Shown in pieces: positions 1 through 64,000 of a stretch of 64,000 nt of DNA. The DNA comes from Undaria pinnatifida (Eukaryota; Sar; Phaeophyceae; Laminariales; Alariaceae). The first letter of the stretch is position 1. Each line of letters begins with the position of its first letter. Below the pieces are notes generated by a model, which saw only the letters and a program-made list of their open reading frames with translations, ran no database searches and was not told where the DNA came from. The translations under genes were made by a program, and so were the position numbers. Location: the NCBI GenBank assembly GCA_012845835.1, contig JABAKD010000016.1, forward strand, positions 26,211,527 through 26,275,526, in the 5' to 3' direction.

Positions 1-315
1 CAACAAAAAAATCCCATGTACGGTCTGGAAATATTTTACCCTGCCGATGACATAGGAAGCAATACCGGCCTATCATGGTATAGTATAGATTCCTTTACTA
101 AAAGTTTACAACACGTGCGTGCGGGCGGCGGACGAATATCGCCCCCATCAGTCCATCAGTCCATCAGTACGACCAATACTGTGACGCAAAGTTCAACTTG
201 AATATTGAATATCATACTGTAATGCAGAGGCGATTCACGGTACTACCGTGCTGTTCCCCAGTGTACTGCTTAATTCGACGGTCGGACTAGAAAGTTATCG
301 TAATATAATAAAAAA

Positions 316-530
316 AATGAAAATACACTCCAGCTGTGAGGTCGAATATTTCGTCGAAACTCATATTTGCAAGCTGTGTGTGATACTCCGATCGCGCGTA
401 TCACGGGTTGTGTGTCCTCATTAAGGATATAGGTCGACGACGCCCCTTGCAACTACAGCAGTGTAGCTATCAGGGTCAACAGGGTGATGTTAGTCAGTCT
501 GTGCGCGGAAACTGTAAAACCCGTATTGTA
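316..530 (+). repeat. R1 dispersed repeat, copy 1
   Basis: R1 is a family of about 215-245 bp seen at least eight times here. Its consensus starts with AAAATACACTCCAGCTGTGAG. It then has TTTGCAAGCTGTGTGTGATAC, a CTCATTAAGGATAT block, GGGTGATGTTA and GCGCGGAAACTATAAAACCC, and ends near GACAAAATCTGAC. No clear terminal inverted repeats, A-tail or coding capacity were seen, so the class is unknown. Confidence 0.8.
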
Positions 531-709
531 TGATATCAGCAATCGTTTCGGTCATGTTTTATTTAGTGACGCTTTGCAAAGTTTTGTTCCTTGTACGTCT
601 AGTTGAATATCACCATGTAGCATGATGTCACTCCATCACTTGATGACGTTTTCAACTTCAAATTCAACACGATAAGGTAGTATAATACGATGCAACGAAC
701 GGTAGATCT

Positions 710-960
710 TTACATAGCTGCGCCGCCACTTGAGAGTACCAGGGTACCAGGGTATGTAGCAGTGCCTGTTGCCGCTGTATACAACAGTGGCGGTATGGTG
801 GTATGATGGCATGTGCCGGTCGGGAACACCGGCACTATAGTGGTAACTACTGCACTACTACTCCGCGTACCGCCACCACGGGTTGCTCCCATCTATCTGC
901 GCCAGGCGAATGCACAGGCACTATAGAGGCAACCGGCACTATAGAGGCACCTCTACTGTA
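710..960. repeat. CGGCACTATA-motif repeat block
   Basis: Several copies of CCGGCACTATAGAGGCA-like sequence and of a GCCGGT(C/A)GGAA(C/T)ACCGGC hairpin lie here. The same motifs, with similar spacing, recur at 48.62-48.80 kb. This suggests a dispersed element rather than simple local duplication. No coding frame was seen. Confidence 0.5.
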
Positions 961-2019
961 AATGCACATTAAAAGTAATAGCAATAGCAATAGCAATAGC
1001 TGCCGGTCAACTCAGCATGGGACTATTAATAGGGCTAGGGATATTGGCGTGTGGCGTGTGTGTTGCACCACGCTTATCCTTACCTTGTACACCGCAAGTA
1101 GTACAGACCAATAATATGAACATCTAATTGTGGGGCTTGAAAGAGAAAACGTGTTGAACAAATGCGAGGATCATTGCAGCACCTCAAGTCCATACACACG
1201 AGCGGCCGGGGCCTGTTGCTTGTTTTGCATAGTGTGTGTCCAGACTGCGATGCAAGGAACTGAACAAAAGGACAACACCCGTTCAGTTGTGTGTTGTAGT
1301 CGTTGCTGCTGGTGGTGCTGCCGCCGCGCAGGGCAAACCAGCGGTACGATTACATAAGCTAAATACACGAAATTGCGCGGCAACGCAAGTAGCACCTGCA
1401 GGTTTCGAATTTTCAGAGAAAATGTTTGCTACAATATTGACAGCCCACTCTAAGACTAGCATGATGCATGCAGTCTAAGGAGGCCTCCGCGGGACAAAAG
1501 TAGCGGCCTCTTGCACTTGCGTGTTGCGTCCTTCCCGCCATTTTCTTAACCAACAACACGGATAACCCTAAGCATTCTACACGCAGAACCCCACAACCCT
1601 AGCCACCCCTAACTTCATACCCCTAAACCTCCTTGCCCTCATCACCTTCATCCCTCTTCTTGTTGCTTGTCGCATCCTTGCCCGCATGCGCGCGTCGTGC
1701 TCGTAGGGCCGAAGAACGACCCCGTATTCGTCGGTCTCGACTGATGATGATCCCCTCTGAAAACCCATCATGATAGCATAATAAGCAATGTCAAGCAATG
1801 TCAAGCAATGTCAAGCAAGGGAAAACGTAAGCTGTCAACGGTGTGATTCATGTGTGAATCATGGGGCCGAGCATTCCACATAAAAAAATAGTACTTTGGC
1901 GACAGTCAATGGCTATACCGCATTACAATACAGAGGTCAGGCGACATGTCGTGTCAAGCTGTCTAAGGTGTCGGGTCAACTTACCTCGTAGTAGTTTGGT
2001 GTAGTTTGGTGTACTAGTG

Positions 2020-2130
2020 TATCATAACCGGTCGAACCGGTGGTCAAGTGGCTACCCTCGAATACTAATACTAATACTAATACTAATACTAATACTACTA
2101 GCGTTGGTCCTTGAGTTCGATTCCCACCAT
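2020..2130 (+). other. tRNA-like sequence with hexamer insertion
   Basis: TGGTCAAGTGG at about 2040 matches a pol III box A. TTGAGTTCGATTCCC at about 2111 matches a box B. Between them sits a run of (ACTAAT)n, six copies, at about 2065-2098. The T-arm flanks do not pair well, so this is not a clean tRNA gene. A tRNA-derived SINE head or decayed tRNA whose middle was expanded by a hexamer is more likely. Confidence 0.3.
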
Positions 2131-2976
2131 GGTGAGATTTTGAAATTATTTGCAAAAATGCAAGAAACGCATCAGCTGCTGAGAGCGCCTACAAGCGTGG
2201 GTAGGCACAATTCGACGCGAGTCGACGAGGGAAGAAAATGCGGAACTCTTCTCGCGATAGGAACGATGAAAATGAATATGAAAATGAATATGAAAATGAG
2301 TATGAAAATGAAGGCACGTACGGTTGTGGGGAGGGGGGAGGAGGGCCTGCTATGTGAGCTTTGTGACCTCGGATCTGAGTTACTACTGACTGGGAGGCAG
2401 GGCAAGGAGTAGTGCAAGGATAATAAATGGGGTGAAAAAAAAAACAAAAAGCATCCCGATGCTACCCATATCGTACAGAAGAAGGCCGGCAAGTCAACGG
2501 GGTTGACTTAACCGAAGGGGCGAGGTTAACACCAAGTTTGCGTTTTGCAGATGAACAAAAACTGGTACACAAACCAAAGTGTACGGTATGGAGCTCAAGG
2601 TTTTTTTACCCGGATCTCCAGCAAGATAAAAACAAAAAACGAAGAAAAATTATACTCGCGAATTACATACTTCGTTTAGCTACGGTGCTATTACGCGACT
2701 ACTGAAGTCTAAGACGCTATTACTCGTATTGCAACATAGGTTTGACGTTCTGACATAAACGGCTGTATCCTGCTTCGTAGGCGCAGTCGATTTTTGGCTT
2801 GAGTGGTCTGAGAGGGAACGATAGTACGGAAATTGATGGAAACCCTTCACATGCGTAAGGGATTTGAGCATTGTCGTTTGTCATTTTTACAATGCCGGCG
2901 TTGCCAGTATCTTTGTACGACCACAACGCACGGAAGTTATGATTAAAACGGTACCTGGTACACTATTAATAGTATA

Positions 2977-3676
2977 AGGGTCGTTCTTATCGGAGACCTT
3001 TTTTCGTCTTAAATTTCATAAATTTCCATATTTGTGAAATGTGTCTTAAAATACGCAGGCGTTCTGCCACAATTTGTGAAATTCTTCAGCCCCCAAAAAT
3101 ATGGACAAGTCAACCATCACAAATTAGGAAATCCTGTCGTCAATTTGCATATTTCGAAGGCAGTGCTCCGACAAACGCCGTGGCTCAACGCTGGGACCAT
3201 CGGGAAGCTTTGAACGTTGACCAGGGTAGTCCAACATAATAGCTGATGGAAGGAAGCGGCCTGGGCCTCCGGAGGACTCATCCTCGAGTCGGACGAAATA
3301 ACGATTCAGCCTTCCCAATTATCCAGACACGGGGCGCAGAAACATGAAGACGGCTATTGCTGGTGTCCTCGTCGTGCTCGGCATGTTCCTGACACCAGGG
3401 AGGGGCTGCTGTCGCCCGATTGCACGAATCTACTTGGCCTGGGTGCTTTCCTCTGCGGTCTTTCGGGATGTTCGCTCATGTTTGCTGTGTGACGACGCGC
3501 GTGACTGCTGTGGTGTGGGTGGTGGCGGTCCTGCTTTATAGCTCGGCTTTCAAAAATCAGAAAAAAAAGACATACAACCCCGCGCTCGATAAAAATGCAG
3601 ACGATTTTTCATGGAAATTCTGGAAAAAAAAGAGGAAGTTTACTACGAAATTTACATCTCCGATAAGAACGGCCCT
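2977..3676. mobile_element. 700-bp TIR element (Tc1/mariner-like MITE)
   Basis: The left end AGGGTCGTTCTTATCGGAGA (2977) and the right end TCTCCGATAAGAACGGCCCT (ending 3676) are inverted repeats of about 20 bp with one mismatch. Both ends are flanked by TA, the target duplication typical of the Tc1/mariner superfamily. Subterminal AAATTTC/GAAATTT blocks extend the symmetry. The interior has no transposase-like frame; the longest frames are about 100 aa and low in information. It is most likely a non-autonomous copy. A short tandem array (GGTATCACAATAA, four copies, 3703-3755) follows outside the right end. Confidence 0.75.
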
Positions 3677-3702
3677 TAATTGGGCAGTTGGTACCCGAAT
3701 AA

Positions 3703-3756
3703 GGTATCACAATAAGGTATCACAATAAGGTATCACAATAAGGTATCACAATGAGA
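3703..3756. repeat. 13-bp tandem repeat
   Basis: Four near-identical copies of GGTATCACAATAA lie just outside the TIR element. Simple local expansion. Confidence 0.9.
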
Positions 3757-4012
3757 TGGGAACAGGCCAGTGTTATGACGTTATGATACCGCTCTTAGCT
3801 CAGATTTTGCATCGTGTAGGTTTTAGCATAGGCGTCAGGATCACATTGATTATAGAATAAGCGTCACAAGGCGAGGCAAGGCTATTTGACCGCTCTTAAG
3901 TTATAATGGGCGCTCTTAAATCGGGTACCCCACTTTTGTAATATTATTCTCTTCGCAGTATACTCTATTATAGTATACTCTCGGGTAACAGGGTACCTTT
4001 TCTTTTTTTTTT

Positions 4013-4200
4013 CATCCTCCGGCGGATGGGGAAAAATAAAGCTTTAGCTCACCACACTTCCACGTATTTTCATACGCGTCGTGTGTCGATTTAACTCAGT
4101 TGCTTTCGCAGCCCAACGCTAGCTGGCGCACCCTTCGGGTCCCATTGTAGGTATAGCGTAAGCTGTCCCTATCAGTGGTCTTCGTTACAACCCCGGCAGC
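4013..4200 (-). repeat. R2 A-tailed retroposon, copy 1
   Basis: R2 ends in CTTTATTTTTCCCCATCCGC, then CGGAGGAT and a poly-A tail in its sense direction, which is minus here. Copies are also at 7233-7470 (plus), 25600-25790 (minus) and 39361-39440 (plus, 3' part only). The A-tail and 5'-variable length suggest a SINE or another LINE-mobilised retroposon. This copy and the one at 7.2 kb face each other and bracket the LINE fragment and the foldback. Confidence 0.7.
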
Positions 4201-4333
4201 CAACAGGGTACCTATTCTGGTTGTTCACTACGTGCTGCTGTACTGCTGTACTGCTGTAGGTTGTACTCGTGTACCCCTTGAGTATACCATTAATTAATAT
4301 ACCCTACCACAAATCGAACGACGGATCCGTCTC

Positions 4334-5134
4334 ATGCGGGCATGCCTCAAACGGTTTGGCCCGGAATTGTATGATAGGACGACCGCCCCGCTTAGTCTGA
4401 AAGTCCGCATGCTGAAGGCCGAGGTCATTGAGACCCTGCTGTACGGGTGTGTGACGTGGACCCTCAATGCGGACCACTTCGCCAAGCTCCGATCAGCCCA
4501 CCACGAAGTCCTTTTGCGAGTCATTGGCTTCCAGCGCCGATTACGCACCGACCACACCACCCTCTCGTACGCGAAGGCCCTCAGGATGACACGATGCGAG
4601 AGCATCGAAACGACCATCCGTAAACGGCGGCTCTTCTTTGCTGGGGCCCTGGTGCGACAACACAAGGGGCGATTGCCCCGTCGGTTGATGTTCGGGACGA
4701 TCGCTGGTGGGGAGAACCCGAAACCAGGCGGACAACTCAAGACTTGGCCTAGAGCCATAGCTGAGGACCTTAGGGTGTTCAAAGCCAACGAGGGATCAAC
4801 GGAACACTCCCCCTTAGTTTTTGGAGTTGGGACCGCGCTGTGGCCCACTGCAGCAAAAAAGGCGGGCAAGTGGTACCGGGGGGTCCTCGAAGCAGCTGAA
4901 CGGTTCATGGGCAGGTGGCACGAGGATGAGGCAAAGCTGAGTAGACAGCGCCGCGCATCCGCCGTGGGTGGTGTCGAAGGGAACGGGGGGAGGGGGGGCA
5001 GCAGGAGGGGTAGAAGGAACACCGCACAAGGGTATGGGGGCAGGGGGGGGGACAGGAGGAGTAGAAGGGAAACCGCGGTAGATGAAAGTAGGAAGGAGAC
5101 CGCAGACAGGGTAGCAAGGTACCAGGCCGACTAG
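4334..5134 (+). pseudogene. 5'-truncated LINE: C-terminal part of reverse transcriptase ORF
   Basis: This open frame of 266 aa matches only the region downstream of the catalytic palm in non-LTR reverse transcriptases. It contains the LLYGCVTW motif followed by a basic stretch and the 'HTTLSYAKAL' block, both characteristic of the thumb and C-terminal region in LINE ORF2. No YxDD, no endonuclease and no upstream RT motifs are present, so this is a 5'-truncated insertion, the usual fate of LINE copies. Its closest relative here is the LINE at 9.7-12.1 kb, whose tail holds the same blocks (LLYGCMTC, DDHTLSYADAL). The end of the frame is glycine/arginine-rich because of G-rich DNA (4985-5060). 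The downstream pyrimidine-rich DNA is probably its 3' UTR. Confidence 0.8.
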
Positions 5135-5790
5135 TAGGTGGAACCTTTCTATCTATGCCACTCGTACCGCCAACTGCTGCGGCTGCTCGGAATGTGATGT
5201 CTTGGTACTTTGATTTTTCCGTGAATTTATTTATTTTCCTTCTTTTTTTCTTTCCCCTTCTTATCCTTATGAAGGGAGTCTTGCATGGTGGGTAGGTGAC
5301 GAGCCTGTTTTATTTGGCCCTCCCAGTCTTCCTTCTTTTACTTGTTTCCTTTTTCCGGGGTATTTTTTTCCCTTTCTTTTCCCCTTGCATGTCCATTTTG
5401 GCTCATGCTCGGGGTATGTTTCTATCTCCCGAGCTTTGGCTCCCCTTTTAATTCATTTATTTATTTGTTTGTTTTGTCTTGGTTTCTTTCGTTGTTTCTC
5501 TCTTTTACAAGGTATTTTGGTTTAATGAGAAGAACACAAAGGGGGAAGGGGGGGAAACAGGAGGAGTAGAAGGAAAGCCGTCCAAGGGAGTGGGGGCAGG
5601 GGGGGCAACAGGAGGAATAGAAGGGAGACCGCGGTGGACGAAGGCAGGATGGAGATGGCAGACAGGGTAGCAAGGTACCAGGCCGACTGGTAGGTACGTA
5701 GCACTTTTCTTCTTTTCCTGGGGTATTTTTTTTCCCCTTTGTTCCCTCCTTGCGTGTCCAGGTTTTTGGCTCGTGTTCGGATTATCTTAC
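4985..5790 (+). repeat. Tandem duplication of the LINE 3' end
   Basis: The block GGGGGCAGGGGGG, GGAGGAGTAGAAGG, GACAGGGTAGCAAGGTACCA, GGCCGACT occurs at about 4985-5135 and again at about 5545-5695. Each copy is followed by a CCGGGGTATTTTTTTCCC-like T-rich tract and a GAGCTTTGGCTC motif (about 5440 and 5850). The period is about 560 bp. This is either a local duplication of the LINE tail or two LINE insertions of which one is reduced to its 3' end. Confidence 0.7.
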
Positions 5791-6068
5791 TCGTATTTTG
5801 GTTTTACTTTACTTTATTTTATTTTATTTTATCATGTTTCTTTTCCGAGCTTTGGCTCTCCTTTCCGGTTGGGTTGTTTCTTCGATTTCCCCCTCATTTT
5901 GTTTGTTTCATTTTTGTTTTATTTTTATCTTTGTTTTTATTTGTTTTCTTATTATTATTTTGTTTTTGTTTTTGTTTTTGTTTTTGTTTATTTCGTATTC
6001 TCTCTTCCAATGTATTTCTGTTGCTGACGTATGTATGTTGTGCCTGTCGTACCCAGTACTAGGGCATG

Positions 6069-6471
6069 ACATTGCGTTGTCGAATGCATTACGATGCATT
6101 ATCTCTGTGTCGTAGCTTGTGACCACAGAGCTGATCTTTCTAGGGTGAAGAATCAGTACGGACACTGGGTGTGCTGGATGTCGACGAGTAGAAGAACGGT
6201 TTAATGTGAAGAACACACACACACACACACACACCACAGACGCCCGGTACTAGCTACACTTTGTATCTTCGTAAAGTACACGATGCAAAAAAACGCGAGG
6301 ACATCCGCGTACGATGTGATACTGCTGTTTGTGTGTGTGTGTTCTTCTACTCGTCGACATCCAGCACACCCAGTGTCCGTACTGATTCTTCACCCTAGAA
6401 AGATCAGCTCTGTGGTCACAAGCTACGACACAGAGATAATGCATCGTGATGCATTCGACAACGCAATGTCG
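6069..6471. repeat. Large inverted repeat (foldback), arms about 130 bp
   Basis: The left arm (about 6069-6196) and right arm (about 6340-6471) are near-perfect reverse complements. For example TTGTCGAATGCATTACGATG on the left pairs with CATCGTGATGCATTCGACAA on the right. The stem also includes CTTGTGACCACAGAGCTGAT and a GTAGAAGAAC/GTTCTTCTAC step. The innermost part is an (AC)n run facing a (GT)n run, so the stem may extend further. The loop is about 100-140 bp. Both arms translate to the same meaningless peptide in opposite frames, which explains two short frames there. No TSD was identified. Confidence 0.85.
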
Positions 6472-7232
6472 TACTGACTGCTGTATGTGTTTGCCATCTT
6501 CACATTGAAGCGGTGAAGCGGCAGTCTTTCTACCCCCATAACATTAGCATACCACACTGCCCACAATGCCTACACTGCGGATACACGTAGTTGTTGTTGT
6601 TGTTCTCACATTAACATTAAGGGTTAGGTAACCGATGTCCGTTTGTTCTGATGTTGATTCTTCATCCTACCTTGCTACAGAGATGCAAGTTCAAGTTATG
6701 CGGTCACAGATTATGAAGCGTGACACCGAGAAAAAGCGAAGCATCAAGGTAAGCGGACGAATCGTCAACGTCTCTAGATACGAAAGAGCCCATCAAAACC
6801 AAACCAAACAACATTACGTCACATCGAAAACAAACGACAGTATTAATAACAAAAGGAAGAACATAATGAGACAGAACATAACCAAACAGCACGATGATTC
6901 ATCCGCCGTTTGTGAATTAATACCTGGTACCTGGTAGTCGAAAAAGCGCATGGAAAAGAACGATCTCCGACCGGAGATTAAATCGGGCTTCGTGTGTAAT
7001 ATAAATCGTTGAAAAAGAGCCTTTGGGTCCCACTCTTTTCAATATTTTTCGAGTTAATATTAATGGACCTGAAAGATCCAAACATACGACTTTTTTCGAT
7101 CCACGCGCAAGACCAGTCGGATTCCTCTCGATCGTATGATAGCAAGTTTTTCAAGAGTTGCCGCATCCTTCATCACACCACAAAGCACACACGCCCGCAC
7201 CAAACAGCAGCCTACACTAGCTTGCGCTGCCG

Positions 7233-7470
7233 GGGTTGTAACGAAGACCACTGATAGGGACAGCTTACGCTTACCTACAATGGGACTCGAAGGGTGCGCC
7301 AGCTAGCGTTGGGCTGCGAAAGCAACTGAGTTAAATCGACACACGACGCGTATGAAAATATACAACTGAGTTAAATCGACACACGACGCGTATGAAAATA
7401 CGCGGAAGTGTGGTGAGCTAAAGCTTTATCTTTCCCCATCCGCCGGAGGATAAAAAAAAAAAAAAAAAAA
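7233..7470 (+). repeat. R2 A-tailed retroposon, copy 2
   Basis: This is the most complete copy of R2. It begins near GTAACGAAGACCACTGATAG, runs through GGGACTCGAAGGGTGCGCC and TGGTGAGCTAAAGCTTTATC, and ends in CCGGAGGAT followed by 19 A. A block of about 40 bp (AACTGAGTTAAATCGACACA onward) is duplicated in tandem at 7324-7400, unlike the other copies. Confidence 0.75.
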
Positions 7471-8180
7471 ACTAGCGCCGATGCTGGCTTGCTTGACCGT
7501 TATCACTGCTTTTGCTTTTGCTGCTTTTGCTGCTGCTGCTTCTGCTACCCGCCAAGACTCACAGTGGTACGACCTTCTTTTTTTCCCCGCCAAGAAGACC
7601 CTCTACCATCGCCATAATTCGGTGACAGCAGCGCGCGGCGTCGGTGACGGTTTCATAAAAAAATCCTTAGCTGTGAGATTGAGGATTCGTCGGCACTCGT
7701 CTTTGCCAGCTGCGCATGGCGTGGGGTACTTCGATTCACAGCATGTTTGCTGTAGCTGTGGCGGCTCTCGACTACCTGGTATTATATAATATGTTCAACG
7801 CCACGACCTCAAAGACGACTTGGATTATGAGTACAACTCCCCACGCGAGAAGCGCACGTACTGCTTGAGGAAAAGGCGTGACAACGAGGCACATTCCAGA
7901 TAACTTTCACCTGCCCCTACTCCCTCACATTAAATGCCCGCAAGAAAAATCCAAAAATATAAACTCGATCAGACCGACCACATGAAGGGGGTTCAGACTT
8001 TAATCCTGCCGAGAAAAGGCTTGGTTGGAAATCGAGTCGAAATCGACTTTTTCGATCGTTTTGGGATGAATAAGAAATGGCCTGAAAAGGCTCTTGCCTG
8101 GAATATCATACAAGTACCAGGAATCAAGAGTCACAACAAAATCCACAAGTATGTAAACTACGGGTATATATTATAAACAT

Positions 8181-8810
8181 AAAAATACACCCCAGCTGTG
8201 AGATCGAAGATTTCGTCGAAACTCATATTGGCAAGCTGTGTGTGATACTCCGACAGCGCGTATTACTGGGTGTGTGTCGTCATTCAGGATAGAGGTCGGC
8301 GACTCCCCTTGGAACCACAGTGTAGCTCGTGCCAGGGTCAACAGGGTGATGTTAATCAGTCTGTGCGCGGAAACTATAAAACCCATTTTTGAGGGGGACA
8401 AAATCTGACAGTTGTGGAAGGAAATACACCCGTTTATCAAGTATATCCAGTAAGTCGTGTAACCGGCGAGGGGAGGGCGGAGATCTAAAGCGCGTGGGGG
8501 CCGGGGTTTGAACAAGAGGGAGCGCGGCGGGGGGGGGGGGGGGGGGGGGGGCGCGGGCGGGCGGACGCAACTCAATCTGTGCGCGGAAACTATAAATCCT
8601 TCAAGGGGACAAATCTGACGGTTGTGGAAGGAATGCATTGGTATACATACGAAGTATTATAAAAAATGAAAAATACACTCCAGCAGTGAGATCAACCAAA
8701 AATGGTTGTTTGATGAAAACTCAGCTTTGCAAGCTGCGTGTGATACTTCGATCGCGCGCATTACGGGGTGTGTACCCTCGTGAAGGATACAGGTCGGTGA
8801 CTCTCCTGCT
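8181..8810 (+). repeat. R1 dispersed repeat, cluster of copies
   Basis: A full R1 copy lies at about 8181-8425, a second 3'-end fragment at about 8570-8640 and a third partial copy at about 8664-8810, all in the same orientation. Between the first two is a run of 23 G at about 8530-8552, next to purine- and C-rich DNA. The cluster suggests nested or tandem insertion. Confidence 0.75.
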
Positions 8811-9144
8811 AATATGTATCACACCGGCATTCTTCTCGTCTTGACGTTTTGAGACGGTGTGAGACACCATCCTGGTGCTGCCTACTTTGTTGTTGCTGTT
8901 GCTGCTGTAGTGGTAGTTGCTATTGCCGTTGTTGCTTGTTGTAGTCGAGCCGCTGGGTCCACGTCGTTTGCCGCACGCACTGGTGGTGTCTGGTGGTGTC
9001 TGGTGGTGTCTGGTCTTGTCTGCTTGATCCTCCGGTGGGAACAAAACAACATCAACAATGATGATGATGATGATGATGATGATGACAAACCACGAACCCA
9101 CCCCGCTGCCGTCCGTCGTCCTGCCCTATCATAGGTATGATATT

Positions 9145-9459
9145 ATGTTCATAATTATACCATCGTATGATACTGATATTTTACAGTATGGACTCGCCAA
9201 CACTAGGGACCTAGTAATCCGAGCAAGGCTTGAAATATTAAAATTACACAAACAGCAAGCAACCTTGAGCGCATTAATAGGCTATTATTACAAGGCTCTC
9301 GTTCGGGATACGGTTGCCTTGAAATTGCGGGGGAGTTCCAACTCCAAAAGGGGTGGGCGTTCCTATGAGCAACAATTTATATTGACCTATGAGCTCGTAC
9401 GTAACTGTAACAGGTATAACACAGCTCTTGAAAACGAAATAAAAAACGAGTTACAGTAG
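9145..9459 (+). CDS. Orphan open frame, hypothetical
   Basis: This open frame follows an (ATG)n run at 9055-9083 that provides only spurious starts. From about 9145 the translation is mixed and helix-like, with even use of charged and hydrophobic residues (for example DLVIRARLEILKLHKQQATL) up to a TAG at 9457-9459. The composition is unlike the surrounding low-complexity DNA, and codons are more AT-rich than in the two host genes. TTTTACAG just before TATGGACTCGCC (about 9187) could be a 3' splice site. I do not recognise the protein. It may be an exon of an unrecognised gene, a decayed insert or chance. Confidence 0.25.
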   Translation: MFIIIPSYDTDILQYGLANTRDLVIRARLEILKLHKQQATLSALIGYYYKALVRDTVALKLRGSSNSKRGGRSYEQQFILTYELVRNCNRYNTALENEIKNELQ

Positions 9460-9711
9460 GTATAATACAGCCAGCGTGCAAGCAACCAGGCAAGTAACGC
9501 CGACCAGCCCCCAAAAAAAGGTTCACTTGTAGTTTACAGTGGTCTATTGCTGGTATACTGGAATTTATATTTCTACCATAGGCTTTAGTGCAGTGCTCCT
9601 CGCTGAGCACGATTTCGTAAGTCAATCTTCTTAGGGTTTCCCAACAATTGAGCTTTACGTTCGTACTAGTAACAATACTATTAATAGGTTACTCAGTGTT
9701 ATTTCTTATCC

Positions 9712-12103
9712 GTGGGTCTTCCGAGCCGCATCGCACCAAATCGTCCAAAGAGAGCTATCAAAAACCGGCGAGCTATTGATCTACCAAGATTAATGGCGGA
9801 CCCGCATCTCCGGATGAATTTGCAAAACGCGATAGCAGCCAAGCTTGCCTCTCCGACACCCGGTACTAATGCCCGAAGCGTTGATGACATGGCCTCATTA
9901 CCGACCGAGACGCTACTGTCAAATGCGGCCGACATAGCGCCCCCTATTCGGCGCAAACAAGTACCGAGGGGCTGGTGTGCGACCGAGGAGACGAAAGCGG
10001 AGTTGAATGCACGATGGCAGGATAGGGAAGACGCGAGGAAAAGGGCCCGTTCTGCCCCAAACGATCGTGGTCTACGGCAAGCCTAGGCGACCACCAAACA
10101 GCTGAAACGCACGCGGACGGAAGCTGTTCAGAGGTTCTTCGAAGATTACGTTAGCCAACTCGAAGGGCGTATCCGAGGTGATCTATTTGGCTTCTACAAA
10201 CACCTCAAGGGGATGGATGTGGAAGGGAAGAGGACGTCCAACTCGCAGTTCATCAAAGACGAGGAAGGTCGATTGCTGCGGGATAATGCCCTCATCCGAG
10301 AGCGGTGGGTAAAATGGTTTTACAAACTGCTTAATGTCAAGTCGCCGACCCTTGACCCGAGCGTTGTGGACGAGCTTAAGCAGTGGCCCCAGTGCCTACC
10401 ACTGGACGATGTCCCGTCTAGGTACGAAATAAAGGAGGCGATCCGTGCGTGAGCGAACCGAAAGGCGGCAGGGCCCGATGGTCTCCCGGCCGAGCTCTTG
10501 AAGGTCTTGGCCGACGGAGAATTGAACACCCTCGGAAATTTCCACGATATTATCGTCGCTGTGTGGAGGGGAGGTGGTGTACCACAACAATGGAAAGATG
10601 CAACGATTAAGGTGCTTCACAAGAAGAAAGATCGGACTGAGTGTGGCAATTATCGTGGCATCTCCCTCGTGGCTCACGCCGGCAAAGTACTCCTCAAAGT
10701 CATCCCGGGTAGCCTGAGTGACTATTGCGAACGCGAGAACATTCTGCCGGAGGAACAGTGTGGGTTCAGACCCCAACGCTCGACGGTTGACATGATGTTC
10801 GTAGTACGACGACTGCAGGAACCGGCGCGGAAGAAGGACACACCCATGTATTTATGCTTTATCGACCTCACCAAAGCATACGACTCCGTCGATCGAACCC
10901 TTTTGTGGGATGTCCTTGCTCGTTTCGGCGTGCCACCGAGAATGCTCACCGTCATCCGCCAATTCCACGACGGTATGCAAGCATGCATGCGGCTGGATGA
11001 TGGAGAGTGCTCGGATAAGTTCGACGTGGGGCAAGGTCTCAGGCAAGGATGCGTGCTTGCGCCACTGCTGTTCAACATGTTTTTCACGGCGGTACTGCGT
11101 ATGGCCGAGAAACGCTTCCTCGCTGATTCAGCCATCACGGACGCCATGGTGCAGCTCCAACGAAAGGAGGAAGGCGAGAAGAAGGGCACTTCACGCACAG
11201 GCATGGTCGACGGGCGGAGGGGGAAGGAGGGGGAGGAGGTGCAGAGGTTGTGGGGTATGCTGTACGCGGACGATGCGGGCACCGTATCGCCATCATCAGA
11301 AGGGCTGGAGAGCATGATGACGGTGATCGTGACTGCGTGCTCGTTGTTCGGGCCTACGGTATCCGAGGCAAAAACAGATATAATGTGCCTGGAAACCAAA
11401 GGTGGGGGGAAGGTGTCCTTCACAATCAATGCAGCCGGCCAGGTATACAAACAAACAATCGAGTTTGTGTACTTGGGCGGGGCTATCACCGCAGACAGAG
11501 ACCTCAGCATTGAAATAACGCGGCGTCTTCAGAGGGCCTGGGCGTGTTTCCGACGGTACAAGATGCAAAATCTATGATCGCCCAGGTGTACGCTTACGGT
11601 TGAACGTGCGGTTGCTAAAAGTTGAGGTGGCCGAGACACTTCTTTACGGTTGCATGACTTGTAGCCCGAAGAAGCCTGACTATGACAGGCTACGACGGGT
11701 TCACCACTCCATGCTCCTCCGATGCCTTGGATGGCGGGAACGGAAGCGCGACGACCACACCCTATCGTACGCCGACGCGCTTGCCAAGACAGCTTCCGAA
11801 AGCATAGAGGCGATAGTGCGTAAACGGAGGATATTGTTGGCGGGATTCGTAGCACGTATGGGGGAGGAGCGTCTGCCACAGAGGGTGATGTTTGGGGAGC
11901 TTATCGGGGGTAAGGGCTACTCAGGGGGGCAAGAGAAAGACTGGATGGATCATCTGAAGGAGGATATGTCGGTCTTTGGAGTGAAATTCGAAGAGTGGCG
12001 AAAGGCTGCTCAGAAGGCTGGCAGATGGTTTCGGCGAGTAGACGAGGGAGCCGAGATCTTCATGCGGAATTGGCATGAAACGGAGAGACGCAAAGCTGCA
12101 TAG
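9712..12103 (+). pseudogene. LINE ORF2 remnant: reverse transcriptase with YADD
   Basis: This is a non-LTR reverse transcriptase read in pieces on one strand. Residues before the RT domain lie at 9712-10086 and from about 10108. The RT finger/palm runs from about 10498 with [59 protein letters not shown] and the catalytic YADD at 11263-11274. The thumb and C-terminal part (LLYGCMTC, DDHTLSYADAL) is at 11600-12103. Breaks are TAG at 10084-10086, TGA at 10450-10452 and a frame change between about 11575 and 11600. An acidic/basic insert sits between the GLRQGC and YADD motifs (about 11150-11245). No apurinic endonuclease domain precedes it, so the copy is 5'-truncated. It is an inactive LINE related to the 4.3-kb fragment. 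Confidence 0.9.
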
Positions 12104-12600
12104 CGACGCGCAAATGCTGCGGCAGCGCCATCCACCGTCGGCATATCTAAGCGGCCGGGGGGAGGGGGGGGGAAGGGGGGGCGTCATGCCCAAGAGACTG
12201 AAGTCTGGGTTTGGCCATCATCGTCTCCAAAGTTGTGGGCCTTCCAATGGCCGTCACAAGATAGCGTAAGATCGCCCTGACTTCTTCGCCATGTTGCGCT
12301 CTCTCCCCAGTGCCATTGATGATGCTCTTGATACCCTTAATGAGCCCAATGCCGTCTTTAGTCAATCCCTAGGGTCTGCTTGTATGACATTTTTTTTTGT
12401 CTTTTCCTTTCCTTGCTTCCTCTTCTCGTCTTGTCTTTTCTTGCTTTTCTTGTATTTTCTTTTCTCTCCTTCCCTTTATCTTCTTTTCTTTTCTTTGTTT
12501 CTTTTTTCCAATTGACTTGCGTCTGTCGTGCGTATGCTTAGTTATAGATACTACGTGTGATATATACGTGGTAGTTTTTCTTGGGTGGCAAGCGGTATAG
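12104..12600. other. LINE 3' region, pyrimidine-rich
   Basis: Behind the LINE frame is a G-run (GGGGGGAGGGGGGGG-like, about 12160-12182) and then a T/C-rich tract (12390-12510). This resembles the layout behind the 4.3-kb LINE and is probably its 3' UTR. No gene is seen. Confidence 0.5.
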
Positions 12601-12852
12601 TCGGTTTTGCCAGGCGCGAGTAATGAGACGTATGCACCGGTATGGACCTCGCACATCGTAGACTGACTCCCGATTTCACTTTTATATGTTTCTGGTGGAG
12701 GCATGAATTGCGTCAGCTGTGATATATGCGTGTACCACCTTGGGTTGTTTGCGTTTTTCCCTGGGGTATTCCTCAGCTCCAGAGTGACTGGAGCCTGTCC
12801 TGTGACCACGGACTTGATTAGGCGAGTTAGTGTGAGAACAACAACAACAGTG
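12600..12852 (+). repeat. R3 SINE-like repeat with (AAC)n tail, copy 1
   Basis: R3 is about 235-250 bp long and ends GCGAGTTAGTGTGAGAACAA followed by (AAC)n. Internal blocks are CCCTGGGGTATTCC, CTCCAGAGTGACTGGAGCC and TGTGACCACGGACTTGATTA. A second full copy is at 24229-24517 in the opposite orientation, and a third with a hugely expanded tail is at about 39918. Partial pieces are at about 6594-6625 and 22045-22140. The fixed 3' end with a simple-repeat tail is SINE-like. Confidence 0.75.
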
Positions 12853-12859
12853 GGGTACG

Positions 12860-13740
12860 AACCCGATTTAACCCATTACCAACTCTTGAAATTATCATAT
12901 CAATAGTCCAACTCCAAGTATTTTGTCTCCATGTCGGGAGTGCGGTGTTGAAAGGCTTCAGAAAATCGGTAATAAGTACCAGTACGTACTCGTAATAAGA
13001 GAAAGAGGACTTGAGAGCACTCAAATGGGCTTGTCAGGCCTTGTGACTCATTTGTTAAAACCAGCTGGTTAAAACCCACCAGTACACGACATCCAATTTG
13101 AGATTAGAATGGTAAAACTTGCTCGTTCCGAGCGTCTCTCAACTCGGGTACCCCACTTAATATATTGTAATCGTAGTGGGCACCCGGACTGCTGCTATCA
13201 TCGTGCTGTGTATCCATCAGGTACCAGGTATCATACGCGGTCCACACTCGTCCACAGAGCGGATACACCCTACCTATAATATAAAATAATTAATAGCGAT
13301 ACGACACCATCCATGACACGGCGTCCGATGAGCGCTGAGTGCGGCGCAGCAGCAGCAGCAGCAGTAGCCAACGTTCATTCATTCTGTGTGCATGTATTCT
13401 CTCATGTAGCTTTAGGGCAAACATATAAATGAAATGCTGGTGCCTGTGGTATGAACATGTTTGGTATCATGCACCAGCAGCGCCATGCCCAGACTGCAGC
13501 AGCAGCAGTGCAGGCAGGACGATACAAGATAGCGACAGCAGTACGACTACGAGTCGTATGCATATCAGGTACATCACCAAAGCTCAAGATCAAGCAGTAA
13601 AAGTCATCTTTGCAACCAGAGAGACGATATCATATGATTAGACTAGAACTAAGAGTCAACCGTCGGGGCGTGTAAACATCCATAAGTTTGCTGTGGTTGA
13701 TACGCGGCCGAGTTGGCAAATCGGGGCAGACCTCGCCGAC
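12860..13740. other. Non-coding stretch
   Basis: No supportable gene. It contains a CTCGGGTACCCCACTT motif (13142), also seen at 3917, and CAG/GCA runs (about 13349-13366 and 13495-13508). The open frames are short and overlap on both strands. Confidence 0.5.
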
Positions 13741-13744
13741 CTGT

Positions 13745-14101
13745 CTACATAGTCGAGCTAGGTGCAACATTCCTGGCCTGTAGGGCCTCCAGATCTCGGC
13801 TGGTTTGTCTAGATTCCTGAAGCAAGAGGTTGCGCTGTCGTCAAATATGATACCCTCTGGTAGGGCTTACCTCCGCTCGGGCTGCTGCAACCTCGGAGGT
13901 GTCGTCGGTCCCTCTGTGAGTCTTGCCGTTCTTGGTGATGACCTTCCTGCTCTGGGCAGCCTTGGTCAGGCAGAATAGTGATGCGGCCCCCACGGCGGCG
14001 CCCGCGACGAAGATAGCTGCATCCTTGCTGTCTCGACCCATACTTCCCAATGTTGCTGTGTTGTGATTCATCACGTGGATGCGATATGCGATTGGGGACA
14101 T
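13745..14101 (-). CDS. Small single-pass membrane protein, two exons
   Basis: Exon 1 runs from ATG at 14101 (or the second ATG at 14071) down to 13871 and ends at a GAG|GTAAGC donor. Exon 2 runs 13777-13745, after a CCCTACAG acceptor, and ends in TAG. The intron is 93 bp and both junctions are in phase 0. The product is 87 aa (77 from the second Met). A hydrophobic segment of about 18 residues (DAAIFVAGAAVGAASLFC) follows a short polar N-terminus. A basic stretch (KAAQSRKVITKNGK) and a polar tail come next, so one membrane span is likely. I do not recognise the family. The start lies only about 150 bp from the ATG of the 5-phosphatase gene on the other strand, so the two probably share a promoter region. 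Unspliced, the frame stops at 13841. Confidence 0.6.
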
Positions 14102-14251
14102 ATGGGGTTCGATGTTATTTTGAAGCGGGACATTAACGGGGACTTATTAACATGTACCCCGGAGGCCTGAGACATAACTCCTCAATCTATATCGGAGTTA
14201 GGTGCCTGAGAGAATCTGGCACGAGGAGCACCTGACCCCCGTTCAGGGCAC
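14102..14251. promoter_or_regulatory. Divergent promoter region (inferred)
   Basis: These 150 bp separate the start codons of two divergent genes, so the 5' UTRs and core promoters of both must lie here or overlap the exons. No TATA box or named element is evident. The assignment is positional only. Confidence 0.4.
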
Positions 14252-14522
14252 ATGGAACCGCTCTCTCCTTCTGCTGCCAGTGCGGTGTCGCCACCCCCCT
14301 TGCCGCGACGGCCAGCCGAAAGCTTGGACGATGATGGTGGGTGCAGCTGTGCTGCTGTCGATCCCGTGACTGTGGAGTCCGCTTGGGAGAAGATGTTCGC
14401 TATGAAGGCCACAGAGAGTAGCACAGGCAACGGTAATGACAACACTAGCAGCGCGAGAATTCACGTTAGCTCTCCAGAGCCTCTCGACCTCCGCATCTTT
14501 TGTGGCACGTGGAATGTTGCAG
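14252..14522 (+). CDS. 5-phosphatase exon 1 (start, GTWNVAG)
   Basis: It begins with the ATG in GCACATGGAACC and ends at GTTGCAG|GTGAGC, phase 1. It encodes a low-complexity Ser/Pro/Asp leader, then DLRIFCGTWNVAG, the first conserved strand of the 5-phosphatase fold. No upstream in-frame ATG looks better. The true 5' end is unknown. Confidence 0.85.
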
Positions 14523-17500
14523 GTGAGCGCACGTGATGATAAGTGATGGTGACGGTGAACTAAGCCGACCGGACTATTCTCCGCATCAAATTCTAGTTCC
14601 TAAACGCGCTCTTCCAGCAGTATTGCATCAGCATTCCAGCAGCAGCAGTACCAGTATGTATGAGTAGTCTCGTCGAGAACAGCAGGCCTACCACACAGAC
14701 AGCACCGTCTTATTCGTAACACAAGGCATAACAGCAACATTAGGCAAACATCAGTCGGATTGATTCATATGTAGAACATTGAAGACCATCGTCTATGTTG
14801 AACAACTGCTGCATTCCAGACCAGGCCAAGCAACGGACGCCGCCAGGAACACAGGTGATGCTTAGCGGTCACTGCTGCGGGGCAACTCCGTCTATCGCAG
14901 ATGCATGGCTTCTGTTTCCATGTTGCGTTGAGAGTCTACATATATGCATAGCTGCAGCGGCGGCTGTGACGCTTTGCTAACCCTCCCAGGCTTGGTGGAA
15001 GTCAAGTTCGGCAGTAGAAGCTGCAAATGGCATTTGCAACAGCTAAATCGACAAGAACATGGCTAAGTTTGTTTGGCGCGTCGCTTGCACTGGCTACTGC
15101 TGTCTGCTGTGTATCATACCGTCGTTGCCTTACAAGGTCGCGTTGTGGCCAACACTAACCGTCGGCCGTTTTCGCTTCAAATTTTCTGCTGTTTTCTGAT
15201 ACTCCGGAGTATTATTCACGTACGAGGTATTTTTTTATTTATACGAACGCCTGACCCAGCAGCTGCTGACCAGCCAAATATTTGACGCAGCACCAGCATA
15301 CTGCTGTCTGTTCGCGTGCAGCCTGCCAGCACCGTCCTGTGGTGTATGCACTTCCTATAGCCACTGACGCGATGAACCAAACACGGACACGTGGCTGCAA
15401 TCAATGTCAACTCTGAATCTGAACCAAAACGCCTTCGTTGATGTGTTTTACAGCATCCAACGTCCTCTCCTTCATATTAAAAATAAAATGGAAGACACTC
15501 CGGCTGTGAGACGGGTGGCAATGGAAAGCCCAAAGTTCAAAATTCTCGAAGATCCCAGCCAAACTTTGCCTAAACGGTCGCCTATGGGCCCAATTTTTTT
15601 GTTTTTTTCTTCAACTTTCCAGATTTCTGGGAAAAAACGGTTTCTCCCGGCAATCTTGGCCAACCTGTGCTGGAGAAATATTGAAGCAGATCTTGGATTA
15701 GACGCGGCGCGATTTCGTGCTCTCCACACACTTCGTTTGACGAAATCAACAACAGCGTCGTGAATTCTAAACGTGGCGAGCTCGTTAGGGGCCCCGACCC
15801 CCCCGTGATGCACCGCGCTGATTCTACGGCCGGTGATTTGTGGCGGGCGCCGATCAGGCTTCTGTTAAAAACACATTTGGCGGCTGGTGTGTATAAAACT
15901 GAGACAAAACTCTATCGTCTCCCACCGGGCGTAAGGGCCCGAATTAACGAGGAACTTGCCAAATCGAATTTCGATTTTCTTTTATAATTGAATTTCATTT
16001 GCATCTAATTGGTCAAAAAATGAATCACCAAGCAGGCATTCTCAGAATCATTACGAAAAATCAAATTCAAGAAAGAAGTAAAAATAGTTTTTCTCGGTCG
16101 AATTTGAGTCGAAAATCGAAATTCAATTTGGGGAGTTTGTCCACCTACGAAGACATGGCGTGTTCTGTGTAACCGAAGCCGGCCACGCGAATTGGTGCCA
16201 TTTCGTCGGCTGATTGAGAGGCGGGAAGCCACCATTGCGAGAGGTAGGACGACCGGAGCAGCCTCAGCGCGGCCTCCGAAGGTCCTTAGCACAGCGTAGA
16301 CTGCCTGCAACGCTTCGAAAACAATCGAGACCGCCGCAAACCCAGTTTTTCGTCGCCCTGCACCTCGAAAGTTACACGACCAACTACCATATGATGACCT
16401 CGCTCAGAAGTTCGACCGCTATATCCCCGTCGCTGCTGCCCGTGTCGGGCGGCAGGGTGGCGCCAGCCCATCTAAGAGACACCTAGAGCCATAGCCTCCA
16501 AGCCGCTGCCGGCAAAAACGATCTGCCGCTAGCCGTGGCGCTCCGGGAAGGACGCGAGCCATCGCTCGCCTTGGTCGTTGCCCACGTGTGTTCGTTGACC
16601 CTTGTGCGTTTTTTTAATTTTTTCATCTCCTAGAGCGCACTACGCCGTTCCTTGATAAGAACCAAAGTTGAATTTTTCGTGTACTTTTCATGAAATAATA
16701 AAAAAAAAATCGAATTACGATTTTCCGTGCTCTTAGTTAATCTGGGCCCTAACAACAGAATTTTGAGAGGATGTGACGGAAGACCACAGTAGAACACAAG
16801 CAACCTCTCACGCCCTAGGGCATGGACCGAAATGAACTCTTCAGCGCTGTCACCTACACTCATGTGACCTTGTCCGGAACGATGAGCAGTGACCATGGGT
16901 TGTCTCTTTCTCGAGATCGAAGGTCAATCGTGTTTGATGGGCAGTATTAATCAAAGCTTGATGGAAAATAGACAAACTGACCTGTTGGACTACATGACCA
17001 AAAAAAGAGCCAGGGAACAAATATTTTAATCGTATATTCCCCATAGCGACGTCACCCGCAATCTTTCAGCAAATAACCCAGTTTGGAAACCTTTTGGCCA
17101 CACTATCGGCTGTCCATTGTCATCGGTCTGAGATCAAAGATTGATTTTTTGCAAGCTACGTATGTGTGATACTGCGATCGCGCGTGTTCTGTATTACTGG
17201 GTGTGTCCTCATTAAGGATGTATAGGTCGCCGACTCCCCTTAGAACTAGCTTGTACCAGAGCCAACAGTCAACAGGGTGATGTCAATCAATATCGATCTG
17301 TGCACGGATATATAAAACCCGTTTTTGACGCGGACAAAATCTGACGGCTGTCTCCTTTATATATATTGTCCTTGCAGGGCTAAAGCTAGACAATGTTGAC
17401 GACATGGGCGAGTGGCTGGATGTGGATCTGCTGGATGCCGAGGGGGAGAAGGGGCACCCCCCGGACTTGTTTGTGGTCGGCTTTCAAGAGGTGGGTGGTG

Positions 17501-20500
17501 AGCGTGAGATGCTGACAACGAAATACCCAGCAAAGTAATCGGAATCTAATCTCGTCACAACGCCTTGACTCTGTAAACCATACTTCGATATGTGCCGAAC
17601 GAATTTTCTGTACCGCTTGCTTTGATATTGTCGTACATAGACGAAGAATCTTCGTGACACAATCTCACAAAATTCCGATACTGCTGTGCAGTAGTATGGC
17701 CCAAAAACTGTTTTTTGGCGGCCAAGGGATCCAGCCGGACAACATCATCGACATGTTGAAATTGATGTGTTGTATGTTGTATTGGCGGCGGCGAGAAGCG
17801 CGTCACGTGCGACGTTACAATGTCAGCCTCGTGGGGAGAGCGTGCAAAAGGCGCAGTACAAGCATCATAATACGGGCTAGTTCTAAGTGGAGTCGCCGTA
17901 CTATATATCCTTAATGAGGACACACACAGTAATGCGCGCGATCGGAGTATCACACGCAGCTTGCAAAAGATGACTTTCGACGAAATCTTCGATCTCACAG
18001 CTAGAGTGTACTTATTTTTTGATAATATTGCCCGAGTGCCGCATAACTCCTCCCGTAGCACTTGGAACGAATATTTTGCCGCGGCAGCCGGGGCTGCTTT
18101 GTGTGGGCGATAGTGCAGTCGTCTAACTGCCTTTTCCCCGACAGCTTTCCCCTTGGAAGTCACATAGGGGTAGATTCACAGCAGTTTTCTCACTTGGGCC
18201 GGTGACTAAAAACACGTCTGGAGGGTGCTGGCCAGGCGTCCGATTAAAAACACGTTTGGCCACTGCTGGTGTGTGCAAAACAAAACGCGAACAATTGATA
18301 AATATTATTCATCGCTCTCTTCGGCATATAAATATGTGAATTCGTAGACGTTTGGAGTCAAAAGCGAATGGCACCGCCAGCAGCCTCTCATTTCCTAGAC
18401 TACGAACCAACACAAAACGTTTTAGGCTGCCGCCTTAATTCACTGGCCTTGTCCGACATAAGCGGGTTAGCCGTAGATGAATTGTATCTCGAGGTGGAAA
18501 TGTGGAAGGTGGTTCTTCGTCAACCTAAGCTGATTGTTGACCAGACCAGACCAGACCAGACCAGACCAGACCAGACCAGACCAGCATAGACCGCAGCGCG
18601 TCGACAATGTAAAATATGCTGAAAACACCATTCCGCCTGATAAATCCCACACGGACAGTATTTTCCCCGTAGCAGTGGTATGGTCATGATATTCTCACAG
18701 CCACATCTTATCCTCGGAATCGTGGGAAGTCAACGATATGTTCCCATTAGCCTGGGTGTAAAGGTACGAAATACCCACACGGGTCATGTTTTGTTTCGTC
18801 CCTTCCTTTCCTTCTCAGTATCAGCAACCAAAATGATCCTCTCTAGTTCCACACGACATTGCAGATATTTACCGACACCTGCATAAGTCACTTGAAAAAC
18901 ACGTGGAGATGTTTCTATAATGGGTTTCCTGCAGCATGCGTGCTTGGCAGAGAGAAGATTGACAGGGGCAGCACAGGTAATATGTTTTACGATGCCCACC
19001 AGTATGATACATCGCATACTGAAGGCTTGAGCTAGACTCGCGCAGCGAATCATTGGTATCAACCAAACCCCACCCGCTTGTCCAGGGGCACGGTTTCGTC
19101 TGTCATCTCAGTTTTATCGACGCTACAAGCGGCCGCCAAAACTACACTCTGTAGTGGGGCGTGTCTGTCTTTCGGGGTGGAAAACCTGAAAAAAACTCAA
19201 CTTCGTCTTGTGCTCGGACATGGAACCTGGAACATTGGACATCGTAACTATTAATATATATGTGCCCTTCACATTAAGTCATTATTTCTACCCTGCGACA
19301 CCCAACACATCTATTAATAACGTCTGTGCAGATTCTTCATCCCAGAGGGATGGATTACAAGCTCTGCGATGGCAAACGACGGGACAGAGATATGCGTCGT
19401 TAAGTACATAACGAAGATTGACCATGCAATGCTATCATACTAGTGTATGCGCTACTGCTAGTATACGTTCTGATGTAATTTTATGGTGTACCAGGTACCA
19501 GGCACTTGCTATGCTGTACTGTGTAAGCCTTCGGAATATGTTTGGCTTTGCACTCCCTCCGTCCGGCAACGTGATCGTGGATCGTGCTCGACGCGTGTTC
19601 TAACTACTAACCAGCCGTCGACGTTTTCGTTTCCCCCCCACCCTATTGTGGCCATTTTGCATACCGTACATTATTGGCGTCGACTGGCACAGACCGCTTG
19701 ACTTGAATCGACGTATTGTCTTATTAGGTGGTGGAGCTGAGCGCTCAGAATGTGGTGATGGACAGTTTCCTAGACACGCAGAGCAGGGCCAACTCGCTCA
19801 AGTGGTTCACGCTCGTCTATGCCTACCTCGCCAAGTACGGACAGAGAGTAAGTTTATGCGTTTTATGCGTTTGTTCATTTATCCCAGTTGATGAGTTTGT
19901 TCCTTTACGAGGCTCTCTCGGAAATAGCAGTAGGAGCTTTTATGAATTTTTTCAGTATGACCCTTTTGCCGTTGCAGAAAATATCCGCTCTATTTACATG
20001 TAGCGAAAAACGCGGGTGGAATTCTAAGAAGGGTTAAAACACCGGTAGCTTGGGCCAGACTCGAATTATTGTGCGAGGCAGGGTGTGTCATCACCAGCAA
20101 TCGATTGTATGGTCACAGCGGTGGACTGACGGATAGTGGTCACGACGACCGTCATATTTTAAAAATAAAAATAAAAATACACTCCAGCTGTGAGATCGAA
20201 GATTTTGTCGAAACTCATCTTTGCAAGCTGTGTGTGATACTCCGATCACGCGTATTACGGGTTGTGTGTCCTCATTAAGGATATGGGTCATTGTCCCAAT
20301 GAGTGACGGACGGTAACGACTCACAGATGATAGTCATGGCGGTTGCCGAATAATGATCACGAGGATGACTGACGGATGGAAGTCACGACAACTGTAGCAT
20401 GATGGTCACGACGACGACAAGTGTAGCATGATGGTCACGACAACGACAAGTGTAGCATGATGGTCACGACAACGGACAGACTGTCAACGCGGCGGACGGG

Positions 20501-23500
20501 TATTGGCCACGGTTTCGGACAGAATGTCTCCATGGCTGACGTATTGCCACAATTGCCGAGAGTTTATCCCGATGGCTGACGTGTTGTCACAAGCGACAGC
20601 TTGTCACGATGGCCAACGGCTGGTGGCCCCAACGACCGATGGGTGGCCACGACTGACGGATGATTTTACGACGACCGAGGGATGGTGATCTCCACTCCGC
20701 AAAAGTTATGGTTATTGTCGCCTTCTCTGATTTTGATTCACCCCCTCCTCCCCATTCCCATGACCCCTTTCGCTCGATTGTTCTATCGCTCTATTTTTCT
20801 CTTAGCATGGTATCAAGTACGCCATGCTGACTGAGCAGCGGCTGTTAGGCACCTATGTCTTGGTGATGGCCACGGAGGCTTTGTGCCCGAGGATATCGCA
20901 AGTACAAACTGCCACCGTGCCCACCGGGCTAGCGGTGAGTGGTGACGTTTAACTATTGTAGATACGTCAGCTGTGAGTTTGTCCAATTGAGTGGTCGGTT
21001 TCTACATCCTCTGCGACTTGCCTCAAAACCTCCGTATGTGTGCAGTTGACGCCTCCCAATGCTTATTAAAACCCCGTCGGCCAAGCATGAGGTGGTTGCT
21101 GATTGGCTCGGGCTCGTAGAGCCAGCGAGCCAGCGCGCTGCGAGAGCTGCCCCTCCGGCCAACTTCGAGGTCCCGCCGCATGAGATGGTAGCGGTGATAT
21201 ACATCGGCTTGGCTCGAAACATCCGTGTATGCGCGTATGGCACCTCCCAATGTTTCTCAGAACCCGTCGACTTCGAACTCGAATATGATGGTGTTATACT
21301 TGTACATATGCAGGGTGCAATATTGGTGGGTGCTTGTCAAACCGGACGATCAAACGTGCGATTGATTGTTGTGGTGTTATACAGCGGCTTGGGTCGAATC
21401 CTCCGTATATATAAGAACTTGACGCTTCCCAGCGTCTCAAAATCCATCGACCAAAAATGCGATTGTGGCGGCGTTTTACAGGGTATTTGTTTTTTTTAAT
21501 CCAAACCGCAGGACTAAACATGCGATTGGTTGCGACAGTCTTGAGGTTAATCTAGGGAACAACAGCGCAGTAGCTGTGCAAATGGCGGGGCTCGCCTCGA
21601 ATCTTCCGTAAATTAGAACTTGACCCCTCCCAATATTTCTGAAAACTCATAGACTAAAACTGCGATTTTGACGGTCTTATACCTGGTACTTGTCATGTAC
21701 AGGGTATTTTGGGGAACAAAGGTGCCGTGGCAGTGCGAATGGAGGTCGCGGGGACATCCTCGCTGTGCTTCGTGTGCGTGCACATGGCGGCGCATCGAGA
21801 GAACGTGCTTGCAAGGAACGCCGAGTACAAGCTCATTGCCTCCAGACCTATATTCGCAGACACAACAGGCAGGCGAGTCTCGTTCCTTCCCCGGCGTCGC
21901 CACGAGCTGGCTTGCGTTGCTTGTGCTGCTTGCACCGTATTAGCTGATAAGTTGATACGTACTACTTGCACCACTGCTTTGTTGTTAGTTTGCAGGGTGC
22001 GATAGTTGCGATTGTTGCGATGAAAAATTTGATACCAGTAGTTATTTCATCCCAGGCTGGTTGGAGCATGTCTTGTGACCACGGAACCGATTATGGCAAT
22101 GCGTTGACGTCGAAACAACAAAAAACAACGCCAACAACAACGACCCTCATTTGGTTGCATGCGCCAACAAGCTTCCGCCATTGACTTCATGCGAGAACAA
22201 AAACCACAACACCAACAACAACGATCCTTCCGCCTGGTTACATGCACCATCAGGCTTTCGGCTGGCTCACCCGGAGACACCGCTGCGAGAGATAAGCCAC
22301 AGGGCAGTACTTGGGGCGGTTTGTTCGGGGCCGCGGTTGGCCAGGGCGGGGGAGCAGGCGGCTTATCCCCGTCACGCAATGTGGAAGTAAAGAAAGCGAT
22401 AAGAGCCGCTATGGCGTTTGGGTTGCCGAGGGGGGGCGGAGGCGGTAAGGCTGCGGCAGCTGCCGCCGGGAGGACGGCTTCGCCTAAGGGGGAGCGAAAC
22501 AATGGGAGCCGGAACGGTGCTGGAATAGGTGAGACGTGGCGCACGTACCATAAGCCGTTGGATTTGTTGTTTTGAGGTGATGCATGGCACACGCAAACCA
22601 TCGTAACAGGATGGTTGTTCTGGACCGGTTTAATATAGGGATGCGCGTTACGCTCTCAGGTTGCCCTTGGAACGGGGTTGTTGTTTTGACTAGAGGTTTG
22701 AGCTGAATGCAGCGAGGTGCCGTGTGCTCCCGTTTTCTCTAAATACATTTAAGATTTGTCTTGTTCAGGTGGGACCACATACGAAGCTGATTTGCCCACA
22801 TGCGCCGAAATTGCCGATGCTTCGGTGTATGTATTGCGGCTAACATTGGCGGGTGTCGTGAGTTTGTAGCAGGTTTTGCTCGTTAGGGCGAAGATAAGGG
22901 GGGTGCGGGGGGGCGGGGGTTGTTCCGCATGACAGGTCGTGTTATTGCGGTTGTTGTTGCTTTGCGAGGGAGCCTCACGCGAAACGCTGTTGTATCACTA
23001 TCAACACCGTTGGCGGATGGCGTCTTCGGCTCACTTTTCTCCCCACTGTGGCATGCTAGCGTCGTAGCCGCTCTAACTCGGAGACCAGGATCATAGCTTG
23101 TGTGTTCGCGTGTCATGCTACTTAATGCGACGGTAATCCTTGTGTTGATAGGCGCTTGCGTTGCGTGCGCAAACGTCACAATTTTTTTTTGTTATCTGTA
23201 GGTGAGGGTGGGAACTGCCTGCAGCGATAAAGCTGGATGTGATATACAGTATGGAGACATACTCCATACATGTTACTTGGTATCTTATTGATAGCCCTTC
23301 CGCGATACACGTGTTTTCGTCGACACTAACGCCAACCCTCGGCGCGCGATTTGGCCTAGTGGTAGAGGCTACACCCGTTGCTAGTATCTCGCGTGCTCTG
23401 CCCATCCGGCACTCGAATAATCGCTGTAATATAACTATGGTGTGGGTAGGCACTAAAGTATCCCTCGCGTCGCTCGTATTCTATGCGCAACATTGGTGTG

Positions 23501-24238
23501 ATAGGATCGACCAATGCGGACCCCGAGAAGGAGGCGTTTGTTAACGGGGCTAACGCGGTTAACGATGCCCAGGAGACGGACGCCGCCGCCTGGACCCCGA
23601 GTGAGGAAGGAATCGCCAACGGCCTTCCCAAAACAAAGACAGTGATGCAGGTAAACAGGAATCGGCGTAACGCAACTCGCATATTTTACAAAACTATCGA
23701 ATGTTACATACGAGCAGCTTTGAGTGTACACAGCAAAAACACTATTATAGCAGCGCTCTTATCGTTCAGCTTGGGTTTCTACTGTTGCGGCTTGAGAGCG
23801 TTATAGCTCGCCTTGGACATCTGCTGTCGCGGCTTGAGAACGTTTTTGCTTTGTTTTCCTCTTTGCGCTTGCTGCTTATAACATTTTTCGTTATGTACCG
23901 GGCCGACATAGTGTTCTGGCTTGGTGACCTGGACTACCGCAGCGCCGTAACGTTTACTGCTTTAAAGTCTAGTGAATGGCATGTGCCAGGCCAACATACG
24001 TGTTGATTGTGGGTTTGTAGTTTGGTGACCTGAATTGCCGTTCTTTTTTGTTTCCTCTGATTGCTATGTGCCAGGCCGACAGTGTGTTTTGGATTGGTGA
24101 CCTAACCTACCGCATTGCTATATGACGTGTTTTGTGTGTTTTTTTTCTGATTGGCATGTGCCAGTGTTGATGCGTGATGCGTGCTCACCTACCTATAGTA
24201 CCGTTTTCTGTTTTTGGGTTGGTTTTGATTGTTACCAG

Positions 24239-24273
<35 letters not shown>

Positions 24274-27200
24274 GTCGTCGTTGTTGTTGTTCTCACATTA
24301 ACTCGCATAATCAAGTCCGTGGTCACAGGACAGGCTCCAGTCACTCTGGAGCTGAGGAATACCCCAGGGAAAAAACACAAACAACCCAAGGTGGTACACG
24401 CATATATCACAGCTGACGCAATTCATGCCTCCACCAGAAACATATAAAAGTGAAATCGGGAGTCAGTCTACGATGTGCCAGGTCCATACCGGTGCGTACG
24501 TCTCATTACTCACAGTATGCCAGGCCGACATAGTCATCCGGCTCGGTGACCTGAACTGCCGCATCTTCCTGACGTTTCTGTTTTGTTCATTTTGCTTCTT
24601 CTGAATGCTTTAGTATGTGCCGGGCCGACGTGGTGTTGTGCCTGTTGTGGCTCGTTGACCTGAACTACCGCATCGCCGTAACAATGTTTTCTTTTTCATC
24701 TTTATTTTCATAGGCCGACATAGTGTTCTGGCTTGGTGACCTAAACTACCGCATCGCCGAGAAGGTGTCCGACCCGGAGGTGTTCGAAATGCTTCGAAAG
24801 GACGACTTGGAGACTCTGAGGTATGTCACGTCACCGCGTGAAACCATGCTGAACGTACCTTGAAGTGCTGCTAGAGTCTAAACACACGTTTCGAGTCGGC
24901 TCTTAACGGGACTAAGAGCAGTAGCAGCGGCAGCAGTGGTTGCAACAGCGGCGGCAGCAACGGTAGCAGGGGCAGCGGCGACGGAGGCAGCAGCAGCGTA
25001 TCATTGCACCTGTTTGGTTCGTTGCGTCTCCACCCCAACCCTAACCCTAACCCATGGCAAACAACTTTGGTTTTTTTTTTTGTTTCATTATGCAGGTTTA
25101 CTTGCCTGGGATGTGCCTTCATCTGAAACGCAAACAAGTGTAGGGCATTTCCTGCGTTTTCCTGTTGATGCTGGTTTCCCTTGCCGGAGGCACTCACTCA
25201 TTGGTCTCACTCATTGGTGTTTTGTTATTTGTTGGCGATTGCTTGCCGATTGACCGCTGAAAATCTACCGCTGAAAAAATTCGGTAGATTTGTTAATGAC
25301 TTGTAGACTGCCAATTGTTTCGCGACTAGAAACGCATCTGTACGTGTGAGTCTCGCTTGCTGTGGTTCGCACTCGGCCATGATCGACGGTGTCCCCCCTC
25401 CTCTCGCTGAAGGCACAGGAGCAAGGGGGGTCCTGTATACTGTATGACCGAGGCCTCAGCAGGAAGGGTACTATATGCTACAGGTACTATATTATTCGCT
25501 TTACTCTGCTACAGTTTGTTTTCCCCGTTTTCAGCCCGAGTGGCGCAACAAGCAATTCGATGGCGTCGCATTTCGCGAGTTATTTATTTATTTATTTTTA
25601 TCCTCCGGCGGATGTGGAAAAATAAAAACTAAAGCTTAAGCTCACCACACTTCCACGCATTTTCATACACGATGTGTGACCATTTGACTCAATTGTATTT
25701 GCGCTGGTGTATCCTTCAGTTTCCGTGGTAACGACGGCGCGAGCTGTCCCTACCGGCGGTCCCCGTTCCTGCTCTACCAGCGCAAGCTGTCGTTGTATAC
25801 GGATGCGTGAGTAAGTCGAGTAAGTCGACCCGGGCTGACCCCTGGGGATCTGGTGCGGTGCGGTGGAGATTTGAGAGCAAAAAATGAAGAGCTGCAAAGC
25901 GAAGCAGTAGACTGACCACTCGCGCGATCGACCCTGAGCCGGTGCAATAAATTAAACAAAATAATAGGACCCCTCCCATTAAGAAAAAACTCACTCGCGT
26001 AGTATACTACAAGTACCAACAACGCAGCTTGCAAAGATGAGTATTGACCCGAAATTCGTCGAACTCACGGTTGACGTCCTTGAAATATTTTTATACAATG
26101 GCCTCAAAAGTGTTCTCCTTCCCCCAGCCTTTGTCGTGGCAATTGAGCACGCTCGGGTGTTGGACTGTCCCAAGGCGCGATGCCCAAAGTAAGGGCAGCG
26201 CAACACCCAAAGCATCGACGGTGTCCTTATAGTGCCCCCCAAACTCTCTTTGAAGTCGTTACAATGCCCACCAAACCGTCGACGACGTCCTGATAATAGC
26301 CGGTAAACCGCGTTATCACTGCTTCCGTCTCCCACGACCTCGAGCGCGCACCAGGTGACGGGGGGGGTGAGGGTAGTCGGCGGGGTAGGATTAAACGGGG
26401 TCCCTAACCCTAACTCTGCAACACTGTTTAATCCTACCTGTTGACCTTCCAGCGCCTGGCTAGGTGCTTTCCGTACACTGGTTGGTTTGGGGTGCACACA
26501 CCCAACAGCTCTGTTCTTTGGCGTGTTTTTAAAATCCTGGGGTCCGTTTTTGTATTCCTGGCAGGAACCTGGACCAGCTAAACCTGGCGCGTGCGACCGG
26601 AGATGCCTTCCAGGAATTCCAGGAAGGGCCACTGTGCTTTCCTCCGTCCTACAAGTACATCCCGGGCACGCGCGAGTTTGACACTCGGTGAGTCTGGGTC
26701 TCTCCCACCACCCGCTTTATTCCACTCCCGCTTTCTTCCTCGCCCGCCTGATGAGCTGGCCCGCCTTCTGAATCGTTTTTCAGCCCTTAAAATGGTCCTG
26801 TGGTAGTCTATGCCCAAGCGTTTTGTCCCGATGTCCGGGGTGCGGTGCTAAAAGGGTTATGATCCGACCCGCTGTATGAGCCGAACCGCCGTATCAGCCG
26901 GTGGGTTTTATTTTGTCGCTGTTCCTCTGTGGCAGACAAGCCGGCCTGCGGTGGTGTTAATAGCTTGGAGCCGGTATACAGGAAACAGCCCTAAGATTAG
27001 GGTTAGGGTAAGGGTTGATAGGCGCTCGGTTTGGTTTTGCTAGCGGACGTTAAAGGGCATAATTTTTCTTTGCGTGGTTAAGCGGAGAACCGATTGGCTG
27101 GCTCAATGGCTCAATGAAGCACCGAGACGCGCAACTTCAGTCCGAGGGATCAAGCGTCAAACGTATTATTAACAATAGAGACAAATCATTGAGGCTGTGG

Positions 27201-29039
27201 TAGATATCAACGATTGAGGCTAGAGAGCATCCGTTGAGGCCATGATATATATCAACGATTGAGGCTAGAGAGCATCCGTTGAAGCTGGAGAGCAACCATT
27301 GAGGCTATGATAGAGAACAACCATTGGAGATACAGGGTTAGGGTTAGGGTTAGTTAAACGGCAGTTGTTGAGGCTATGATAGAGAGCAACCCTTGAGGCT
27401 AAGATATACAGCAAATATTGAGGCTAAAGAACGGCTGTAAGACTACGGCAGAGAAAACCGCTGAGGCTAGAGAGCAGCCATTGAGACGCACTGCGGGTGC
27501 ACGAAACTCCCCGCCGCGGCAAGGCAGCCTAGGCAACAATTTGGGAGGGGGGGGGGAGTGGGTACACACATAACCTGTGAATATGTCGTTCCACCTTTGG
27601 AGCTATCCTCAGCACCGTGGGGGCCAAGTGTAGAAGTGTGGACTGCTGTCGGACAGGCCATTGTGTAGCGTCACATGAGTGCCACAGGTCAAAGGCGAGA
27701 CTGCGCAGTCGTGTAAATTCTTGAATTTCGTGTCATGAAATTATTTCAATTTGTTTGTTCAACCATTTTCGATTTATTGTGCTGATAATGTTGGAACTAT
27801 TGATAACGTCAACAGTTCTTGGAACTACGTAGTGATATCAAATATTGAATTTCCGTGGTCGCCATCGTTGAGATTGCCTTCGCCACTGCTCCCTTGCGTC
27901 CGTCTGCGTGATGATGTTTACCTGACTTGATGCCGGCCCACACGAATGGGGTCTCCATTCATTCAGTCCCGAAAAAAAGGCGAGGTGTCCATCCTGGTGC
28001 GATCGCGTCTTATACGCGGTAGGGAGCCACGGAGGGGACTCGATACGACGACTCGCACTGGACAGATACTGGAGTGCCGGGCCTCTTTTGTCGGACCATA
28101 TGCCTGGTGAGCACGGGCTTGTTTTGTATGTCTGTCCCTCGGTGCCGTCCGTTCCCGGTTATCCATCGGGCGGCCGAAAGGTTTCTGCCTAGAGGGGGAA
28201 GGCTTTTGCTTGCCGAGCTCCGCCAACCGCCTCTTGCTGCAGCTTGCCAATGACAACAACGCGACGTGTGTGTACTGCGATCGCCTTGCTGGATTGCTGG
28301 GCCCCCGACCGATTCGTGGTACCACATTGGGTATTCGTGTGCACGGTACATGTCGCCGCGCTTCTGACTAGTTAAAACAGCTTTTTGGCGGGCCCATTCC
28401 CACATTGGCGGCCGTGGAATGGTGAACGGAACCCATAGCTGTGCCCCTCCGCCGCGGCGTTGCTGATGATCTCTCTCGCGGCCCCTCTCCCCCCGCCCCC
28501 TTACTGCCGTCGCATGGTGAACAAAACCCGAACCTACCGCAGTGAGCGCGCTTTTTCGCACGTCGCTGACGTGTGCTCCGGAGAAGACTATCGTCGAGCC
28601 AGGGATCGAAGCCGAGCCGTTGAGTCCGCGCAGAGCAGCCGCGGCCGCCGTGTTCGAAACCGACCCCTTCCCGCGCATCACGCTGGAACCTCCTGCTCTC
28701 GTCTTGGCCTTGGATGGGTCGACGTCCGTTTCGGCGACAGCGTTGATAACCAACGTGGGAGGGTTGGAGGGGAAGTACCACGTGTGTAAGGACTGCCTCC
28801 CCGCTTGGATGAGCCTCGCTGGGGACGGGCGAGGCGAGCTGGGCCCGGGTGAGGGGGAAGAGCTCGGCCTCATTGTTGACGGAGCCGTGGCGGGGGATGC
28901 CGCCGCCAGCGACGGGCCGGCACATAGAAGACAGCCCCAAGATCCACCTGCCGTCGGCGCGCTTTTGAAGGTGGAAGTCGACGGAGGTGGAGAAGGGGCA
29001 TTGCTTCCCGTATTGTGCGTGGTCGCTTCTGAACGATGA
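14252..29039 (+). CDS. OCRL/INPP5B-like inositol polyphosphate 5-phosphatase, 10 exons
   Basis: Exons: 14252-14522, 17378-17490, 19728-19847, 20806-20934, 21703-21868, 23505-23650, 24714-24820, 26565-26687, 27967-28106, 28543-29039 (about 603 aa). Every junction agrees in phase. All family motifs appear in order: GTWNVAG, PDLFVVGFQE, GNKGAVAVRM, HMAAHRENVLARNAEY, WLGDLNYRI (catalytic Asp/Asn region), SYKYIPGT, PSWCDRVLY and SDHMPVSALF. These enzymes remove the 5-phosphate from PI(4,5)P2, PI(3,4,5)P3 or soluble inositol phosphates at the cytosolic face of membranes. After the catalytic domain comes a region starting around FPRITLEPPALVLALDG that resembles the ASH domain following it in OCRL and INPP5B. 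No RhoGAP domain was found, and the frame stops at 29037. The N-terminal 75 residues are serine/proline-rich and variable. Exon 6 adds about 48 residues of polar insert absent from animal homologues. Least certain is the exon 5 donor, which appears to be GC rather than GT. The substrate cannot be told from sequence. Confidence 0.9.
14523..17377 (+). other. 5-phosphatase intron 1 (2.9 kb)
   Basis: The donor is GTGAGC and the acceptor CCTTGCAG. It contains an R1 copy at its 3' end (17125-17352), directly before the acceptor tract, and CAG-rich DNA near 14640. No internal gene is supported; the open frames at 15404-15987 are low-information. Confidence 0.7.
17125..17352 (+). repeat. R1 dispersed repeat, intron 1 copy
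   Basis: A diverged R1 copy ends about 25 bp before the exon 2 acceptor. TGCAAGCTACG, TACTGGGTGTGTCCTCATTA, GGGTGATGTCAATCAAT and AACCCGTTTTTGACGCGGAC are recognisable. Confidence 0.75.
17378..17490 (+). CDS. 5-phosphatase exon 2 (PDLFVVGFQE)
   Basis: It lies between CCTTGCAG and GTGGGT, phase 1 in and phase 0 out. It encodes an acidic helix (DDMGEWLDVDLLDAEGE) and then PDLFVVGFQE, whose glutamate is the conserved metal-binding residue of the family. Confidence 0.9.
17895..18015 (-). repeat. R1 dispersed repeat, intron 2 copy (inverted)
   Basis: The 5' half of R1 in reverse orientation. TCCTTAATGAGGACACACAC, GATCGGAGTATCACACGCAG and AAATCTTCGATCTCACAGCT are recognisable. With the plus-strand copy at 17125 it brackets exon 2. 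Confidence 0.8.
18360..18600. repeat. (CCAGA)n run and surrounding intron DNA
   Basis: About nine copies of ACCAG/CCAGA at 18540-18584 lie within intron 2 (17491-19727). The short frames around it are repeat-driven. No gene is seen. Confidence 0.7.
19728..19847 (+). CDS. 5-phosphatase exon 3
   Basis: Acceptor CTTATTAG, donor AGA|GTAAGT, phase 0 on both sides. It encodes the helix after the metal-binding Glu (VVELSAQNVVMDSFLDTQSR) and WFTLVYAYLAKYGQR. This matches the place in the family where the helix carries less conserved residues. Confidence 0.85.
20168..20290 (+). repeat. R1 dispersed repeat, intron 3 copy
   Basis: The 5' half of R1, close to consensus (CACTCCAGCTGTGAGATCGA, TTTGCAAGCTGTGTGTGATA, GTCCTCATTAAGGATATGGG). 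Confidence 0.85.
20330..20690. repeat. Imperfect tandem repeats of GATGGTCACGACGAC type
   Basis: About ten diverged units of 25-35 bp with the core GATGGTCACGAC(A/G)AC. Three at 20398-20470 are nearly identical and carry AAGTGTAGCAT. They lie in intron 3 before exon 4 and are non-coding. Confidence 0.7.
20806..20934 (+). CDS. 5-phosphatase exon 4
   Basis: Acceptor TTCTCTTAG, donor GCG|GTGAGT, phase 0 on both sides. It encodes YAMLTEQRLLGTYVLVMATE, the beta strand corresponding to 'Y..L...QLVGL.LLVF' of the family. The ending TATVPTGLA leads directly into the GILGNKG motif of exon 5. Confidence 0.9.
21010..21702 (+). repeat. Four decayed tandem units ahead of exon 5
   Basis: A unit of roughly 180-205 bp is repeated at about 21030, 21222, 21402 and 21606. 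Each has (C/T)CCGTAxxT, TTGAC(G/C)CCTCCCAAT, AAAACCCxTCGAC, GCGATTGTGG(C/T)GGT, TTATACAG. The last unit provides the real acceptor of exon 5 (TGTACAG|GGTATTTTGGGG). The third carries the look-alike TTTTACAG|GGTATTTG and the second CATATGCAG|GGTGCAATATTGG. The array is therefore made from the intron's own 3' end plus the first bases of the exon. Confidence 0.75.
21703..21868 (+). CDS. 5-phosphatase exon 5 (GNKG, HMAAH)
   Basis: Acceptor TGTACAG. It encodes GILGNKGAVAVRM, then FVCVHMAAHRENVLARNAEY, the catalytic histidine region ('S.HLAAH....RN.DY' in the family). The frame remains open to 22005, but the likely donor is ACAACAG|GCAGGC at 21868. This is the only choice found that keeps phase with exon 6. 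It would make intron 5 a GC-AG intron. Confidence 0.8.
23335..23415 (+). other. tRNA-like box A in intron 5
   Basis: TTGGCCTAGTGGTAGAGGC matches a pol III box A. The expected box B is poor (GGCACTCGAATAATC) and the arms do not fold convincingly. It may be a tRNA-derived SINE remnant. Confidence 0.25.
23505..23650 (+). CDS. 5-phosphatase exon 6 (polar insert)
   Basis: The frame is fixed by the donor end (ATGCAG|GTAAAC, phase 0). The acceptor GTGATAG at 23504 is chosen because it gives the phase needed by exon 5. It encodes about 48 polar and acidic residues (for example NAVNDAQETDAAAWTPSEEG). They lie where animal enzymes have a short loop between the HLAAH helix and the WLGDLNYR strand. The start is uncertain. 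Confidence 0.6.
23895..24713 (+). repeat. Decayed tandem copies of exon 7
   Basis: Five degenerate copies of the first 45-50 nt of exon 7 with its acceptor lie in intron 6, at about 23903, 23990, 24072, 24519 and 24620. Recognisable pieces are GCCGACATAGTGTTCTGGCT and TGGTGACCTG(A/G)ACTACCGCA, preceded by TGTGCCAG- or TGTGCCGG-like acceptors. Several are followed by GTAAC after the CGCC that ends the copied part. Spacing is about 80-100 bp, except where an R3 element (24229-24517) interrupts the array. Confidence 0.8.
24229..24517 (-). repeat. R3 SINE-like repeat, copy 2
   Basis: A full copy in reverse orientation starting at its (GTT)n tail (24238-24292), then TCACATTAACTCGCATAATC and GGTCACAGGACAGGCTCCAG, ending near GTACGTCTCATTACTC. 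It is inserted within the exon 7 tandem array, so it is younger than that array. Confidence 0.8.
24714..24820 (+). CDS. 5-phosphatase exon 7 (WLGDLNYR)
   Basis: Acceptor TTTTCATAG, donor CTGAG|GTATGT, phase 0 in and 2 out. It encodes ADIVFWLGDLNYRIAEKV, the most diagnostic motif of the family (Asp and Asn of the active site), and the helix VFEMLRKDDLETLR. Confidence 0.95.
24890..25060. repeat. CAG/GCA-rich tract and telomere-like units in intron 7
   Basis: Imperfect GCAGCGGCAGCAG repeats (24918-24995) are followed by CCCTAACCCTAACCC at about 25032, three units of the TTAGGG complement. Non-coding. Confidence 0.7.
25600..25790 (-). repeat. R2 A-tailed retroposon, intron 7 copy
   Basis: A reverse copy with ATCCTCCGGCGGATG, AAGCTCACCACACTTCCACG and CATTTTCATACACGATGTG. 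The 5' part (GAGCTGTCCCTACCGGCGGT) is more diverged than in the 7.2-kb copy. Confidence 0.7.
26025..26075 (-). repeat. R1 fragment
   Basis: Only the core is left: ACGCAGCTTGCAAAGATGAG and AATTCGTCGAACTCACGG, in reverse orientation. Confidence 0.5.
26565..26687 (+). CDS. 5-phosphatase exon 8 (SYKYIPGT)
   Basis: Acceptor CTGGCAG, donor ACTCG|GTGAGT, phase 2 in and out. It encodes NLDQLNLARATGDAFQEFQE and PPSYKYIPGTREFD. The latter is the family's 'FPPTYKY.PGT..YD' motif, which shapes the phosphate pocket. Confidence 0.95.
26690..27966 (+). other. 5-phosphatase intron 8 with GAGGCT repeats
   Basis: It contains about eight degenerate units of 30-45 bp with CATTGAGGCTATGATAGAG (27180-27480) and GGGTTAGGGTTAGGGTTAG at 27331, a telomere-type triplet. 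There is also a G-run near 27545. No coding segment. Confidence 0.7.
27967..28106 (+). CDS. 5-phosphatase exon 9 (WCDR, SDH)
   Basis: Acceptor TTCATTCAG, donor CCTG|GTGAGC, phase 2 in and 1 out. Too short and offset to stand out as an ORF, but it joins exon 8 in frame. It carries RCPSWCDRVLY, then LLSDHMP, completed to SDHMPV by exon 10. The catalytic Asp-His pair (SDH) is intact. The 'R' usual after SDH is Met here. Confidence 0.9.
28543..29039 (+). CDS. 5-phosphatase exon 10 (ASH-like C-terminus)
   Basis: Acceptor CCGCAG, phase 1 in, stop TGA at 29037-29039. SALFRTSLT ends the catalytic domain. A linker follows, then about 120 residues resembling an ASH (immunoglobulin-like) domain. It starts around FETDPFPRITLEPPALVLAL and includes VSATALITNVGG and a polar LGPGEGEELGLIVDGAV stretch. 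A further exon cannot be excluded, but no donor with good context was seen. A 387-codon open frame on the opposite strand is a GC-driven shadow. Confidence 0.8.
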
Positions 29040-29354
29040 CCGCAGCGGTCTTGAACCGCGAGTTTGTTCGATTTTCTCAGGGAAGCAACGCTCGTGAGGC
29101 GCAAACCTTGCTCCCGATCCTTTTCCCCCCTCCTTGTCTGCTTCTGACCCTGTCCCGTGCAGGTAGTGTACATACTTTAGGCGCGGGTTTTCTTAAGAGA
29201 ATAGCGGGGAAGCACGCGGGATCGCCCCCTCGTTCTCGTATCGAAGCGGTGGCATTTTGGGGGGGTGGCGCCTAGTTAAGACCCCTTTAGAACTGCACCC
29301 ACGTTGTGGGGGACAAATTGCTTGCAATTTGTGTTGCAATTTGTGTGGGATATT

Positions 29355-29774
29355 TTATTGCAGTTCTGAAAAGGTTGATGTCATGCCGGTGGTGGCGTGG
29401 TTGTAACGGAAGCTGGGCTGACGCTTGTCGGGGTAAGTTACCTGGTTGAGAATGTTGCGGTACCCCCGTGTCGTTTGTGCTAGCGTATGGCCGATAAAAC
29501 CTCCGCAGGAAATTGGTGGGGGGGTTAATTGCTTCCACCACCTTTCGTGGTGTTTTTGCGGTTTCGTTTGTGTTGCTTGCGAGTACTTGAAGAGCCGAAC
29601 CACTAGTGTTATCGTTTTGGTCTGTTTCTCCTTGAGCTTATTGTCAGAAGTCGGGACGACCCTAAAGCCTATCCTTGTTTGGTCATGCCATTTGAGCAGG
29701 CAAGGCTGTGAACTGGAAATGCGGACAATTTCCAGGACCTCCCGCGCGGGCGTGGAGAAGTCCCCTGCAGCCAT
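29355..29774 (-). CDS. Hypothetical minus-strand frame downstream of the 5-phosphatase
   Basis: A 139-codon frame whose first about 50 residues (MAAGDFSTPAREVLEIVRIS onward) look protein-like. The rest is less so. It would converge on the 5-phosphatase gene. No family is recognised, and exon limits were not resolved. It may be a first exon or chance. Confidence 0.25.
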   Translation of the reverse strand: MAAGDFSTPAREVLEIVRISSSQPCLLKWHDQTRIGFRVVPTSDNKLKEKQTKTITLVVRLFKYSQATQTKPQKHHERWWKQLTPPPISCGGFIGHTLAQTTRGYRNILNQVTYPDKRQPSFRYNHATTGMTSTFSELQ

Positions 29775-29779
29775 GTCAG

Positions 29780-31500
29780 CAGTATAGAGGTGCTAGAGTT
29801 GTCGTAGATCTGGCTCCGTACTCGTATGTTCAATGGTTATAATGGTTATAATAGATACCTGGTACCAGATAGAGCTGGAACGTGTGAAAATACACACAGC
29901 ATGCTATAAGCTTATCTTCGCTGGTCGTTTCTGGTCGCAAGGTTTTTATGAGAAACGGCGCAAACGTCCGTTGAGTCCGCGCACTTCGTCAGCGGTGACA
30001 GGGAAGGGCGTGAGCGTGTCGAGCTTAGTTTTCGTGGGAACGACTGGTTTCCACTGCCCTTGTGCGTTAGCCCCGTCGATGTCTCTCACAACCTGGATTC
30101 TTCGCACCTACGCGGTATGCTTCCACCTGTGGGTTGCTTTCTTCCTTTCGCCTGACTGCGACCACTTTGAAGGAGATTTATGTGGTACCTTTAGAGTTGG
30201 GATCTAACGTTTTTTCGTACCGTAAGTTGACCATGTGAGCATACCTCGGTGGTATATGCCTGCTTGACTGATGTCACCGCTGAACGACCTCAACTAGTTC
30301 GGTTTTGGATATCGTGATCCACTGTCACAACGATACCAAATACACGTCGGATCACCATGGTGGTATCTCGCACTCACCCGCCTCTTCTGCCCCCGCTCCT
30401 GCTCCTCGAATGCGCTTGGAACCGCCCATAACCCGGGCGGACGTACTCCCGCGCGCCAGCCTGGCACATTCGATACCGGCAACCGACAGCTCGACGGCGG
30501 TACGGCACCGTCAAAAAAACTCTCGGGGGCACCTCTTGTGGTTTCAGAAGATGCTCGTGTTCTGTTGCTAGCCTGTCCAGTAACGCAGCGCAGATTGCCT
30601 CTGTCAAGAACCCACGGGCTCCTATGCCGTCTGCGGACGATTCTCATGGAGTAGTACCGGCGGCGGGAACTAACGCTTCGAGCGTGGTTTCCCCCAGCCA
30701 GTTATTTGTGTTTTTTTCGACGGCGAGAACGCGCGCTTCCAGCGACGTTCCCCTCGGCCATGGTCTGAGTTCGGCGACGGGAACCGCGCTTTCAGCGCCG
30801 TTTCCCTCAACCGCGGCATACACTCAGCAATGGGGGGTACGCGCTCCAAACGCCGCCCCCATCAACCATGGCACGGAAGCCTGGGCTTTGCGCGCTTCCC
30901 CCCAGGCACGCGTCGCGCAACAATGAAGCTGCGGTGACGGCGCGTCGCCTTTTTACGCGAACGTGTTCATCCCCCCCCCTCCCTGACCAGGCGGTGGCGG
31001 TCGGTTTGAGGTGTGGGACGGCCGACCCTCAAACACTTTTTCTGACCACGAGGTGGCGGTCGATTTTGAGGTGTGGGAAGGCCAACACTAACACACCGAG
31101 ATCCTTCGCGAGGCTCGATCCGGTGTTTGCTCGCGATAACAGCGGGCGCTCTGTCCTTTTTTCCATCAAGGAGGAGTCGACAAGATTAGCTACCTCGTCT
31201 CCCTTCTCCAAGAGGCATAACGGAAAAGAGCCTCCTTGGGTAAAAACATTATTGCCACTTGCCCGAGCCCCGCTCCAGAAGACGCCCACAGGGTCTACGG
31301 ACGCTGCTTCGTCTTCTAACACGCTAACCCACGTGTTTCAGGCTACGTCCGCCCCAGTGGCACAGGAAGAAGATCCGACACTGCGCGACGGGCAAGTGGT
31401 GACGCCACGGCCTCCAGCCTGATCAGCGGGACGCTATTCCCATAAATTTACCGAAGAATCGCGCCTTTCGTCAAGCGGAAACAGCTCAGATCCCCTGCCC
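29780..31500. other. GC-rich stretch with short tandem duplications
   Basis: No gene is identified. Three diverged copies of about 62-65 bp (CGGCG(A/G)GAAC, GCGCTT, CAGCG, GTTTCCC) lie at about 30655-30825. A pair of units with TGACCA(C/G)GxGGTGGCGGTCG, TTTGAGGTGTGGGA lies at 30985-31085. Frames here change at each duplication. This may be decayed coding DNA upstream of the NADAR segment. Confidence 0.4.
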
Positions 31501-31504
31501 CTTC

Positions 31505-32100
31505 GGGCGCAGTTAGAGCGGTTTTCTCGCGATTATGCACCAAAGAGCGAAGAGGCCACGACGCGAGAAACCGTGGGTTCGGACTCGCGTCGTGCTCCCG
31601 AGGCCTGGTGTTCCTGGGGGGGACACTACAGGCCCAAAGAGCCGAGGACTGGTGTTCCTAGAGGGGGTCATTGCAGACCCAAATGTCCAACGAGTCTACC
31701 GACGGGTTGGCACCGCCGGTGTTGGACTCTTTTTCGGGTGCAGCAAGGGCGGCTTCTTACGAGTTTCCGCCAGCGAGTGAGAAGGACCCGAGGCGAGAAA
31801 CCCCGGGTTCGGACTCGCATCTTGCTTCCGAGGTCTGGTGCTCCCGCAAGGGGACTACAGGCCCAAAAAGCCGAGGACTAGTGCTCCCAGGAGGGGACAT
31901 TGCAGACCCACAAATGTCCAACGAGACTACCCACGGGTTGGCACCGTCGGTTTATGCCATCTTTCGGGCGCAGTTAGAGCGGATTCTCGCGCTTTTCCGC
32001 CAACGGGCGAAGAAGACCCGAGGCGAGCAACCACGGGTTCGGATTCGCGTCGTGCTCCGTGTTCCCGGACGGGGACATTGCAGGCCCAAATCCCAACACG
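31505..32100 (+). repeat. 230-bp tandem repeat, about 2.6 copies
   Basis: The landmark GCGAGAAACC(G/C)(T/C)GGGTTCGGA starts at 31563 and 31793, and GCGAGCAACCACGGGTTCGG at 32023, an exact 230-bp period. The unit also has CAGGCCCAAAxAGCCGAGGAC, CAxTGCAGACCC and GGTTGGCACCG. Since 230 is not divisible by three, the copies are read in different frames by the overlapping ORFs. Confidence 0.9.
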
Positions 32101-32780
32101 GCTTTTGACCCTTCTCTCGAATACTCCACAGACAAAGTGATGTTATTCTGGCAGCCCCCATCCTATTTTCCACTGTGGTCTCCTTCGTTGTTTGTCGTGG
32201 ACGACGTGCCATATTCTTGCGCGGAGCAGTACATGGTGGCCGGAAAGACCAGGCTTTTCCAAGACCATAGAGCAGTGGGGCTCATAATGTCGTCGCCAAG
32301 TCCAAGCACGCGCATCGGTCGAGGCGTGCGCAACTTTGACTCCGGTGTTGGGGACAGGCAGAAGCAAAACGCAGTGTTATCTGGCACCTACGCCAAATTC
32401 ACGCAGAATCCAGTCATGATAAATCACTTTTTGAGCTCTGACAACAAGCTTCTGACTGAATCCAGCTCTCTGGACCCAGTGCGGGGCATTGGTCTCCGGG
32501 CGGATGGTCCCAGGGCCAACAACCCATGCCAGGGGAAAGGAAAAACTTACTCGGTGAGGCACTTTCTGCCGTTCGCGAAGCTATTCGCGACAATGAGACC
32601 GGGTCAGCGTACCTGGCCTCCCCTAGTCGGTTCCGCACCTGCACTGCGAATGCAAGAACCAAGAAATCTCGTCCGCGCCGCGGTCGAGCCGTTAACATCG
32701 GCCAGCGCTCGCAGAGCTTCCCCTTCAGCGTTTCCGACCTATTTCTCGGGCGCGTTGGCCAATTAAAGGCCGTGGAGTTT
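32059..32780 (+). pseudogene. NADAR (YbiA-like) domain, broken copy
   Basis: From about residue 28 of the frame starting at 32059 the translation follows the NADAR fold closely. It has an FW start, WSPSLFVVDDVPYSCAEQYM, AGKTRLF, IGRGVRNFDS, a K..V..G.YAKF.QNP block and a GIGL end. The Glu of CAEQY matches the EH(Y) catalytic position of YbiA-type N-glycosidases. NADAR proteins act on ADP-ribose-type and riboflavin-pathway intermediates. The expected C-terminal helix is also discernible, but the reading frame is not continuous through the domain. It abuts the truncated end of a Ty3-like fossil at about 32.79 kb, and the 230-bp repeat overlaps its 5' side. It may be a decayed host gene or cargo of a mobile element. 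Confidence 0.7.
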
Positions 32781-32789
32781 TGGAGATAG

Positions 32790-35700
32790 CTTCTGGCGCC
32801 GGCCCTGATGTTTCGCTGTCAGAACACGGCCCCTGTTTCGTCAAGGGTACTGTGAAGCTGAACGACGTTTTGTTCACCATGAAAATCGCGTATATCAGTC
32901 GAGTAACGCTCGACTCGGAGAGGCACTGGACTCCTCCAGATTTGGGGACCGTCAGCATTGTTCGGGCTCCCAAATGCCTCCGAGGGTACTGTGGGGAACA
33001 AAGTTCCGCATACCCTCCGGCCACAAGACACAGGAAAGCATTGGCAAAGTGGGGACCCTCAATGCACGAGTCCAGCGGTAGCTTGAGTTCGTCACCGCGT
33101 TCGATCGCACACTCGAGTACCGCAAAGGCAGCGCCAACGGCATCGCCGATTTTTCCGGCCCGTTTCACAGAGCCTGCTACGGAGTACGACTGCAGTGGCT
33201 TGACAAACTTCAACCTCGTGGGGTTGACAAGCCCCAAGCCCGTTGGAGATAGCAGTATCTACCTCCTACGGACCCGCGGGCTGCGCGCTCCCTCCTCGCC
33301 GATCTCAGGGGTCGGTTTGAGTGGACTCGTGCCCCACGCCGAAAGCACTGTCTTGGGTGGGCTCGTGCCCCACACCGAAAGCACTGCTTTGGGTGGACTC
33401 GAACCTCTCGCCGAAAGCACTGTCTTAGGTGGGCTCGTGCCCCGCACTGAACATGCTGCCTTGGGTGAGCTCCCTCTCAACTCTACCGCATTTCACGACT
33501 TCGCACACACGAGCCACGTATAAGGATTGACGGCCTTTCTGCTTCCCCGGGGAGATTCGTCGCTCGTGTTCCTGCCTCCATCGCCACTACCGAAGGCTGT
33601 ACCGGCCGCGGGTTGATTTCGCCTGCCGCTGACACCGTTTTTGCTTTGGTTTTTGCCATACCCATTGAGGGCGGCACGGGCTGCGCAGAAGTCCTGGCTG
33701 CACCGACGCCCATCGCACAGCCGACTTATCTATCCCGGAATTTTACACAGGAGACGGCCCCCGCCGCGACCACCGGTTCGACTGTGTCCGTCTCCGCCTT
33801 GCTTGGCACCCCAGCCCCTCCGTCGTCGACTATGCGCCGACGAATAGCGACAGCAATGGGTAATGCACCCCCGCTGCATATTATGGATTTGGGCCCGGCG
33901 GGGCCCCTCGGCCATCTTCCAGACGAGGTACAACCCCGCCGCGAGTCCCACGGCCGCGGCCGGCTCGGCCCGCCGCCGCGACTCCTGCTCTTGCCGACTC
34001 GCCGGTCCGCACGGTGCTACTACCGTCCGGCCGCGAGCACGCAGAGCCTATATGGGAACTTCTCTCTTACGGCTCACGCCTTCTCCTGGTGACACGCCGA
34101 CTGCATATACAAGGTCGGACGCCCTCGGCGACGCTGCTGAATTGCGGTTCGCTGATTTCGTCGCGCGTTATCCACATGACGATTGGAAGCGAGAGCTGCA
34201 CGTTGAGTAGACGTGTCACGCCATGATGCGTTACGTTTCTATCGGCCGGCCATCGGTCCTGCCGCCCGACTTTTTGGCGTGCTACCTCTCGCACAAGCGT
34301 CCATCCCTCTCAGACATCAAGGAGCTGGCGGATAAGGGTCGACTACATACAACTGACGAAGGCATCATCCTACTCGTCCGGAACCCGACACTGCCGCCAA
34401 CAAGGCCTGACAAACCCAACTCTGTGGGGCGAGTTGCTTGCCTGCTAAACGACGAGCCAGTTCGCATCTACGCTCCCCTTTTTATGCGCCCTTGGATCAT
34501 GCAAGCTTGTCACTCGACGGCCTCTTGCCATCTTGGCACCACGCGCACGTTGCGCGTGCTGGAGCGTTTTCATTGGGTGATTGACATGACTGTGTGCACC
34601 CGGTGGTGGCTTCGCCACTGCTTGAAGTGCCAAGCGCGGCAAACCCCACGGCTGACTGTCCGCTGGCCCATCATCACAATGCCTCTGCCGGAAGGTCCAG
34701 GTGTCGCCGTCAGTGTTGACTGCTTCGGCCCCCTTCCGGTCACACCACGAGGCAACACCTACATCATGCTGTTCACCGATCGATTCAGTCGTCGGGCCGA
34801 CATGTTCCCCATCACTGCCGCTGAGTTCACCGCGGAGGGTACAGCCGATATCCTGGTGAACCAATACATCCCCTTGTGGGGTTTCCCGCGCACCATACTC
34901 TCGGGCACCGGACTGCAGTTCCGCTCTAAGCTTTCACAAGCTGTATATCAGCTGTTGGGTGTGCACAAGCTTGCTACAAGCTCCTATCATCCCAACTGTA
35001 ACGGGGGCGTTGAGCGGGTAAACCACACTATGGCTCAAATGCTGGCTATGGTAGTCAACGAGCGACAAGACGATTGGGACTTGCATCTGCCCGACGTAGA
35101 GTTCCCTTACAACAATTCCGTCATCGCGGCGACGGGTCTGGCGCCCAACGAGGTTCACATGGGCAGACTCCCACGGCTCCCCCTGACGGTTTTCGACCGC
35201 ATTGGTGTCGTGGGACACCAGAGTCTGGCCCGTGACCACTTGGCCTATTGCGACTTGGCCATCGACCGGCGAAAGCGCGCGAACGACATTGTCCGCGCAC
35301 ACCACGCCCTCACCGTTTCCCGTGTTAACCGCAGAAACTCCGCCTTCACCGACGCGCTGCGTCCAGCACCTAACTTCGCTGTGGGTGGGTGGTTGGGCAT
35401 GAGTATACAATTCTGCCTCTACCATCCGCAAGGGTGTGAAGGCGAACACCGACGCCAAGGTACTCAAGGCCAAGCTCGCGCTTAATTGGACGGGCCCATA
35501 AAAGACCCTGACCGTCGGTCCCTGCTCCGCCGCCGAGACCCCGGACGGTTCGCCGCTCGGGAGCAACCTCTCCTCTATTTGGATCTCCCTTCCGACCTGC
35601 CCGATTCGGACGCTCGTCGGCGTGTAGCCATGTAGCGCTGCAAACCCTGTGCCAACAACGCCCACGACAGCGGGGACATGCCCAAATACCTACCGGCGGG

Positions 35701-36382
35701 GCTGACGCAGTACGTGCTCAACATTTTTTCCAAGAAGTCCCTGCCGTACCACGTCACTCAAGACGACGTTTCGACCCCCCTCCAACGACTGGAGGTGGAG
35801 CGAGTCACTGGTCATCAGTCGGTACGGGGGCGAGGTGGCGTCATCGCGGTGCTATACAAGACGCATTTGGCGGGACTCTCCGAACCTTCCTGGGAGCGGG
35901 AAATGGACCTCCACCTCTCCCACTTCCACATCTTGCGTTATTGGGCCGGAACCCCGGACCAGCACCGCCAAACCAACAGCCTGTACCACCGAATGCAGAT
36001 CGGAGCGGCACAGCGTGAGCTCTCCCGCAACAACGGGGAATGTTTCCTAGCGCCGGGCTACGCCTGTGTTCCCCGCGCCGATTGGCTCCATCGTTACCAC
36101 GACAAAGTACTCCATAAGGGTTCCCAATTTTGGTACAAGGAAGACGATGGGTTAAGGTGGCTTGGAAAAATCAGCGCGAGCACTACCGAGGACAAGGTGT
36201 ACCTGGTCCGCTTTCTGGATGACCCGGGACCGATTAAACTTCCTCTTCCCCCGGCGCGCTACACGACTTCGACGGGAGCCGTACGAGGCTCTTGGTGCTT
36301 GCAACTTCACATTGCCAGTGCGTTTCCTCGGGGAATCCGACGTAACGTAGACGAATCTCGAGGCGCGGCCGTGGACAGTTGA
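32790..36382 (+). mobile_element. Ty3-like LTR retroelement fossil (RNase H, integrase, C-terminal domain)
   Basis: Parts in order are an RNase H-like region (about 32820-33190), a low-complexity stretch with 12-residue repeats (33320-33480), and an integrase with an H-H-C-C zinc-binding head (about 34490-34640) and core (about 34690-35190). A C-terminal region up to 36382 holds a chromo/tudor-like stretch near WLGKI and YLVRFLDDPGP. Gag, protease and the reverse transcriptase core are not seen, so the copy has lost its 5' half, and it is broken in several further places. An LTR-like repeat lies downstream (36970-38068). No matching 5' repeat was found. Of moderate to old age. Confidence 0.8.
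33320..33480 (+). repeat. 36-bp tandem repeat
   Basis: Four units of 36 bp, each encoding a variant of GLVPHAESTVLG. The third and fourth are more diverged. They lie inside the Ty3-like fossil between the RNase H and integrase regions. Confidence 0.85.
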
Positions 36383-36969
36383 CTTTCAAGCCGCCACCGC
36401 TCCGCGATAGTTCTTCAATTTTTGGGGTTATGAGGTTTGAGTTTTTGTCTTCGGGTTGTTCGTAGTGTTCTGAGAGTCTTCGTCAGGTTTTGGGGCGGCT
36501 CTTCCCATCATTTTTTTTTTTTGTCCTGCTGAGCCCCCTGCTCAATGCCGGGCCAGGGTTCGGGTAAAACGCCGCTATCTGAGGCGCAGGGCTGTCGCTT
36601 TTTCGTCATTGTTCAATTTCGCCCTGCCGACGCCCTCCTCAGCCCAGGGCCGGGGGGCGACCAGGGTACCCTGTTCGCGCGTAACGTGGTACAGGGGTAT
36701 GTACGGGTCTGTGTGTCATATTTCATCTTTTGTGTGTTGTATTTATTCTTCTTTGTTTTTTCGTCTAAACACTTTCCCCCCTAGCGGGGCTGTAGGTGAT
36801 GCCACCTTCCATCCCGGGTATCGGTCGTTTCCTCGTCTAATCCCCCGCCTTGCCGATGGCCCGCGGGAAGTTATTCGCATGACTTCTCCCTTGTGTTATC
36901 GCCTGTGTTCCCCTCCATATAGACGAGGGCTCGCCTCGCCATAGTATCTTATCTGTGGTTGGTTTGCCG
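36383..36969 (+). other. Region between Ty3-like frame and LTR-like repeat
   Basis: Non-coding and T-rich in parts. It is probably the 3' untranslated internal region of the fossil. No gene. Confidence 0.4.
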
Positions 36970-38068
36970 TAGAGCCTTTTCTGCCCCCCCCCGCCACACC
37001 GGCGGCACGCGACAGGTTTTTGATGGGTGAATTTTCCTTGTTGTAGGGTCTGCGTTTCCTTCAACTGTTTTTTTTCGCGTTTTCCTGGCTCCATAGCCAG
37101 ACGGTTAGAGGTGTGGGAGTGGGTTTAGAGGAGCCGCATCTCCGGCTCATGATCTAGTTCGTAGAACTGAAGTTTCCCCGAATCTCCTATATTTCTGCAT
37201 ATGCGACTCATCAGGGTGGGCTAGTGTTAAGATACGGCCTCGAAAGGCCTGCAATTATCCGAATTGGAGATAATTTGGATGGGTTTCGTATGATAAGGTT
37301 GGCATTTTATATTCGGGAAAGTTAGGAAATAGATCGGAGGCATGTGCCTCCGATCTCAGAAGCTATCCGGGGCTCTGGTGGAATCGAATAAAGCTACGTC
37401 TCTACGAAGGCTAAGAAAGTGAATACTCTCCGAGGACCTGCTCAATTGGCAGACCTGCAGGGGGCACTCTGTGTCCCCACTTATAACCTTACACCTTTCC
37501 CGCCCCCCCCGCCACACCGGCGGTATGCGGCAGGTTCTAGAGCCTTTTCTGCCCCCCTCCCCGCCACACCGGCGGTACGTGACAGTTTTTGATGGGTGAC
37601 TTTTGCCTTGTTGTAGGGTCTGCGTTTCCTTCATCTGCTTTTCTTCGCGTGTTCCTGGCTCCATAGCCAGACCGTTAGAGGTGTGGGAGTGGGGTTTGAG
37701 GAGCCGCATCTTTGACTCATCATGGTCTAATTCGTAGACCCGGAGTTTCTCCGAACCTCCCATATTTCTGCATATGCGACTCATCAGGGTGGGCTAGTGT
37801 TACGATACGGCCTCGAAAGGCCTGTAATTATCAGAATTGAGATAATTTGGATGGGTTACGTATGGTAAGGTTGGCGTTTTATTCTCGGGATAGTCAGGAA
37901 ATAGATCGGAGGCACGTGCCTCTGATCTCAAAAGTCATCCGGGGCTCTGGTGGAATCGAATAAAGCTACGTCTCTGCGAAGGCTAACAAAGTGAATACTC
38001 TCCGAGGACCTGCTCAATTGGCAGACCTGCAGGAGACACTCTGTGTTCCCGCTCAATACCTTACAAAA
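36970..38068 (+). repeat. 568-bp direct repeat, about 1.9 copies, LTR-like
   Basis: Copy A starts at 36970 and copy B at 37538, both with TAGAGCCTTTTCTGCCCCCC. Each contains CCGCCACACCGGCGG, GATGGGTGA, GCATATGCGACTCATCAGGG, CGGCCTCGAAAGGCCTG, an AATAAA (37387 and 37959) and GAGGACCTGCTCAATTGGCA. A third short piece of the start occurs at 37497-37536. Position behind the integrase, an internal polyadenylation signal and the length suggest LTR sequence, here tandemly arranged. The copies differ by point changes and small indels. Confidence 0.75.
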
Positions 38069-38114
38069 ACATAATAAAAAAAAACAAACGAACGAACCAA
38101 CGGCAGGTATATAA

Positions 38115-38385
38115 AATAAAAATACACTCGCTCCTGGATCCAGCTGTGAGATCGAAGATTTTGTCGAAACTCATCTTTGCAAGCTGTGTGTGATACTCCA
38201 ATCGTGCGTACTACTGGGTGTGTCCTCATGAAGGATATTTATTATAGGCCGGCGACTCCCCTTAGAACTACAGATAGTGTAGCTTGTGCCAGGATCAACA
38301 GGATGATGTTCATCAATCTGTGCGCGGAAACCATGAAAAAAAAACGTTTTTGAGGGGACAAAATCTGACAGCGGCTGTGCTGCTG
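38115..38385 (+). repeat. R1 dispersed repeat, copy at 38.1 kb
   Basis: A nearly full R1 copy with a short insertion after the opening ACACTCGC. GCTGTGAGATCGAAGATTTT, GATGATGTTCATCAATCTGT and GACAAAATCTGACAGC are clear. Confidence 0.8.
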
Positions 38386-38559
38386 TGGAATGCACCACCA
38401 GTTGATTTCCTATATCTCCCGTATTACAATAGTAGTAGATTATGCTAATAGTAGTATGAACGGTGAGGGTAGGGGGAATAGGTCGCATAAATCAATACGA
38501 GCTTACTCCTTGCTGCGTAATGCTAGCAGTAGGTGATGCTAGCAATAATAGGTGATGCT

Positions 38560-38840
38560 AGTGGAGGGGGGGGGGGGGGGGGTAATAGAAACTTGTAGAC
38601 CATATAATAAATGAATTGGAGCTACTGCATGGGTGGCCCCAAAGCTAAAGATATGATATCAGCTGTCGGGTATTTTATACCTAGGTATAAATCTGGCGGA
38701 TTATGATTTTTGGAGGGGCGGAGGGGAGGGAGGAGGGAGGGAGGGGGGGGGGGGGGTGGAGGTGTGTTTAGCGGGGGGGGGGGTGTTAGCCGGGGGGGAA
38801 GGGTTGCTAGCCGGGGGGGGGGGGGGGGGGAAGTTGGATG
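38560..38840 (+). repeat. Poly-G and G-rich tracts
   Basis: A run of about 20 G lies at 38563-38582 and a dense set of G4-G10 runs at 38714-38832, all on the plus strand. This is G-quadruplex-forming potential. No gene is there; the antisense Pro-rich frames are artefacts. Confidence 0.85.
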
Positions 38841-38927
38841 GGAGCAAAATATAAAATATGCTACGCGTATCTGCATGCAAATCAAATGCAGATAGATGCC
38901 CAATACTTGAAAAAATAACCTATAAGT

Positions 38928-39905
38928 ACAAGGGCTCGGAATGGGTGCCGGCGAGGCACCCATGCTCCGGGTAGAGCAGGGCAGCACTTCGACTTGTACG
39001 ATTCAATATTCAATAAAGAGGAAAAAAACGCTCACCACACAACACATAGTTTACGCGTGTAGAAAGCAAATTTAATACCAAGAGATCCATATAGACTAAT
39101 TAGTCTAGCAGTGGACTACTGATACTTATTCTGCCGTTTCTTATGTGAATCCGATCCCGAGCTTCATCATATTTCGATCGGATGAATCCAAGTCAACGCA
39201 GACTGACCCTCTAGTCTGGCCACGACGAGACGTTTTTAGTGTGTTTCTGGATGTCTTGGCTCAACCACAAGCATCCAGGGCCAGCACGGGGGTGGCCATG
39301 TATGCTGCATGTTCTCTACGTAGCCACAGTGAGAGACGCGGACTGAGCCAGCTTCTTCTGATGATGAAAATACGTGGAAGTGTGGTGAGCTAAAGCTTTA
39401 TTTTTCCCCATTCGCCGGAGGATTAAAAAAAAAAAAAAAAGATACACCATGCATGATACTTCGAAGTAGTATTTAGATCCCAGGCTCACAGACCGACTGT
39501 CTTTGCGTGATCATGGAGAGACTTGCTGACGGTATATTCTAGGCGTGAAACACGGTGTCGCTGCCTTCGTCATTCAATTCCACGAAGAAAGCTAATATAA
39601 TGCTGCTAATTGTTGCTATCTGGTAGGTATCAGTATAATTAATAGTAGTACGCGATAGCACTGCTTGCACTAAGAATTTGGCAGTCAAGAATTTCAGGCC
39701 CGAGTTTTAGGCGAAAATAAATATATGTACAAGGGCTCCGAATGAGTGCCGGCATGACGCCGGCACCCCCGGGTAGGGCAGGGCAGCACTCGACTTGTTC
39801 GATTCAATATCCGATAGAGAGTAAAACCGTTATTACGCAGCACATAGTGTAGGCTACGCTTAAGCCTTGTAGAAGGTAAAGTAATGCCAACATATCGATA
39901 TGTAC
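38928..39905 (+). mobile_element. Pair of about 170-bp direct repeats 800 bp apart (TRIM-like)
   Basis: TACAAGGGCTC(G/C)GAATG, GAGTGCCGGC-like, GGGTAG(A/G)GCAGGGCAGCAC, TCGATTCAATAT, CAACACATAGT and TTGTAGAA(A/G)G(C/T)AAA occur at about 38928-39095 and again at 39728-39905. The roughly 630 bp between them is non-coding and includes the 3' end of an R2 copy (39361-39440). Terminal direct repeats without coding capacity fit a miniature LTR element, but two independent insertions of one repeat would look the same. No primer-binding site was recognised. Confidence 0.4.
39361..39440 (+). repeat. R2 3' end with A-tail
   Basis: GAAAATACGTGGAAGTGTGG, AGCTTTATTTTTCCCC, CGCCGGAGGAT, then A-rich tail. 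A 5'-truncated copy. Confidence 0.8.
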
Positions 39906-39917
39906 TGCTTGTCTCTG

Positions 39918-40045
39918 CGTGTACCACTTTTGGTTTGTGTTTTTCCCTGGGGTATTCCTTAGCTCCAGAGTGACGGGAGCCTGTGTCCTGTGACCACGGA
40001 CTTAATTATGCGAGTTAATATGAGAACAACAATAACAACAACAAA
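39918..40045 (+). repeat. R3 SINE-like repeat, copy 3
   Basis: The 3' half of R3 (TTTTTCCCTGGGGTATTCCT, CCTGTGACCACGGACTTAAT, GCGAGTTAATATGAGAACAA) ending in its (AAC)n tail. A 45-bp non-repeat piece separates that tail from the very long CAA array. Confidence 0.8.
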
Positions 40046-40087
40046 CAATGTCATTGATAATGTGTGATACCCTTGCACGGTGGTCCA

Positions 40088-40330
<243 letters not shown>

Positions 40331-41632
40331 ACAACCGACGGGGTGGCGGGGGCGCACGTCTTGAAGGCGTGTGTCCCCGTCGGGAGCTCAGGAGCTTTCG
40401 GCACGCGTACGAAACTCCATGGAGCCCACAATTCCGTGCATAATTCGGCTCTGAATCTACGAAGATCGCGATTTGCTTTAGTTGTAAAATCGGTCAAAAT
40501 ATTTCCATCACATTTCATTGGATAAAATATAAAATAGAAGACGATGATTGGCTGGTACCACGACGTGGAAAAAGGGGAGATGAGACAAACGAAAAAAGGC
40601 GTTGCATTTTTTTTCTGTTTTCTCCGATACCACCCTTTACACCACCCGATCCCCCTCGCACGACTGAAAGGAACCAAAGAACCTCTTGGTACGAACTCTC
40701 CAGGTGCCAAACAGCTCAGAACGACGTTTGCGGCAGGTTGCTCGTGTGGAGAATAAGAGGTGTCGGGGCGGCGCGCTGTAACTGCCGCCATCCTGGAGCT
40801 TTCAGGCAACCGTCGTGAACGTTGGGTGAGCTCTGCTTCTTGTGTTTTCTGCTTTTCAAGCTTGCTACAGATTTTGCACTTTCTCGCAGTCCGTGCGTGG
40901 CTTTCCCATGTATGATGATAACCAGCTCTGCCTTGTTGATTTCTGGATGTTTTCACTGCTGTCTCGGCCAATAGTTTGAGCTCGTAGCATGGCTGGTCCA
41001 GATGCTCTCAGTGTCGCATGGCCAAGGGGCTTCCTGCAGTGGAATGGTTACAGGTTCTGGCTGCAGTCGCCCTCCAGGTGTTTCTGTACGGTGTGGAGGA
41101 ATCAAACTCAGCGATTCCGAAATACGGGTGTACGAGTAGTCTATACTACCAGGTATCACCGAAGCAAAGGGAGGTACCAAACGCATCACGAGTATCTCGC
41201 CGCTTCTCGGTTCTCGCAGCAGTGCCCTTCTGCTGCTGGTGCTGCTGCTGGTGCTGCCGCTGGTGCTGCTGCTACTCTATTGCTATTGCTACTGCCGCTG
41301 TTGCTGTATCGCCCTGCTGTGCAGCTATGATAAATGGGCAACTCGTTGTTGCACGGGTTACTATCAATCAGTTAATAACGATGTCGACTATCCCCTGCCT
41401 ATCCAGCTATCCCGTGAGAGCTGGAGCTGCTTCCACCAGTTCACTGCACGGCAGGAGCCGAAGTATCTGATATCTGATGCGAGTGGTTCGCAGGTGCACT
41501 TTCGGCCATCTCTTATAATAGCGTATCCGAAAGAGAACATTAGCTTGACTTTCGGACGGCAGAATCTGACGGGCAGAGTCGGATCGACGACCCTTTTTAT
41601 GATGATGTGAAACCGGAATTGACAGATCGTCT

Positions 41633-41840
41633 CAGGGCTTTTCACGGGTCATGACCCGACCCGGGAATCATGTCAGGAGGTTATCAAAAGGGTTATCAAA
41701 ATCTCGCGGGTCGCCGTGGTGTCGGGCCGGGAGGTGTTTGAGATAATATCACGGGATGGGTCGGGTCGGGACGGGAGGTTTCCAAATCTCGCGGGTCGGG
41801 ACAGGTTACCCTGACTCGACCTGACCCGTGAAAAGCCTTG
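41633..41840. mobile_element. GGGTCGGG-type MITE with TIRs, copy 1
   Basis: It starts CAGGGCTTTTCACGGGTC and ends GACCCGTGAAAAGCCTTG, inverted repeats of about 17-18 bp. The interior is built of CGGGTCGGG/CCCGACCCG blocks. A second member with the same ends lies at 59213-59407. Non-autonomous. TIRs starting CAG/CAA suggest hAT-like affinity, but no 8-bp target duplication could be confirmed. Confidence 0.65.
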
Positions 41841-42529
41841 TTTTTTCTTTTCAAAAGTTCTCGCGAAAAATAATCAACAACGTCGATCGCTCGACCACGC
41901 ATATTCTCACACGAGTTCGCTGCACCAGAGCTCTCTGCACCAGAGCATCTCAACGCACACGCAGATGAAGCTTTGTAGGTGGGGCGAGGGAAAACACGCC
42001 GTGTGCGCTTTTCGCGAGGGTTATGTTCCGCCTCGCTCCCGTCGATCTCGTGCATCAACGACATGTCGCAGACGGCGGCTGTCCTCGTCCTCGACAAATA
42101 CGAGCAGCAGTAGTATGTGTCTGCTGTGTGTTTAACGCTAAAATCGCGACTGCAACGAGAGTGGAAAGACTTCCCGTAGTCGTCACCATCACTATCCAAT
42201 CACATCTTGGCAAAAGTGGTGAGGCCTGAGGTGTGTGCCAGCGGATATCGGGACACAGCGGCAGCAGCACGAGTACGTCTATGATACGTGTTGCGTGCTC
42301 ACAGCAGACAGATACCAGGTAGATGTGTTTTGGTGCGTGTGCCGTGTGTCTTTATTCTACGACTACAGCAGTACTAATAATGTTTTTAAGTTGTTGCCAA
42401 GCTTGTTGCCTCCCATGACATGCGTAAAACCAATTCCGGATGGATTTTTTTCTGATGGGCAGGACACGAGGAGGGCTCCACGAGGCAGGAGACAGCAGTG
42501 TACCAGTAGAGTTGCACCCCGGCCTAAAA

Positions 42530-42640
42530 ATTTTGACCCGGGTACCCGACCCGGCTGAGGGGGGGTGAACCCGGACCCGGGTACCCGGGCCCCCGGCTGA
42601 GACGGGTACCCGGGTACCCGGGTACCCGGGTTATAATACT
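42530..42640. repeat. GGGTACCCGGG palindromic cluster
   Basis: Seven or more overlapping copies of CCCGGGTACCCGGG are present, each self-complementary. The motif content resembles the GGGTCGGG MITEs nearby, so this may be a third, diverged member. Confidence 0.6.
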
Positions 42641-43715
42641 TGGTTGCTCTCCTTGATAGCGTTTTGAGCGACGTGAACATCTCCTCAGGCGCGTGGTAAG
42701 GCGTAATGTGGGAGGTGGGTGTGGGAGGTGGGACATGCATGATGACGTAGTTTTGCCTCTTAATGATCATGCTAAAGGAAGAGAGCAGAGGGATAAAGTA
42801 GAGGTATTCTCTTCGGCATCGACGAGAGGTTTGGGGAGTTTCTCGTATGGGTACGAGTAGTTGAAATAATAAAATAGCAATCATCACAAACATTCAATTC
42901 TTACCGTTTTTCGCTCGCCAAGACGCCAGGTCATCAAGGAAATCCCCCGGAGAGTATTGCTTGCATCAAACAAATCATATCACATGATCATGGGACACAC
43001 ACCCTGCGAAAGCAATAAATGAATGGTGGGAAACCTTCGCCCACACTGCTGCTGCTGCTGCTGTTGTTGTTGTTGTTATTGGTGTTATCATATTGCATTT
43101 GTCCTTCCGGCTCTACGGCATCCAGTACTGCCAGTGGGGCCGTACTACATCCTACAAATTCACCAACAGGGGAGGAACTTACTCCATGGTCACAGGCCGA
43201 AACCCCGGGTACCTGATATTAGTATTATGCATACACCGAGGCGTGATGTGTCTTTCTCAAAGTTTGCTTGATTTTTTTCACGGGCTTGATCGATGTGCTA
43301 TGATACGTTGATACCTTGTCGGGGTCCTGTGCAGGGGGTAGTAGGGGGGGGGAAGGTCAGTCCACCCGTGGGGACTCGATTGCCTCGCCCTGAATCCTCT
43401 TCTTTTCGTTACGTGCTTTGCTTGCGTAGGGCAACGAATCGGTTTTAGTACACACACTTGAATAGGGGCAATAAGGCACGTTTTGTTTTCTAAAATGCCG
43501 CCGATATATACATGAACCCCCTAAAAAACACTGCTCGGGGCCACCTACCGAAATACTAAGGGCAGGCTAAATAGTCTAGCCTCTACAGCCATGTCGTTTA
43601 TTTGGCGGTACTTTTCTCTTTCCTAAGGGAGAGTTGCCTTTGACGCTGTTCGGTGCCTTACGTCCCTATCGGCCGCAAGACAGAGCACAAAGCTGCACCC
43701 TACTGTAGAGAAAGC

Positions 43716-43885
43716 TACTGTATCCTATTTATAGATAAAGCTATTGTAGATAAAGCTACTGTAGATAAAGCTACTGTAGATGAAGCTACTGTAGATAAAG
43801 CTACTGTAGATAAAGCTACTGCTGTAGATATATCTACTGCGTGTAAAGCTGCCGTAGAGAAGCTACTGTAGATAAAGCTATTAAT
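43716..43885 (+). repeat. 15-bp tandem repeat (GTAGATAAAGCTACT)
   Basis: About nine units of GTAGATAAAGCTACT and variants (GATGAAGC, GTGTAAAGC). Non-coding. Confidence 0.9.
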
Positions 43886-44644
43886 AGATAAAGCAAGACA
43901 AGCGACAAGGGATACGGCACGTGTTGCGCAGCAAAACACCGCCGTTATAAACTTCGACAAACTCCGAAAATCGGGGTTCGGGGCCACCAAAGGAGAGACT
44001 CACAACATTCCAAATACGAGGGCAAAAACGCTACCTGGTAAGCAGTAAGGCACAGGTCTTGGACCTTTTGTAAGGTATCAACGGCATGAAAAGGGCCTTA
44101 CGTCATGCCTTAACCAATTTTGGATGCCTGCGGCATGCCTTACCCCGCATTTAATGTCTTAACACATGCAATGTACCTCAGGGGCCAGGGGCTTAGTTAG
44201 CTGTGTACCTGGCTGATAATCGTGCGATGTGCTCGCATTACACAATCCTACATTCACCGTTTTTTTTGTAAGTAACTTTTTCAAGTGGCAGCTTGTGACT
44301 TCGTCCGACTTTACTCTTACCAGGTACATTGTACTATTTGACTATTACACTACTATACTATCACACTGGTATTGGTCTTGGCGCAAACGCTCGTTTCGAA
44401 CCGGCTTTTCGTCGGTATCGTCTCCTCTCGGCAGGCATCTTTGTTGCCATCTTTGTTCACAATGATGTATGATGATGTGTGTTCATGATGCTAAGTTTGT
44501 AATCAAAAACGTCCGCCTATACTAGCATACTAGTTGTAGTCTTAGTGTAGGAGCTCGGAACACTGTGACAAACGACACTCAAAACTGCCGTCTCCTGACT
44601 GCTTTGTTTGTTACAGGCCGAAGCCTAAGAAGGCCAGGGTTAGC

Positions 44645-44705
44645 ATGCGCCTGGCGTGGGTGATTGTTGATGTGGCGGCGTTGTTCCTCATCGAAGCTTC
44701 ACAAG
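44645..44705 (+). CDS. Sulfotransferase exon 1 (signal anchor)
   Basis: ATG at 44645, donor CACAAG|GTAAGC, phase 1. It encodes a short hydrophobic leader. An acceptor-like TGTTACAG lies at 44616, and KPKKARVS can be read in frame ahead of the Met. An upstream exon with a basic N-terminal tail is therefore possible. Confidence 0.7.
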
Positions 44706-45941
44706 GTAAGCTTTGAGCATCTTATTTCATCTTATTTCGTCGTTGTCCGGAGGAACGAACCATCCATTCCGTTCTTCCGTACTTCACCAATACACCATGA
44801 TATGACGTTGTCCCGATGAACAAGAAAGAAAAAAGAAATCAGTGCCACGACCTGCTGTAGATATGGACTAGTAGTTCACACCGCACATGGGATTCCAAGT
44901 TAGTCCCACGCTACTGACAGTTGTTGGGGTATTGGCCAAGCTATTGTTTGTAATTCCTCAGTTAGTTGGCCTTTTTTGTCAGAAACGCCTAGGCCCAAAT
45001 TCTACCGCTATCGCCGCATGCGCCTCCAACCAATGCATCTAAACCCTAACCCCAACCCCAACTCTGCATGCACCGTGTGCAATGTTGTACCGTTAGCGTT
45101 GAAAATTAGACTTTTTGTTGCCCTCATGGGGTTTGCGAATTTGCACTATTTGACTGTTTTTGCAGGAAAATGCCGCGTTCTTCGATTACTGCCGCGTTCT
45201 TCGATTAATGCCGCGTTCTTCGATTAATGCGGCGTCCCTAACTCTAAGATGCTAGACGCGACCCACCGCAGCGTCGGGGTTTGGCACGTTGTTGGGTGCC
45301 AGCGACGACAAGTACCCAATGCGGTTGCAAATCGTGTCTAACCTATGTGCGAACGTCGACGTGTTTTTTCGCTGTCATACCGTGTTCGATGTCTCACTCT
45401 CGTACGCACGTTTTTTATTCAGGTTTGAATCCTTGCCTCGATCCTGCCAGCTCCAGTTTCGTATGTGCGCCAGGCACCGATGAAATGTGAGGGGACCGGT
45501 CCCAACCGATGTGCGCCGGTATGCGTGCTTTTGACTGCATATTTCGAGCCATATTGAGCGTTTTATGGTGTGCTAAACGTACTCGTTGTTCAAAGTTCCG
45601 CCTTCATATTCTATTTCATATTCTCCGTGCGTTATTGTTGGGTGCCCTTGACACTCGTTGGTCAGGCGGCTTTGCCTGGAGTAAGACAGTTTCCAACCTT
45701 AGTAAGTCAAATAAGCAATATTTCGGGACGGTTCTGCACGACCGAATGCACGCGTTGTTAAAAATGTTGACGTAGATGACCACAGGGAGGTTAGATCGAC
45801 ACAGCGAATAGCGCGGCTCCGGCCCCCACTGCTGTTTGTACTGCTCTTTGTACTGCTCTTTGCTCTTTGTACAGACGTACACCCGTGGCTATTTGCTAGT
45901 GTATAGCCTAGTGTATCAGTTAATGTATCACTTCGGCTATT

Positions 45942-45972
<31 letters not shown>

Positions 45973-45977
45973 CTATG

Positions 45978-46030
<53 letters not shown>

Positions 46031-46056
46031 TATTATTACTATTATTATTATTGTTA

Positions 46057-46139
<83 letters not shown>

Positions 46140-46143
46140 GTTA

Positions 46144-46183
<40 letters not shown>

Positions 46184-46187
46184 GATG

Positions 46188-46232
<45 letters not shown>

Positions 46233-46266
46233 GTTATTGTCATTATTATCATTATTGTTATTGTTA

Positions 46267-46340
<74 letters not shown>

Positions 46341-49300
46341 TTTAGTTACTGTATCAGTTAGGGTTAGTGCCAGTAGATCTAGATTTAGCTGTTATGCGCA
46401 GGGCGCCTTCATCTCTGGGTAAGAAAGGTTTTACTGGTCTGGATGAGAAAGGTTATACCAGGTACTGGACAGGTACTGTACTGTTACTGCACTGCTGTTA
46501 CTGCGCTGGTACATTGTTGCTGCATTGTTACGGTACTGTCACGCACTGTTTGTACATGGTTACTACACTGTTTGTGCACAGTTACTTGACTCTTGTGACT
46601 GCGGCGATGGGATGATATACATGATACCTTCGCCGCTGTGGTTGAATGTTGTTTGATTGTGTTTGAATGTGTTTGATCAGTCGTCTCCACGGCTGTGGTG
46701 TGGCCGTTTTTTTGCTGTTTGAATGGGTTTGACCAGTGACATCGAAGGATGCGGCGTGACCGAAGACGATGCCGAAGACCTAGCGGCATGCCTCACTGTC
46801 GCCAGAAGAGCTGGCGTCAATAACTTGTGAGCGCAACGCTTCTGCTCGCCTGGGGTCAGGCTGTTATTTTTTTGCGGTATACCGCTGCCTTTCGCTCCAT
46901 TCCCGCAGCGCTGCTGCGCACCTGGCGTCGAAATATAATATTTGCCCGTAAATTGCTGCTGATTTTAGCTCACTTGCATCCTGCATCCTAAGAACAAACA
47001 ACATATTGTGGGGTTAGTTTCCCCTTGGGTTATACTAGCATATGAGCAGTGGCCTGGCCGCAGCAGTATTGCACGGTGCGTGTAGACCATTGGACCATTG
47101 AGGCCCCTGAGGGAAGAGCGCGTATCAACCGCGTCATGTCACTTTTTTACGTACTGTCCGCCGTGACGACGGGTTCTTCGCCAGGGTGAAAAGGGTTGCT
47201 TGCACACCCCGGCGTATCGTACTTGAGGAAGCACCATCGCCTGTAATACACTGTAATACATTGTTCTTATTAGAGGTGCTAATCAATTCATACTGTAGCC
47301 GTTGACGGCCACAGGAGCACCTCACGAGGTATGTGAAACCCAACATGTATCTTCTTTTTGTTTACCAAACTAATTAGCCATAAAGCAGGGCATACTCCTT
47401 GTCACGAACAACTCGGCATGGATCATAGTGCGTTGTGCCGAGCGAGCAATAGCAGTCAGTCCCTTGCGTATCCCCAACTGTTTTACATGAGGTTCACGGC
47501 ATTACTCGTGTAGAGGTTCACGGCATTACTCGGGCAGAGGTTCTCGGCGTTACTCGGGTAGAGGTTCACGGCATTACTCGGGTAGAGGTTCTCGGCATTA
47601 CTCGGGTAGAGGTTCACGGCATTACTCGGGTAGAGGTTGGCCGCATTACTCGGGTTGGCCGGCTTTGTCCACGTCCCGAAAATCCGAGTTTCGCTCGGAA
47701 CCCAACAAAACAAGGCACCGTGGGTTGAACGTGGCAATTGCCCGATGGCGGTTCGAGCCGTTGATTGAGTGCTCCAAGACTTATGACGAACATGACCATC
47801 ACAAGTCGTGACCATCGGAAGTCTTGCACGTGCTCGTGGCGTGTCGCCCGCTGAACGCACCGGGTATAATGTATTGGCAGTATTGCAGTATTGCAGTATT
47901 GCAGTATTGCAATATTGGGTGCTCTGCCCGTTTGTGCGGAACCCGGTTATCTTCCTGCCGGCAAATAAAACCGTGGGTTGCGGCGGGGTGCGAGAATATG
48001 TCCGTTCTTCGATGAAGGCGCCAGATATGCGATTATATCTTCGTCCCTGTCCCTGTGTCTGGTGTTTATGTGTGTTGACTGTTTGTGCCTGCTTGCATCT
48101 TGCCTGATGTGTTCTATTACGTTTTCATCTGTTTTTTATTCTATTTTGACCTGCTTGGATCTGTCTTACTCGGGTGTTTTGTCCGGGGATGCAGCAAGGA
48201 CGAGGACCGCCAGCCAACTTTCGCCTCAGGTGCGGCGTATGAACGGTCTTTGCAAGACATCGAAGTTTCCACCACGACGTTTCTTCAGCTTGCCACCGAA
48301 CGCTTTGACGCGAGGACGGCTGCCTCCGGTTTGCAAGCGGAGGCGAACTGGACCTTCGATCACCACCAGGTGATTCAGTACAGTGCAGGACCCCTATTAT
48401 ACTACCAAACACAAACACTGGCCCAGGCTGGGTTTCCTATTTCGGACGGTGCGTTCTTCCTCTACATCAACTTCAGTACAACGACTCCCAGATTTCTTCT
48501 ATCGTTGTAAATTCCATGCTGCCTTTCGTATTACCCTGTTCCTTATTACCCTGTACTCAAATCTATAAGTGTGCACAACGTGTGCGTAGATGAGAGAAGT
48601 GGTCCCTGTATAGAACCAGGGTGTACCAGCCGGAAATACCGGCACTATATATATATCTAGCGCCGGTATGAGCCAGCCGGAAATACCGCACTATAACGGC
48701 AGCCAGCACTACTCCGCATCCCGCGATTGCTGGTTGTTTTTGTCTGTACCAACCGATTTCACTAGCGCTACCGGCACTATAGAGGTATAGAGGAACCACT
48801 ACTGTGTAGTGATACATGGTACTTTATGGTGGCGCGAAAAGCTCTGAAGTTGTCTTTATTGATGGGGGGCTTTCTCGGCAAAAGCATTTTTAGCCACGAA
48901 AGTTTTGCAAGCTATGGTCGGGCTCCTTTGTGTGCCGTACCTTGCGCAAGAAGGCAGTGTGATTCGATACTTGCTACAACCTTGACAAGACTGATACTTC
49001 GATCGTCGCGGATCGTTCGCGACGCGTTAACCCTGGCTTGGCTTTTACCGCGGCGAAGCATCGTGTTTGGCACCCTGTTCGTGTAGCCATGTATCCACGA
49101 CCCTCTTACGGAACATGACAGAGTACACATTATACGGTACGGCTGTAGTTACTTCTCACAACGTTGATAACCACACCCACACCCGGGAGAGTCTCCAGCG
49201 CGTGCTACGATTGGGGTATACAGTAGGGGGGGCTATATAAGGCGGTATCGTGCACCGAGATTTTGACCGGCCTATCTCGAAAGACCGCCCTATTGGAGTT

Positions 49301-52300
49301 GTGGCGGTTGACCGATCTTAGATCTATTGGGCTTTTGGTGATATCCCAATAAGGCGGTAACCGCCCTATTTAGTGCATACAGCCTTTTAAGGTACAGCAC
49401 GGAGTGCCTCTGACCCAGAAGATGACCCAGAGGGCGTCACGAAGAGGGATATCATACGTGTGCTCGGAGAAGGAAGGTGCAGCGTTGCAGCAGTACCAGT
49501 GCTGAACTCAGTAAATATGTGTGGTGTCAAATGCACACCAAAGCACAGCAGAGCAAACGGGCGCACACACACTTTGCATGTTGAGAAGTACCAGGTATAA
49601 TATTAATTGAGCTGCGGGCGACAGAGCCAGCCGAAGACGCACTCCACCCAGAGAAGATACACACTGCCGTACTGTTGTACGGAGAGGACTTTTTGCTTTC
49701 CTACACATTCACGACAGAGCTCCAACCTATTCTACGGCACTGTACTACTTTACTGACTACTATACCTCCGCTGTGCCCCCCCTCTTGGCCTTGTTGAGGC
49801 TCACAAAATTGACTCATGTCTGCCTACTGCACTGGCTTAGAGGCATGCGCTTTGATGAACGACATCCTGGCCTTCTGCAGATAAAAGGAGGCACCGCCAT
49901 TGCCGCACGCCTCCGCTGCGCTGTCCAGAGAAACTAAGTGCGACGAAAGTTCCACGTAGGCCGGGGGGGCACCGCCCCCGTGCCCCGTCGTATCATCAAC
50001 ACCGCCAGTGTCTGACGCCTTGCGCTTTCTCGCCTGGGGCTTGACCGCCTTGCCCTTATCCTTCGAAGATCGCTTGGCGTCAAGGCAACCATGGCAGACG
50101 CGCTGCATTGGGTTGTCGCAGTCCGGATCGGCTTCGCAGAGTCCGTGCAGTCAACCACCGCATTTTCCGCGACATTAGTGGCCGTCAGGGCGCTCGGGAG
50201 TGCGAGCTGGAACCAAGCACAGTTCGCCTGCTGCACAGGGCGTCGTGCGTATCCCCTCCGTTCGTTGTGTGCTAGGGGTGTGTGTTCTCGCAGCAGCAAC
50301 AACAGCAGTAGGAGTGTGATACTGCTGCCTACACCTCGCTCAAAAGCAGCACCAGAGCGAGGTTTTGTACTGATGTGGAGGCGAAAGTGGGCCGTGGATA
50401 GGGCGGTAACCGCCCTGAAGAGGGCGGCAGGCGCCCTGAATAGGCGGCTACCGTCTCATATAGGGCGGTAGCCGCCCTATTCGCATCTTCTGTCGTGTCG
50501 AGCAGTTTTCGACCGCCCTATCTCGAACGACCGCCTTTTTCAGACCGCCTTATATAGGCCATAGGCCCCCCTTCTGTAGTATCTCTTTTCGGCAATATAC
50601 TCCGATAGGGAGGGGTACAGTACCTATTTTGGCAACAATACTCCGATGGGGGTACAGTACCTCTTTTGGGCAAAAATTTTCCGATGTAACCCTAACCCTC
50701 ACTAACAGTACCTCGATGGGGGTACGGTACCTCTTTTTGGCAAAAATATGCCGACAGGGATAAATAACGTTTTTTTGGGAAAAAATGTTGTGACTGAGGG
50801 GTACCGTACCTTTTTTTTGGCGAAAGCGTTTTGATGGCTGTAAAGTTCGTCTTTTTGGCAAGTATATTCTGAATAAGGAGGCTCCTGAATTGGTCAGTTG
50901 GGCTATTTTAATAAACAAGAATACCATTTTTTTGTTCTTGTATTTTTTTGTTGTGCGGCATCATTCGCTACGGATTAATCAGTCGATCGCTTTGAAGCCC
51001 CTACTCGACGAGAAAATCCCATTTGACGTGGCAACGACGTGGCAACGTTTTCCCCTTTAGCTGCCAAGGGTAATTTTGTTGTATGCAATGTGGGCGCTTT
51101 TAAATAAGAGAGCCTTCATTCGCTTTATCAGCGAACAAGAGTGTGAGAGTGGCGGAGAGCGCGGGGCCATCTCTGACATCGTCAAATCGATATCATAATG
51201 ATATCATAATGATATCATAATGATATCATCATGTACCGAATTTGCCAGGGTGATCGGACAGTGATTGGAATGTCTTCGGGTGGATTATACCGTCCGCTGG
51301 ATCGTCCTATCGTACGCGTGCGGCAATCATTGTACGTATGTATCTTTCCCAACACCTGTCCTCCTCGCTGCGTTTTAATTTTTGTGGAGGTCAGCTTTTT
51401 GGATGAGGCACGTAGAGACCTCTATTAATATTTATACAGAGGAGCCTCATCCTTGCCATCATCACCTCGTCACGTCATGTTTGCGATCGTCACCTTGTCA
51501 CCTCATCGCCTCGTTATTTTTTCGTTCTCTGCCTTCCACAGGTTCAGCTAGTAAGAGTACCGAAAGCTGGGAGCAGCGAAGCGAGTGTGTTAGCGAGGCT
51601 CCTTGGTGGATGCCATCCCCGCGGGCCATGCTGCAGGTTTCCAGGCGACCCACCTGGAAGTTGTCCGGCCAAAGGTCTCATGTGTCCAGCGGTGAGCCGG
51701 GGCGTGTACGGTTCGGTGCGGTGCGGTACGGTACGATACGGTGCTGTGCTGTGTGGTAGGCGCTTCTCTTTCGTTGGTCTTGCAATGGCTGTGCCGTGCC
51801 GTCACCGACGTCCTTGTTCTTATCGATGTCGTGTTCTGTTTCGGCAGGCCTACTGTTGATAGATGCGCTCATCGGTTTATTTTTTTTTTAGTGGAGCTGC
51901 TTTCACAAAATTATTGTAACAACGTCAGCTGCGAGCTAGGCCAATTTGGGGTGGCTCATGTTGACAAGCTGCGTAATACACCGGTCGCCCGTTTTCACTA
52001 AGTTTTCATGGATTAAACTAAAACCTAATCAATCTGCCCGTACTCTACTGCTGTTGCCCCTGTTGCAGCAATGGGAATTTGTCGATTTCACACACACACT
52101 CTGTTATCGACTCACGAGCCGACCTACTTCGCGGGTATGTCGTTATTTGTTTAGACCTGAGCCAATGCTTGTTCGCGGGCTCGTAAAGGAGAAGATTATT
52201 AAAGGTCGGGAACCGAACCAATAACAATCTGGTTTTTGTTGCGAAGTAGTGTCGGAGGCGTTTTGGTTCATCATTCTGGTTGAAGAGTTGGCATGATTGC

Positions 52301-55300
52301 GTCAGCAGGGCAGTTATGGTTGATCGCGTCAGTGGCTATACCAAGTGGATACAGCACTGGACGGTGCTAGCAGACTGGTACAACACGCGAGCGGACAGAG
52401 TCGTGCTGTTGCTAGTAGCTGGCCGGCAGCTGCTGGGCCAGGTGTTCGTGATTTCTAACTCTCCCTCTCAAGCCATAGAAAATTATTTTAAACAACGCAA
52501 TTCAAAAGATATGATACAAATACTTGTTTTTATCAAGTGCATATTTTGACGCAGTCGCTTTGCCGGAATTCAGGTTAGGCCTCTGGCGGTTTTGCTTGCT
52601 GATGTCTGATTCTCGAGTCCGGCGTGCGGAGTGGGCGAATCCAAACGATGACGCCACGCTATGCGCACTGGAACCAAAGAGGTGTCACGAGACTCCACTG
52701 CAACCCCTTCACCCCTTGAAAGACGGCAATTTCGACTTTATTGCCTTTAATTGCCTTAATTTGACGTGGCTAACGCCAAACTACTGGGTTTACGTGTAAT
52801 CCTCCACCCTTGATAGCACACGTTTTTCCTTATTTGACACGTCTCCTCGCATGTCCGACTGGAACCGTATGCCTTTTTCCGGGCCAACATAAGCAAATAC
52901 ATGGAGGGGTAACATTCAGGGTATCATGAAGGGTATCATGCTGATTTTGCCGTGTTTAAAGACGCCACCGCTATTGACACCGTGTTCCCACATTATATTA
53001 CGTTATTACGTTGATACGTTCTCGTGCTGCGGCCAGGTTGTGGGGTGCGCAGGGCACGGTATGGGGCATGAGGCGAAAGTCTCGCTGAGGGAGCCTTCTG
53101 TGTTCTCGATGTCCAACCTCCGAGACGTCGTTGACCGCCTTGTGTCTGGCTTCTTCTACACCGCTCCTCACTCTCCTGAGTGCGCTCGCAGGGAGACCGT
53201 GGTACGTTACTCAAAGTAGATTTTTATTTCGTAGTTGGTTTTGTCTTTCTTGGTATGCATAACGAGCGTTGTGCGTTGCGTCCGGCGTGTCTTGGTATGA
53301 TATGACATGCGTACTGAGCGCTATGCGGTACGTGCGGTAAAGCAAGGAGATTGAAGCTCTCTTTCGCCAATTCGCGCACGGTAGCCAACATGACGGAAAC
53401 GAGAAACTGCTGTTGGTCAGCTGCCCGCTAAGAATCAAAGGCGAGCTGAGCGATACATTGGTTCAATTCACCCTGTTGAAGATGGATGGACTGATGTGGC
53501 TTGCATAGCCCCAACACTTTCATGATACTGCTCTTCGCCTTGAACGGTGCCGTTTGTGATGGATCTAAAATCCGTGGCTTGGGAGCGTTTATCAGCAATT
53601 TGCAGACGACTTCGGAGCTTTGTTGCACTTCCTAGCGTAATGCAGAAGTGTGACGCTCCTTTGCTACTACAGTAGGCCTAGATGGGAGCTCTCTTGAAAT
53701 AAGCAGTGCAGCACAAATGCCGAGGCATCTTCTTGACGGGTTCTCGGAATACAATGCGTGCTTGTGTTTTTGACGTCGCGGAATGTCCCGCGAGGTATAT
53801 CCCCGAACCCTAACCCAGTTTGAGGCACGTCATTCGTTTTTCAGCCGTTTTTCGACGCTATTCGCGCAATTCTCGCCGTCACGTCAGGACTACGAGCAGT
53901 GTTTCCTGGAGATGACTCAGACTCCGAAATTCCAGAACGTGGCATCGAAAATGATTTCGGGGCACTATGCGTACGACGCTAAGAAACGCCTATGCCTGCA
54001 GGACGACCAGGAGGGGTGCTCTGAAACTCTGGAATCCGTCTTGCATGGGGCGTGTGACCTGAACTTCATCACGATGTGGCAAGTTCTCTGAGCCATAATG
54101 CCGTTATGGTTGACCTGTGGATGCGCGTTGACAATTTTGGCAGACAACCAGAAGTAGCATGGTAGCATCTCCGGTAACTTGCCAACTACCCAAAAAATGC
54201 CAGGCCGTGTTCCAACCCTAACCCTAAGGCTTCGACTGAGCCTTACGAAGCTTTGTGAAACATAATGCTACTCGTTGCACGGATGTGGGTGCTTCTAACT
54301 GAGGCGTCGAAGCGTCCTTGCTCTCTGTCAACGGCGACCTGAAGATGGCCTTTGATCGTTGATCTTGATCGTTTCTCGTGTGGCTGTTGTTGTTTCTTGT
54401 CTTGGGCTCACTTTGCTTTGCGGCCCACTTGCTCTCCCAATCTTGTCTCACACGGCGATTCTAGTTTACGTATAATTTCAACGCTCCGGCCGTGTTATTA
54501 TACAACAAGCATCGGGTTTGTCTGGTAGATTGTGCCCGCTTCGACCATGTTTTTTTGCCTTCACGAGCCGTTATCGCTGCTGCTTCTTCGTGTTTTCCGG
54601 AGGACAGCGAAACATGGCAGTCGTCCGTCCTGCTCCTGTTCGAGACTTTGCCGTGGGTACAGCCTACCAAGGAATTCTTCCCGGTCCCTCGCCATGAAAA
54701 AGGTAATTCGCAGTTTTTGTTGGTGCTCCCCTCGTGCGTCGAATTACAGTAGATCAAAGTGCTATTTATTATTGATAGATTGGGTTGCGCTTTGTTTTTC
54801 GGCTTTTTGCCTTTGAGGACCCATTTGTTGCATAGGAGAGCATAGGAGAGCGTAGGAGAGGGCGTCTTATTCGTCGCAACTGTTTCGAAGTATTTTGCGG
54901 TTGTTGGGCTTGAGCCGCAATTTAGGCGCCCAGCCTTGAAATGATTCGAGCTTCGATTGTCGGAAGCACGTCTGGACAGTTGTAGCGCTTGAGCTTATCA
55001 CTTTCTTTCGTGTTACTACGAGTAGTATAATATCTACTACACATTTATGCGCAGTGCTTTCACCCATTCGCCCCGTCTTAGACACGTGCGTTGCCCGTGC
55101 TGCTGCTGCACTGAACGTCATCGCATGTGTTTCACCAGGCGATGGAGGAGCAAAAGAGATTGTGGCGTCACGGCATAACGATGGGGCCCGACACGAGGAG
55201 GGCATCAAGCACATTACGCCAGAGCTGAGAAACGTCGCTCGCGACGCAAATTCCGTCGATTTTGCTCTGCACGAGTTTGTTTCGGCGAAATTCTGCGACC

Positions 55301-55726
55301 GACTTGAGGAGATGGGCGTTCTTGACCACCCATTGGTCGTCGCAGAGCTGGCGGGTTACGATACCCTGAATCAAAGGTAGGTCAGGACTGAGTACTGTAC
55401 GTTGTTGCTGGCGCATGTCCGTGCCGGCTTCACGTGCGTAGGAAGGCAGTGTACCAGGTACCGTTTTCAAGATCACAATTCACGCCACAACACAAGCAGG
55501 GTGCACGACGTTATGGTATAAGTTCGACTAGCACAAGCTCGTATGATACGAACATGTCTTTGTTTTTACTTACTACGACAACATTTCGGGGCATGCGATG
55601 ACTCCTTGTTATGACTCCTTGTTTAACAGGTGCATGGACAGAAATTGGGTGACGAGCACTCTGGAGCGTTTCAAGCCCCTCACACCGGAGGAGTGTCGGC
55701 TTTACCGACCGCTCGCTCACCCGTAA
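44645..55726 (+). CDS. Golgi-type sulfotransferase, 10 exons
   Basis: Exons: 44645-44705, 45423-45486, 46737-46826, 48195-48369, 51542-51691, 53037-53201, 53888-54082, 54603-54702, 55139-55376, 55630-55726 (about 444 aa). All phases agree. The N-terminus, MRLAWVIVDVAALFLIEAS, is a signal peptide or type II anchor. After about 110 residues comes VQLVRVPKAGSSEASVLARL, the 5'-phosphosulfate-binding loop. SNLRDVVDRLVSGFFY follows in exon 6, the 3'-phosphate motif ('RdPv.RlvSgyyY'). The C-terminal half (exons 7-10) is helix-rich. It ends in FVSAKFCDRLEEMG and ECRLYRPLAHP, typical of the end of this family. Cysteine pairs such as GGCHPRGPCC and PGSCPAKGLMC fit a lumenal fold with disulfides. It should transfer sulfate from PAPS to a sugar or glycoprotein in the Golgi. 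In a brown alga, sulfated fucans are the likely substrates, but that is inference. Least certain is the exon 7 donor (CAA|GTTCTC). Confidence 0.85.
45180..45240 (+). repeat. 22-bp tandem repeat
   Basis: Three units of (A)TGCCGCGTTCTTCGATTAA with minor variation, in intron 1 of the sulfotransferase gene. Confidence 0.85.
45423..45486 (+). CDS. Sulfotransferase exon 2
   Basis: Acceptor TTTTATTCAG, donor GAAAT|GTGAGG, phase 1 in and 2 out. It encodes LNPCLDPASSSFVCAPGTDE. It was found because it bridges the phases of exons 1 and 3. The two cysteines fit the secreted N-terminal region. Confidence 0.65.
45937..46340. repeat. (ATT)n microsatellite, about 400 bp
   Basis: Nearly pure TTA/ATT with occasional G or C interruptions, in intron 2 of the sulfotransferase gene. 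The poly-Y, poly-I and poly-L frames are artefacts. Confidence 0.95.
46737..46826 (+). CDS. Sulfotransferase exon 3
   Basis: Acceptor TTTGACCAG, donor AACTT|GTGAGC, phase 2 in and out. It encodes DIEGCGVTEDDAEDLAACLT and ARRAGVNN, an acidic, helix-prone segment. Confidence 0.75.
47495..47645 (+). repeat. 24-bp tandem repeat
   Basis: About six or seven units of GAGGTT(C)(A/T)CGGCATTACTCGG, head to tail with no spacers, in intron 3. This is a minisatellite, not a CRISPR array. Confidence 0.95.
48195..48369 (+). CDS. Sulfotransferase exon 4
   Basis: Acceptor GGATGCAG, donor CACCAG|GTGATT, phase 2 in and 0 out. It encodes KDEDRQPTFASGAAYERSLQ and ATERFDARTAASGLQAEANW, ending DHHQ. It joins directly to VQLVRVPKAGSS of exon 5, the usual distance ahead of the PAPS loop. 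Confidence 0.85.
48620..48800. repeat. CGGCACTATA-motif repeat block, second copy
   Basis: Repeats of AGCCGGAAATACCGGCACTA and CTACCGGCACTATAGAGG, matching the block at 710-960. In intron 4. Confidence 0.5.
49221..50576. mobile_element. 1.36-kb TIR element with TA target duplication
   Basis: The left end CAGTAGGGGGGGCTATATAA and the reverse complement of the right end CAGAAGGGGGGCCTATGGCC match. Both continue into TATATAAGGCGGT and then a region with CCTATCTCGAAAGACCGCCC on the left, mirrored by GACCGCCCTATCTCGAACGA on the right. TA flanks both ends (49219-49220, 50577-50578). Subterminal GGGCGGTAACCGCCCT palindromes occur near 49350 and 50400. The interior carries a cysteine-rich frame on the minus strand. 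No recognisable DDE transposase was seen. Tc1/mariner-like by ends and target site. It lies in intron 4 of the sulfotransferase gene. Confidence 0.75.
49824..50108 (-). CDS. Cysteine-rich/basic hypothetical protein inside the TIR element
   Basis: A minus-strand frame starting MQRVCHGCLDAKRSSKDKGK and ending at a TAA at 49826-49824. Read in frame upstream of that Met are further residues with cysteines (CEADPDCDNP), so the real exon may begin before 50108. A C-x5-C then C-x2-C pattern, followed by a lysine/arginine-rich stretch, suggests a small zinc-binding segment with a nuclear-type basic tail. The last 45 residues are mixed and protein-like. I do not recognise the family. It is antisense to the sulfotransferase gene and lies between the TIRs, so it is either cargo or the end of the element's own protein. 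Confidence 0.45.
   Translation of the reverse strand: MQRVCHGCLDAKRSSKDKGKAVKPQARKRKASDTGGVDDTTGHGGGAPPAYVELSSHLVSLDSAAEACGNGGASFYLQKARMSFIKAHASKPVQ
50585..50900. repeat. About 55-bp imperfect tandem repeat
   Basis: About six units with GATGGGGGTACAGTACCTCT, TTTTGGCAAAAAT(A/T)T. One contains a TAACCCTAACCCT piece. Next to the TIR element. Confidence 0.75.
51542..51691 (+). CDS. Sulfotransferase exon 5 (5'-PSB loop)
   Basis: Acceptor CTTCCACAG, donor CCAGCG|GTGAGC, phase 0 on both sides. VRVPKAGSSEAS is the PAPS 5'-phosphosulfate-binding loop ('.K.PKtGSSS'). The Lys and the Gly-Ser-Ser are intact. A cysteine-rich GGCHPRGPCCRFPGDPPGSC stretch follows. Confidence 0.95.
53037..53201 (+). CDS. 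Sulfotransferase exon 6 (3'-PSB)
   Basis: Acceptor GCGGCCAG, donor ACCGTG|GTACGT, phase 0 on both sides. It encodes VVGCAGHGMGHE, then FSMSNLRDVVDRLVSGFFY with the Arg and Ser of the 3'-phosphate-binding motif, and APHSPECARRET. Confidence 0.95.
53888..54082 (+). CDS. Sulfotransferase exon 7
   Basis: Acceptor GTCACGTCAG, phase 0. It encodes DYEQCFLEMTQTPKFQNVAS and MISGHYAYDAKKRLC, a block common after the 3'-PSB motif in this family. The best exit is ATGTGGCAA|GTTCTC (phase 0). That donor is weak, and the frame is open to TGA at 54089-54091. Confidence 0.85.
54603..54702 (+). CDS. Sulfotransferase exon 8
   Basis: Acceptor TTTTCCGGAG, donor GAAAAAG|GTAATT, phase 0 in and 1 out. It encodes DSETWQSSVLLLFETLPWVQ and EFFPVPRHEK. 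The same position in relatives holds a hydrophobic 'SVCLL' strand. Confidence 0.75.
55139..55376 (+). CDS. Sulfotransferase exon 9
   Basis: Acceptor TTTCACCAG, donor CAAAG|GTAGGT, phase 1 in and 2 out. It encodes a basic/acidic loop, then DANSVDFALHEFVSAKFCDR and DHPLVVAELAGYDTLNQ. Confidence 0.9.
55630..55726 (+). CDS. Sulfotransferase exon 10 (stop)
   Basis: Acceptor GTTTAACAG, phase 2 in, stop TAA at 55724-55726. It encodes CMDRNWVTSTLERFKPLTPE, then ECRLYRPLAHP. Confidence 0.9.
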
Positions 55727-55859
55727 CTACTTGGTATTGTAGCGGTCCAGGGACAAGTTTGATAATGGTGTTGGACGAATGGTGGTGTTCCAGCGAAGGA
55801 GGCGTGCTGCGGTAGGGGGGGCACTTTTTGTTCATTTTTTTTTCCTGGGGCTCCTCAAC

Positions 55860-56225
55860 TGATGAGTACCATTGGGAAATACCGCTTGACTTGATGGAAT
55901 ACCACTTGATGGAATACCATTGGAACAGCATCCCAACACCACTGAAATACCGTTCGAATACCATTCGAATACCATTCGAGTACAACTCGAATACAACTTG
56001 AATACCATTCGAATACCATTGGAATACCATTTGTGATGTATCATATAATTTTGTATATTTTGGCGTTCGAGCTGTTCGTCGGGTGCCCTTTCACTTTTTG
56101 TCGACGTGAGCTATTGGGTGAGCTGTTGGGTGAGCTGTTGGGTGAGCTGTTGGGTGAGCTGTTGGGTGAGCTGTTGGGTGAACTGTTGGGTGAGCTGTTG
56201 GGTAAGCTGTAGAGCTGCTCCAGTT
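55860..56225. repeat. Two adjacent tandem repeats (GAATACCATTC and GTGAGCTGTTGG)
   Basis: At 55868-56035 there are about 14 degenerate units of 11-12 bp (GAATACCATTCG). At 56108-56212 there are nine near-perfect 12-bp units of GTGAGCTGTTGG. Non-coding, just downstream of the sulfotransferase gene. Confidence 0.9.
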
Positions 56226-56998
56226 ATCATGGGGCCACTCTCAGGTTTTGGTCCAGCCCTGCCGTGCTATTAGTAGCATAAAATAATACTAGCATGCGCC
56301 AAATATGCAATCGAAAAATTGTCGGGGACACTTGCTCTCCAGCGTGGTGGCGTTGCACAATATCATAGCTTAGTAGTCGAAGCTAGCATGCAATAGGCTC
56401 ACTGCTGTTGATGCAACGCGGGCGCCTTTATCGGTAGCGATATAGATGGCATGTGGGAGGGGAATATCTTGTTGAACGCATCATTTATATTCGACGTACA
56501 GATGAAAATTTTGCGTTGATTTGTATCAACTTTCTTGGGGGTTTGCAACCGGTAGAGTTTGACATTGGTTCTACGACGGCCCTTATTTTGCAAGACGAAG
56601 ACGGGCACCGCTCCGGGAAGAGCGCGTACATACCTGCGTGATTTACGTGTAATGTGTAGGCCAACTCGTGCGGCATGGTGCATGCCATGGTGAGACAGTG
56701 ACTGCTGTCAGCTTGCCTCTGTCTTGCATCTGTCTTGACTCTGTCGTACAACGTTGTCAAATGCCTGCGGTGTCGGCGATCGGTTAGTCTGGTTCGTTTA
56801 GTCGTGGCTACGTACAGGATTCCAGTTGTTTTGTCCCCAACTGTGCTGTGTCACGTTTCTGTTCCTTTCTTGCTTGCTTGTACATGATCACTCTACCGGA
56901 AACATGCTTAGGCAACTGAATATTCAGCACGGCAGTGTATATAAGCGAGTTTTTCGTGTAGTGGTTGGGCCTGAATAGGCTATTGTTGTATGCACCTG

Positions 56999-57460
56999 TC
57001 ACAGGTGTTTAGATGTAAATGGTGGGCGAGCAAGTGCGCTTCTTTTCTTATGGCTCGCATACCCCGTCGCGAGACGAAAAGCAAGGCACATAATCTGCAT
57101 CACAAGTAATCGCGTATGATAACCGGTGTGTGTGTTTTTTTTTATGTTCTCACGGAATGGGTTACAAACCAGCATCTGGTACAGATGAGAAGCTGCAATA
57201 GATGCGGCGTGCAGCTTTCCGCAAAACTCTGCAATGCGATTTCGAGTAAGAGGTTTCTCGAACATGCTCACGCCACGCAAAACGCCAAATGTATTGTTGT
57301 CTTTAGAATTCACGATACTGTCGGTAGGTGTCAGCACAGCAGTAGCTACTGCAGGTACGCAAACGGAAGGAGGCTGCAGTTTTGAGAACGGCATTTTGGA
57401 ATTTCGGAGCGTGTGGTGCTTGATTTCAGTTGTCGACTCCATGGCACAGCCACTTAGCAT
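56999..57460 (-). CDS. Hypothetical minus-strand frame, 153 aa
   Basis: It starts MLSGCAMESTTEIKHHTLRN and has mixed composition with no repeats up to about residue 110. The tail is less convincing. A plus-strand frame overlaps it. There are no splice or family clues. It may be a small gene, a decayed one or chance. Confidence 0.25.
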   Translation of the reverse strand: MLSGCAMESTTEIKHHTLRNSKMPFSKLQPPSVCVPAVATAVLTPTDSIVNSKDNNTFGVLRGVSMFEKPLTRNRIAEFCGKLHAASIAASHLYQMLVCNPFRENIKKNTHTGYHTRLLVMQIMCLAFRLATGYASHKKRSALARPPFTSKHL

Positions 57461-57712
57461 GGCTTATTGCTACAATACTCCACCGTGATTTTCCATTGAA
57501 TGTTGTACGTGGTTTCGGCGGGAGATGTACTTTTCATTTTTAATATGTTGATATTATAGCATGAGATGGTGGCATTCTCCGGTGGAGACTATAATAGTTG
57601 TAGTACTTTGTATTATTGTATTGTGTTGTAGCTAGCAATAGGCCAATCGTCATTTTGGAGCATATATATGGAATTTCGGATACTATTTTGAGACTCAGTT
57701 GCGCCTAGCTGG

Positions 57713-57922
57713 ATGTGTCCGCCGTTGCTGGTGGTGCAGGCTACGCCAGCATGTCAGCAAAAGGCCACCGACGGCAGCGGGGCTGTTTCCGGCTGGACTA
57801 TGTTTATCTCGGATGGTAGAGTTTGCTGGTTTTCCAGGACGCACAAGTGTGTCACGCTTTGGACTAAAGAAGCCGAGTACTTACCTGCTGTAGCTCTGGC
57901 AGAAGTTAGAGGAGTATACTGA
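57713..57922 (+). pseudogene. Copia-type RNase H fragment, orphan
   Basis: About 50 residues follow the Ty1/copia RNase H pattern: a 'SGW..F..DG.V.WFS' block, a threonine-rich step, TKEAEYLPAVALAE and a terminal hydrophobic stretch. No other part of the polyprotein adjoins it. An isolated, broken fossil. Confidence 0.6.
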
Positions 57923-59212
57923 AAGTATTTATACGGTACAAGCATGTATGTTGAGTTTCAGTTCTCTTGTTTTTCAATTTAGGGTCACTTTTACCAGCGA
58001 ACAAAACGTCACGAATCGTGAAAAAATATTACAGCAGTGCTATGATAGGCAGGCTGTGTACTGGTGTGTCATGGTTTTTAGGTGATGACTGGCCACCAGG
58101 AAGCGATTGATGAGTGGTCAAGGGTGACCCGCTACTTTCCCAAGCACATGCCATCATGCCATGATGCCATGATGGCCGCGAGGCACCACTTTCATATTTG
58201 AAAGCCTGTATTCCGTGGGTAATACATGTCCACAAGTTTGAAAGACCACCGTTGATCCATTCTCTCGAGTCGCACGGTCGATCGGGCATACAGTATTAAT
58301 AGCGTGGTAGTACCGTAGTGCATCCTTTACCGTACCTGTCATTCACAGACAGATCATTCATCAATCAAGATCAATCGGTATGCTTTTTTCGCTCTCACTT
58401 GCAACTTTGCAAAACACGCCATTCATCATTCTTGGTGCTCAACACGGTAACCTCGTACGGCATTAGACTATATTCATGTTGGGGTGTCCGATCCGGTCTA
58501 CTTGCGAAATACCAGGTATGTTGTTTTAATGTTCGGTAAACAGCTGTCGACTTCGAAACTCAGCCAAATCGCGCTCGCTGCACGCCGTCAGAAACTCCGA
58601 ATCAAACTCCGATGCCTAACCATAGTTTTCGCGATTGAAGCTATACGTCGGTTCTGTGGAAAAAAATATTTTGCAGCCATGCAGCGGTTATGCTACGACG
58701 GTATGGTCGAACTCATGTGGGGTGTCTGGTCAAGGCGTGGCGTTTGGATGGAGGGGGGATAGCAAACAATAGCCCAGGAGGAAAGATGACTTGTGTGCGA
58801 AATACAAGATATATATCCGCCCCCTTGTAGCCCACTGCTTCTTCCGGACTTAGGTTCACCCACTAGCCTATAGGGTATAGGGCAGCCGTCTGACTCGAGG
58901 GCATAGTCTAGGGATGGCCGACATCACGTATTTTCACGGACGTACTCGGTGAGCGCGGCGTGAGATGAAAGTGGAAAGGTTACGGTATTAAGTTTACCTC
59001 AAGGTACGCCACGGGGTCTCATGGGTGTGCTGTTTTGCACCCGACCGGACACAATAACATTACGAGCGTTCCTAGGGATGCCATTGATACCCTCGACACG
59101 AGAATGACCTCCACTTCGCATGATGAGCGCTACGCACACGTTCGTAACATGGTGCCTAGTCCCAGAATCGAACCCCCTTTTTGTAGTTGTCGTGTGGATC
59201 TTTATTTTTTTC

Positions 59213-59407
59213 AGTTGTGTTTTTTCACGGGTCGAGTCGCTTCTCCGAGGTCGGGTCGGTTCGGGTCACGGTACTCCGACCCGACCCGACCCTTGATATT
59301 TCAAACAATTCGGAGCCCGACCCGGCTCAACCCGCGATATTTTTTATAACATTAACCTTTCGACCTGACCCGCGGGTCGGGCAATGCATGACCCGTGAAA
59401 AGCCTTG
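59213..59407. mobile_element. GGGTCGGG-type MITE with TIRs, copy 2
   Basis: The right end GACCCGTGAAAAGCCTTG is identical to the copy at 41.6 kb. The left end TTTTTTCACGGGTCGAG is diverged. The interior is CCGACCCGACCCG and CGGGTCGGG blocks. Followed by an A-run. Confidence 0.65.
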
Positions 59408-61239
59408 TTGAAAAAAAAAAAAAATGTTTTCTATCAAAATACTAGGTTGGGGCAATCAATGAGACATCACAACCGGCGCGAGAATCGCGTGCCTGACCTG
59501 TAGGGTCCGCCAGCTGGCGGGGGTGGCACGACGATACGGTGGGTGTGGCGTAAAAAGGTAGGGGATACCAGTGGGTTTTGGTGTTGTATAGATCGGTGCA
59601 TCTGGGTTCGTGGTTTGACAAGGGGGAAAGTAGAGCGGCGCATTATTGCCAAGGGGTGCTTTGTGGTCATGAGACGCCATCAGAACAAGAGTGGATGACT
59701 GAAAAAGCACGACGCTTTTCATCCCGTCTATGTATATTGCCTGTCGGTGCTGCTGCTGTGTCGCTGGTTGCTATGGCTCCTTTGCACTGTCGGGGTATGA
59801 TAGTACTCCACGTTGCGGTCAGCAGGTTTCTTCTGTTCCTGCTGTTGGTGTCGACAGATCGGACGTAACCCCAAAAATCCTAAAATTTACCAGCGCACCC
59901 GGTACTGGTTGCAGCCTACTTGTTTGTAGACAATCGAGGGATGGCCTATGTTGCGTGTTTCAGACAATGGTTGACATTGCGATCCACCAGGCGTGAGTCG
60001 TTTGATCCTGGTTGATTAAGAACGCAGTAACATAGACGTCTAGAGGGCGAGAGGCGGTGAGCAAGAGTAAATCGAAAATAGCACCACTGCCACGGACGGT
60101 GGGGTGACACTCCAACTCTGGGTGTTTAAAGTTGGCAACTCGACAAGGGCAAATCGGGTGTTTCAAAATTTCTCGAAACTCAAGGTATTACGGAGAATTG
60201 GGGAGCGCGGTTAGGCATCCGGTAGCTCAACGCGAAAGGCATATCTTGAAAACTGAGAGTTTCCGCAGTGTCAGGTATCGGTATCCGTTGCGGTGTGAGC
60301 GTTGGTGTAGTCTATAGGGTTTGTAGTCTTGCTTGGGGTGGCATTTGAGAGGGCACACAGACACAGACAGAAACAGAGAAACAGAGAAGACAGGCCAACC
60401 GACAGACAACACAGACAAACTGCCACACAGATGGAGAGACGGATATAAAGACAAAGATAGACAGGCAGACAGGCAGACAACAAACACAAAGAAAAACGTT
60501 TCAGAACCTCCGTTGACTCTACAGAATACGTGCACATGTCGCTGTGTACAATGTCCCTACGGCCATCGATAGAGGAAGAGGATCGAAGCAAAAACAGAAC
60601 ATCTGCTTGACGCTTGTTGTAAGCAACTTTGCGACAGCGAAAGAAGTATCATGACCTCCCCTCGTATTATACCGCTTCTTCGAAATAATCTCCGCAAGGA
60701 CAACAAGAGCCCCCCCCCCCCCAACACTCCCCACCCACGCCTTGACGCGCCCCCCTACCCCACCCCCGCTCGCTCCCCCTGCTTCCACGTTACCGTTCTC
60801 ATTATTCATGGCAAATCTATTAACTCTACTTTGTTCGATATAGCTTGTCTCAACGAACAGCCTAGCAATAAGTTACGGTTACATACGTTGTGTCACGGAG
60901 GTAAGTTACAGGGATCGTCTCGTGGTATCACCCACGAGCAGTCCCACGGGTATGTACGAGTAGGCACTATGCGAGGAGGTTTAGGTATTCGACTACGAGC
61001 GGTTGTTCCTGGGCTGTGGAGAGTTGACCCACATGACCCACTCCACCTTTCCCCCTGCATTCGTTTACCCCTTTCCGGGCCGACATAATACAGACATATT
61101 AAACTATGTTCTACACACTGCGTGTTGCAGTGCCTCGCTCACAGCCTAGTGTGGCTGTTGGGAGCTTATCCATCCATCGCATATCAGCGCTAATTGAACA
61201 CGTTAACGGACTTGTTGTTCGAGCAAGCAGCCTGATCAT

Positions 61240-64000
61240 GCCGAGTGCACCCCCAGTGGATGGGTCGTCCGAGATGGACGACCTGACCAGTCTCTTGAGG
61301 CAGCTGGTGGCGGACAGGAGAGAAGACCAAGATCGACGCGAGATCGACCGAGAACTGCGACGTCAAGACGATGAGCGACTGAAGACGCAGATTTTCGAGG
61401 AGATTGATCGCAGAACTGCTGCGGTTAGTGAGGTTGCGTCTGGTGTTACTGGTGAGCGGGTCGGAACCGCTACCAGTGCAGGGGAAGAACGGGGAGTCAG
61501 CCCCAGTGGGAGTTTGCCAGGTCTTGGCGCGACAATAGGCCTGCCGGTGCGAATAGCAGCGTAGACAGTCATAGGGCTGAAGTTGGTTCTAGCGAATTTG
61601 GGAGTTTGAAGCAGTCGGTTCCTAAATTCAGTGGAAAGTCGGAAGACTTTCCATTGTGGAAGGAGCACTTCGAGGTGTATACTTCCATGGTTGGGTGCAT
61701 GTCGGCGTTCCTCGTAGATCATGATACGATGATAGGCGACGTTACGAAGAACACTCAATACTTTCTCTCCCAGGGGTTCAGTGAGGAACATATCAAGACA
61801 GCTAGAGTAGCTTGGACTTGCCTGGCAGAGGGCGTTGTGAACCGTGATCTGCTTGGTAAATTATTCGCAACAAAATCACCTAGTGCTGGCCGGAGAACGT
61901 TGTGTGATTGGTTCATGCCCAAGACCATGGCTGAACAGGTCAAGTGGTCGGTAGCGTTCGACTCCGCAAAAATGGAGAAGGGAGAAGAGCCCATGAAGTA
62001 TTTTAGTCGGATAGACAAGATTGTGGGAGTGCTCGCGTCGCTAGGTGTGGTCAAGTCGGTAGCAGAAGTCAACCGCAAGATCATCATGACCCTCACATCA
62101 GACTACGAAATAGAGGAACGCACTATCTTGGACCGTGAGGATGTCACTCGAGCGGAGATCGAGAGCATTATCCGACAGCGGTACGGACGTGGGCCAGGCT
62201 CTATTTTTGAATGGAGCTGCTCGAGGTGGTCGTGCAGGTAGAGGTAGGCATAGAAGTAACGGTAAGCAGACAGGTGGAAGCGACACAGCAAGCGAGAACA
62301 GTCAGGGTAGCAGTAGCAGTAACCCCCAAGCCGCCACACATAACCCCCCCTCAGTGTTCGACAAAGTGAAGGGAAAATGCATTCGTTGCTTGGAACCCGG
62401 GCACACCTGGTCCCAGTGCAAGGCTCGCATCCCCCCTGCACCAGAGCAGACACCAGGCGGAGGTGCGCAAGGCCAGAGCAACGGCGGTGAGACTGTGTGA
62501 TGCCTTGCGAAGTGCATGCTTGGTACTAACGATGACTCGTGTAATGAGGAACGTAGTGATTGCATCGGTGAGAAGTGGATAGCGGACAGTGGTGCATTCT
62601 TTCACATGACCCATTCAGCTGACCTTTTGAGCGATGTAAGACTGTGCGATGACAACGTTAGAATCGGTGACAACCATCTGATTGACGTGGCAGGGTACGG
62701 AACGCTGCCTGTTGTATTCCTAGGGGACCTGACTGTCAAGCTGTTGGATGTGGCCTACGTGCCGGAAATCGCGTTCAACTTGTTTTCGCTGATGGTTGCA
62801 AACAAGCAGGGAGTAGCATTTACGACCGAGGAGAAAGACTTGTGCATTTCTCTTTTCAATGGGACGTTAAGGTTTGAAGGTGATGGATCCAGTTACTCCG
62901 GATTCGCTTACAGGACAAAGCCAAACGACGGCTATGTGCCGTTCCCCCTTAAACCCCCAACCCCCCCGAGACTTGTGTTGAATATGGTTGCAATTTTCCC
63001 CTTGCTTTTCCCGTGCTTGCACCCGGCAGTACCGCGTCTACTGAGACTAGGGTAGACATCAACGTTTTTCACTGCGTGCAAGGTCACAAATATGAACTAC
63101 TGTTGCGAGAGACCGCAAAATCACTCGGTCTAGAACTGGTAGGAAAACTTGAGCCCTGTACAGGATGCTCTATGGCGAAAGGCTACCGCAAGCCTATCCC
63201 TAACAACACTAAATCACGCGCAACAGAGAAGTTGGGGAGAGCTTTTGTTGACCTCAGCGGACCTAAGAGAACACCTTCCCTGACGGGTGCGCGGTATATC
63301 ATGCTTGTGAAGGATGACTACTCTCGCCACGCGTGGGTGTATTTTCTGAAGCATAAATCGGATTCAGGAGACGCATTTAGGAAGTTTTTGGCTGACGCGC
63401 GCGCCGACGGAGTACCCTCTAAAGTTGAGATTGTAAGGTCTGACAACGGGGGGGAGTTTTTCCGTGGTGAGTTTAGAGAGGTGTGCAAACAGTATTGCAT
63501 CAAGCAGGAATTCAACAATGCCGATAGCCCTGAGCAGAACGGTGTAGTAGAGAGAGCGCTAGGTATCATCCAGAACGCGGGACTCGCCGCGTGCATCCAA
63601 GCGCCCATCATATTTCCTCACATTCAACTACCGCCGACTAAATCCCTGTGGGCGGAAGCGGTGCACTGGGCTTGTGGCGCCCTGAACCACACCGCGACCA
63701 CTGCAAACCCCGGGAACCGGTCGCCGCACGAAATGTGGTACGGAACTGCCGCACCTGCTTCACCGCACCCGTGACTTCCCCCAGCGTACTGTCGCTGGAA
63801 ACGCCCATCGAAGTCGCACCCCCGGGCCGAAAGCTGCTTTTACCTCGGGCCGGGCATCGACCACCCAAGTGACTCCTTGCGGATGCTCACGCGGGCGAAC
63901 AAGGTGATGGAAACAAGGGACGTGACCTGGGAGGCCACGCTTAGTACAGGAGCGCCGTCACCCCCGCTGCCGGAGATGCCGGAGCAGGGAGGGACCGTGG
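61240..64000 (+). mobile_element. Ty1/copia-like element fossil, cut by the window end
   Basis: Parts in order are a gag-like region (about 61240-62230), a CCHC zinc knuckle (62378-62420), a protease with DSGA (about 62585-62800), and an integrase with its zinc head and core (about 63060-63760). The start of the integrase C-terminal region and linker then runs to the window end. Reverse transcriptase and RNase H would lie beyond 64000. No 5' LTR could be delimited. It is broken in a few places but fairly well preserved, so relatively young compared with the Ty3-like fossil. Confidence 0.85.

Follow-up and report, generated by a model that had tools for sequence, protein, structure and literature searches.

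Degenerate tandem copies of an exon edge ahead of the WLGDLNYR exon in a 5-phosphatase gene of Undaria pinnatifida

The array and its host gene

The intron that precedes the catalytic WLGDLNYR exon of a 5-phosphatase gene in the kelp Undaria pinnatifida contains several segments resembling the start of that same exon, which raises the question of whether these are true copies, how they came to be there, and whether they can serve as exons. The window, meaning the whole 64,000-nucleotide stretch of contig JABAKD010000016.1 that was analysed, holds an OCRL/INPP5B-like inositol polyphosphate 5-phosphatase gene on the + strand. When its predicted exons were joined, the 5-phosphatase family domain was found (Pfam PF22669, E 4.7e-59), and the solved structures closest to the joined exons are those of INPP5B, synaptojanin-1 and OCRL. 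The intron that bears the array spans approximately 23651-24713, between two predicted exons:

23516..23650, + strand: predicted upstream exon of the 5-phosphatase gene, with an open frame and a likely donor CAG/GTAAAC in phase 0; its left end is provisional, and its peptide was covered as part of the joined query
24714-24820, + strand: functional exon with the WLGDLNYR motif (ADIVFWLGDLNYRIAEKV...), which is the last copy of the array; predicted boundaries, with acceptor TTTTCATAG (AG/GCC) and donor GAG/GTATGT

Within this intron there are six tandem degenerate copies of the intron 3' end together with the first ~46 nt of exon 24714-24820. In a unit, the intron half corresponds to TTTCTGATTGCTATGTGCCAG at the 3' end of the intron; the exon-like parts begin at 23902, 23990, 24075, ~24165, 24524 and 24624. 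The array comprises the following:

23879..23951, + strand: U1, intron half 23879-23901, exon-like part 23902-23947 (43/46 identical to the exon), GG at the AG site, GTAAC kept at 23947-23951
23952..24043, + strand: U2, AG at 23988-23989, exon-like part 23990-24043 with 13 inserted bases
24041..24125, + strand: U3, AG at 24073-24074, exon-like part 24075-24119, donor lost
24126..24239, + strand: U4, the most degenerate unit, AG at 24163-24164
24240..24511, - strand: R3 repeat, between U4 and U5; homology covers 24280-24511, and its (AAC)n tail appears as a TTG run at 24240-24291 on the + strand
24512..24576, + strand: U5, AG at 24522-24523, exon-like part 24524-24569, donor lost (CTGAC)
24577..24682, + strand: U6, GG at the AG site 24622-24623, exon-like part 24624-24678 with 9 inserted bases, donor GTAAC kept at 24678-24682

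A preliminary description of this locus had listed five copies of the exon start at a spacing of 80-100 bp. Those five are real and correctly placed, U4 was absent from the list and brings the number to six, and the starts of the exon-like parts lie 85-100 nt apart, except across R3. A further candidate unit at ~24478 (GATGTGCCAGG) lies inside R3 and was hence dropped.

The resemblance between units and exon goes beyond chance, as the same description had assumed. Using the exon as a blastn query (E<=1), copies were recovered at 23901-23947 (94%), 24074-24115 (88%), 24523-24565 (86%) and 24643-24678 (89%), with E values of 6e-15 for U1 and <=2e-5 for the three further units, and no copies were recovered elsewhere in the window. 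A fifth copy, at ~24015-24040, came from a repeat search and lies beyond the blastn set. When the full units were scored against a full-unit consensus, 0/1000 shuffles reached or exceeded the score of any of the six. This consensus was hand-written from the units other than U4, which makes the test partly circular for these; the circularity does not extend to U4, whose score of 29.3 was reached by 0/2000 dinucleotide shuffles (best 27.0), and the blastn evidence with the exon is independent of the consensus. In alignments to the exon start, the five stronger units scored 18.8-46.6, compared to a background maximum of 16.7 among 58 equal-length + strand stretches outside the array. The exon half of U4 alone scored 12.3, below that maximum, and U4 is recognisable only together with its intron half, lying in register with the neighbouring units. 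The intron does contain a TTG run and T runs, from which a chance or low-complexity resemblance might be suspected, but the BLAST and shuffle results refute this explanation, to which we attach practically no weight. The tandem array is a real and confirmed observation.

As R3 sits within the array, it is also conceivable that the exon edge was picked up by a mobile element and spread through repeated insertion. However, no units were seen elsewhere in the window, and a genome search with a 201 nt query around the exon start, which scores best candidates only, found three places, all of them here, and no such unit beyond the locus. In addition, the copies share one strand at a spacing of 85-100 nt except across R3, and R3 itself lies between units. 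We consider repeated insertion very improbable.

R3 has relatives in the window in opposite orientation at 12618-12848 (97.4% identity) and 39916-40044 (89%), as well as a weaker match at 22062-22095, and an (AAC)n run or AAC-rich sequence terminates the copies found in the window. By our reading, the repeat looks SINE-like. A search of Rfam gave no match at the gathering threshold. At 23350-23425 there are motifs that we take to be a tRNA-like A-box and B-box (TGGCCTAGTGG ... CACTCGAATAATC), possibly the head of a tRNA-derived SINE, and no tRNA was called by ARAGORN. Other simple repeats in the window include very long trinucleotide runs, (AAC)81 at 40093-40335 and (TAT)136 at 45938-46344, and short interstitial telomere-like runs of (CCCTAA)n and (AGGGTT)n at approximately 25035-25053 and 27334-27353.

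Splice signals and decay of the units

The copies could in principle be functional or regulated decoy or alternative exons, i.e. in-frame 45-nt cassettes of a mutually exclusive or poison type through which phosphatase expression is tuned. A 45-nt cassette would stay in frame, since the predicted upstream exon ends, and the WLGDLNYR exon starts, in phase 0, and some splice signals survive: AG is kept in four of the six units (U2, U3, U4 and U5, with GG instead in U1 and U6), GTAAC is kept in two (U1 and U6), and a bare GT is present in U2 (GTTCTT) and U4 (GTTTTC). However, AG and GTAAC do not occur together in any unit (0/6), and reading in phase 0 past the retained AGs leads to a stop after 12 (U2), 16 (U3) or 26 (U5) codons, or after a single codon in U4, where TGT TGA follows directly. 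None of the six units thus combines both splice sites with an open frame in the manner of a cassette or mutually exclusive exon. The differences between the five stronger copies and the exon are also spread over the three codon positions in a ratio of 10:8:15, which is not significantly uneven by chi-square. With these data, we regard a role as alternative exons as unlikely.

The acceptor-like ends noted in the preliminary description are accordingly present in U2-U5 but replaced by GG in U1 and U6, and the GTAAC said to be kept by several units is found in just two, both with GG at the acceptor. The suggestion that the units resemble micro-exons with both splice sites therefore fails, as no unit has AG together with GTAAC and stops stand behind the retained AGs. 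The simplest reading of GTAAC is that it would represent a duplication junction, made up of the last exon G and the intron sequence TAAC, rather than a preserved donor, because ...GCCG closes the exon part and TAAC opens the intron part of the unit. The stretch ahead of U1 begins TAACATTTT, which resembles the junction of the later units; the match on which this reading draws is short, at four bases ahead of U1.

Aligned over 46 columns of exon sequence, U1 departs from the exon at 3/46 positions, U2 at 8/41, U3 at 7/45, U5 at 9/46 and U6 at 6/46, while U4 differs at 9/33. Leaving U4 aside, copy-exon divergence has a mean of 0.15 (range 0.07-0.20), whereas the ten comparisons among the five copies give a mean of 0.24 (range 0.15-0.33). 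The exon is the sequence nearest to the consensus of the five copies, from which it departs by one silent difference. This is the pattern predicted if the exon is under selection and the copies decay freely, and it upholds the proposal that the intron end and exon start were amplified in tandem with selection retained on the last copy alone. We also see that U1, the copy farthest from the exon, is the closest to it in sequence, which is unlike stepwise addition at one end; at 3 versus 6-9 differences in ~46 nt, this is weak evidence.

The units look like neutral relics of a tandem duplication across the splice site, and we think it very probable that the array arose in this way, as one case of a wider regime of local duplication. 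Repeated head-to-tail duplication, whether by slippage, unequal exchange or repair, would have acted on a segment reaching from the intron TAAC to ~46 nt into the exon (ending ATCGCCG). The one copy still attached to the remainder of the exon would have stayed functional, while those upstream became intron, presumably unspliced, and decayed. The AAC-tailed element would then have inserted between two of the copies. R3 is probably younger than the array because it is 97.4% identical to the copy at 12618-12848, versus a divergence of 7-20% between the exon parts of the five units and the exon, in agreement with the earlier suggestion that R3 was inserted later and split the array.

Exon-edge copies elsewhere in the genome

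The same gene holds a second array further upstream:

21017..21693, + strand: second array, with units of roughly 180-200 nt, in the intron upstream of exon 21703-21876
21703..21876, + strand: exon piece (GILGNKGAVAVRM...), the source of the 5'-edge copy in the second array

Here, the segment 21544-21588 is a degenerate copy of the first 43 nt of exon 21703-21876 that keeps its AG and an open frame (VNLGNNSAVAVQMA).

A survey of 20 5-phosphatase pieces, eight from the window gene and twelve others, found same-strand edge copies within up to 3 kb for 6/20, the flank being shorter than 3 kb where the locus sequence ended. A narrower first pass had given 1/8 positive pieces for the window gene, and without widening of the pieces the counts were 2/20 at E<=1e-3 and 3/20 at E<=0.01. 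As a control, exons were compared to foreign flanks, and 7/324 of these were positive, of which six could be traced to the same exon seen from an adjacent locus and the seventh to a paralogue's homologous exon. Among 30 CCT chaperonin pieces, drawn from 57 matches, 5/30 had edge copies within 1.5 kb. Pooling the two families at 1.5 kb gave 10/50 pieces, compared to 45/200 random segments of the same loci, and the inverted-strand control gave 0/50 pieces and 8/200 random segments. Of the 27 CCT places left over, which were weaker, 20 formed a further set, with edge copies for 3/20 versus 25/80 random segments and 0/20 inverted; all 5/5 of its matches were on the expected side.

In total, edge copies within 1.5 kb were found for 13/70 exon pieces versus 70/280 random flank segments, where the pieces are unannotated HMM matches, partly weak, that represent two families at selected loci rather than a random exon sample, and where loci of the same gene share overlapping flanks, also between the CCT sets. 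Two of the pieces, L004 and L005, share a single open frame, and a few matches contain a stop. Exon edges are therefore hit no more than their surroundings, perhaps a little less, and a special attraction of exon edges was rejected on these counts. Local duplication is generally abundant in a 128 kb sample made up of the window and 5-phosphatase loci, which is not random genome: direct repeats no more than 600 nt apart cover 10.7% of it, local inverted repeats 1.9%, and direct repeats more than 2 kb apart 0.6%. The array in the window is ordinary for the genome of U. pinnatifida and not peculiar to the 5-phosphatase gene; as one of many such arrays, it gives no reason to see anything special about the catalytic exon.

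The position of the copies follows a strict rule, with 5' edges copied upstream and 3' edges copied downstream. Of the copies that include 20 or more exon bases, 27/27 are found on the same side of the exon as the edge they repeat. They belong to the 12 positive edges (four 5' and eight 3', on 11 exons, with both edges affected on one exon, L033) for which a boundary was recognised by motif, each BLAST piece being counted apart. Tandem duplication through a splice site that spares the exon has to produce this geometry, which speaks further against insertion of a mobile element, an event that would not require it. Within these copies, exon columns are 81.5% identical (1111/1364) and intron columns 70.5% (518/735, a figure biased upward by local alignment), and the greater likeness in the exon part agrees with decay along one branch rather than two. 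An early impression of a fixed length for the exon part, drawn from six cases that were mostly 42-55 nt, was abandoned with the wider set, which ranges over 24-76 nt.

Splice dinucleotides are intact in 19/24 scorable copies, a figure that would sit well with the use of some copies as alternative exons but that lies near the ~16/24 expected from 81.5% base identity, and on which we make no claim of selection on the splice signals of the copies. Some edge copies may nevertheless be used in splicing, given these intact dinucleotides and the AG and open frame of 21544-21588. Overall, tandem duplication acting locally throughout the genome would cross splice junctions about as readily as it crosses the surrounding DNA, and would leave copies of 5' edges upstream and of 3' edges downstream of exons.

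Comparison with amphioxus mirages and implications

The closest known kind of structure is the amphioxus 'mirage', described for Adh3, the globins BflGb6 and BflGb9, and TnC (PMC3087553), with imperfect mirage repeats also described for lancelet PGBD5 (PMC3902484). As portrayed in the available portion of PMC3087553, mirages are minisatellite-like tandem duplications across an intron-exon boundary, as is the kelp array; both acceptor and donor edges can be affected, as among the kelp copies, many units have AG/GT, and both length polymorphism, between haplotypes or somatic, and undisturbed splicing are reported. Judged by its sequence, the array in the window fits the structural definition of a mirage: its six same-strand units form head-to-tail tandem repeats in register, and each unit spans the boundary, with the intron 3' end, the AG position and ~46 nt of exon. 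Acceptor and donor edges are both affected when the genome as a whole is considered, which is not the case at exon 24714-24820. The kelp units are more decayed, with 15-33% pairwise divergence between the exon parts of five units, compared to the 81-100% identity given for BflGb6 units. A further difference is that the kelp edge copies accompany 13/70 sampled exon pieces in a brown alga, whereas mirages are known from lancelets. In the open-access literature, searching the term 'mirage' yielded no description outside lancelets in the text available, and no report of mirages in brown algae was found, although 'mirage' and brown-algal terms were searched apart and this is weak evidence.

Other systems are comparable in part. 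A published survey of exon duplication in 20 genomes likewise deals with exon-intron homology within a gene and with degenerate (pseudo) exons, but counts duplication events per gene, and its available portion describes no exon-edge arrays or sides. Tandem exon copies within one gene are also a feature of tandem exon duplication and mutually exclusive exons (PMC9013439), and of LRR exon shuffling in brown algal ROCO genes (PMC11378527). In what is available of these two accounts the copies are mostly whole exons, many of them used, whereas here the exon edge alone is copied and the copies in the array are broken. Tandem duplication has also been argued, in the accessible part of one study, to be a source of new introns in Drosophila (PMC2891723).

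The rate of exon-edge arrays in this genome is a new result that is itself worth reporting. Such arrays supply introns with duplicate splice signals and with exon-like fragments that can mislead gene finders and aligners. If the rate in the 70 pieces holds genome-wide, which is an extrapolation, the genome would contain many independent trials of splice-site duplication, with a bearing on whether the spliceosome ignores a decoy, on whether introns or exons are gained, and on how introns grow. We put forward, tentatively and at somewhat less than even confidence, the possibility that one main route of intron lengthening in the genome of this kelp is tandem duplication across splice junctions, with about a sixth to a fifth of exons carrying decaying edge copies. 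If this were true, each edge copy would come with a splice signal from the outset, and cryptic splicing, as well as the gain of introns from duplicated boundaries, could be studied as a natural experiment in a lineage far removed from the cephalochordates in which mirages were described.

Two of the CCT exons show how such copies are arranged at other loci. Downstream of the exon at L045 (C29:12914769-12914948), seven BLAST pieces repeat its 3' edge and donor; several of them lie ~80-90 nt apart and four have an intact GT. At L033 (C13:3481168-3481428), the 5' edge of the exon is copied upstream and its 3' edge downstream.
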